A DNA stretch of 33,623 bases from a virus. The notes under the pieces are model-generated. The model was given only the letters and a program-made list of their open reading frames with translations, was not told the DNA's origin and ran no database searches. The stretch's first letter is position 1, and every line of letters starts with the position of its first letter. This document shows positions 1 through 33,623 of this stretch, piece by piece. A program made the position numbers and the translations under genes. Where the stretch lies: positions 1 to 33,623 of IMG/VR virus record IMGVR_UViG_3300042924_003284, one strand, 5' to 3'.

Positions 1-1471
1 ACATCTTGACGCCGCGCCTTGCTTCTTCTTTGTTCGTGGTATCATCATCCGTGGCATACGCCAAGACCTGACTTGATTTGTAATTATCAAGAATGGTTAA
101 TTCGCTTCCATCAATGTCGCGGGTATTCAAGTCATACTTATTCGTGTCTTGAAAAAAGCCGTCAAAGGTTGTAAGGGTAATGGCTCCGCTTGCATTTGCC
201 CTGTATCTTACCGTATAATTGTCCTTTGGGTATGCGTACACCTGTTTGCTTAGTACGTCGGTTTCCCATGCAAGGTTAAAAATGGTTGTAAGGTCTGCAA
301 TAATATCCTTTACATACCAACTATTAGGTATAACGTATTGCAAATTTACCGTTTCGCCCTGTTCCAAACCTTCCTTTTGCGCCACCACGGACAAAGAACC
401 GTCGATGGTAAGGCTAAAGGTGACATTCTCGTACCTCAGCCGCATTTTAACCAAGTCACCTGCCACCAAGTCCCCCAGAAATTCAAGCGCAATGGAATCA
501 TTTAACGTGGTTTCATTGGTTAAATCGTACACGGAAACAACGTTGCCATTGACTTCAAAGAAAAGAATAAGTTCTGCAAATTGGTTTAAGTCACCAATAG
601 AAGCCGTTAAGGTAACGTTTAGCTCAGCGATTAATTCATACAACGCATTTATTGGCACGGTATAAACGCCGCCAGAGTAATTGCCTCCCGTGTCAAAGTT
701 GGGTGACGTGGTTTCATTTGTAAAGGCAATGTCAACCGTCCCGTAATCACCTGAGGAATAAACGAAGGATGAAGGCGAAGGATTGGAAGCCCTCATGTTT
801 ACAAAGTCTTTAATGTAATCAGCATCCAAGTTAAGCCCCATTGAAATAATCAAACGGCTGAAAGGATCGGTTTTGAAGATGCTGTTTAATTGGTATCCTT
901 TGTTTTGAAAAGCCTTTTCCAATATTTGCCAAATGAAAATGGCTGGCGTCAACTCATTGTCAACAATGTACGTTTCATTCTCCCACGCCTTCCATTTCAT
1001 CAAGATGAAACAATGTTCTGAAGTCAATGGATTGTAATTCGTTTTTACCGTTGCCGTGGATACGGTTATGTCTTGCCAGCCCAATGACCTTACTAAGATA
1101 TTACCCACGTCTGCGAACCAATCCGCGTTGTTCCCAATTAATGCAACCTTGTAATTATTCGCTTTGAAACCGTGGTTCATCGCGGTTAATTCGCCTGAAT
1201 CAAGTCGCGCTTTTCCCGTAAGAATTGGAACGCCATTTGCCTCCAGCCGTGCGGGTAACAACTTGTAAGCATTGGTGACAATGACATTTGGTGTTTCAAT
1301 GTTTTCAAAAATATCAATGTTCGTCTTTGTACCTGGTAAGGTTACATTCCTTTTCGAGTGCGCTCCCGATATATTACCAAGCTCAATGTTCTCAATCGAA
1401 TAATCAATCGTGACATTGACATCCTTTTGGTTTAAATCGACCTCTTGATTATTTATAAATAATTTTATCAT
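1..1471 (-). CDS. Tail/baseplate-like structural protein (3' end outside window)
   Basis: An open frame runs without a stop from an ATG at 1471 to the left edge, about 490 residues, so the C-terminus lies outside. It begins MIKLFINNQEVDLNQ and continues with short alternating hydrophobic segments typical of beta-rich virion proteins; there is no signal peptide or membrane segment. The start overlaps the stop of the upstream gene by four bases, which implies translational coupling. It follows neck-like and tail-like genes in the same leftward operon, so a distal-tail or baseplate role is inferred from position. I see no catalytic motif. The 148-codon frame on the other strand is a shadow of this gene. 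Confidence 0.75.
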   Translation of the reverse strand, partial: MIKLFINNQEVDLNQKDVNVTIDYSIENIELGNISGAHSKRNVTLPGTKTNIDIFENIETPNVIVTNAYKLLPARLEANGVPILTGKARLDSGELTAMNHGFKANNYKVALIGNNADWFADVGNILVRSLGWQDITVSTATVKTNYNPLTSEHCFILMKWKAWENETYIVDNELTPAIFIWQILEKAFQNKGYQLNSIFKTDPFSRLIISMGLNLDADYIKDFVNMRASNPSPSSFVYSSGDYGTVDIAFTNETTSPNFDTGGNYSGGVYTVPINALYELIAELNVTLTASIGDLNQFAELILFFEVNGNVVSVYDLTNETTLNDSIALEFLGDLVAGDLVKMRLRYENVTFSLTIDGSLSVVAQKEGLEQGETVNLQYVIPNSWYVKDIIADLTTIFNLAWETDVLSKQVYAYPKDNYTVRYRANASGAITLTTFDGFFQDTNKYDLNTRDIDGSELTILDNYKSSQVLAYATDDDTTNKEEARRGVKM

Positions 1472-2670
1472 AGCTGAGCCACTGGCGTATTTTGGTAAAT
1501 AATTTCAAACGTAACACCAATGTCGGTTGCCCTGTTGTTATCCGTGTTTATCTCCCCGTTAGCAATGGTTACATTAACATATTTACCATTTTCAATAATA
1601 TACACCTCAGGAGAATTAAACATTGTGGCAATGTACAAAGCATCCTCATGACTTACCGCCACCGTGACCGTCTTACTTTTGTTTGACCTTTGATTAACCT
1701 TAATCACATTTTTATCAAACGTATTTGCTTTTGGACTTGCGGCAATGTTCCACCGTTGCGCAAGGTTAATCGTATCCGCGTTGCTGGTTTGCTTATCAAT
1801 CATTAGTCCCATGAATTGATAACTTTCTGCGCCTCCATGTTTACCAAACCAATGAAGCTCAATATTATCGTCACAATTAGGGTAAATGTAAATCCTTTGC
1901 CTTTCGCTTAACCTTGTAAATGCTCCGTCGTATGAGCCAACAGAAACGTCGTAATAATCGTATAAATTTAGGTCGGTTGGAAAATTGCCAGCGTGAAAAA
2001 TTGCGCTGCTTCCAAATATATTTGATACGCCAACGGACAAAGAATATAAATCATTGTTTGCCGTGGAGTTTAAATTATCAACAATGGTAAGGGCTGAAGA
2101 TCCTGACTTTTCATAAAATTCAAATTGAGCCGCATTGGTGCCACGCCCAAGGTAACTTAAAAATATGTTACCCGATGAATTGCACTTAATAAAATCATTC
2201 CTTTGTGTCAGGAATAAGAAAGGATTTGCCGACGGTTGATAAAAATCTCCCATATCATATTCGCCATCGACAAACAATGAAGGCAAAACATACGCCGTGG
2301 TACTGCTTTGCGCTGCCGTGGATGTAACGACGAAGCCAGATGAATTAATCGTTTGATTAAACGCCGTGCAATACAATGATGAAATAACGTCGGTATTATT
2401 TGTAAGACTGAATCCGTAAAGGTTTCCGAAGAAACTTGTTTTGGCGTTTGTCTTTGGCGCAAGCTGAGTAATCAAGAACGATTGGACATTTGTGTCAAAC
2501 ACTGCCGAGGTTCCACTTGTTCCCGTTTGAGCCGCCAAGAAAGAACCTTCCAATGTTCCATCAAGGTAAACGTTAATTTGTTGCTGGATAACACCCGACG
2601 GTTCAATGGAGCGAAACGCCACGGGATAAAGGCTGCTTGAAATTGTATCAGGGTTTATCGTGTAACTCAT
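1468..2670 (-). CDS. Putative tail structural protein, 400 aa
   Basis: Encodes 400 residues starting MSYTINPDTISSSLYP, rich in Ser, Thr, Asn, aromatic residues and short beta-like stretches, with no membrane segment or enzyme motif. This composition suits an extracellular or virion protein. It starts four bases inside the end of the upstream 175-aa gene and its own stop overlaps the start of the next gene, so it is part of a tightly coupled operon. The position after the HK97-gp10-like and tail-completion-like genes suggests a tail tube, distal tail or baseplate component. The family is not recognised; function is inferred from context only. Confidence 0.7.
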   Translation of the reverse strand: MSYTINPDTISSSLYPVAFRSIEPSGVIQQQINVYLDGTLEGSFLAAQTGTSGTSAVFDTNVQSFLITQLAPKTNAKTSFFGNLYGFSLTNNTDVISSLYCTAFNQTINSSGFVVTSTAAQSSTTAYVLPSLFVDGEYDMGDFYQPSANPFLFLTQRNDFIKCNSSGNIFLSYLGRGTNAAQFEFYEKSGSSALTIVDNLNSTANNDLYSLSVGVSNIFGSSAIFHAGNFPTDLNLYDYYDVSVGSYDGAFTRLSERQRIYIYPNCDDNIELHWFGKHGGAESYQFMGLMIDKQTSNADTINLAQRWNIAASPKANTFDKNVIKVNQRSNKSKTVTVAVSHEDALYIATMFNSPEVYIIENGKYVNVTIANGEINTDNNRATDIGVTFEIIYQNTPVAQL

Positions 2671-3194
2671 CTATTAAGTATTGATTTGTAAAATGTTTCA
2701 ACGGTAATTATCATGCTTTGATAAATCGCCCTGTTTATCAAGTCAGCCATTTCAGCCTCCTTCTTATCCAACGCTTCTTCAATGAAGCCCGTGCGCTTTC
2801 CTGTTTTTGAATGCTTTTGACTTTTTATCGTTGGCATACCCTCTTTCTTGTGTTTACTTGCAATGGCGAAGGCAATGGACTTTGCTTCTTTGTCCGATGC
2901 GCCAAACCTTTGTTTAGCATATTTCATTAAGCCTTTAATATATTCGCTTTCCTTTCGTCCGCTGCCTGGGTAATAAGGAATTTTTGTTGAAGGTACGCCC
3001 TGGTTATTTATTGCCATGTAATCAGGAACAAAACCGTCAATGATAATCTTATCTGTTTCCATGCGTATAACCGTCTCCATGTTCTTAATGGCTGCGCCTG
3101 TCAAGTTATGTCCTTGCGCCTTCCATTCATTTGCCACGGCTTCAATTGCCATTTGCGCAATGTCATCAGCCAACCTTTGCAACTCGTCTAACAT
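2667..3194 (-). CDS. Neck/tail-completion-like protein (HK97 gp10-like size and position)
   Basis: A 175-aa protein whose N-terminus is a long amphipathic helix (MLDELQRLADDIAQMA), followed by a basic middle with a repeated Lys-Lys/Lys-Ser pattern (KHKKEGMPTIKSQKHSK) and another C-terminal helix. Length, charge and position just after the 151-aa gene resemble HK97 gp10-type head-tail joining proteins, but I cannot confirm the family by motif. It overlaps the upstream gene by seven bases and the downstream gene by four. An alternative is a minor tail assembly protein. Confidence 0.6.
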   Translation of the reverse strand: MLDELQRLADDIAQMAIEAVANEWKAQGHNLTGAAIKNMETVIRMETDKIIIDGFVPDYMAINNQGVPSTKIPYYPGSGRKESEYIKGLMKYAKQRFGASDKEAKSIAFAIASKHKKEGMPTIKSQKHSKTGKRTGFIEEALDKKEAEMADLINRAIYQSMIITVETFYKSILNR

Positions 3195-3643
3195 GATGAA
3201 ATAACATTTAAGTTGAACGTCGCCTGTACACTTATTAACCTTTGTATTGAGGAAAAACTATCCAATGTCATTTGAACCCCTTCGGCAATATTCCCAGCCT
3301 GCTTATTGGTATTTATCTGTAACATGAATTTCTCAGCCAACACGGTTAAGGCTGACCATTTTTCTATCTGAGTATCCTCGTTAACTGTTCCATCCTCATT
3401 GTAACCAAGCAAGTCGTCAAAGAACAAAGTAATTTGATACACGTCGCGGCGTGTTATCGGGTTGTTGATAAGCGTTGGCACGGCAAAGAAAACACGCGGG
3501 AATAAGTTTGTACTGTTTTCCCCCACGTCGTCGTAATCCTGTGACCGCGTCCGATCCGAAGCCCAACCGAAAGAAAACCCGTTTAGTCCTTGCGTTGCGT
3601 CCGTGGTACTTTTGAATAAGTCTGCGATTTCTAATAGTGTCAT
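3188..3643 (-). CDS. Putative tail terminator/completion protein
   Basis: A 151-aa acidic protein beginning MTLLEIADLFKSTTDATQG. It contains a central beta-type stretch (FPRVFFAVPTLINN, YQITLFFDD) and ends with a strand-like VQATFNLNVISSC. Size and location between the connector-like region and the gp10-like gene fit a tail-terminator or head-completion protein, an inference from synteny and not from a motif. The ATG overlaps the stop of the 61-aa gene by four bases, and its own end overlaps the following gene by seven bases. It has no enzyme signature. Confidence 0.55.
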   Translation of the reverse strand: MTLLEIADLFKSTTDATQGLNGFSFGWASDRTRSQDYDDVGENSTNLFPRVFFAVPTLINNPITRRDVYQITLFFDDLLGYNEDGTVNEDTQIEKWSALTVLAEKFMLQINTNKQAGNIAEGVQMTLDSFSSIQRLISVQATFNLNVISSC

Positions 3644-3825
3644 TTCTTTTGCTTTTGTATCTCATTGTAAAGATTATCCTCAGCCGCTTTGGACGCAAGG
3701 TATTGAAAGACCTCATATAAATTTGCCCTTTCGCTTGATTGTAAGGGCGTAAACCCTGCCAAGTTAAACAATCCGCACTCAGCTATTTTCTTAATAGTCA
3801 AGTACCAACCATATTTGTCATTCAA
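3640..3825 (-). CDS. Small protein, 61 aa, TTG start, coupled to the upstream gene
   Basis: Only a TTG (3825-3823) can start this frame; it overlaps the upstream TGA as TTGA, and no ATG occurs in the frame. The product (first residues MNDKYGWYLTIKKIAE) is helical and soluble, with no recognised domain. Its position directly after a 297-aa gene recalls paired tail-assembly chaperone genes (lambda G/GT), where the second frame is reached by frameshifting. The frame stays open upstream into the previous gene, so a shifted fusion is possible, but I see no clear slippery heptamer. Standalone translation by coupling is the simpler reading. Confidence 0.5.
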   Translation of the reverse strand: MNDKYGWYLTIKKIAECGLFNLAGFTPLQSSERANLYEVFQYLASKAAEDNLYNEIQKQKK

Positions 3826-4715
3826 TTGTCTTGAAGCTGCGGCATACTTTCCATCGCCTTGCGAAGCATAGAGGTCTGCAAATCGACTTGATAACTCTCG
3901 CTTAACTTCGTCAAAAAAAAACCAATCTCAAAGCCAACTTGTAAAGGCAATTTTAAAAAGTCAAGGCAATTCCTTTGAAAAACCTCGTCGCTATATGCTT
4001 CATCCTTTTTCCTGAGCAACACGGCGATAACATGAAGCAAGCCCAAGGCATTATTGTTTTCAATCGCCTTGCGTCCCTTGTCAAATTGGGCTGCCTCCGC
4101 GAATTCAAGTAACGTGGATTTTGCCATTAGCTTATCAGGAAGATAATACAAAGTGCCATTGAAGTCGTAAATCTGTTTGTATTTAAGTTCTTCGGGAACG
4201 CTAATCGCATTAAGGATCTTCGAGAACATAAAGGTTAAATATTTTAACTCCAGACTTTCGGCAACCTTGCCATAACAGGCATCTAAAGGAATGCCCGTGA
4301 AATAGTTTACCACCTTTGCCATGTACGGGTATTTTACCTGCGCCTCCCAAACCTCGTCCATGATTTCAAGGCACTTGTCCAATGCCTTTTGACTTGCGTT
4401 GAATTGGTCGATCAATGCTGGAAGGAAACGACGTACATTGTCTTTGACATTATCTGTCAAAAGGATTATTTCTAATTCTTGAACCACGTCCGTCGGCGTT
4501 GTTTTCAAGTCAATGCCCAACTTCTTTGCATACGGTTTGATTTTATCATACGCCGCGTTCATTTGCTTTTGCGCAACAAGGGCATCAAGTTCAACTTCTG
4601 GGTATTGAGGGAGAATAAACTTGTGAAAGTAAACGTATTGTTCCAATGTTATATCCGCTGCCGTCTCAGGATAAAAATACTTTGTATCGGAGTGGCTTAA
4701 ATGAAATTGTACCAT
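3822..4715 (-). CDS. Uncharacterised 297-aa phage protein in the head-tail region
   Basis: A 297-aa soluble, largely alpha-helical protein starting MVQFHLSHSDTKYF. The N-terminal third (ITLEQYVYFHKFILPQYPEV) and middle contain regularly spaced hydrophobic residues, but no nucleotide-binding or protease motif is visible. It starts in a TAATG overlap with the preceding small gene and is followed by the coupled 61-aa frame. Position between packaging genes and tail genes suggests a virion assembly factor, scaffold-like or tail-assembly chaperone. I do not recognise the family. Confidence 0.65.
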   Translation of the reverse strand: MVQFHLSHSDTKYFYPETAADITLEQYVYFHKFILPQYPEVELDALVAQKQMNAAYDKIKPYAKKLGIDLKTTPTDVVQELEIILLTDNVKDNVRRFLPALIDQFNASQKALDKCLEIMDEVWEAQVKYPYMAKVVNYFTGIPLDACYGKVAESLELKYLTFMFSKILNAISVPEELKYKQIYDFNGTLYYLPDKLMAKSTLLEFAEAAQFDKGRKAIENNNALGLLHVIAVLLRKKDEAYSDEVFQRNCLDFLKLPLQVGFEIGFFLTKLSESYQVDLQTSMLRKAMESMPQLQDN

Positions 4716-5011
4716 TATTTGCGTTTGCTTTTTCTTGTTGGTTCGGGAATGTTATCTGCGATGCTTGCGCTCGGTTCAATGTTTTTTGGCTTATCAACCA
4801 CTTGCGGCAATGCTTTTTCATGGCTTACAAGTGGCAATGACTCGGGGCGTTTTAATTCCCTGTGCCTTCCCGTGCCAGTCAAACGAACCGCCTTTTCAAG
4901 GTGCGAACGAAGGAGGAGAAGTTGTTTCCTTTTCATTGGGTGTTCCTGTATCTCTTTGGTTATCTCCTCGATTAAGTGAATGATGTAAACCGCCTTTTCG
5001 TTGTTTGTCAT
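4715..5011 (-). CDS. Small protein, 98 aa, last member of a tandem small-gene array
   Basis: Begins MTNNEKAVYIIHLIEEITKE, an amphipathic helix resembling the N-termini of the three preceding small genes (pattern K-x-K/E-A near the start, then hydrophobic heptads). It continues with a helix rich in Leu and Lys and a proline-rich, charged, probably disordered tail ending RKSKRK. It overlaps its neighbours by four bases upstream and one base downstream. The basic tail could bind nucleic acid or an acidic partner; that is conjecture. Function unknown. Confidence 0.6.
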   Translation of the reverse strand: MTNNEKAVYIIHLIEEITKEIQEHPMKRKQLLLLRSHLEKAVRLTGTGRHRELKRPESLPLVSHEKALPQVVDKPKNIEPSASIADNIPEPTRKSKRK

Positions 5012-5250
5012 TTCGTTATTATTTTCTTTAAATGCAATTCAACTTCGCACCAGTACGCCGTGTTTTCGTCAACGTCTGAGCCAAGTTGTCCGCAAATCGT
5101 TTGATTGTTGCTTATGATTATATCGGTCAAAAGCAAAGCTATTTTCTTTGCCTCAAGCCAACTGTCGTATTCACCCGTTACCACGTGCCTATAAGGCAAT
5201 GTGTCGTAAATTATCAAATGCAATTCCCTTGCCTTGTCCTGAGGCTTCAT
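5008..5250 (-). CDS. Small protein, 80 aa, tandem paralog family
   Basis: Starts MKPQDKARELHLIIYDTLPY, matching the MTPKEKAEEL-type start of the next two upstream genes in spacing and charge, and ends with an acidic YWCEVELHLKK motif equivalent to YYWEEVEHEIE and NYWKDVKQELE in the siblings. This shared head and tail indicate divergent tandem duplicates. It is a helical soluble protein of unknown function. Four-base overlaps at both ends place it in the same leftward operon as the terminase. Confidence 0.65.
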   Translation of the reverse strand: MKPQDKARELHLIIYDTLPYRHVVTGEYDSWLEAKKIALLLTDIIISNNQTICGQLGSDVDENTAYWCEVELHLKKIITK

Positions 5251-5474
5251 ATACTTTCTATTTCATGTTCAACTTCTTCCCAATAATAATATTCATCTTC
5301 GCTGCCTTCTACCTCAATGTTCCATTTTTCCTTCAACACCTCCCGTGCCGCAAACAAGGCGCTTTGCTTTGCAAGGATTGAAACAAGGATCTCCTGTCCA
5401 AGTTCGCCGCCGATGCTTTGAATAAGGTTGTAGTAATGATTAAATAATTCGTCTGCTTTTTCTTTCGGTGTCAT
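5247..5474 (-). CDS. Small protein, 75 aa, tandem paralog family
   Basis: Starts MTPKEKADELFNHYYNLIQS and ends with YYYWEEVEHEIESI. The N-terminal decapeptide is nearly identical to that of the gene immediately upstream (MTPKEKAEEL), while the middle differs, so these are diverged tandem copies. The product is predicted helical, acidic and soluble, with no membrane segment. Four-base overlaps at both ends imply coupled translation. No function can be assigned. Confidence 0.7.
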   Translation of the reverse strand: MTPKEKADELFNHYYNLIQSIGGELGQEILVSILAKQSALFAAREVLKEKWNIEVEGSEDEYYYWEEVEHEIESI

Positions 5475-5704
5475 AGGTTTTCAAGTTCTTGTTTTACGTC
5501 TTTCCAGTAATTAATGGAAGGGGATGTGTCGTGTGTAGTCGTTAAAAGATAATGGATTTTTATTAACTCATCCACGGCAACCAAGGCGTGTCCCTTTGCC
5601 TTTGACGAATCAACGTGTTCAACCCAGCCTTCTAATTCATAAAAGGTCATGATGTGTTCACTAAACTTATCAATTAATTCCTCTGCTTTTTCTTTTGGTG
5701 TCAT
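5471..5704 (-). CDS. Small protein, 77 aa, first member of tandem paralog family
   Basis: I place the start at the ATG at 5704, giving MTPKEKAEELIDKFSEHIMT, because it matches the start of the next paralog and lies just past the terminase stop. A longer frame from 5755 would add 17 residues inside the terminase gene and is less likely. The protein ends NYWKDVKQELENL, the same aromatic-acidic ending as its two siblings. Helical, soluble, unknown function. It overlaps the next gene by four bases. Confidence 0.7.
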   Translation of the reverse strand: MTPKEKAEELIDKFSEHIMTFYELEGWVEHVDSSKAKGHALVAVDELIKIHYLLTTTHDTSPSINYWKDVKQELENL

Positions 5705-5709
5705 GTGTT

Positions 5710-6939
5710 TTAATTGTGCGCAAGTGAATCCGAGCCTTGCATTAAACGAAGGCATGAATAGCGTAACCCGTCAATTCCATGGTTATCAGCGTCTAATGGC
5801 GTTGAACTCTTTTTATCATTCCAAATATAATTCCTTAATTCATGTTTCAAGTTATACGATTCCTCAGTGACCACGATGGTAAAATCAAGCATTCGTTTTA
5901 TTCCGTCAACCACGCTGCCCGCGTACTTTTCCGTTTTGTTTACATTGATACCATTTGACAAAAGCGCGTCAATCAAACGTGGCTCACTTGTATCAGCAAC
6001 AATCAAGGCATCGGTTTCAACCTCATTCCTTATCCTTGTAACAACCATGTCATAAGAAAGACTTTGTTCGTAAATAATTTCCTTCACATAAATCTTATTT
6101 GCCGTGGTATCAACCGCGACTTTAACCAATGCCAAGGGATCGGGATAAAAGCCGAAGTCAAGCCCGTAGGCAAAAGGCAAAGAGTTATCAAATTCGCCCT
6201 CCACCCAGTTTGGAAATATTACCCCTTGTTTCTTATCCAGCCATTTACCAAGAAACCTGTGCGCGTATGCCTCAGGTGACTTGCTTTTAATTGCCTCAAT
6301 CTTTGCAATATAATCCTTGCTTATGTTATGGTAATTATCTAAGTACGTGGTATGAATGTGGGTTATATCTGGGTGCGTGCTTATCGGTATCGAATGCCCG
6401 TCAATCGTCTCCATGCGGTGTGACTTTTCAAACCACCGTTTCCAAATCCAATGCTCCACGTCCTGCGGGTTCATGACAAGGATAACAAGGTTAGGCGTGT
6501 CAGGCATGCGAATACTTTCGTCGATTGTATCAAAGTCCTTTTCGCTTACAAACTCCTCAGCCTCGTCAACAATGAAAACATTTAACCCAGGTATCGATTT
6601 TAACTTTGCCGTTTGATTTCCGCTGCTTGTTTTTATTCCTGAAAAGATTATTTCACTCTTTGTCACCTTGTGACCAATTTGCGCGTTGGTCATATTGAAC
6701 TCGTCACCCACGCCAAGCAAATCAATCTTTTCCCTAAACTCAGGAATAACGGATATGTTAGCACTTGATAACGTGTACCGGGTAAAAAGAACCTTCCAAT
6801 TTTTGTAAGCTAATAACATATTACACGCCCAAAGCCCCACGGTGAAAGACTTTGCCGAACCACGCCCACCCGTAATTAGGAAGTAACGCGTTCGCGGTTG
6901 CCAAAGGGCTTGATATTTGTCACTGACTTTTATCTCCAT
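5710..6939 (-). CDS. terL: Terminase large subunit
   Basis: The ATP-driven motor and nuclease that packages DNA into proheads. At 409 aa it is of normal length for the Terminase_3 (PBSX-like) group. Visible motifs are Walker A GGRGSAKS (24-31), Walker B VFIVDEAEE (121-129), and the RNase-H-like nuclease acidic residues in GLDFG (about 259-263), LIVADTSEP (312-320) and DADNHGIDGLRYS (from 383). It starts one base after the DUF4406-like gene and is followed by the small paralog array. The packaging motor docks on the portal protein, whose gene is in the other leftward block, so the usual terL-portal adjacency is broken. Confidence 0.95.
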   Translation of the reverse strand: MEIKVSDKYQALWQPRTRYFLITGGRGSAKSFTVGLWACNMLLAYKNWKVLFTRYTLSSANISVIPEFREKIDLLGVGDEFNMTNAQIGHKVTKSEIIFSGIKTSSGNQTAKLKSIPGLNVFIVDEAEEFVSEKDFDTIDESIRMPDTPNLVILVMNPQDVEHWIWKRWFEKSHRMETIDGHSIPISTHPDITHIHTTYLDNYHNISKDYIAKIEAIKSKSPEAYAHRFLGKWLDKKQGVIFPNWVEGEFDNSLPFAYGLDFGFYPDPLALVKVAVDTTANKIYVKEIIYEQSLSYDMVVTRIRNEVETDALIVADTSEPRLIDALLSNGINVNKTEKYAGSVVDGIKRMLDFTIVVTEESYNLKHELRNYIWNDKKSSTPLDADNHGIDGLRYSCLRLMQGSDSLAHN

Positions 6940-7284
6940 TTATACTGATTCGTTCAACTCATTTGCCTCGTAAATAATTTCTAATCCATATTGCAAGGCA
7001 ACTTCATGCTCAATTTTACAACCTCTTGCATTCTCCCAGCCTTTTGCAAAATAAACAGTACTGCATTCGCTCATATATTCAAGTGACTTTGCTAAAAAAC
7101 ATACAGGTATTTGAACAACTCCTCTTGAAGTCATGGAATCTTTAGAATACCATTCATCTTTAAAGTAAGTATTTAAAGCCACTAAGTTTTCTTTTTTAGC
7201 GTATTCAAGAAACTTGTTTTGAGCGTTAGTAATTTGTTCCTCTGTTAAGCCATTCATTGGCTGACTAATCATTATTTTATTCAT
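6940..7284 (-). CDS. DUF4406 / nucleoside deoxyribosyltransferase-like protein
   Basis: A 114-aa protein with an opening IMISQPMNGLTEEQI and a later YFAKGWENARGCKIEHEVA. The start-of-domain signature and the aromatic-Lys-Gly-Trp plus acidic His-Glu motif are typical of DUF4406 proteins, which share the fold of nucleoside 2-deoxyribosyltransferases. It may act on nucleosides or sense nucleotides, but enzymatic activity is not established by sequence. It sits between the two terminase genes, overlapping the small subunit gene by eight bases. The DNA is markedly more AT-rich than the flanking terminase genes, suggesting later insertion. Confidence 0.75.
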   Translation of the reverse strand: MNKIMISQPMNGLTEEQITNAQNKFLEYAKKENLVALNTYFKDEWYSKDSMTSRGVVQIPVCFLAKSLEYMSECSTVYFAKGWENARGCKIEHEVALQYGLEIIYEANELNESV

Positions 7285-7591
7285 TATTATTATTTTCCTT
7301 TGTAAATATAATCGTTGGCACGGTGACCTTTTCCCCTTGCGTGGTTATGTCAATGTTTTGCTTTGCCTTGCCGTAAGCACGGTCAAGGAGCAACTGTGCC
7401 GCCTTGATATCACCCTTTGCCGCCTGTTCCCTGAGCTTCATGATAATTGCCTCCGCCGCCGTGATACCATCTTTCTCCTGCCCCATGACATTCGCCATAA
7501 TCAAGTCAAGGGCTGGGAGCTTCTTAGGGCGTCCGTTTTTATTTAACGTTTCCCCTTTCTTCATTTTTTTACCATCATGTGGAAAAGCCAT
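7277..7591 (-). CDS. terS: Putative terminase small subunit (DUF5681-like)
   Basis: A 104-aa basic protein that opens with a Lys/Gly-rich segment containing NKNGRPKKLPALDLI, a pattern common in DUF5681-type phage proteins next to the large terminase. A helical region follows (AAEAIIMKLREQAAKGD, LLLDRAYGKAKQNI). Small terminase subunits recognise pac/cos DNA and regulate the motor. Assignment rests on this motif plus position two genes before terL in the same operon. The low-complexity end (KENNNNE) overlaps the next gene by eight bases. Confidence 0.65.
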   Translation of the reverse strand: MAFPHDGKKMKKGETLNKNGRPKKLPALDLIMANVMGQEKDGITAAEAIIMKLREQAAKGDIKAAQLLLDRAYGKAKQNIDITTQGEKVTVPTIIFTKENNNNE

Positions 7592-7612
7592 GTCGTCTGT
7601 ATTTCGTCTGTT

Positions 7613-8752
7613 TTATATCTGTTTGCCATTGCGCTTTATAATCAATGATGAATCAAGTTTACGCATCCTGTCAATGATAACTTGACAATACTTTGGTTCA
7701 AGCTCCAAACCAAAACAACGGCGTTTAAGTTGGTGAGCGGCTACCATTGTTGAGCCTGAGCCTAAGAATGGGTCTAACAATAAATTATAATCTTGAAAGT
7801 ATTCTAAAACATTATTTAAAAGTTCAATTGGCTTTTGGTGTGGATGCGGACTATCAATTCGTTTTTTTTGTTCCCTACTTATACTAAAAACATTGCCTCC
7901 AAATCTTGAATACTTTACATTTCCAGCCACTATAATTGCCTCCCATTGTTCACTCATTCCACCCGCTCCATTTAAACCTGCATTTTTTTTGTCCCATACT
8001 GCAATCGTTTTTAATTGCAAATTATTATTTTCAAGTGTTTGAATTGCTTCTTTAAATGTTCTCCATTGTAAAAAGAAAACATAAACATCGCAAACCCTTA
8101 AATTAAAAAAGTCGTTAACAACATTAAAATTTTCATCGCTTAAAATTGTTCTTACTCCTAATTGACCTCTTCCATATTTACCGCTTGAACCATTCCCGTA
8201 CGGCGGGTCTGTGAATACCATGTCCGCCTTTTCCCCGTTCATCAACCGTGCCACTGCGTCCGAGTCCGTGCTATCTCCACAAAGCAACCGATGCTCACCA
8301 ATCTCAAACAAGTCACCAATGACAATGTCCGTTTCCATGCCTCCCTCTGGGACTTCGTAATCATCTTCACTTGCCTCCAACTCCTCCACCATGTCAAACT
8401 GCGGTATCTCCAACCCCCACGCTTCCAAGTCCACCACGTCCCAATCGTTCGCAAGTGTGTCCCAGTCCCATGACCCCGTGTTTGCGTTTAAACGTATGTT
8501 CAATTCCTTTTCATCTGCCTCATTCAAGTCAACAATGACACATTCAATTTCCTTGATGCCAAGTTTCTTTAATTCACGGACGCGGAAATGACCGCCGACA
8601 ATGTACCCTGTTTGCTTGTTGAAAATAATGGGTTCAACCATGCCAAACTTTTCAAGGCTCTCCTTCAAATGCTTTTCCTGCTTTGCCGTGCTTTGCCGTG
8701 GGTTGTAAGGCGCGGGTATTAAATCGGCGATTTGCTTTTTTTCAATTATCAT
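7613..8752 (-). CDS. ParB-like domain fused to N6-adenine/N4-cytosine DNA methyltransferase
   Basis: A 379-aa two-domain protein. Residues 1-90 form a ParB/Srx-like domain with the characteristic GGHFRVR (53-59). Residues about 143-379 form an amino-methyltransferase with catalytic DPPYG (182-186) and, later in sequence, the SAM-binding FLGSG (329-333), a beta-class order. It probably methylates phage DNA to evade host restriction. No cognate endonuclease is nearby, so this is an orphan enzyme. The DNA between the two motifs (about 7780-8190) is far more AT-rich than either end, suggesting a swapped target-recognition segment. The start overlaps the preceding gene by four bases. Confidence 0.92.
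   Translation of the reverse strand: MIIEKKQIADLIPAPYNPRQSTAKQEKHLKESLEKFGMVEPIIFNKQTGYIVGGHFRVRELKKLGIKEIECVIVDLNEADEKELNIRLNANTGSWDWDTLANDWDVVDLEAWGLEIPQFDMVEELEASEDDYEVPEGGMETDIVIGDLFEIGEHRLLCGDSTDSDAVARLMNGEKADMVFTDPPYGNGSSGKYGRGQLGVRTILSDENFNVVNDFFNLRVCDVYVFFLQWRTFKEAIQTLENNNLQLKTIAVWDKKNAGLNGAGGMSEQWEAIIVAGNVKYSRFGGNVFSISREQKKRIDSPHPHQKPIELLNNVLEYFQDYNLLLDPFLGSGSTMVAAHQLKRRCFGLELEPKYCQVIIDRMRKLDSSLIIKRNGKQI
8681..8700. repeat. Tandem duplication of a 10-bp unit inside the methyltransferase gene
   Basis: The unit CTTTGCCGTG occurs twice in direct succession, within codons near residues 18-26 of the ParB-like domain. Twenty bases is not a multiple of three per unit, so the two copies encode different residues. 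It is likely a replication-slippage scar. Confidence 0.6.
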
Positions 8753-9132
8753 ATTTTCTTCAGCAACTCTTTAATTAATCGCTTGTAAATTTTTGTTTCA
8801 ATTTTCTTTTCCAACCGTCTTTGTGCGTTGATTTCAGCCGCCCTTTCTTTCCACCGTCTTTCGGCTTCTGGATCCCAAAAAGAACCTGAGCATTGTGGCT
8901 GATTAACGTTAAACTCGGTGTTTGATTCATACAAATCTTTTGCCGTGTTTTCTTTTTCGTTTGGGTCAAACGATAAATCATTATTTTCTTCTGCTGTTAC
9001 CATGATGTTATTTGGATTGTACGCCGTTACTTCAATGGTTTTAAATGTTAAGTCCACAACCTGAGCGGTCGGAGCAATTCCAGGAATTAATTTAAATTCA
9101 TATAATGATTTTTCGTTTACATTTCCCATCAT
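8749..9132 (-). CDS. Hypothetical protein, 127 aa
   Basis: Begins MMGNVNEKSLYEFKLIPG. The first half is mixed beta-type with hydrophobic strands (TAQVVDLTFKTIEVTAYN). The second half is strongly charged and helical (ERRWKERAAEINAQRRLEKK), ending in KRLIKELLKKI, which could form a coiled coil or bind DNA. There is no recognised domain. It overlaps the glycosyltransferase stop and the methyltransferase start by four bases each, so the three are coupled. A partner role in DNA or virion modification is possible but unproven. Confidence 0.65.
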   Translation of the reverse strand: MMGNVNEKSLYEFKLIPGIAPTAQVVDLTFKTIEVTAYNPNNIMVTAEENNDLSFDPNEKENTAKDLYESNTEFNVNQPQCSGSFWDPEAERRWKERAAEINAQRRLEKKIETKIYKRLIKELLKKI

Positions 9133-10133
9133 ATTCCTTTTAACACTTGTTTACGTTTGTTGTTGACGGTTAATAAATTTCGCTCAGTCAAAAGCCATTT
9201 CCTGCCTGCCTGCAAATGATTAAAATAATCTTTGTCCTTTTCCAACGCCTCTTTAAATTGTCCGCTTAAATCGTCGTTACCCTCGTACAACCGCACGCCT
9301 GGGACATTAAACTCCGTGATTTCCTTTGGTGCATACGGGACGCAACCTGTGACCAACATTTCCATCGCAAAGTTATTCGATTTGCTTTGATTGAAATTGT
9401 CATTCGTCAAAGGGAATACGGCGTAATGAGCCGCACTGTTTTTTATCAGCTCGAAATATTGAAACAAGGAATTGTTCCACGGTATGACCTTTACATTTGG
9501 GTACAATGTTTTTCCCAACCATTCAGGAATACCAATGAATGCCACCTCGGTGTCCGTGCGGCTGCTGACATAATGCCAAAATGTATCCACGGTTTTTAAA
9601 TCCTCGATATGTGTCATTGAACCACGCCACAACACGCGTTTAATCTTTGCCTCCAGCTTATCAGGTGACACTGGGCAAAGGGGCGTTACTTGGAAGTCAA
9701 TGGCGTTGGGAATAATCATTATTTTACTTTCGTCAAAGAATTGTTTGTAAAACTCTTTTAGGTAAGGCGTTGAAACAATGATATAATCTGCATACTTGAA
9801 AGCCTTTTCAACCGATTCTTTTACCTGTGTTTTACCAAAATGTGCCGATGCTGGATTTGCGGCGTTGACCTCATGTAATAAATCGTCGTGGTCAAGAATG
9901 ATTTTTTTACCCATCTTCTTTGCCTCAGCGATCATGGATAACATGCCGTCGCCGTTGGGCCGTTGAAAAAGGATAACGTCAACGTCGTAAAAATCATACC
10001 ATTTTACCGTCTCAGGGTTCAAATAGGTAATGGTTAAATTTACCATCTGTGAACGAAGCCGCATAAATGGATTGACCGACCGATAATAGTCAGTCGTTGG
10101 GCTGGTTAAATTGGTTACAATGCCTAACCTCAT
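9129..10133 (-). CDS. GT-B glycosyltransferase (GT4-like)
   Basis: A 334-aa protein with N-terminal strand-loop MRLGIVTNLTSPTTDYYR, a KKIILDHDDLLHEV segment, the inter-domain IIPNAID motif near residue 140, and a C-terminal nucleotide-sugar region KSNNFAMEMLVTGCVPYAP with the family's expected Glu. These are features of GT-B fold, GT4-type enzymes. It would transfer a sugar to DNA, to a virion protein or to a host surface glycan; the acceptor cannot be read from sequence. It is coupled by an ATGA overlap to a small upstream gene and sits beside the DNA methyltransferase, which makes phage DNA or capsid modification plausible. Confidence 0.85.
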   Translation of the reverse strand: MRLGIVTNLTSPTTDYYRSVNPFMRLRSQMVNLTITYLNPETVKWYDFYDVDVILFQRPNGDGMLSMIAEAKKMGKKIILDHDDLLHEVNAANPASAHFGKTQVKESVEKAFKYADYIIVSTPYLKEFYKQFFDESKIMIIPNAIDFQVTPLCPVSPDKLEAKIKRVLWRGSMTHIEDLKTVDTFWHYVSSRTDTEVAFIGIPEWLGKTLYPNVKVIPWNNSLFQYFELIKNSAAHYAVFPLTNDNFNQSKSNNFAMEMLVTGCVPYAPKEITEFNVPGVRLYEGNDDLSGQFKEALEKDKDYFNHLQAGRKWLLTERNLLTVNNKRKQVLKGI

Positions 10134-10303
10134 TTATTGTGCTTTTGGTAATTATCCAATAAAAGATTTAAAACCTCCTCCATCGAGTGTTTGACGTTGG
10201 TTTCCTTCCAGAGTTGAAATTGCAAATCAAGCAATTTTTTTCTTATTTTCTCATCCCGATAACTCACCGAAAACACGGCGGCGGCTGGTTTATTGACATT
10301 CAT
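10130..10303 (-). CDS. Small 57-aa protein, possible ribbon-helix-helix type
   Basis: A short frame begins at ATG 10303 (MNVNKPAAAVFSVSYRDEKI) and ends TGA overlapping the glycosyltransferase ATG as ATGA. The layout is one beta-like strand (AVFSVSYRD) followed by two helices (KIRKKLLDLQFQLWKE and HSMEEVLNLLLDNY), as in small ribbon-helix-helix DNA-binding proteins. The match is by secondary-structure pattern only. It overlaps the upstream gene by 14 bases. The coupling suggests a real gene. Confidence 0.5.
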   Translation of the reverse strand: MNVNKPAAAVFSVSYRDEKIRKKLLDLQFQLWKETNVKHSMEEVLNLLLDNYQKHNK

Positions 10304-10514
10304 TTTTTTGTTCTTTTAGTTTATAATACCGTTCCATTTGGTATTTATTTACCCGCTCTTTGTTAGCTTGATACCATGCTTTATTCCTAATACTTTTCTC
10401 AGCCTTTTTCTCAGGTGATTGATTCTGGTGATAAAGCCTAAAATATTCCCTTAGCTTTTGCTTTTGGTAATCGGTCATTTTCTCCCGATACTGCTTTTGA
10501 TACTCAGGTGTCAT
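10290..10514 (-). CDS. Small Tyr/Lys-rich basic protein, 74 aa
   Basis: Begins MTPEYQKQYREKMTDYQKQ and is built from helical stretches rich in Tyr, Lys, Arg, Gln and Asn (KAWYQANKERVNKYQMERYY). The same style of composition and the motif aromatic-aromatic-x-x-Asn recurs in two genes at 20156-20660 on the other strand. Such basic segments resemble the linker region of phage homing endonucleases, but no HNH is present here. It starts two bases after the ssb stop. A nucleic-acid-binding accessory role is inferred from charge. Confidence 0.6.
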   Translation of the reverse strand: MTPEYQKQYREKMTDYQKQKLREYFRLYHQNQSPEKKAEKSIRNKAWYQANKERVNKYQMERYYKLKEQKNECQ

Positions 10515-10516
10515 AA

Positions 10517-10897
10517 TTAAAATGGGAAATCTGATTCGTCTTTAACTGTTGTTTCATTCGTTATTTTCGGGTTGTTCTCCCCAGCCGTTGCCTTGCCTCC
10601 AAACTCGATGTTGTTTACCATGCAACGAATAATCCCCGTGGGTTCTCCGTTCTTCATGTACGCATTCACGCCGCCTGTTCCTTCGACCACGACATACGTA
10701 CCTTTTAGCAAGTGAGGCGCAAGTTTGGAACCACGCTCACCCCACATTGAGCAAGTCACCCAAACCGTCTTTTCCGTTGGATTATTTCCAAATGTTTTTT
10801 CCGTATGTGCAACGGAGAAGGAGCAAACGGTTGTATCGCCAACCGATTTTATTTCGGCATCTTGACCAATGCGACCTGCAACTATTAATTTTATCAT
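10517..10897 (-). CDS. ssb: Single-stranded DNA-binding protein
   Basis: A 126-aa SSB with an N-terminal OB fold (MIKLIVAGRIGQDAEIK, then VCSFSVAHTEK, VWVTCSMWGERGSKLAPHL, KGTYVVVEG) and an acidic tail ending DESDFPF, the conserved tip that binds partner proteins. The OB part follows the bacterial SSB pattern; the tail is short. It protects single-stranded DNA during phage replication and recombination. It is the first gene of the leftward operon, directly downstream of a TATCTTTG promoter, and diverges from the replication block. Confidence 0.95.
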   Translation of the reverse strand: MIKLIVAGRIGQDAEIKSVGDTTVCSFSVAHTEKTFGNNPTEKTVWVTCSMWGERGSKLAPHLLKGTYVVVEGTGGVNAYMKNGEPTGIIRCMVNNIEFGGKATAGENNPKITNETTVKDESDFPF

Positions 10898-10914
10898 TTT
10901 ATTTTTTCTTTCTG

Positions 10915-10942
10915 CAAAGATAATAATTTATTTGTTATCAAA
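10915..10942 (-). promoter_or_regulatory. Bacteroidota-type promoter for ssb and the leftward operon
   Basis: On the minus strand TATCTTTG (10922-10915) matches the TAnnTTTG -7 consensus of Bacteroidota. A TTTG at 10942-10939 lies 16 bases upstream as a -33 candidate. The expected transcript would begin close to 10909, about 12 bases before the ssb ATG. Confidence 0.6.
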
Positions 10943-10970
10943 TTTAAAATATTTTTTAAGAATATATTTG

Positions 10971-10978
10971 TATCTTTG
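10971..10978 (+). promoter_or_regulatory. Bacteroidota-type promoter for the tRNA-like RNA and rightward block
   Basis: TATCTTTG fits TAnnTTTG, identical to the element of the divergent ssb promoter. The expected start point falls within a few bases of 10981-10985, exactly where the tRNA-like structure begins. Only a T-rich stretch at 10952-10957 stands where a -33 box would be. Confidence 0.55.
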
Positions 10979-10980
10979 TG

Positions 10981-11104
10981 GCGCAAGGTAGCTCAGCGGG
11001 TTAGAGCAACTGGCGACAACGGTTCGAGTCCGTTCCATACGAAAGTATGAGGTGTGTAGGGTAGCAAGCGAGTGTGTCGCGGGTTCGATTCCCGCCCTTG
11101 TTGC
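10981..11104 (+). ncRNA. tRNA-like RNA with two T arms and no normal anticodon arm
   Basis: Seen directly: a D-arm-like hairpin (GCTC/GAGC, 10991-11007), a perfect T arm (AACGG-TTCGAGT-CCGTT, 11018-11034), a GNRA-type hairpin (CATAC-GAAA-GTATG, 11036-11049) and a second perfect T arm (GCGGG-TTCGATT-CCCGC, 11079-11095). An acceptor-like pairing closes it (CAAGG 10984-10988 with CCTTG 11096-11100). Both T loops fit TTCRANY. A possible anticodon stem, ACTGG (11009-11013) with CGAGT (11069-11073), has one mismatch and would enclose a 55-nt loop. No CCA is encoded. It may be two recombined tRNA genes, a tRNA with an insertion, or a tRNA mimic. The first downstream gene starts 13 bases later. Confidence 0.55.
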
Positions 11105-11116
11105 AAAACAAAGCAA

Positions 11117-11971
11117 ATGACATTTTTAATTTTTTCATTTGATTATGACTGGAAGTCTGGAGGGAATCAAGTTTTGCATGACTTGGCTAAAATATTGTCT
11201 AAGGATAATACAACTTATGTTTGCGCAAATAAAACCTTGATTGATTCAAAGGCTATTTGTATAAATTTCGATAAGACAAAAGAACTTGCGGCTTTGAATG
11301 ATACCATTACCATTTACCCTGAGGTTATAACGGGAAATCCATTTAACGCTAAAAATGTGGTGAGGTATGTTTTGTATTACCCAGGATGGCACGCTGGAGA
11401 CAAGGAGTATAACGAAAGTGAGCTTGTAATTACATATAACCACGAATTTGTAAGAAATACGAAATACGATAAATCTTTTATACTTACCGTTCTCGATCCT
11501 AAGTTAAGCATCATGCAGAACACTGGTCAACAAAGGGATAAAATTGGATTGCTTGTAAGAAAGTGCAAAGATTTTGATTATAAAATGAGTGTTTTAAAGA
11601 GTTACAAACACTTAATTAATTTACCGATTATTAGCATTGACGAGATTATTGATAAATGTAATAATTTAAATGAATTGGCTGAAATTTATAATCAAATTAC
11701 TTTATTCATAAGTTTCGACCCACATACATATCACAGTACAATGGCTGCCCTTTGCGGTTGCCAAAGCGTGGTAATACCTTCCGAAGATTTATCAAGCGAA
11801 GATTTTTACGATGTGCAAAAATACGGAGTTGCTTATGGCTTTGAAAATATTGATTTTGCTAAATTGACTCAGAATAAAATGATTGACGATCTTAAAACAA
11901 TGGAACAAAACACATATACTCAATGCGGCAAATTTGTTGAACTTGTAAAAAATCACTTTATAAAAAAGTAA
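11117..11971 (+). CDS. GT-B glycosyltransferase-like protein, 284 aa
   Basis: I choose the ATG at 11117 (MTFLIFSFDYDWKSGGNQVL); an upstream in-frame start would extend into the tRNA-like RNA. The N-terminus has a Gly-Gly-x-x-x-Leu pattern after strand one, as in GT-B enzymes (FSFDYDWKSGGNQVLHDLA). The C-terminal half contains ISFDPHTYHSTMAALCG and SVVIPSEDLSSEDF, like the donor-binding lobe of GT4-type transferases. The predicted role is sugar transfer with unknown acceptor. It is the first protein gene of the rightward operon, opposite to the other glycosyltransferase. Its DNA is AT-rich like the two following genes. Confidence 0.65.
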   Translation: MTFLIFSFDYDWKSGGNQVLHDLAKILSKDNTTYVCANKTLIDSKAICINFDKTKELAALNDTITIYPEVITGNPFNAKNVVRYVLYYPGWHAGDKEYNESELVITYNHEFVRNTKYDKSFILTVLDPKLSIMQNTGQQRDKIGLLVRKCKDFDYKMSVLKSYKHLINLPIISIDEIIDKCNNLNELAEIYNQITLFISFDPHTYHSTMAALCGCQSVVIPSEDLSSEDFYDVQKYGVAYGFENIDFAKLTQNKMIDDLKTMEQNTYTQCGKFVELVKNHFIKK

Positions 11972-11977
11972 AGTAAC

Positions 11978-12106
11978 ATGGCAAATTTCATAAAGGAAGC
12001 ATTGGACAAGGTTTTGACATACGAAACGCCGCCAGCCGTGGTAAAATACTTAGAAATGCAAAGCGCACTGGGGAATCCGCCGTGGAAAAAAAGAAGGAGA
12101 AAGTAA
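11978..12106 (+). CDS. Small protein, 42 aa, basic C-terminus
   Basis: A short frame starts six bases after the preceding stop (MANFIKEALDKVLTYETPPA) and ends in PPWKKRRRK. It has an amphipathic N-terminal helix and a strongly basic tail. No family is recognised. Its tight spacing and codon composition suggest a real gene, but it is too short to be certain. Confidence 0.45.
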   Translation: MANFIKEALDKVLTYETPPAVVKYLEMQSALGNPPWKKRRRK

Positions 12107-12117
12107 AAAGAATTGAT

Positions 12118-12125
12118 TATATTTG
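12118..12125 (+). promoter_or_regulatory. -7 promoter element of RNA copy 1
   Basis: TATATTTG matches TAnnTTTG and ends five bases before the first base of hairpin 1 of the downstream RNA element, so transcription would begin at that hairpin. There is no clear -33 box. Confidence 0.5.
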
Positions 12126-12130
12126 TAATG

Positions 12131-12232
12131 TTCTTTAAATTAAAGTTGAGGTTAATTTAAAGAGCTTTGAAGCAAAATCCACATTGTTTCATTTTGCCCC
12201 GATGAACCTCAACTCATTGGGGCATTTTTTTT
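12131..12232 (+). ncRNA. Kissing-hairpin RNA element, copy 1
   Basis: Hairpin 1 pairs 12131-12143 with 12152-12164 (12 Watson-Crick pairs plus a G-U) around the loop AGTTGAGG (12144-12151). A 30-nt linker follows, containing ATCCACATTGTTTCAT (12177-12192). Hairpin 2 pairs TGCCCCGATG (12195-12204) with CATTGGGGCA (12215-12224) around the loop AACCTCAACT (12205-12214), then eight Ts. The hairpin-1 loop is fully complementary to CCTCAACT in the hairpin-2 loop, extendable to ten pairs. A second copy at 14664 keeps the architecture with different loop sequences. The T tract ends six bases before the helicase ATG, so it could attenuate that gene or end an independent RNA of about 100 nt. The family is not recognised. 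Confidence 0.75.
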
Positions 12233-12238
12233 ATACTC

Positions 12239-14071
12239 ATGAAAAGGAATTACTCCGATTCAGAAAAAGCATTTTTATACAGACTTGCTGACGGCAAATG
12301 CCAGTTGTGTCAATGCGACCTTCCAAGGTTTTGGCATGCTGACCATGTTATACCTTTTAGCAAAGGAGGGATAACTTCATTAAACAATGCTCAGGCATTA
12401 TGTCCAACTTGTAACTTAAAAAAATCTAATAAAATGTTTAAACCCAGACAATGGCAAATAGAAGCCACTAAAAAATTCTATGAGGAAATTAAATCTAACA
12501 AAGTATTTTTACTTCATGCTGGAGTAGGCTCAGGAAAAACTTTGTGGGCTTCGTCAATTATAAAAAATTTCGTTGACGATGGATTTGATGTTGTTATTTT
12601 TAGTCCAAAAGATGCCATTAAAACAGATTGGGCTATTGAGTGTAAAAAATTTAATCTTGAAATTGATGCAAATTATTTGTTTAAATATCATTGGAAGCCT
12701 GACTTTCACGGTGTTTCACTTTGTTATCAAATTTTAAAAAATAATACTAATTCATTAAAAAACAAGATAACGAATAAGACCATTGTAGTTTTAGATGAAC
12801 ATCACCATGCCTCTGATTCTGGAAGTTGGGGGATTGAACTTGAAAATATTTGTGAAAACGCTGGGGTAATTTTATGTTTAACAGGAACTCCTTTTAGGAG
12901 CGATAATAGTAAAATACCTTTTGTAAAATATAAGGAAACAAAATCAAATGATATTGATGGTTGGGAAATTGAAACAGATTATTCCTACACGTATGCTCAA
13001 AGTGTAAAGGATCGTATTTGTTGCCCTACTTCATTTAGACCTATTGATGTAATTATTAATGGAGAAGGTGGTATTTTAATAGGCGAAGAAAATAAAAAAT
13101 ATTTAAATCAAATAATAGACGCCTCAAATGGAAATAGTAATTTTATTGACATTGCTTTTAATCAAGCTAACAACGAATTAAAAGGAATAAGAAACACTTA
13201 TTACCCTGAGGCAAAAGGTTTGATTATTGCCAATACCATTGAAGATGCTAAAAGTATTTTTAGTAATTTACAAAAGCAAAATATAAGTTGTTCTATAATT
13301 ACAAGTGACGCAGATTCAACTACTGAAACAATTAAAGAATTTAGGAATAATAATAAGCATTGGGTTGTAACGGTTCAAATGGTTTCCGAAGGTGTAAATA
13401 TCCCTCAAATACGCGTTATCCTGTATTTAAACAATATTACAACCAGGACATACTTTGAACAGGTAATGGGTAGAGGTGTAAGAAATTGCAAGGTTTACCA
13501 AAATGCAATAGATCATTGCTATTTTTATTATCCTAATTTTTCTTTATTTACTGAGGTTGCAGAAACTCTTGAAGCTGGCTATAAGCATTTTGTAATAGAC
13601 GAAAATAAAAGAATTAATACTGGATTAAGCGAAGGTTTAGAAAGAAAACCAAAAACAATACAAACTTTATTTGACGATATAATAGCTGGAAATCATGGTA
13701 TTATAAACAATGGATACAAGTTTACTGACCAAGAAATAGATGCTTTAAATCAAGTCAAAGATTTAAACTATGCTTTAGCAAGTATTTTTGAAAACATGAT
13801 TGCAAGAAATATTCAGAAAGATGAACCTCAGGAAAACAATAAAATAGATGAAATTCCTAAATACGAAAAAATTAAACTTGTAAAAAAGGAAATTCACAAA
13901 AGAGTTGGATATGCGATAAGGTTAGGTATTTACACTGAGTATCAAAACGCTCATTATAAATACAATGAAGCTGCAAATATTAAGGATCATAAAACTTGTA
14001 TGGACTTAAGATTATTAAATAAAAAATTACAAATCATTAACGATGACATCAACAATTTCACTAAGCACTAA
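12239..14071 (+). CDS. HNH endonuclease fused to an SF2 helicase
   Basis: A 610-aa protein. Residues 15-65 are an HNH domain with zinc-type cysteines (CQLC 21-24, CPTC 55-58) and HADHVIPF (33-40). Residues about 70-430 are an SF2 helicase/ATPase core: Walker A AGVGSGKT (94-101), motif II DEHH (186-189), motif III-like TGTPFR (215-220), motif V VSEGVNIP (382-389) and motif VI QVMGRGVR (408-415). The C-terminal 180 residues are helical. The combination couples DNA unwinding or translocation to cutting. A role in phage replication or recombination, or attack on host or rival DNA, is inferred. The DNA is AT-rich compared with genes after 14771. The RNA element copy 1 lies directly upstream. Confidence 0.9.
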   Translation: MKRNYSDSEKAFLYRLADGKCQLCQCDLPRFWHADHVIPFSKGGITSLNNAQALCPTCNLKKSNKMFKPRQWQIEATKKFYEEIKSNKVFLLHAGVGSGKTLWASSIIKNFVDDGFDVVIFSPKDAIKTDWAIECKKFNLEIDANYLFKYHWKPDFHGVSLCYQILKNNTNSLKNKITNKTIVVLDEHHHASDSGSWGIELENICENAGVILCLTGTPFRSDNSKIPFVKYKETKSNDIDGWEIETDYSYTYAQSVKDRICCPTSFRPIDVIINGEGGILIGEENKKYLNQIIDASNGNSNFIDIAFNQANNELKGIRNTYYPEAKGLIIANTIEDAKSIFSNLQKQNISCSIITSDADSTTETIKEFRNNNKHWVVTVQMVSEGVNIPQIRVILYLNNITTRTYFEQVMGRGVRNCKVYQNAIDHCYFYYPNFSLFTEVAETLEAGYKHFVIDENKRINTGLSEGLERKPKTIQTLFDDIIAGNHGIINNGYKFTDQEIDALNQVKDLNYALASIFENMIARNIQKDEPQENNKIDEIPKYEKIKLVKKEIHKRVGYAIRLGIYTEYQNAHYKYNEAANIKDHKTCMDLRLLNKKLQIINDDINNFTKH

Positions 14072-14645
14072 TCCAGAGGAAGTTTACAATAAACTTATTG
14101 ACATAAATGGTATAAACAGTTTTGGTTTAGCCATGACCTATTTTGATTCTTTATATTCATTTAAAGACTTTTGGAGTAACAGGCACCCTTATGGCTTATC
14201 TCCTAAAACCTTTACAACTTATGTAGAATTTGCAAGGTACGAAGTGCCTTGGGGATTAGGCTGGGACATTGATGTTATAAAAGCACATTGTAAACGAAAA
14301 CCTAATATTTGGCAGGAGCATGAAGAACAGCTTAATCCGCTAAAAACTAATGGAAGTAGAAGGTATGTAAATGAGTTTGATATATCAAACTCAAATAAAG
14401 GAGGAACTTCTAAAGAATACCAAATCCAACGCCTTAAACGAGATGCCCCTGACATAGCCACCAAAGTAATTAACCGAGAAATAAGCGCAAAGCAAGGCAT
14501 GGAGATAGCTGGTTTAAAAGATAGAACAGTTGTTGTAAAATGCAAGGCTGAAGATTTTGTAACTAAGGCAATAAATAATCTTGAAATAAATCAGATTGAA
14601 AAATTAGTGCAAGACCTTACTTTATACCTGAAGGAAATAAAATAA
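14043..14645 (+). CDS. Hypothetical protein, 200 aa, possible DNA-binding partner of the helicase
   Basis: Starts MTSTISLSTNPEEVYNKL at an ATG 29 bases inside the end of the helicase gene; a later in-frame ATG (MTYFDSLYSFKDFW) is possible. The C-terminal half has the sequence EYQIQRLKRDAPDIATKV followed by SAKQGMEIAGL, a helix-turn-helix-like pattern also common in phage regulatory proteins. There are no enzyme motifs. The long overlap suggests co-translation with the HNH-helicase and a related role. It ends 18 bases before hairpin 1 of RNA copy 2. Confidence 0.65.
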   Translation: MTSTISLSTNPEEVYNKLIDINGINSFGLAMTYFDSLYSFKDFWSNRHPYGLSPKTFTTYVEFARYEVPWGLGWDIDVIKAHCKRKPNIWQEHEEQLNPLKTNGSRRYVNEFDISNSNKGGTSKEYQIQRLKRDAPDIATKVINREISAKQGMEIAGLKDRTVVVKCKAEDFVTKAINNLEINQIEKLVQDLTLYLKEIK

Positions 14646-14651
14646 ATTTAT

Positions 14652-14659
14652 TATCTTTA
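14652..14659 (+). promoter_or_regulatory. -7-like promoter element of RNA copy 2
   Basis: TATCTTTA matches TAnnTTTG except for the last base and ends four bases before the first base of hairpin 1 (14664), close to the spacing in copy 1. There is no clear -33 box. Confidence 0.4.
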
Positions 14660-14663
14660 ATCA

Positions 14664-14760
14664 TTCTTTTGAACGAGGTGCAAGTCATTCAAAAGAACTT
14701 CGGGACAATATCCGCATTGTTTCATCTAACCCAGTAGCCTTGCACCTGCTGGGTTTTTTT
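14664..14760 (+). ncRNA. Kissing-hairpin RNA element, copy 2
   Basis: Hairpin 1 pairs TTCTTTTGAA (14664-14673) with TTCAAAAGAA (14688-14697) around a 14-nt loop holding AGGTGCAAG (14676-14684). A 30-nt linker carries ATCCGCATTGTTTCAT (14710-14725), 15 of 16 bases identical to copy 1. Hairpin 2 pairs AACCCAGT (14728-14735) with GCTGGGTT (14748-14755), including one G-U, around a loop holding CTTGCACCT (14739-14747), followed by a T tract. The two loops form nine perfect pairs. The T tract is followed by ATAC, as in copy 1, and the initiator ATG lies ten bases further. An attenuator, a self-contained small RNA, or both are possible. Confidence 0.75.
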
Positions 14761-14770
14761 ATACATTTTT

Positions 14771-15712
14771 ATGAATAAACTAAATAACAAAATCAAGGAT
14801 AATTTTACCATTATCCCCAATGACATTATCCGAAACAAAAGCCTGAGCGACCGCGCCCGTTTCATCTTTTGTTACATGGCTTCCATGCCTGACGACTGGA
14901 AATTTTATCAAGGCGTCATGGCAAAGGAACTTGGATACACAAAGGACACTTTGAGGAAATACATTGAGGAACTTTTGACAACGGGTTACCTTCATCGGGA
15001 ACAAAGAAGGGAGACGGGTAAATTTGATAGTTACGATTATACCTTGAATTTTACACCGAGTGGTAAAAAAGCCGACACGGTAAAAAGCCGCGACGGAGAA
15101 AAACCGACACGGGAAAAGTCGGCACTAACAAATAAAGACTTTGAACAAATAAAGATTATAACAAATAAAGACTTTGAACAAAGTATTGAAAATCATTCTG
15201 ATTTTACCGACTTCACAAAAGTTGATACAAATGATTTTACAAATATCCAAAGCCCCAAAGTGAACCCTTTTACCTTGATTGCAAAGCTTGAAAAAGAAAA
15301 AACTTCCGGTAAAAAAGAAAAAGCCGAGCGCCAGCCCTCCCCCATTTACGCCGCCTTCTCCGTGTTTTGCCAAACGTTTGAATCCTTATCTGGCGCCGCG
15401 TATCCCACGGACCAAAACGGACATTATATAATGATGCCCAAAGACGCAGGGCAAATGAAATTTCTTATGCAATACCTTGAAAAAGCTGATAAGCATGGCG
15501 ATACCATTGAGGCGTTGAAGGTATTTATTCAAGCGGCGTGGTCATTACCTGACAAATGGCTGAGGGCAAATTTCACCGTTGCCAACCTTTACTCCCAAGC
15601 CTCAAAGATAATTACCTCGTATCAAACCGCGAGCCCAGCGGCAAAGGACAAGGCGTATAATGATAAACTTCAGGAATTGCTTGCCGAAAGAATGGCAAAG
15701 TTTCAAGATTAA
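14771..15712 (+). CDS. Winged-helix phage replication initiator-like protein
   Basis: A 313-aa protein whose first 95 residues form a winged helix-turn-helix (FTIIPNDIIRNKSLSDRARF, then LGYTKDTLRKYIEELLTTGY and a wing with GKFDSYDYTLNF), typical of phage replisome organisers. A low-complexity linker around residues 96-190 contains a duplicated TNKDFEQ motif. The C-terminal part is helical (QMKFLMQYLEKADKHGDTI) and may contact helicase or a loader. It probably binds the phage origin. Direct DNA repeats inside the linker-coding region are candidate binding sites, recalling the lambda origin inside gene O. It is preceded by RNA copy 2. Confidence 0.8.
   Translation: MNKLNNKIKDNFTIIPNDIIRNKSLSDRARFIFCYMASMPDDWKFYQGVMAKELGYTKDTLRKYIEELLTTGYLHREQRRETGKFDSYDYTLNFTPSGKKADTVKSRDGEKPTREKSALTNKDFEQIKIITNKDFEQSIENHSDFTDFTKVDTNDFTNIQSPKVNPFTLIAKLEKEKTSGKKEKAERQPSPIYAAFSVFCQTFESLSGAAYPTDQNGHYIMMPKDAGQMKFLMQYLEKADKHGDTIEALKVFIQAAWSLPDKWLRANFTVANLYSQASKIITSYQTASPAAKDKAYNDKLQELLAERMAKFQD
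15126..15182 (+). repeat. Iteron-like repeats inside the initiator gene (candidate origin)
   Basis: The 12-mer AACAAATAAAGA occurs at 15127, 15144 and 15160, and AACAAA again at 15177, with periods of 17, 16 and 17 bases. Two perfect 24-bp direct copies span 15126-15149 and 15159-15182. The region is AT-rich and lies in the linker-coding part of the winged-helix initiator, as iterons do in lambda-type origins. The alternative is simple duplication of a linker peptide. Confidence 0.5.
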
Positions 15713-15727
15713 TAAAACAAACCAATT

Positions 15728-15940
15728 ATGACAAACGAAGCAAATTATTTAAAATCACTTATCGGCACTCAGGTAATTGATTTAAATATGAACAGGAAAG
15801 GAATTATAAGAAGTATTGCTTTTCATTCGAAGGATTGGAAAATATGTTGGTTTAATTTTAAATGGGAACATGGAGAATATTTAAGGCAAATAGATGAACT
15901 TAAAATATTTCAACCAAAACAATTATTTTTAGAATTTTAA
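15728..15940 (+). CDS. Small hypothetical protein, 70 aa
   Basis: Begins MTNEANYLKSLIGTQVIDLN, preceded by an A/C-rich leader ACCAATT immediately before ATG. The sequence alternates basic and aromatic residues (KDWKICWFNFKWEHGEYLRQ) in a pattern suggesting a small beta-barrel of SH3 or KOW type. There are no recognised motifs. It lies between the initiator and the 244-aa gene and is probably co-transcribed. Confidence 0.6.
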   Translation: MTNEANYLKSLIGTQVIDLNMNRKGIIRSIAFHSKDWKICWFNFKWEHGEYLRQIDELKIFQPKQLFLEF

Positions 15941-15952
15941 AACCAACCAATT

Positions 15953-16687
15953 ATGAACAATTTACCAATGATTGCAAATCGCGTGGAAGAGAAAATACAA
16001 GACGTGCAGCTTGTTATCCAGAATCGCGAACTAAGAATTTTTAAAACGGGTACAAAGGAAGCCATTCCGAAGATTGCGCAAACCCTGAGCCAACTCCTCC
16101 CCGTGTATGGCATTGAGCCAAAGCCAGAGCATTTGATGGAGGTGACGGACTTTATTTCAAATTACAAATTACTTGCCGTCGATGAAATAAAACTGGCTTT
16201 TGAAAAGTTTGCAAAACAAGAACTTGATATTAATGATCACAAATTATATGGCAAAGTTGACCTTCATGCCATTGGGCGAATATTAACCGCGTATATAACA
16301 TGGAGGCAAAAGATATATTTCGCCATGGATTCCGACATTCAGGCGAAGAAAGAAGAAGAAGATCGCATTAAACGCCTGGGGAAAGTGGCTGAGGAATACG
16401 ACAAGGATTTTGATAATAAGTTAAAAAACTTTCAAAAGCCGCTGGAAGAAATACCCGTATTTTGGTACGACGAATGCGTGAAACGTGGTTATATCAATGA
16501 ATGGAAGGAAGGGGAAAAGGAAGCCTTGTGGCTTGAGGCGCAGGAAATGGCAAAGCAGGAAAAGCCAGACTCGGACAATATGATTGATCGCAAGAACCAC
16601 ATGAGGAAAATTGAGGAGGGTAATATGCCACGGGCCCGCGCACTTGCTTACAAGTTAGCCGTCTGGCGCAAGGTGTTGCTAAGATAA
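15953..16687 (+). CDS. Hypothetical 244-aa protein, possible replication accessory
   Basis: Starts MNNLPMIANRVEEKIQDVQL after the same A/C-rich leader as the preceding gene. It is mostly alpha-helical, with a strongly charged coiled-coil-like stretch (AKKEEEDRIKRLGKVAEEYD, about residues 131-150) and a basic C-terminus. No Walker motif is present, so it is not a DnaC-type AAA loader. Its position directly after the initiator suggests a helicase-loading or initiator-partner role by analogy with lambda O-P order. A strong terminator follows. Confidence 0.6.
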   Translation: MNNLPMIANRVEEKIQDVQLVIQNRELRIFKTGTKEAIPKIAQTLSQLLPVYGIEPKPEHLMEVTDFISNYKLLAVDEIKLAFEKFAKQELDINDHKLYGKVDLHAIGRILTAYITWRQKIYFAMDSDIQAKKEEEDRIKRLGKVAEEYDKDFDNKLKNFQKPLEEIPVFWYDECVKRGYINEWKEGEKEALWLEAQEMAKQEKPDSDNMIDRKNHMRKIEEGNMPRARALAYKLAVWRKVLLR

Positions 16688-16710
16688 GTTTCATAATTTG
16701 GTTTTGTTTT

Positions 16711-16744
16711 GGTGGGGTATAGAAATTATACCTCACTTTTTTTT
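16711..16744 (+). terminator. Intrinsic terminator after the replication operon
   Basis: GTGGGGTATA (16711-16720) pairs with TATACCTCAC (16726-16735), ten pairs including one G-U, around a five-base loop, followed by nine Ts. It ends the 14771-16687 unit. Confidence 0.85.
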
Positions 16745-16745
16745 A

Positions 16746-16804
16746 ATTTATTTTTGTAAATATTTTTTTGTTTCAATATTTAATATTAAATTTACGTATT
16801 GAAA
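16746..16804 (+). promoter_or_regulatory. 59-bp promoter/operator repeat, copy 1
   Basis: A 59-bp segment that recurs at 21936-21994 with a single mismatch (16770). It contains TATTTTTG (16749-16756), which fits the TAnnTTTG promoter -7 element, then a region with nested symmetry: TTTCAATA and TATTGAAA as outer arms and the 12-bp palindrome TTTAATATTAAA inside. Position between a terminator and the next gene supports promoter plus operator or a leader hairpin. Confidence 0.6.
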
Positions 16805-16823
16805 ATATTTAAAAACTTACCAA

Positions 16824-17093
16824 ATGAACATTACAAAATACACCTGCAAATGTACCCTTGATAAAAAACTGGGTCACTTTGTACACGTGACTTTCTCCCA
16901 CGGCTTCGGCTTGTACGGGCAAACGTCGCCGCACTCCCCTGAAGATAACATGGAGATCCACGGCTGGACATTTGAGCCAGAGGAAATTGACCCCGAATGC
17001 CGATTATATCCACCAATCACCCGTTATAATCTTATGCCACTTGTTGCTGAGAACGAAATGGACTGGGTAATACTTAACAATCAATCACTTTAA
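16824..17093 (+). CDS. Hypothetical protein, 89 aa
   Basis: Begins MNITKYTCKCTLDKKLGHFV. It has Cys at positions 8 and 10, several His residues and a proline-rich segment (QTSPHSPEDNMEIHGWTFEP), which might bind a metal, though no canonical zinc motif is complete. It is the first gene of the unit driven from the 59-bp repeat. Family and function are not recognised. Confidence 0.6.
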   Translation: MNITKYTCKCTLDKKLGHFVHVTFSHGFGLYGQTSPHSPEDNMEIHGWTFEPEEIDPECRLYPPITRYNLMPLVAENEMDWVILNNQSL

Positions 17094-17106
17094 AAACAAA
17101 CCAAAA

Positions 17107-17457
17107 ATGGAAGCTTTAAAAACCACATTGACCGACAACGCGCTTACGCGTTATTATGAAGAACGTATCGTATATCTTGAAGGCGAAAACGAAAGATTAA
17201 GAAACGAGGCACGCGCCGACTTTTGGATTGTTCTTGATTTTTGGATTTACTCCCAAAGAATGATTCAGGCTTATGTTAGTTGGCATAAGGAAGCGATGCA
17301 CGATCATTACCTTGATTGTATAAAAACAATGCTACAAACATTGGAGGCTCATGAAACAAGGGTTTTGGATACAGGTATAAATAAATTACGAATCGGTGTC
17401 ATTGAAGAATGTAAAGAAGCGATTACAAAATGCATACAAATAACCGCAGCAAGATGA
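17107..17457 (+). CDS. Hypothetical helical protein, 116 aa
   Basis: Starts MEALKTTLTDNALTRYYEER, with a leader AACAAACCAAAA before ATG. The N-terminal region is coiled-coil-like (ERIVYLEGENERLRNEARAD), followed by aromatic-rich helices (FWIVLDFWIYSQRMIQAYVS). It lacks basic clusters or catalytic motifs. It is coupled to the next gene through an ATGA overlap. Unknown function; oligomerisation is likely from the heptad pattern. Confidence 0.6.
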   Translation: MEALKTTLTDNALTRYYEERIVYLEGENERLRNEARADFWIVLDFWIYSQRMIQAYVSWHKEAMHDHYLDCIKTMLQTLEAHETRVLDTGINKLRIGVIEECKEAITKCIQITAAR

Positions 17458-17708
17458 TTAACATACAAGACTTCGCGCTAAATGCCTCATTGACCATTTG
17501 CCCCGACCATATCGTTGAACCCCTTCACCTGAAAAAATGGTGGAGGCAAAGGGGAGTCGGTGAACTTGAAAAATACTTTTACACAGGAAATAAGATTAGT
17601 TACGCTCAGGAAATAGACTGGAAGGCAATAAGCGACCACAAAAAACAAATGTGGTACGATTCTCAAAATTTTCAAATTCAAGCAGGAAATGAATATTCTA
17701 AAAGGTAA
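17454..17708 (+). CDS. Hypothetical protein, 84 aa
   Basis: I choose the ATG at 17454 (MINIQDFALNASLTICPDHI) because it overlaps the upstream stop as ATGA; a start at 17430 would lie inside the previous gene. The product contains a basic aromatic patch LKKWWRQRGVG and charged C-terminal residues. No domain is recognised. It overlaps the next gene by 20 bases, so the operon is compact. Confidence 0.55.
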   Translation: MINIQDFALNASLTICPDHIVEPLHLKKWWRQRGVGELEKYFYTGNKISYAQEIDWKAISDHKKQMWYDSQNFQIQAGNEYSKR

Positions 17709-18147
17709 AGTAAAATACACGGCGGGCAAAGTGTTCGAGGGTCAATATGGACCATCCATTAATGCCGTGATTACATTGGACAACGGCACGGAGGCGCGCG
17801 TTTACGGCAAAGCCGACGACGAAAAATTAAAGGCTTTGAAGAAAGACGACGCCGTTACCGTCATCCACGACGGCAAAAGTTACAAGGTCGCATTTGACAT
17901 GGTCACAGCGAACGAAATACCCGAAAAGGTACAAACACCCACCGAAGGCGCAAACGTGCAGCAGGCGGCAAATGTACCCCCTAAAAGCAACGGTAAAATG
18001 ACACTTGATGAGATAACCGAGAAAGCCACGCTTATGACCTCGGTGTATGCCGACATATTTCACCAGTTGCAAGCCTCGGGGCTTGAGCCTGCCCAGGCAC
18101 AACCAGCCGCCGCCACGATCTTTATTCAAATAGGAAAATATTTTTAA
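17689..18147 (+). CDS. OB-fold-like protein, 152 aa, possible ssDNA-binding accessory
   Basis: The N-terminal 65 residues (MNILKGKVKYTAGKVFEGQY through AVTVIHDGKSYKV) show the five-strand, Gly- and Lys-rich pattern of an OB fold. A flexible Pro/Ala/Gln linker (about 78-100) and a helical C-terminus (LDEITEKATLMTSVYADIFH) follow. The layout suggests a nucleic-acid-binding module plus a protein-contact tail, such as a recombination mediator or alternative SSB. This is a fold-level inference; the acidic tip seen in ssb is absent. A terminator follows. Confidence 0.5.
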   Translation: MNILKGKVKYTAGKVFEGQYGPSINAVITLDNGTEARVYGKADDEKLKALKKDDAVTVIHDGKSYKVAFDMVTANEIPEKVQTPTEGANVQQAANVPPKSNGKMTLDEITEKATLMTSVYADIFHQLQASGLEPAQAQPAAATIFIQIGKYF

Positions 18148-18165
18148 TCAATTTGGTACGTTTTT

Positions 18166-18193
18166 CCCCAGCCTGAAACATGGCTGGGGTTTT
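18166..18193 (+). terminator. Intrinsic terminator after the OB-fold-like gene
   Basis: CCCCAGCC (18166-18173) pairs with GGCTGGGG (18182-18189) around an eight-base loop, followed by four Ts. The T tract is short, so termination may be partial. An ATG inside the loop (18180) opens a frame into the next gene but is unlikely to be its start. Confidence 0.65.
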
Positions 18194-18218
18194 ACCGCGC
18201 CGCAAAAACAAAAGAAAC

Positions 18219-18425
18219 ATGGAAAACCAAGAAGAAAAGGAAACGTCAATAGATTATTTTTTCAGAATTACAAAAAACAATGCTATTAATTTAGGTCGTT
18301 TGATTGAAGCGTATATTCCTGCAAAGAAAATATACGACATGGAAATTGAAGAAGCTAAAAAAGAAGGCTGGAGAATAGGGTATAACGATGCAGTAAAATT
18401 TTATAACCAATTTGAAAATAAATAA
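18219..18425 (+). CDS. Small protein, 68 aa, tandem paralog A
   Basis: Start set at ATG 18219 (MENQEEKETSIDYFFRITKN) because the next gene starts with the same ten residues; an upstream in-frame ATG lies in the terminator hairpin. The C-terminus ends EAKKEGWRIGYNDAVKFYNQ, parallel to the sibling's ending. The protein is acidic and helical. Function unknown. It is separated from paralog B by three bases. Confidence 0.65.
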   Translation: MENQEEKETSIDYFFRITKNNAINLGRLIEAYIPAKKIYDMEIEEAKKEGWRIGYNDAVKFYNQFENK

Positions 18426-18428
18426 AAA

Positions 18429-18644
18429 ATGGAAAACCAAGAAGAAAAAGAAACGTCTGTAGAATTTTTTTATGATAAAGTATTGGAAGTTCTAGAGTAT
18501 CACAGTTGCGAACACATAGACATTTCCGATGCTTTACATGAGGCAAAGAAAATGTATGCTGAGGAAATTGCTAAGGCTTATAATGATGGTTGTTTAAAAG
18601 GATATAACGACCACGTAAAATTAACAAACACATTATACAAATAA
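18429..18644 (+). CDS. Small protein, 71 aa, tandem paralog B
   Basis: Begins MENQEEKETSVEFFYDKVLE and ends with GCLKGYNDHVKLTNTLYK. The first 29 bases differ from paralog A by one base, while the middle is diverged and the GYND-x-VK motif is kept. This indicates a tandem duplication with selection or gene conversion on the ends. Acidic, helical, unknown function. Confidence 0.65.
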   Translation: MENQEEKETSVEFFYDKVLEVLEYHSCEHIDISDALHEAKKMYAEEIAKAYNDGCLKGYNDHVKLTNTLYK

Positions 18645-18646
18645 CC

Positions 18647-19249
18647 ATGCTCCTACCAAAAAAATATATATCAGTCAGCCAGATTAATCTTTGGTATAGT
18701 GACCGTCAAAAGTATATCAATCGTTACTTTTTAAACATTCCCGAGGAACCATCCATTTACATGGATTTTGGCAAACGCTTTGCCGAGGACACGGAGGCGT
18801 TTATTAAAAATGGCATAATCATGGAAACCTTTCCAGATTTTTACATTGACAAGATTCAAGGCTTCAAAGGCTTGGAGGCTGAGAAACCAATAAGCCTGAG
18901 TATTAATGACATTCAAGTCGTTGGTTATATCGACGCATGGGACAGGGAGAATAATAGGGTCATTGACTTCAAAACCTCTGGCAGACCGTGGACAATGATG
19001 ACCTTGCACAATAGCCTTCAAATGAAAGTTTATGCCCTGGCAATGTTTGTAAACGGGGACACGATTCCCGAAAGCCAAATCAATTGGCTGGGGACAAAGA
19101 TGACAAAAAACGGCTTATCTTTTACGGGTGAAAGTTACGAATTAAACCATACCTTTGAAATGGATGACTTATTGAAAGCCATTGTTTTGATTGAGCAGAC
19201 TTGCAAGGAAATCAGCAGCGTTTATAAAAGTTTTTTGCACACCCATTAA
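18647..19249 (+). CDS. RecB/Cas4-like PD-(D/E)XK exonuclease
   Basis: A 200-aa protein with the RecB-type motifs: an N-terminal SVSQINLWYSDRQKYINRYF (aromatic-rich start motif), GYIDAW with Asp 96, VIDFKTS with Asp 107 and Lys 109, and the Q-x3-Y signature (Gln 125, Tyr 129). These define a two-metal nuclease of the PD-(D/E)XK superfamily. It most likely digests DNA ends for phage recombination, as lambda Exo or RecB-like phage nucleases do; no annealing partner was identified next to it. Cas4-type cysteines are not seen. Confidence 0.85.
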   Translation: MLLPKKYISVSQINLWYSDRQKYINRYFLNIPEEPSIYMDFGKRFAEDTEAFIKNGIIMETFPDFYIDKIQGFKGLEAEKPISLSINDIQVVGYIDAWDRENNRVIDFKTSGRPWTMMTLHNSLQMKVYALAMFVNGDTIPESQINWLGTKMTKNGLSFTGESYELNHTFEMDDLLKAIVLIEQTCKEISSVYKSFLHTH

Positions 19250-19250
19250 A

Positions 19251-20159
19251 ATGGAAGCCATGACCGACGAATTGGAAAATGAATTGAAAAAGATTATGAA
19301 ATCAGATACAAGGGGATTAAGGTTCAACGATGAAAAAATCAGATACGACCTTGTTCCCCCGTTGGCTCACCGTGAATGCGCCAAAGTTTGGACAAAGGGT
19401 TTGGATAAATATCCCGCTGGCAACTGGGAAAAAGGTATGCCGTGGAGCGAGGTGATCGCCTCCGCTTTGCGCCACTTGGAAGCCATTCGCTTAGGTGAGG
19501 ACATTGACCCAGAGGACGGCTTGCTACACGCGGCACACTTGCAATGCAACGCCCAAATGCTCACTGAATATTATTTTACAAAAAAGGAATTTGATAACCG
19601 CAAAAAAAAACGAAATAAAATGATTTTAACCGACAAGACAATTAACGACGAAATTAGCGAAGGCAACATCGTCATTGAGCCTTTTAACCCTGAGAACCTT
19701 GGCACCAATTCGTATGACCTTACCCTGTCAAATACCTTGGTACTTTACACGGAGCGCGTGTTGGACGTGCGCAAGAAAAACCCATCTGCACCAATAATAA
19801 TTCCAGATGATGGAATAATTTTGCAACCTGGCATTGTTTACCTTGCTTCCACGGTGGAATACACGGAGACATTGAAACACGTGCCAATTATCCAAGGAAA
19901 ATCAAGCCTCGGGAGATTAGGACTTTTCGTCCACGTCACAGCAGGATTTGGCGACGTTGGATTCAAGGGGCATTGGACATTGGAACTTTTGACGGTTCAG
20001 CCGCTCAAGATTTACGCGGGAATGAAAATTGCTCAGCTTACTTATCAGGATATTTCCGAGATGCCAAATATTTCGTATGATAAAAAGCAAGATGCGAAGT
20101 ATTCGAATCAGGGGAAAGATCCTGTTGCTTCCAAGAATTATTTAAATAAGCAGCCATGA
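19251..20159 (+). CDS. dcd: dATP/dGTP pyrophosphohydrolase-like domain fused to dCTP deaminase
   Basis: The N-terminal part (residues 15-110) carries GLRFNDEKIRYDLVPP and helices of the MazG-like dATP/dGTP diphosphohydrolase family (DUF5664-type, from memory). From Met 124 the sequence is a dCTP deaminase/dUTPase-like domain with GKSSLGRLGLFVHV, TAGFGDVGFKGHWTLEL and the C-terminal SNQGKDPVASK. It would cleanse or balance dNTP pools for phage synthesis. The junction holds nine As (19602-19610). One A fewer would create a TGA overlapping the deaminase ATG as ATGA, the local gene style; one more would create a TAA. It may be a true fusion, a slippage site or a base-call error. Confidence 0.85.
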   Translation: MEAMTDELENELKKIMKSDTRGLRFNDEKIRYDLVPPLAHRECAKVWTKGLDKYPAGNWEKGMPWSEVIASALRHLEAIRLGEDIDPEDGLLHAAHLQCNAQMLTEYYFTKKEFDNRKKKRNKMILTDKTINDEISEGNIVIEPFNPENLGTNSYDLTLSNTLVLYTERVLDVRKKNPSAPIIIPDDGIILQPGIVYLASTVEYTETLKHVPIIQGKSSLGRLGLFVHVTAGFGDVGFKGHWTLELLTVQPLKIYAGMKIAQLTYQDISEMPNISYDKKQDAKYSNQGKDPVASKNYLNKQP

Positions 20160-20407
20160 CCGACGAAGAAAGGGAAAAGCAACGAGCGTATGACCGTGAA
20201 TATTATCGGAACATGCCAGCCTTCCAAAAGGATAAAAGAAGGGAGGCAACACGCCTCAGGAATAAGGACAATTATTGGAAGTTGACGGACGAACAAAGGC
20301 AAATAAGAAAAGACAAAAGCCTTGCCTATTATTATGCGAACATTGAAGCATTGAAAATTAAATCAAAAGCCTATCGAGAACGAAAATTAAAAAGTAAATA
20401 TGAGTGA
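20156..20407 (+). CDS. Tyr/Lys/Arg-rich basic protein, 83 aa
   Basis: Begins MTDEEREKQRAYDREYYRNM and continues with helical, highly basic stretches containing RNKDNYWKLTDEQRQIRKDK and SLAYYYANIEALKIK. The repeated YY-x-N pattern and basic helices resemble the spacer regions of phage HNH endonucleases and the gene at 10290-10514. There is no catalytic motif. It overlaps its upstream and downstream genes. Nucleic-acid binding is plausible from charge only. Confidence 0.6.
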   Translation: MTDEEREKQRAYDREYYRNMPAFQKDKRREATRLRNKDNYWKLTDEQRQIRKDKSLAYYYANIEALKIKSKAYRERKLKSKYE

Positions 20408-20660
20408 CGAAGAAAAGAAAGCCCGTAAATCGGAATACATGAAGGCGTATTATCGAAATATGTCCGAATACCACAAAGAGAAAAGGCGTTTAAGAAATTT
20501 AGAAACCAAGAAAATAAGGTATTACAAAAACAAGGTGGAAAAGCCTGAGTTATTATATGACAAACACAAAAGATTCAGGCTGAAAAACGCTGAAAAGATA
20601 AAAGCCTATCAAAAAGAATATCGTTTAAAACAAAAAGAAAAGAAAAATCATGATGACTGA
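20400..20660 (+). CDS. Tyr/Lys/Arg-rich basic protein, 86 aa (paralog)
   Basis: Begins MSDEEKKARKSEYMKAYYRN, sharing DEE plus AYYRN-type motifs with the preceding gene, and ends in a Lys/Glu-rich helix (KAYQKEYRLKQKEKKNHDD). It is a probable tandem duplicate with eight bases of overlap. There are no enzyme motifs. Like its neighbour it could bind DNA or RNA; that is inferred from composition. Confidence 0.6.
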   Translation: MSDEEKKARKSEYMKAYYRNMSEYHKEKRRLRNLETKKIRYYKNKVEKPELLYDKHKRFRLKNAEKIKAYQKEYRLKQKEKKNHDD

Positions 20661-20778
20661 AAGAGAAAAACAAAAATTAATCAAAGATGCCGCCACTTTC
20701 TTCGTTGCAGCTGGTGGAATCTTAACTTTGGCTTATGCCATTTATTTTATTATTCACACTTTAAAAAATTGGTATTAA
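20650..20778 (+). CDS. Single-pass membrane micropeptide, 42 aa
   Basis: Starts at one of two consecutive ATGs (20650 or 20653): MMTEREKQKLIKDAATFFVA. The segment from about residue 16 to 37 is hydrophobic (TFFVAAGGILTLAYAIYFII) and could span a membrane with a basic cytoplasmic N-terminus. It overlaps the preceding stop by 11 bases and the next ATG by one base. Its role is unknown; a small membrane effector or holin-like peptide are options. Confidence 0.5.
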   Translation: MMTEREKQKLIKDAATFFVAAGGILTLAYAIYFIIHTLKNWY

Positions 20779-20927
20779 TGAGCAAATTTGAAGTAAAGTA
20801 CAATGACAAACGAATGATCATTGAAGCTGAAAGCGTTGAAAAGGCTTTGGAACAATTCAAGGAATTAAAAATCGACGTGAAAAACTTTGAGATTAGTATT
20901 TCAAAGTTTGGTGAGTACAGGAAATAA
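20778..20927 (+). CDS. Small protein, 49 aa
   Basis: Begins MSKFEVKYNDKRMIIEAESV at an ATG overlapping the previous TAA as TAATG. It has a beta-beta-alpha-like layout (KFEVKYN, RMIIEAE, KALEQFKELK) and ends near KFGEYRK. No known domain. It is the last gene before a strong terminator. Confidence 0.5.
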   Translation: MSKFEVKYNDKRMIIEAESVEKALEQFKELKIDVKNFEISISKFGEYRK

Positions 20928-20960
20928 GGTAAGTAGTAAGTTGTTAAAGTGTTCTAATTC

Positions 20961-20994
20961 ATGTCCGCGTTTTTCGATGCGGACATTTTTTTTT
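20961..20994 (+). terminator. Intrinsic terminator
   Basis: ATGTCCGC (20961-20968) pairs with GCGGACAT (20979-20986) around a ten-base loop, followed by nine Ts. It closes the 18219-20927 unit. Confidence 0.85.
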
Positions 20995-21082
20995 ATTTTA
21001 TTATTGTAAATATTCTTTATTATAAATAATTATATATATTTTTACAAAACGAAATTTATTTACCAGTTTTAAAACCAATTTT

Positions 21083-21925
21083 ATGAAAGAAAAGATCATT
21101 GATTACGTCCCACAAAATAAGCGGCTGCCATATCAGGTAGCCGCAGGCGTTGGCGTTGCCTTCGTGGTTGGGTTGATTTACAGCCCAATAAGCACCCAGT
21201 ATCATTACACCTCATTCGTGCCAGTCATTGAGCGCGACACGGTGTATGTTCACAAAATAACCACGCTTACATTTCCTGCAAAGGAAGAAAAAAGCGAAGT
21301 CAACGAATTGGCGTATGGCTCACGGTCATACGGCTGGGAAATACGAAAAATGAATATTCACGAATTAAGGCGAAATCTGGAAGGCAAAGGATTCAGAAAC
21401 CTCGATAAAATAGACTTGTTTAAAATGCGTCGTATATGGCTTGCCTATTCATACGAATCCATGCTTATGAATGTACACCACCTGACAGACTTCCCAGTGT
21501 CCATGATCTATTCTTTCTTCATCATTGAGGCGACGACCTCAGGCGTTGAAACCGAACTTTGGAGAAAACACGCCAACGCTGGCGGCGTAAAGGCTTTGAA
21601 AAATCAAAAGTCGGTGACGTACAAAACACGGGAGGTCATTCGCGGGCGTGACAAGTACATTCGCGCCAAGTTCATGAGCGCAAGTTCCACGGAAGAAGGT
21701 ATGAAGCTTTGGGCAGGCGTTTTGAACTCTGGGAGATACGCGGAATGTAAAAAGGCAAATTACAAGATGAAAGGGATCAGGTTGTATGAAAGCATTTGTA
21801 AATGCGTTTACAAATCAGGGTATCATACGGATCGCGATTATAAATTCCGTGCTTCGCTTATGGCTGAGTTCTGGGAATTGAAAAAGAATCATTACCCATT
21901 AAAAGGGAAAAGAGATGAATTTTAA
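21083..21925 (+). CDS. Membrane-anchored glucosaminidase-like peptidoglycan hydrolase
   Basis: A 280-aa protein with one N-terminal membrane segment (about residues 17-34, VAAGVGVAFVVGLIYSP) and an outward spacer. From about residue 125 there is a domain resembling the FlgJ/lysozyme-type glucosaminidase family: FFIIEATTSGVETELW with candidate catalytic Glu 149, then HANAGGVK in place of the usual NNxFGIK, and later LNSGRYAECKK. It would cut glycan strands in the periplasm. It lies in the early/replication block, not the lysis cassette, so it may remodel the wall during infection or exclude superinfection. Upstream 20995-21082 is AT-rich with a weak promoter-like stretch. Confidence 0.7.
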   Translation: MKEKIIDYVPQNKRLPYQVAAGVGVAFVVGLIYSPISTQYHYTSFVPVIERDTVYVHKITTLTFPAKEEKSEVNELAYGSRSYGWEIRKMNIHELRRNLEGKGFRNLDKIDLFKMRRIWLAYSYESMLMNVHHLTDFPVSMIYSFFIIEATTSGVETELWRKHANAGGVKALKNQKSVTYKTREVIRGRDKYIRAKFMSASSTEEGMKLWAGVLNSGRYAECKKANYKMKGIRLYESICKCVYKSGYHTDRDYKFRASLMAEFWELKKNHYPLKGKRDEF

Positions 21926-21935
21926 ATTATTTTGC

Positions 21936-21994
21936 ATTTATTTTTGTAAATATTTTTTTATTTCAATATTTAATATTAAATTTACGTATTGAAA
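21936..21994 (+). promoter_or_regulatory. 59-bp promoter/operator repeat, copy 2
   Basis: Identical to 16746-16804 except at 21960. It contains TATTTTTG (21939-21946) as a -7 element and the nested inverted repeat with arms TTTCAATA and TATTGAAA around the palindrome TTTAATATTAAA. It lies between the glucosaminidase stop and the next ATG. Confidence 0.6.
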
Positions 21995-22032
21995 CAACGA
22001 AACGATATTTCACACAACAAAAACAAACGATT

Positions 22033-22653
22033 ATGACAGCTTTAAATTACTCAGCACCAAAAAATGAATTAAGATCTTCTTTACAGTCTTTAATGACTGT
22101 AAAAAATGACAAGCCAGTTATCTTTAAAAAAACCGCCAATAAATTCCTTGCAGAAAACGGAATTGAATTACAAGATGCTCCAATTGTTATTGTAAAAAAC
22201 GGCATTTATTACCACCTTAACCACACATCTTACAAAGGTTGCAAGGGAAGAAATATTGAAAATGCTTGGTACGCTCCAATAGTTGACGTACAGGAAGAAG
22301 TAACAACTGCACCAGTAAGCGTAAAAGAAGTGTTCAATTCTATTAATTTTATTAACCCAACAAAAAATCATGTAAGCTCAGTTGGCTCTTATGTTAGTGA
22401 GGTAAGATTAGACGCGATTGCAACGAAGATAAGCGAAATTAAATCTTACCTTCCTGAGGGTTCATTGGCTCTAAATATCTTAACAAGCCAAAGGACATTT
22501 ACCGATAAGCAACTTTGGGTTATTGCTTATGCACTTGTAAAGACAAGCTACCGCCCATCTGCAACAAAGAAAGCTGACAAAAACGAGCTACCAACACGTC
22601 GCTTAAAATATGTTGACGGCAAATTTTTCACCGAAGAAATTGTTTACGCTTAA
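22033..22653 (+). CDS. Hypothetical protein, 206 aa
   Basis: Begins MTALNYSAPKNELRSSLQSL after an A/C-rich leader and the 59-bp regulatory repeat, suggesting strong or regulated expression. The middle contains a short beta-type stretch (APIVIVKNGIYYHLN) and the C-terminal third is helical and basic (KQLWVIAYALVKTSYRPS). There are no motifs I can name. A terminator follows 13 bases after the stop. Confidence 0.65.
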   Translation: MTALNYSAPKNELRSSLQSLMTVKNDKPVIFKKTANKFLAENGIELQDAPIVIVKNGIYYHLNHTSYKGCKGRNIENAWYAPIVDVQEEVTTAPVSVKEVFNSINFINPTKNHVSSVGSYVSEVRLDAIATKISEIKSYLPEGSLALNILTSQRTFTDKQLWVIAYALVKTSYRPSATKKADKNELPTRRLKYVDGKFFTEEIVYA

Positions 22654-22666
22654 TAATTGTTTTCAC

Positions 22667-22695
22667 AGGGCAGCCCCCAGCTGCCCTTATTTTTT
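22667..22695 (+). terminator. Intrinsic terminator
   Basis: AGGGCAGC (22667-22674) pairs with GCTGCCCT (22680-22687) around a five-base C-rich loop, followed by a T-rich tract. It ends the 22033-22653 unit 22 bases before the next ATG. Confidence 0.8.
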
Positions 22696-22717
22696 ACACA
22701 CAACAAAAAAAACAATC

Positions 22718-23266
22718 ATGGAAAAGAATTTCACAAACACACAATTTAAATGGACATTCGAAAATATTTCGGATAACATTCCAACCATTATGCTTTTAAC
22801 CATTATTCTTACTTATGGCATTAACGCCTACCTAACCGCCATTTTTCTCCCCATTGACTTTTGGCTTGCGATCATTGCCGCCAGTATCTTGCAACTTGGA
22901 CGCTTTGCCGTTGTTTTCATGGATTTCTTGAATCCAACCAAAGGGCGAAGTACTTACCCACCAAAGATTGCCCTGGGCGCAACCCTTGTCGCCTTGGTTG
23001 AAATCTTCTTTGGCTTGCAGGAACAATATGAAGGCGGCGAATTTATTACCATGTTTTTATTCGTGGGAACCATCGTTGTTTTCGGTTACCTGCTGGAAAT
23101 CAACTTTGTTGACAAGGGCGTGGAGGCTTATGGCATCAATGTACCTGAGCCAAAGCCAAAGCGCAAAAGAAAACCACGCGTAAAGGTTGAGGCAAAAGAA
23201 AACAATGAAACCACGGGAACAACGGCAAAAAACTTTGTATCTTCATTTAAAACAATAACACTTTGA
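22718..23266 (+). CDS. Multi-pass membrane protein, 182 aa
   Basis: I place the start at ATG 22718 (MEKNFTNTQFKWTFENISDN), downstream of the terminator; a longer frame from 22610 crosses it. Four hydrophobic segments are visible, around residues 20-44, 46-68, 82-98 and 108-127, followed by a highly basic tail (PEPKPKRKRKPRVKVEAK) that should stay cytoplasmic. No family is recognised. It could be an inner-membrane effector for superinfection exclusion, but that is only a guess. Its stop overlaps the TTG start of the next gene. Confidence 0.65.
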   Translation: MEKNFTNTQFKWTFENISDNIPTIMLLTIILTYGINAYLTAIFLPIDFWLAIIAASILQLGRFAVVFMDFLNPTKGRSTYPPKIALGATLVALVEIFFGLQEQYEGGEFITMFLFVGTIVVFGYLLEINFVDKGVEAYGINVPEPKPKRKRKPRVKVEAKENNETTGTTAKNFVSSFKTITL

Positions 23267-23739
23267 GGACATTGATAGGCGTTGACCCAGCGTTAAGAAT
23301 AAAAGGAATGGCGGTTTGCATCATTGCAGACCGTACCATGATTTTTAAAAGGTATAAAAGGTTTGTCGATTTTATCGGAGACGTTATAACCTGGGTAGCA
23401 TACGAAAGCCCCATTGTTTTGGTTGAAGATTCAAGCCTGCAGAATGTGACCTTTAATAATTCGATTAACCGGGCGATCCTATCCCGAATGTCCCGCAACG
23501 TTGGCATGAATCAAGCCGCCTCAAGGATTGCTTATGAATGGATTAAGGAGCATGACATTGAGGCGTACAATATTTCACCTGAGGCAAAGGGTAAAAAGTT
23601 TAATAAAGACGTATTTATACGCGTGGTCGCAAGTGAACGATTGAAATTTGAACCAAATTTTAAACCAGCCAAAATCAGTCAAGATGAAATCGATGCTTTC
23701 TTTCTTGCGCTTATGGCAAAAAATTATATCAAAAGATGA
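23263..23739 (+). CDS. RuvC-like Holliday junction resolvase
   Basis: A 158-aa RNase-H-fold protein with acidic residues in the expected order: LIGVDPA (Asp 8), VLVEDSS (Glu 55), and DEIDAF (Asp 141 and Asp 144) near the C-terminus. The helix with SRIAYEWIKEHDIEAYNISP and KGKKFNKD resembles the RuvC family. It would resolve branched DNA before packaging. The start is a TTG overlapping the upstream TGA as TTGA; no ATG is nearby. The next gene overlaps by four bases. Confidence 0.85.
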   Translation: MRTLIGVDPALRIKGMAVCIIADRTMIFKRYKRFVDFIGDVITWVAYESPIVLVEDSSLQNVTFNNSINRAILSRMSRNVGMNQAASRIAYEWIKEHDIEAYNISPEAKGKKFNKDVFIRVVASERLKFEPNFKPAKISQDEIDAFFLALMAKNYIKR

Positions 23740-24020
23740 AAAATAACGAATTAACAGACGGCTTAACCAACGAACAATGGAAGGAAGCGCAAAGATGTTT
23801 TAACGCACGCCCGAAGCCTATTCGCTTTGCCGACACTGTAAATAGCAAACAATCGGTAATAAATTTTTACCTTAATCCTTTGATTCCTGAGACGATGCCC
23901 ACCTATCAATCAATGAATAAGGAACGAATGGTAAGCATTTGTTACCAACTTTATCATTCAAAGGAAACCGATACTTTAAAAGAATCAGCCGCAAAGCTTA
24001 TAAAACTTATAATTGATTGA
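23736..24020 (+). CDS. Hypothetical protein, 94 aa
   Basis: Begins MKNNELTDGLTNEQWKEAQR with an ATGA overlap to the resolvase stop. It is helical with a Pro-containing centre (YLNPLIPETMPTYQSMNKER) and a C-terminal helix (ESAAKLIKLIID). No recognised motif. It is the last rightward gene before the convergent terminator. Confidence 0.65.
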   Translation: MKNNELTDGLTNEQWKEAQRCFNARPKPIRFADTVNSKQSVINFYLNPLIPETMPTYQSMNKERMVSICYQLYHSKETDTLKESAAKLIKLIID

Positions 24021-24054
24021 TTACTAATTTGTTGAATTGTTGATGTGTATATCG

Positions 24055-24081
24055 GGGCTGGCATTTGAACCAGCCCTTTTT
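24055..24081. terminator. Terminator hairpin between convergent blocks
   Basis: GGGCTGG (24055-24061) and CCAGCCC (24070-24076) form a stem around an eight-base loop, with a T tract on the plus strand (24077-24081). It lies between the last rightward gene and the end of the leftward amidase gene. The minus side lacks a T run, so it mainly stops rightward transcription. Confidence 0.8.
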
Positions 24082-24083
24082 AT

Positions 24084-24746
24084 TTAAAATATTACCCCTT
24101 GCGTTTTCGCATAATCCACGACCGCCCGAGCATGAGACAAAGCCAAAGTATTTTGAAACACGGGGTCAAACATCATTAAAGCATCGTGGTAATTGGTAAA
24201 GAAGCCGTTTTCACTGAGTACCGCAGGCATATTGGTTTGGGTGATAACAAAGAAACTTTCTTCTTTATCCTTATCCCCGTCCGTTGTGTCCATGCGATAC
24301 ACCCATTTAGGAAAAGCCTCCTGAACCTCCTTGAAAAGAAACTCAGCATAAATGTCCGACCTTGTTTTACCCTTGCTCGTGAACACTTCGAAGCCCCTTG
24401 CATTGGGCGACGTTGCCGCGTTGCCGTGAATGCTGAGGTACAACGAATCTTCATAATTCTGGGCGTTTATATTTGCCTTCGCCACGCGCTTTGTTAATGA
24501 TACGTCCAAGATAGTATCGTAAACGCGAACAACGGAAAAACCCCAGTCAATTAAATACTGCTCAATCTTTGCCGCAACGTCGCGGTTAAACACGCCTTCA
24601 AAGAACCACCCGTAACCGTGGAACTTTGCATTATTATGCTGAGCGCACTTTGAAGGGTACGTCGTATAATTGTAAGGTAATTTTTTCTTTGCGTCAATGC
24701 CTCCGTGACCAGCGTCAAGGAAAACACAAAATTTAGATGCTTTCAT
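24084..24746 (-). CDS. N-acetylmuramoyl-L-alanine amidase (endolysin)
   Basis: A 220-aa Amidase_3-type zinc enzyme that cuts the sugar-peptide bond of peptidoglycan at lysis. Zinc and catalytic residues are visible: DAGHGG (His 14), WFFEGVFNR (Glu 50), LSIHGNA (His 107) and LSENGFF (Glu 179). There is no signal peptide, so release would depend on the holin in the same operon. The length matches a single-domain endolysin without a wall-binding module. It is the last gene of the leftward late block. Confidence 0.92.
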   Translation of the reverse strand: MKASKFCVFLDAGHGGIDAKKKLPYNYTTYPSKCAQHNNAKFHGYGWFFEGVFNRDVAAKIEQYLIDWGFSVVRVYDTILDVSLTKRVAKANINAQNYEDSLYLSIHGNAATSPNARGFEVFTSKGKTRSDIYAEFLFKEVQEAFPKWVYRMDTTDGDKDKEESFFVITQTNMPAVLSENGFFTNYHDALMMFDPVFQNTLALSHARAVVDYAKTQGVIF

Positions 24747-24761
24747 ATTTTGATATTTTTA

Positions 24762-24789
24762 AGGGCGATGTAAATCAATACACCGCCCT
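24762..24789 (-). other. Hairpin in the leader of the amidase gene
   Basis: AGGGCG and TGTA (24762-24772) pair with TACA and CGCCCT (24779-24789) with one internal mismatch, around a six-base loop. No T run follows on the minus strand, so it is not a typical terminator. It lies about 16 bases upstream of the amidase ATG and could affect RNA stability or translation. Confidence 0.4.
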
Positions 24790-24821
24790 GTAAGCCGCCT
24801 AAGGTAGCGATTCTTCTGCGC

Positions 24822-25115
24822 CTATAATTTGAATCCGATAAGAGCGAAAGCCGCCGATACCAAACCTAACTTTGCTGGCAATTTCACCTCAATTTCCTTT
24901 CCTGCGCACTCCCTTGATGTTTCCTTTATTTTGTCCCAAATGATTTGAGCAAGTTGGATATATTCGCGCCACGTGAATTTAATTTTGTTATTTTCAAGAT
25001 GAACTGAAATTTCTTGAGTTAATTCCGCAAAATTAAAACTGTAACAACTTATATCCCCAAGAGGACTGGAAATTGTGTCGGCTGACTTTAATGCTTCTTT
25101 TAAATTAGTCTGCAT
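24822..25115 (-). CDS. Small protein in the lysis cassette, 97 aa
   Basis: Begins MQTNLKEALKSADTISSPLG and is soluble in its first three quarters, then ends with a mildly hydrophobic helix (KLPAKLGLVSAAFALIGFKL). It sits between holin and amidase, where phages often place spanins or antiholins, but there is no lipobox and only one short hydrophobic stretch, so neither is supported. Unknown function. Confidence 0.6.
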   Translation of the reverse strand: MQTNLKEALKSADTISSPLGDISCYSFNFAELTQEISVHLENNKIKFTWREYIQLAQIIWDKIKETSRECAGKEIEVKLPAKLGLVSAAFALIGFKL

Positions 25116-25125
25116 ATTATTTGTT

Positions 25126-25527
25126 TTAACGATTAAAAAAACGTGTGATTAAAACACCAAGATTTACGCCTGTAATGCGCTTAATATTTTCCGAAATAGA
25201 ATAAAGCTCCACCGTCGCAATTAAAAACGCTGCCATATACGTTATGTTAGGAAGGCTAAACGTATTCCTTGCACCCTCGAATATGAGTATGGCACAAAAA
25301 TACACTATTATTTTTTCTATTGTCCGGTAAAGCCCACGGCTATTTATCTTTTGTTGCTCCTTCTTTGCCGCGATGATGCCCGTTCCCATGTCCGCAAAAA
25401 CAACGAAAATTGTAAATATCAGGAATCCTTTAATCGGAACAAAGAATGAAAATATCCAACCGCAACAAATGGCATACGTTATTTTTTCCCATCCGAGGTG
25501 CAAAAAGTTTATTAAGGTTGTTTTCAT
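25126..25527 (-). CDS. Phage holin (Phage_holin_4-like)
   Basis: A 133-aa small membrane protein with three to four hydrophobic segments (around YAICCGWIFSFFVP, GFLIFTIFVVFADMGTG, IIVYFCAILIFEGA and the later YMAAFLIATVELYS) and a basic C-terminus (ITRFFNR). The FADMGTGIIAAKK region and the C-terminal half with SISENIKRITG are typical of the Phage_holin_4 family, as I recall it. It forms lesions that release the endolysin. It overlaps the upstream secreted-protein gene by four bases. Confidence 0.85.
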   Translation of the reverse strand: MKTTLINFLHLGWEKITYAICCGWIFSFFVPIKGFLIFTIFVVFADMGTGIIAAKKEQQKINSRGLYRTIEKIIVYFCAILIFEGARNTFSLPNITYMAAFLIATVELYSISENIKRITGVNLGVLITRFFNR

Positions 25528-26138
25528 TTAGTTGGTTTTAACTGCCTCAAAATTACTTTACCATCCTGTGAAATATACCTATTTTTTGCCTCCTCCCAAT
25601 ATAAATCAACAAATTGTCCTAACACTGGATAACTAATTAACCTTATGGCAAACTTTGAAAATACAATGGCGTTCTTTGCCGCTGATCCTTCAACGATATA
25701 CCTGAATGCACTTGTATTTTTATTGTAATTAAAGTCAACGGCTGCCGTTGTTCCAAGCGACGTTATTTGCCATTTGTTATCGGTGTAAAATGCCTCATTG
25801 TTTTTTAAAATGGTATCCAATGGGTTTTTGCCCGTTAATTCTTGAATATTATTATTCTCCCTTATGGCTGCGGTTGTTTTCCTTCCGAAGTCATAATAAG
25901 CAATCACCTTGTCGGCAAAGTTATTTGCATTGTTTTCAAAACTTGCCATAGCACCGTTGTACAGTTGGCTTGTATCACCAATGATGGAAGCCTTTTCGTA
26001 ATACCCACCGTCTGTATAATCTGCACGGTAAATAAGGTAATAAGCATTGTCAATGATTTTAACATACGATGTGTCAAAAGTAATTGATTGAGCATTAAGC
26101 TGAGATATACAAAGCAATAAAAACAAAATCTTTTTCAT
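25524..26138 (-). CDS. Protein with signal peptide, 204 aa, unknown function
   Basis: The N-terminus MKKILFLLLCISQLNAQS is a textbook Bacteroidota signal peptide (basic start, hydrophobic core, small residue before Gln), so the product should leave the cytoplasm. The mature part is rich in Tyr, Asn and Thr with no clear motif (SITFDTSYVKIIDNAYYLIY, ending GKVILRQLKPTK). It lies between the fibre gene and the holin, overlapping the holin by four bases. A Sec-exported protein in a late operon suggests action in the periplasm or outside: lysis accessory, adhesin chaperone or host-surface modification. No evidence decides. Confidence 0.7.
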   Translation of the reverse strand: MKKILFLLLCISQLNAQSITFDTSYVKIIDNAYYLIYRADYTDGGYYEKASIIGDTSQLYNGAMASFENNANNFADKVIAYYDFGRKTTAAIRENNNIQELTGKNPLDTILKNNEAFYTDNKWQITSLGTTAAVDFNYNKNTSAFRYIVEGSAAKNAIVFSKFAIRLISYPVLGQFVDLYWEEAKNRYISQDGKVILRQLKPTK

Positions 26139-26153
26139 GTTTATTTTTTTAGT

Positions 26154-29100
26154 TTATTTAATTGCAAGCCAAAATATTTTAACGCTTTTACTTGAAGCTT
26201 CTGTACCGTCATAATTCCATGCTTGCACGGAAAAAGTTGTATCGTTTTTGCCATAAACTTCAAATATTATTTTTTCTGCTCCAGCTAAACCAGCCGAAGT
26301 TACCAATACACTTGTTGGTGTTGCTCCAAGTCCATGAGTAACGGTGAATATTGCTGAGGGTGACCCTGTTGTTGCAGTTGTTTCACCCCGTGTCATTAAC
26401 CCTGTTTGCGCCACCGTTGTAACCTCGCCCACCACGTTGCTCCCGTCTTTTCCGAGTAAACTTGTCGGCGTTGCCGTTACCGTGTTTATTCTTACTTCAC
26501 CGTTTACATCAAGTGTTTTCGTCGGTGATGCGTAACCAATGCCCACGCGATCCGTCGAGGCATCCACGAAAACCATATTTGCGTTGCCGTCGCTTTCCAC
26601 GCGAAAGTCGGCGTCGGCTGAGCCTTCATTGAACACGGCTGAGCCATGAACTTCGAGTTTTGCGGCTGGATTTGTTGTACCAATACCAATATTACCCGAA
26701 GAATTTATATTTAATCTAAATGCAGCGTTTTCAATGTCGTAAATAAATAAGTCTTGTAAATTATTTGTAGCAAAACTTCTTCCAATTAAAAATCCTGATG
26801 TTATTCCATTTGAAGCATTATTTAAAAGTATAGAATTTTGATTACCTCCTGCTATATTTAACCTACTTGTAAGAATTGTACCATTGACATCAAGCTTCGC
26901 GTTTGGCGAAGTTGTACCTACGCCTATATTACCATCATTCTTTACCCATAATCTATTAATATTATTTGTTACATCATATATGCCAAATCCCGAAGTTGTT
27001 AGTGTTCCATTAAATAAATAAAAACTATTAACACTTGAAATAGTATCAAATAATATTCCATTTTGAGCAATACCGCCTCTTAAAAATATTTTTGCATTAT
27101 CATTTGTTTTTAAATCTAATAAATAATTTGGATCAATATTTCCTATGCCTATTTTGGTTCCTGAATCATAAACTAAAGAATTTCCTAAAATTCTTGTTCC
27201 TGTAAATTTTGGTATGTAATTTGTCGTTCCACTTCCAGTAAGATAAGTCCCTGCCGCCGTGCCCGTGCGCAAGTAATTTGTAAGCATAGAAGCCGTGTCA
27301 AACCTTGTTACAAGGAAATTGGTATCAGCAAGTAAACTTGATGAAGCAAGGCTCAACCCTGCGCCCAATGTCACCTGACCCAAGTCACCGTCTGCATCTG
27401 CACCGACAAGGCGCGTGGGTGCGTCGGTGGTTAAATCCGTAATCCTTACTTCGCCTGCAACTTCAAGGTCACGGTTTGGCGCATTCGTTTTTATCCCTGC
27501 TTTCGAGGCTGCGGCAATCGTTGTTCCCGTGCCACTTGCGCCCGTGAAAAATAAAACGTTTTGGTAAACGCCTTGATTTGAGCCGTTGTTGGTGGGAAGG
27601 TCTACTTGGTTGCCTATGGCGACGTTGGCGGCGGCGGCGGCACTGATGTTGTCGGCGGCGTTGCGGCCTATGGCGATGTTATTCGAACCAGTGAGCGTGT
27701 CGGCAACGGTTGCATTGTAGCCAGCCCTTTGCCCTAAAAACATATTATATTGACCTTGACGCGCATTCTCTCCAGCGCTTTCGCCAATACCTATATTGTA
27801 ACTATTTCTTGTATTAGATAGTGCTTGAAAGCCTATTGCAATGTTATAATTAGAAATTCTATTCAAATACAATGTCCTATATGCACCGATTGCAATGTTG
27901 AACAATCCAGATGCATTTGTAAAACCAGATTCTTCACCCAGAAATATATTGTTTGAACCGCTGGTATTATTTCTGCCAGAACTATTGCCAATAAAAAGAT
28001 TAATGTTTCCTGATGTATTTGCATAGCCAGCGCGAAGTCCGAAAAAATTGTTATTTGAGCCAGTGGTATTTGAATTCCCGCTTTCAAGTCCGAAAAAATT
28101 GTTATTTGAGCCAGTGGTATTTGAATACCCGGAATAACTGCCAAAAAAATTGTTATTTGATGCAGTAGTTAATGAAAAGCCAGCATATAACCCAAAACAA
28201 TTATTTGAAAAGCCAGTGGTGTTTCTTATGCCGCTCTCAAAACCGAAAAAATTATTATAATAACCTGAAGTGTTATTCTGACCCGCATTTGTTCCAAAAA
28301 AATTATTGTTAAATCCGGTAGTATTATTTCTGCCAGCATTTGCTCCGAAAAAATTATTTGATGTTCCGGTAGCATATCTGCCGGCGTTCGTACCAAAACC
28401 AATCGTAGCTGCTGATGGCATTTGAATGGAACTGTAAATAGTTGCGTCGTTATCGTTTTGCCCTGCCAATAAAACAGAAGCTGGATTTGCAATTTGCACA
28501 ACGCTAACATTATCTAAATTACCCGTAAACGTAGAAGTTGTAAAGCGAAATCCACCTGTTGCGCTTGTTGGTAATAAAACCACCACGTTTGCCGTTGCAT
28601 TGTGAGTTGGCAGTGTGTAAGTCACATTACCAATCGCCGCCGTCAGCGTTCCAGCGCTATAACTTGCAAGCGTGTACGTAATTTCATAAGCATTCCCATT
28701 TGTAATAGTCAAGGCTGGCGTGTAAGTTAATGTTCCCGTCGCTGCCGTTGCTACCGCTACCGTTCCGTTGAATGTCCAACCCGTGCCGCGTGTCCAATTC
28801 GTTGTATCTGCGCCAAATGTTTGATTTGTCACAACTGTTGTTCTTACAGGCTCTTGACTATTTTTTATAATTAAGTTTGCACCCGATGGTACGGTGGTCA
28901 TGTTGATACCAAGCGACTTGTTGGCTGCGCTCCAACGTAAAGCAGTGTCCGAAACAACGCTGCTACTTGAATTAAAATACGCCACCTGCCCACTTGTTCC
29001 GCTGATTTGATTATCCCGTGCGAAGGCTGAGGTATCACTTACCAAAAGGGCTTCGGTTGTATCTCTCCATAAACCACCTCTGTAATACAAGGAAGCCCTG

Positions 29101-30062
29101 TCAACGGGTGAGGTAATTGAAACATCATGAAGCTCATTCAATTTATAACCCGATGCCACCCGTATGGCTATTGTTCCGTTGTTCACATGGCTATTAATAC
29201 AAAAGCCAATAGGCATATCAATGTTTGGCGCAATAGGTTCAACGTCTGTCCAAACGCCTGCCACCGTTGGCGAAGGATAAAGGATTGCACCAGCCGCAAA
29301 AGTATCAGTGTTAACTTGTCTTATTTTGCCAAAGGAAATAACGTACCCATCTTCACCATCCGTCAAATCATGTGCCGTTATTCCAAGTAAATATTTTGCA
29401 TCTATTGAACCATTGGCGATAAATTTCGCAACCGTTATTCGCCCACTTGCCCCAACCGTGCCATTGGCGTAAACAATGCTCCCTTTGGTAATTGTTGAGC
29501 CTGTTTGATTTTTAACAAGCCAAAAGTTTTTGAATCCAAGTTCATTGGGTACATTGTCATTTAATCCAAGTACCACCGTTGCTAAATCCGAATCCCAACG
29601 CATTTTTGCCGTGTCCACGTTGTTCGTCGGTACATTGACATTGAAAAACAATGAATCCACGGGCTGAGTGAAAGCCGAACCGCCACCGCTGCCAACTAAA
29701 TTCCAAACGTTGGAAGTAAAATCAAATGAATAAAATTTAAGGTTTACCGTGTCAAGAATCACCCATGCACTTTGATTGTTTATTGGTTGAATGGAAGCCG
29801 TGTCACCAAGTGAACCGCGCCATGTCAGCCCGTCGCCCGTGGTTTGAAAACCAAGGCGTTGTTTGTTTAATGTATTTGGGAATTGCGCGAAAAGGCTGAG
29901 GGAAAGGAATAAAAAAAGAATTGAAGGCAATGGTTTTTTGCCTCCAATCTTTCTAATTATGCTACTCCCCAGTTTAAGCAATACTTGTTCCACTAATATT
30001 TCACCCACGCGCCCCAATGTTTTTAAAAAACGTCTTTCTTTCTTTGGTTTTATTTCGCTCAT
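26154..30062 (-). CDS. Giant tail-fibre/adhesin-like protein, 1302 aa
   Basis: Residues 1-42 are basic and helical (starting MSEIKPKKERRFLKTLGRVG), then LPSILFLFLSLSLFAQ (45-60) looks like a membrane or signal segment of Bacteroidota type. The body is beta-rich. A 17-residue repeat block (NNFFGxxAGxxNTTG type, coded by 27712-28358) resembles trimeric fibre heads. It is flanked by several GIGxxxPxxxLDVxG units common in tail fibres before an S74 chaperone. No S74 domain is seen; the C-terminus (FTVTHGLGATPTSVLVT ... FWLAIK) is a receptor-binding-like cap. Host adhesion is inferred. The export-like segment is unexpected for a virion fibre. The start overlaps the connector gene by four bases. 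Confidence 0.85.
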   Translation of the reverse strand: MSEIKPKKERRFLKTLGRVGEILVEQVLLKLGSSIIRKIGGKKPLPSILFLFLSLSLFAQFPNTLNKQRLGFQTTGDGLTWRGSLGDTASIQPINNQSAWVILDTVNLKFYSFDFTSNVWNLVGSGGGSAFTQPVDSLFFNVNVPTNNVDTAKMRWDSDLATVVLGLNDNVPNELGFKNFWLVKNQTGSTITKGSIVYANGTVGASGRITVAKFIANGSIDAKYLLGITAHDLTDGEDGYVISFGKIRQVNTDTFAAGAILYPSPTVAGVWTDVEPIAPNIDMPIGFCINSHVNNGTIAIRVASGYKLNELHDVSITSPVDRASLYYRGGLWRDTTEALLVSDTSAFARDNQISGTSGQVAYFNSSSSVVSDTALRWSAANKSLGINMTTVPSGANLIIKNSQEPVRTTVVTNQTFGADTTNWTRGTGWTFNGTVAVATAATGTLTYTPALTITNGNAYEITYTLASYSAGTLTAAIGNVTYTLPTHNATANVVVLLPTSATGGFRFTTSTFTGNLDNVSVVQIANPASVLLAGQNDNDATIYSSIQMPSAATIGFGTNAGRYATGTSNNFFGANAGRNNTTGFNNNFFGTNAGQNNTSGYYNNFFGFESGIRNTTGFSNNCFGLYAGFSLTTASNNNFFGSYSGYSNTTGSNNNFFGLESGNSNTTGSNNNFFGLRAGYANTSGNINLFIGNSSGRNNTSGSNNIFLGEESGFTNASGLFNIAIGAYRTLYLNRISNYNIAIGFQALSNTRNSYNIGIGESAGENARQGQYNMFLGQRAGYNATVADTLTGSNNIAIGRNAADNISAAAAANVAIGNQVDLPTNNGSNQGVYQNVLFFTGASGTGTTIAAASKAGIKTNAPNRDLEVAGEVRITDLTTDAPTRLVGADADGDLGQVTLGAGLSLASSSLLADTNFLVTRFDTASMLTNYLRTGTAAGTYLTGSGTTNYIPKFTGTRILGNSLVYDSGTKIGIGNIDPNYLLDLKTNDNAKIFLRGGIAQNGILFDTISSVNSFYLFNGTLTTSGFGIYDVTNNINRLWVKNDGNIGVGTTSPNAKLDVNGTILTSRLNIAGGNQNSILLNNASNGITSGFLIGRSFATNNLQDLFIYDIENAAFRLNINSSGNIGIGTTNPAAKLEVHGSAVFNEGSADADFRVESDGNANMVFVDASTDRVGIGYASPTKTLDVNGEVRINTVTATPTSLLGKDGSNVVGEVTTVAQTGLMTRGETTATTGSPSAIFTVTHGLGATPTSVLVTSAGLAGAEKIIFEVYGKNDTTFSVQAWNYDGTEASSKSVKIFWLAIK
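27712..28358 (-). repeat. 51-bp tandem repeat block coding for the fibre head
   Basis: About twelve units, most of 17 codons, encode NNFFG-AG-NTTG-like sequence. Two adjacent units share an identical 41-bp stretch (28035-28075 and 28086-28126), offset by exactly 51 bases. The unit period and protein coding explain the repeat; no spacers are present. Confidence 0.8.
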
Positions 30063-30598
30063 AATACAATACCCATTGTGTTATAAATATCAAATATTTC
30101 TTCATCCTCATCGCAAGTTGCCTCAGGACAACCAACGGCGCTGGGAATGAATCCAAGAAGGTTAGTTGCGCAAGTACACAAATAATCCTTAATCCTTTTC
30201 TTTTTTACCTCCAACCTTTGTAATAAAGTATCTTGATAAAACTTTAAGCCTTCGACGCCGACGTTTTGCCCGTATTCATTATCAAGTGTATAAAGTCCAT
30301 TTGTTCCAAGTTGCATCACCATGTAAGGCGCTGCTTCGTAAAGAACGGCGTTGGCACAAAAGGATTTTAATTGGTCATTCCATAACGCTTGATAAGACGT
30401 ACTTGTAAACGCCGTGGAGCTTCCTTTGTCCGCAACCAAGGCATCGTAAAACGTTAAGCCAACGGCGGGAATAATCCAACGATATTCTGCATCTTGAATG
30501 TGAGGGCTTATCAATGACTTATCAAGGCGTATGTCCGCAGGCGTTGGTCTTGCAACACCGCCGCTAATAACCTCAGACGGTTGTATTAATTGGCTCAT
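30059..30598 (-). CDS. Head-tail connector-like protein, 179 aa
   Basis: Begins MSQLIQPSEVISGGVARPTP, with helices such as LDKSLISPHIQDAEYRWIIP and QALWNDQLKSFCANAVLYEA, the pattern of small connector/adaptor proteins (gp6-like or DUF6712) that bind portal. The C-terminus is Cys-rich (CTCATNLLGFIPSAVGCPEA) and acidic. It directly follows the portal gene, overlapping it by 26 bases, as connectors do. The Cys cluster is unusual and might bind metal. Confidence 0.65.
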   Translation of the reverse strand: MSQLIQPSEVISGGVARPTPADIRLDKSLISPHIQDAEYRWIIPAVGLTFYDALVADKGSSTAFTSTSYQALWNDQLKSFCANAVLYEAAPYMVMQLGTNGLYTLDNEYGQNVGVEGLKFYQDTLLQRLEVKKKRIKDYLCTCATNLLGFIPSAVGCPEATCDEDEEIFDIYNTMGIVL

Positions 30599-31982
30599 TT
30601 GTTTCGATTGGTGAATAACCTAATATTTCCCTTTTTTCATCTTGCGTCAAATTATCCTCAACCGCAATATCACCCATGAAAGACACGGGCAAAGTATTTG
30701 ATATGGAAAATTGAACGTCTTTTAAGGCTGGGTTATAAAGCCCAATTTCGGCTAAATAAGGATTTATGATTTTAGATAGCATCAAGTTTTGGCGCGGCTT
30801 AATCACCGTACTTTGTAAGTATTCCATTTCCTGACGTATCTGTTGATTGCTTCCAAGTTGTCCCGCCGTGGCGAAGCCTGCAAGTGACTTGCTCCATCTG
30901 TTCGCCACGACAATCGCCGAGGCTGCCAAGTTTTGCAAGTTTAAAAATTCGCCCTCGTTTTCCTTTGAGGTCGGAATCCAATTTGCTTTTAATTTTTCGT
31001 CCCTCAGGACTTGAACAAATAACTTATGATTATTTGCCATGCCCGTGAACTTGCTTTCTATTCCTTCGACAAGTTTCTTTGCCTCAGCTGGAGTAATTGA
31101 ACCGAAAAATTGCATGATACCCGAAGGCATAAAGCCGTTTTCAAACTTGCTTGTATTAAACCTTTGAATCCTGTATTCCATTTCAGCCCACATCTTCGCG
31201 CCAATCCACTCGGGTAAACCAAAGTAAAAATAGCCTGCCGCGTATTGCTTCACATGGATAACGCTTCTTTGCGTTCCGTCCTCAAATTTCTTGAAATCTG
31301 GGTACATTGGTACTTCCCTAAATCCTTCGCTTTCGTAAAATACGCCGTCGGTGGTAAGTGGTACTTCTTCCCAGTTATCGTAAATGCCAACCGATTTTAT
31401 AATCTGATCCGCTTCGGCTTTTCGAATACCAATATTATAAACGGGTACATGATAAATATAAGTGAATGGTTCTGAACCTACTTTACCCTTAACAATTTCG
31501 CAAAAGCTATTTCCAAAAGCATCATAGTCAAACGCAAGTTGAGCCAAAACCTCCTGAAGATTTTGGCCATGTAAATTAACCTGGCTAATAACATCCTCAA
31601 TTTCATTTAAAGAATCGTCGGTGATAACCTCACCCTTCATCGACGTGGTAAGCAATGTATTTGACTTACCTTTCATGGGAATGAAGCCGTCACCGACAAC
31701 CATGTTTGTTTTATCTTCTATTATCCTTCTTAACGTCGGCGAATTATTTACAATGGCGATAAGGCTCTTTAAAAAGTCATCCTTTTGAGTGAAGAACCTT
31801 ACCCACTTTGCCCCTGTGAAATCAAGCCTCTCCCGTGACGGCTCATTAAAAATATCTTCCTTTACCAGCATGGTATTGGAAGTATCTAAAGTAACGGAAG
31901 CAAGTAAAGGGCTTTGATTCCTTTTACTTACCCTGTTGTTCCTGTTCGGGACTGCCTGTATTTTCTTTAATTGTTGGCTCAT
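30573..31982 (-). CDS. Portal protein
   Basis: A 469-aa portal that forms the dodecameric DNA gate. I select the ATG at 31982 (MSQQLKKIQAVPNRNN), preceded by an A/G-rich stretch; a TTG at 32021 would give 482 residues. The sequence shows portal-type features: an early DDFLKSLI-type helix, a KTNMVVGDGFIPMKGK wing, FDYDAFGNSFCEIV and a SKSLAGFATAGQLGSNQQIR helix followed by a long C-terminal helix. It sits downstream of the major capsid gene in transcription order, opposite to the common portal-then-capsid order. It overlaps the preceding small gene. Confidence 0.85.
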   Translation of the reverse strand: MSQQLKKIQAVPNRNNRVSKRNQSPLLASVTLDTSNTMLVKEDIFNEPSRERLDFTGAKWVRFFTQKDDFLKSLIAIVNNSPTLRRIIEDKTNMVVGDGFIPMKGKSNTLLTTSMKGEVITDDSLNEIEDVISQVNLHGQNLQEVLAQLAFDYDAFGNSFCEIVKGKVGSEPFTYIYHVPVYNIGIRKAEADQIIKSVGIYDNWEEVPLTTDGVFYESEGFREVPMYPDFKKFEDGTQRSVIHVKQYAAGYFYFGLPEWIGAKMWAEMEYRIQRFNTSKFENGFMPSGIMQFFGSITPAEAKKLVEGIESKFTGMANNHKLFVQVLRDEKLKANWIPTSKENEGEFLNLQNLAASAIVVANRWSKSLAGFATAGQLGSNQQIRQEMEYLQSTVIKPRQNLMLSKIINPYLAEIGLYNPALKDVQFSISNTLPVSFMGDIAVEDNLTQDEKREILGYSPIETNEPINTTV

Positions 31983-32160
31983 AGCTTTTTTTCTCGGGGG
32001 TAAAAATGACGTGTTGCCCAACGGTCTGAGGGCTTGATTGATACCAAGCCCTCAATTCGTTTTGTGAAAGTTCGCCGATAGTTTTTCGAATGATTCCAGC
32101 TTTGCCCGAAAGGTCTGCACCCACGTAAAGCATTTGCTTACTTTTATCCCTTACTATCAT
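31924..32160 (-). CDS. Small protein, 78 aa, overlapping the portal gene
   Basis: Starts MIVRDKSKQMLYVGADLSGK, has helix-forming stretches (IRKTIGELSQNELRAWYQSS) and ends in a charged, Gln-rich tail coded by the 59 bases shared with the portal gene. No family is recognised. The overlap suggests coupling to portal synthesis. It might be a small head-assembly factor; I cannot say more. Confidence 0.55.
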   Translation of the reverse strand: MIVRDKSKQMLYVGADLSGKAGIIRKTIGELSQNELRAWYQSSPQTVGQHVIFTPEKKSYEPTIKENTGSPEQEQQGK

Positions 32161-32167
32161 ACTTTTA

Positions 32168-32716
32168 TTAATCTAAAGCGCCCATTACTGTTGCGCCGTT
32201 AACAATAAACCTTGCTTTCTCCGTGGTTCTGCAGGTAATGGTAAGCGTTTCTTGATTTGAATCGGTAAACAATGCACCGGATAAACCTTCGGCGCTTGTC
32301 AACCTTGCAACCCTTTTCTTTGCCCCAATCGTTTCAACGCCCCAAATCCAATAGTTGCCCGTGTTTTCCACGTGTACACAAACCAATCCGCAAGCCTGAT
32401 TCGCCATGTCTTGAATAAGGTTTCTTAATTCCTGATCGCGGCAATTAATGATTCCTACCAAACTTTGTTCAATGGCTACTGACAAAGTATCTGGATCCTG
32501 CGTCACCGTTTCCGTGAATGCTCCTGAGTTGTCCCTAAATTCAATCTCGTAAAAAACGGCAGCCGTGGAAGCCATTGTTATTGCCGTGGTTGCTCCCGAT
32601 GCATTGTTGGTTATGCTTGTCACCTGATTAGCATTGGCAACGTAAAATTTGCCAATACCTCCTGCGCAAGTGCCATCCGTACATTGATTAAGCCAACCGC
32701 CTGTTATTGCGCTCAT
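32168..32716 (-). CDS. Virion structural protein, possible tail tube or head decoration, 182 aa
   Basis: Begins MSAITGGWLNQCTDGTCAGG with two early Cys, then beta-type sequence (TAITMASTAAVFYEIEFRDN) and a strand-rich C-terminus (TLTITCRTTEKARFIVNGAT). The central GIINCRDQELRNLIQDMANQ is a helix flanked by beta strands, like tail tube subunits. It lies between the major capsid and portal genes. A decoration protein is an equal alternative. There are no enzyme motifs. Confidence 0.6.
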   Translation of the reverse strand: MSAITGGWLNQCTDGTCAGGIGKFYVANANQVTSITNNASGATTAITMASTAAVFYEIEFRDNSGAFTETVTQDPDTLSVAIEQSLVGIINCRDQELRNLIQDMANQACGLVCVHVENTGNYWIWGVETIGAKKRVARLTSAEGLSGALFTDSNQETLTITCRTTEKARFIVNGATVMGALD

Positions 32717-32726
32717 TCGTTATTGA

Positions 32727-33623
32727 TTAGTAGCCTAAGCTGATTAATGATGGGTGAATATAATTAACGCCCATTTTGAAGCGCGCTTTAATGTACACCT
32801 TTTCGTCCTTCTGGTCATACCAAAGTTCCAAAGCCGTTTCAGGGCTTAGCACGTCCGTTGCAAGTACCTTGTTTTGAGGCGTGGTGTATTCCACGTAATG
32901 AGGCTTAGTTGTTCCAAGTCCTGTTGCGATATCGTCCCAACGGAATTGAGGAACAACGGGTACGCCACGGAAGGTAAATTGCTCAACACCGTTAATCAAC
33001 TGCAATAAACCGTAGTCACCGCCACCGCCGTTTTCAATGTCTTCCCTTAATTGAGAATAAACGCTTTGAGTTACATTGAACACCTTTTGGTTAGCAGGTA
33101 AACCTTTCAACTGTAAAGGAGCTTGGTCATATACCGCGCGAAGGATTGCGAAGCCGTCACCTGAAGAAAGGTCAGAACCTGAACCCGTGTTTGTTCTTGG
33201 TGTCAAAGCATCCGCAACCAACTGAGGATAATAAACAGTCCAAAATCCATCAAGTGAATCAAAGTTTGGATTATTTGAAGACTGGTCACCAAAGTAAGAA
33301 AGACGGGTAATATCATTTCTTATCGCCTGTTGTGTACGGGTCAAAAGAATATTTTCAATCAATGTACCTGAAACATCTGGAAGCCTTGTACCTGTTTTCA
33401 ACAACTCCTCGAAAACGGTATCCTCAAACTCGTCCCAACACATTTCAAGATCCACCTTCATTTTTTCAACGTCAATAGTACGCTGGTAAATGTCAGCCGA
33501 ACCCACGGGATTAAATCCGCAGCCTGAGTATTTGCGTACAATGTTTTCCAACTGTTGTACAAAAACCATCTTCTTTTTATTGGCAACGTTTCCAAGTACA
33601 CGGAATTGTCCGCGAAGGTCATC
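32727..33623 (-). CDS. Major capsid protein (N-terminus outside window)
   Basis: The frame is open to the right edge: before the internal ATG at 33569 it reads DDLRGQFRVLGNVANKKK without a stop, so the gene starts beyond the window and 298 residues are visible. The sequence fits a major capsid protein: IERTL-type helices early, TRTQQAIRNDITRLSYFGDQ, FRGVPVVPQFRWDD, and the acidic-aromatic C-terminal YDQKDEKVYIKARFKMGVNY. Such capsid subunits build the icosahedral head. It is the first visible gene of the leftward late block, ten bases from the next gene. Confidence 0.75.
   Translation of the reverse strand, partial: DDLRGQFRVLGNVANKKKMVFVQQLENIVRKYSGCGFNPVGSADIYQRTIDVEKMKVDLEMCWDEFEDTVFEELLKTGTRLPDVSGTLIENILLTRTQQAIRNDITRLSYFGDQSSNNPNFDSLDGFWTVYYPQLVADALTPRTNTGSGSDLSSGDGFAILRAVYDQAPLQLKGLPANQKVFNVTQSVYSQLREDIENGGGGDYGLLQLINGVEQFTFRGVPVVPQFRWDDIATGLGTTKPHYVEYTTPQNKVLATDVLSPETALELWYDQKDEKVYIKARFKMGVNYIHPSLISLGY

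Follow-up and report, generated by a model that had tools for sequence, protein, structure and literature searches.

A conserved phage leader RNA with matched kissing loops heads the replication-initiator operon and may act as an attenuator

What does a small structured RNA contribute when it stands immediately before the replication initiator gene of a phage? This question is raised by the IMG/VR virus record IMGVR_UViG_3300042924_003284, whose entire 33,623 nucleotides are referred to here as the window. The record represents a tailed phage, in which terminase, portal, endolysin, and initiator genes are recognized, and it carries two copies of one leader element on the plus strand (copy 1, positions 12118 to 12232; copy 2, positions 14652 to 14760). 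The original prediction held that the elements precede two DNA replication genes and that the RNA pair coordinates replication timing or dosage.

Copy 2 begins with a −7 promoter box, TATCTTTA (14652 to 14659), assigned from the sequence and the box profile of the family, and continues after a gap of 4 nucleotides as an RNA element (14664 to 14755, plus strand) made up of three hairpins: one at the 5′ end, a small one in the middle, and that of an intrinsic terminator. In the minimum free energy fold, hairpin 1 (14664 to 14697) has the stem 14664-14673/14688-14697, and the middle hairpin (14702 to 14723) has the stem 14702-14709/14716-14723. The terminator (14728 to 14760) folds into the stem 14728-14737/14746-14755 with an 8-nucleotide loop, followed by a U-tract. 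The loop of hairpin 1 contains a 9-nucleotide code, AGGTGCAAG (14676 to 14684), that is the exact reverse complement of an anti-code, CTTGCACCT (14739 to 14747), located in and beside the terminator loop. Copy 2 folds at −31.1 kcal/mol, compared with −18.6 ± 3.1 kcal/mol for shuffled sequences (z = −4.1; 0 of 200 shuffles), energies that leave the kissing pseudoknot out of the count. The ATG of the next gene (14771 to 15712, plus strand) lies approximately 15 nucleotides past the start of the U-tract. This gene encodes an HTH_36 replication initiator-like protein (Pfam PF13730, 2.4e-6; PHROG 270, replication initiation, 9.9e-15), and the predicted placement of copy 2 directly before an initiator was correct.

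Copy 1 has the same layout. Its −7 box, TATATTTG (12118 to 12125, plus strand; assigned from the sequence and the promoter profile), again ends 4 nucleotides before hairpin 1, in agreement with the prediction that an upstream sequence element stands at a similar distance in both copies. Hairpin 1 (12130 to 12165) and the intrinsic terminator (12195 to 12232) were placed from the fold of an identical copy (L008:297), and the middle hairpin (12168 to 12191) was placed from the fold and from covariation. The code AGTTGAGGTT (12144 to 12153) matches only the terminator loop, where the anti-code AACCTCAACT (12205 to 12214) pairs with it over 10 nucleotides. The two copies were predicted to be insulated from each other, and the duplex energies bear this out: the cognate pairs reach −13.1 kcal/mol (copy 1) and −13.6 kcal/mol (copy 2), while the cross pairs reach −3.5 and −3.7 kcal/mol. 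Neither code has a site elsewhere in the window beyond its own terminator loop. The gene behind copy 1 (12239 to 14071, plus strand) matches Pfam HNH (1.1e-10), ResIII (3.8e-14), and Helicase_C (1.1e-9), and its product also matches PHROG 16, DNA helicase (5.4e-33). Judged by these domains, it is an HNH protein fused to ResIII/Helicase_C and not a plain replicative helicase.

To place the element in a wider family, we gathered relatives with a pattern scan for the shared middle motif, with two structural patterns, and with protein searches that used the initiator and the HNH-helicase as queries. A covariance model was built from the three stems and was blind to the kissing interaction. This model scored 157 places in viral contigs at 80 bits or more, including some double counts from overlapping loci of one contig, and everything else at 37 bits or less. 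In total, 89 distinct sequences occupy 124 contig places; these comprise 88 distinct model sequences and one distant member, L104, which was added by hand. The L104 element (L104:5745-5875) differs in stem sequence, kisses over 9 bp (TGTGGAACC), and precedes an initiator that is 46% identical; the family is thus broader than the covariance model (R1).

Conservation was assessed in an alignment of 66 distinct elements, which were selected for at least 7 exact kissing pairs. The full structure is paired in 97.0% of cells, compared with 78.2% in shuffles and 39 to 50% when the structure is slid by 1 to 3 columns, and 29 of its 33 pairs have changed on both sides. Each hairpin contributes to this signal: the stem of hairpin 1 is paired in 96.5% of cells (8 of 10 pairs changed on both sides), the middle hairpin (consensus GRRRCAA...TTGTTTC) is paired in 95.2% (5 of 7 pairs), and all 9 pairs of the terminator stem covary on both sides. 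The loop of the middle hairpin, which is the main unpaired stretch, is not conserved. Among 1,709 stem cells of the training alignment, 159 are G·U and 11 are A·C. This strong excess indicates selection on the sense RNA, not on DNA or an antisense transcript, and it disfavors a hairpin function at the DNA level.

The most stringent feature of the family is the kiss. A perfect Watson-Crick helix of 7 to 10 bp between the loop of hairpin 1 and the terminator loop is present in all 88 distinct model sequences, including the two from the window, and in L104. Because the model was blind to this pairing, its presence in every sequence excludes chance. Approximately 27 code spellings occur, some of which are longer or shorter forms of one code, and the cognate duplexes average −10.4 kcal/mol versus −2.8 kcal/mol for noncognate pairs, which mostly have 2 to 4 complementary letters in common. 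G·U and A·C are both found in 0 of 460 kissing cells; the alignment was preselected for at least 7 exact pairs, and model matches outside the alignment agree with this count. Across the sequences compared, the kiss is the strictest part of the element, with a code that changes freely and wobble pairs that are apparently never allowed. The terminator loop is 8 nucleotides long in 72 of the 89 sequences, and 7 of the 8 nucleotides kiss, a geometry in which both the kiss and the terminator stem can form at once. The hallmark of the family is an intrinsic terminator whose loop has to match a loop further upstream without a mismatch, and the approximately 27 natural matched loop pairs provide a resource for work on the effect of loop-loop pairing on intrinsic termination.

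We found no Rfam family above its gathering threshold for the element; the only such match in the window was to the tRNA model, and at E values of up to 10 the element region gave only subthreshold, chance-like matches. The element therefore belongs to an RNA family that is absent from Rfam. The Skipping-rope motif and other candidate RNA motifs had neither literature nor Rfam support. No named phage was related to the window at the nucleotide level. Distant relatives of the initiator occur in Flavobacterium phage tant8-1 and Croceibacter phage P2559S; in their annotated operons the initiator is overlapped by the gene ahead of it, and so no element directly precedes the initiator. A model search of Bacteroidota genomes (395 plus 10), which was shallow in that few candidates were scored per genome, returned no copies, and a pattern scan of the genome collection returned no family member, as the loci it brought up were free of the element in the structural scan. 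This survey adds an uncatalogued RNA family, seen here only in phages.

The sequence upstream of the hairpins points to both a transcription start and a host. Promoters of Flavobacterium johnsoniae have the consensus TAHHTTTG, with transcription starting 4 to 5 nucleotides downstream and AT-rich blocks near −18 and −28 (PMC6847099). All 89 family members carry a box of the form TANNTTTR, and the family promoter profile agrees with that of F. johnsoniae in its −7 box, its AT-rich blocks, and a start 4 to 5 nucleotides past the box. By the F. johnsoniae start rule, the leader RNA begins at the first base of hairpin 1, which puts the predicted start of the copy 2 RNA at approximately 14664. Both the promoter type and the nearest relatives with names suggest that the host belongs to the Bacteroidota.

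We then examined the genes that follow the element. The ATG of an open reading frame of at least 60 amino acids lies within 30 nucleotides of 44 of 44 distinct element terminators (median, 15), compared with 29 of 153 other terminators of the same contigs (median, 292). The distance from terminator to start codon is as a rule 11 to 24 nucleotides, and unrelated gene families keep equal spacing behind the element. Since the −7 box precedes the terminator and the gap behind the terminator is too short for a promoter, the next gene would have to be reached by readthrough. Counted by contig places, this gene is an HTH_36 initiator in 44 and a member of a ParB-like N6 methylase family in 43; rarer neighbors are an HNH-ResIII helicase (8), an HNH/AP2 endonuclease (8), a Dam-type methylase (7), and a small protein without a Pfam match (7), followed by MUG113 (GIY-YIG-type), PDDEXK-like, and other proteins (1 to 2 each). 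The PDDEXK-like label is our own reading of a sequence that has no Pfam match. One code can precede several gene families: GTAGCAG is found before methylase, HNH-helicase, and initiator families, and GCACTAC also precedes several. In the phage record that includes loci L069 and L391, one element has the code GTGATAG, and a second, with the code GTAGACA (L391:372-500), stands before a MUG113 gene. The window itself encodes a ParB-like N6 DNA methylase on the minus strand (7613 to 8752; PHROG 498, 3.1e-86), the same general kind of protein as the slot occupants in related phages.

Synteny of the element with replication genes, which the original prediction had proposed to compare, holds at the level of the operon. 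All initiator loci (46 of 46) have an element upstream of the initiator and on its strand, a count that shows that the initiator has an element more than that the element needs an initiator, as most loci were fetched via the initiator. It stands directly before the initiator in 20 of these loci and behind 1 to 3 cargo genes in the other 26. In 44 of the 46, unbroken, tightly packed, codirectional open reading frames fill the interval, which indicates that the element heads the transcription unit of the initiator; an initiator relative is present in 89 of 92 element loci. The link to replication is thus upheld for copy 2 and for the family but not for copy 1, which by comparison with related loci heads a variable cargo slot. 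The HNH-helicase is one of many occupants of this slot, the others being ParB-like N6 and Dam methylases and HNH/AP2 and GIY-YIG nucleases, and the description of two DNA replication genes does not hold. Coordination by the RNA pair is likewise not supported: larger phage records have one or two elements each, and many phages have only one, so that a pair is not required. An effect of the element on timing or dosage is plausible from this geometry.

The element combines a conserved fold, a strict kiss, a −7 box, and a fixed spacing to the ATG, and it stands where the initiator operon begins. We consider it rather probable that it works as a portable module of promoter, leader, and terminator. 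Such a module would attenuate the operon that follows, and the kiss would lock both ends of the RNA. Host RNA polymerase would start at hairpin 1, make the middle hairpin, and then encounter a strong intrinsic terminator, whose loop would kiss the loop of hairpin 1. Most transcripts would stop as a stable RNA of approximately 90 nucleotides, and a minority would read through, possibly in a regulated manner, so that the initiator is expressed behind copy 2 and the cargo gene behind copy 1. Such attenuation would meter or delay genes whose products may be harmful or wasteful in excess, such as initiators, DNA methylases, and nucleases. Before the 3′ arm of the terminator is made, its 5′ arm has a mean alternative pairing of 0.32 (highest member, 0.86), compared with 0.99 in the full RNA; we see no convincing antiterminator pairing, and termination would be the default. 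Given its fit with the terminator stem, the kiss is more likely to help termination than to hinder it, although pairing of the nascent loop could instead slow terminator formation. The operon could also be fed by upstream promoters. These roles are all read from sequence, and they suggest that Bacteroidota phages may control initiator dosage at the RNA level. To our knowledge, little detail is available on gene control in these phages.

Leaders with related architectures suggest how else the element might act. In plasmid pT181, a terminator-containing leader stands before the replication initiator gene, as it does here. Attenuators derived from pT181 use loop-loop pairing as one of their specificity elements (PMC3753616). 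In the RNA I/RNA II system of ColE1, variable loops likewise pair with their own partner, and loop changes can set compatibility (PMC9458437). In pT181, however, the leader is the target of a distinct antisense RNA, whereas the partner loop of the element lies in cis, and the terminator 5′ arm of the element shows no antiterminator pairing of the pT181 type. ColE1 uses two transcripts from opposite strands; both loops of the element are on one transcript, in two hairpins of which one is a terminator. The CI RNA of phage P4 comes from a leader that terminates upstream of replication genes and contains internal complementarity (PMC4825925). The element resembles the P4 leader in being a replication gene leader with predicted premature termination and RNA-RNA complementarity inside the leader. 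P4 CI RNA undergoes processing, and its pairing partners, seqA and seqC, lie outside CI, while the partners in the element are apical loops of one short RNA, one of them the terminator loop. The element also lacks an Rfam match, and integrase is absent from the 18 phage records examined, which argues against lysogeny and weakens P4-type immunity as the main explanation.

By analogy with P4 CI RNA and ColE1 RNA I, the terminated leader might act in trans: it would accumulate with phage copy number, kiss nascent leaders of the same code, and repress (or release) initiator operons within that cell, those of coinfecting phages with a matching code among them, so that the codes would serve as incompatibility groups. 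Pairing through variable loops would explain the variation of the code, and the many strictly complementary codes, the energy gap between cognate and noncognate pairs, and the position at the head of a replication operon fit this reading. It is also favored by two near-identical elements, L034 and L048, that differ in 4 of 14 code columns (with compensation) and in 2 of 81 other columns. Over all pairs, however, code divergence is similar to that of the rest of the element, so we rejected diversifying selection on it. The partners lie only 45 to 55 nucleotides apart within one RNA, where pairing in cis should win, and the missing integrases give no sign of prophage immunity. Nor does the lack of shared codes within a genome help: none of the 20 two-element combinations has matching codes, but shuffled draws also lack a match in 12.5% of cases when codes are pooled and in 65% when position is kept. 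The absence is not significant and gives no support to selection for different codes in one genome or for insulation. We therefore give a trans-acting regulator only a modest chance. A self-addressed code, in which the private loop pair limits a leader to leaders of the same code both in cis and in trans, seems unlikely to us; if true, it would tie initiator output to the dosage of its own genome and exclude coinfecting phages with the same code.

An independent, stable small RNA with its own promoter and terminator would account for the compact form of the element and for predicted ends that both lie in kissing hairpins. Its targets would lie elsewhere, the kiss would confer nuclease resistance, and the neighboring gene would be incidental. 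The short spacing to the ATG, kept before many unrelated genes and not behind other terminators, the unconserved middle loop, and codes that match nothing else in the phage make this quite improbable. Type III toxin-antitoxin systems (ToxIN) share with the element the order of promoter, structured RNA, terminator, and a gene reached by readthrough. The element has a single RNA copy per gene and no tandem antitoxin repeats, and the downstream genes scanned gave no ToxN family match, their families being initiators, methylases, and nucleases. The attenuating module that we favor could also be mobile. Promoter-early stem-loops (PeSLs) of T4-type phages are small, repeated promoter and terminator stem-loop units associated with gene shuffling (as cited in PMC4503421). 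They resemble the element in being a repeated unit before exchangeable genes, but their host promoter type differs. We know of no covarying loop-loop pair in PeSLs. A mobile regulatory cassette of this kind, through which early genes are exchanged by recombination, would fit the occurrence of one code before different gene families and a slot occupied by homing-type nucleases and methylases. It would explain the mobility of the slot but neither the strict kiss nor the conserved position before the initiator and is very improbable as the main explanation; as it is compatible with attenuation, both can hold.

Three further features of the window were recorded. A tRNA-like RNA of approximately 122 nucleotides lies within 10960 to 11105 (Rfam tRNA model, 37 bits), where ARAGORN makes no tRNA call; it shows two apparent T-arm motifs (GGTTCGAGTCC and GGGTTCGATTCCCG), is directly preceded by a possible −7 box, and may be a degenerate or extended tRNA. 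A 90-bp intergenic repeat (16715 to 16804 and 21905 to 21994; 84% identical) contains an inverted repeat (TTTCAATA...TATTGAAA); each copy precedes a plus-strand gene, a weaker third copy lies at 20965 to 21054, and the repeat probably represents another type of shared control region. Finally, 51-bp tandem repeats (27936 to 28375) within a 1,302-amino-acid open reading frame (26154 to 30062) encode 17-residue repeats rich in NNFFG, which resemble those of tail fibre or adhesin-like proteins.
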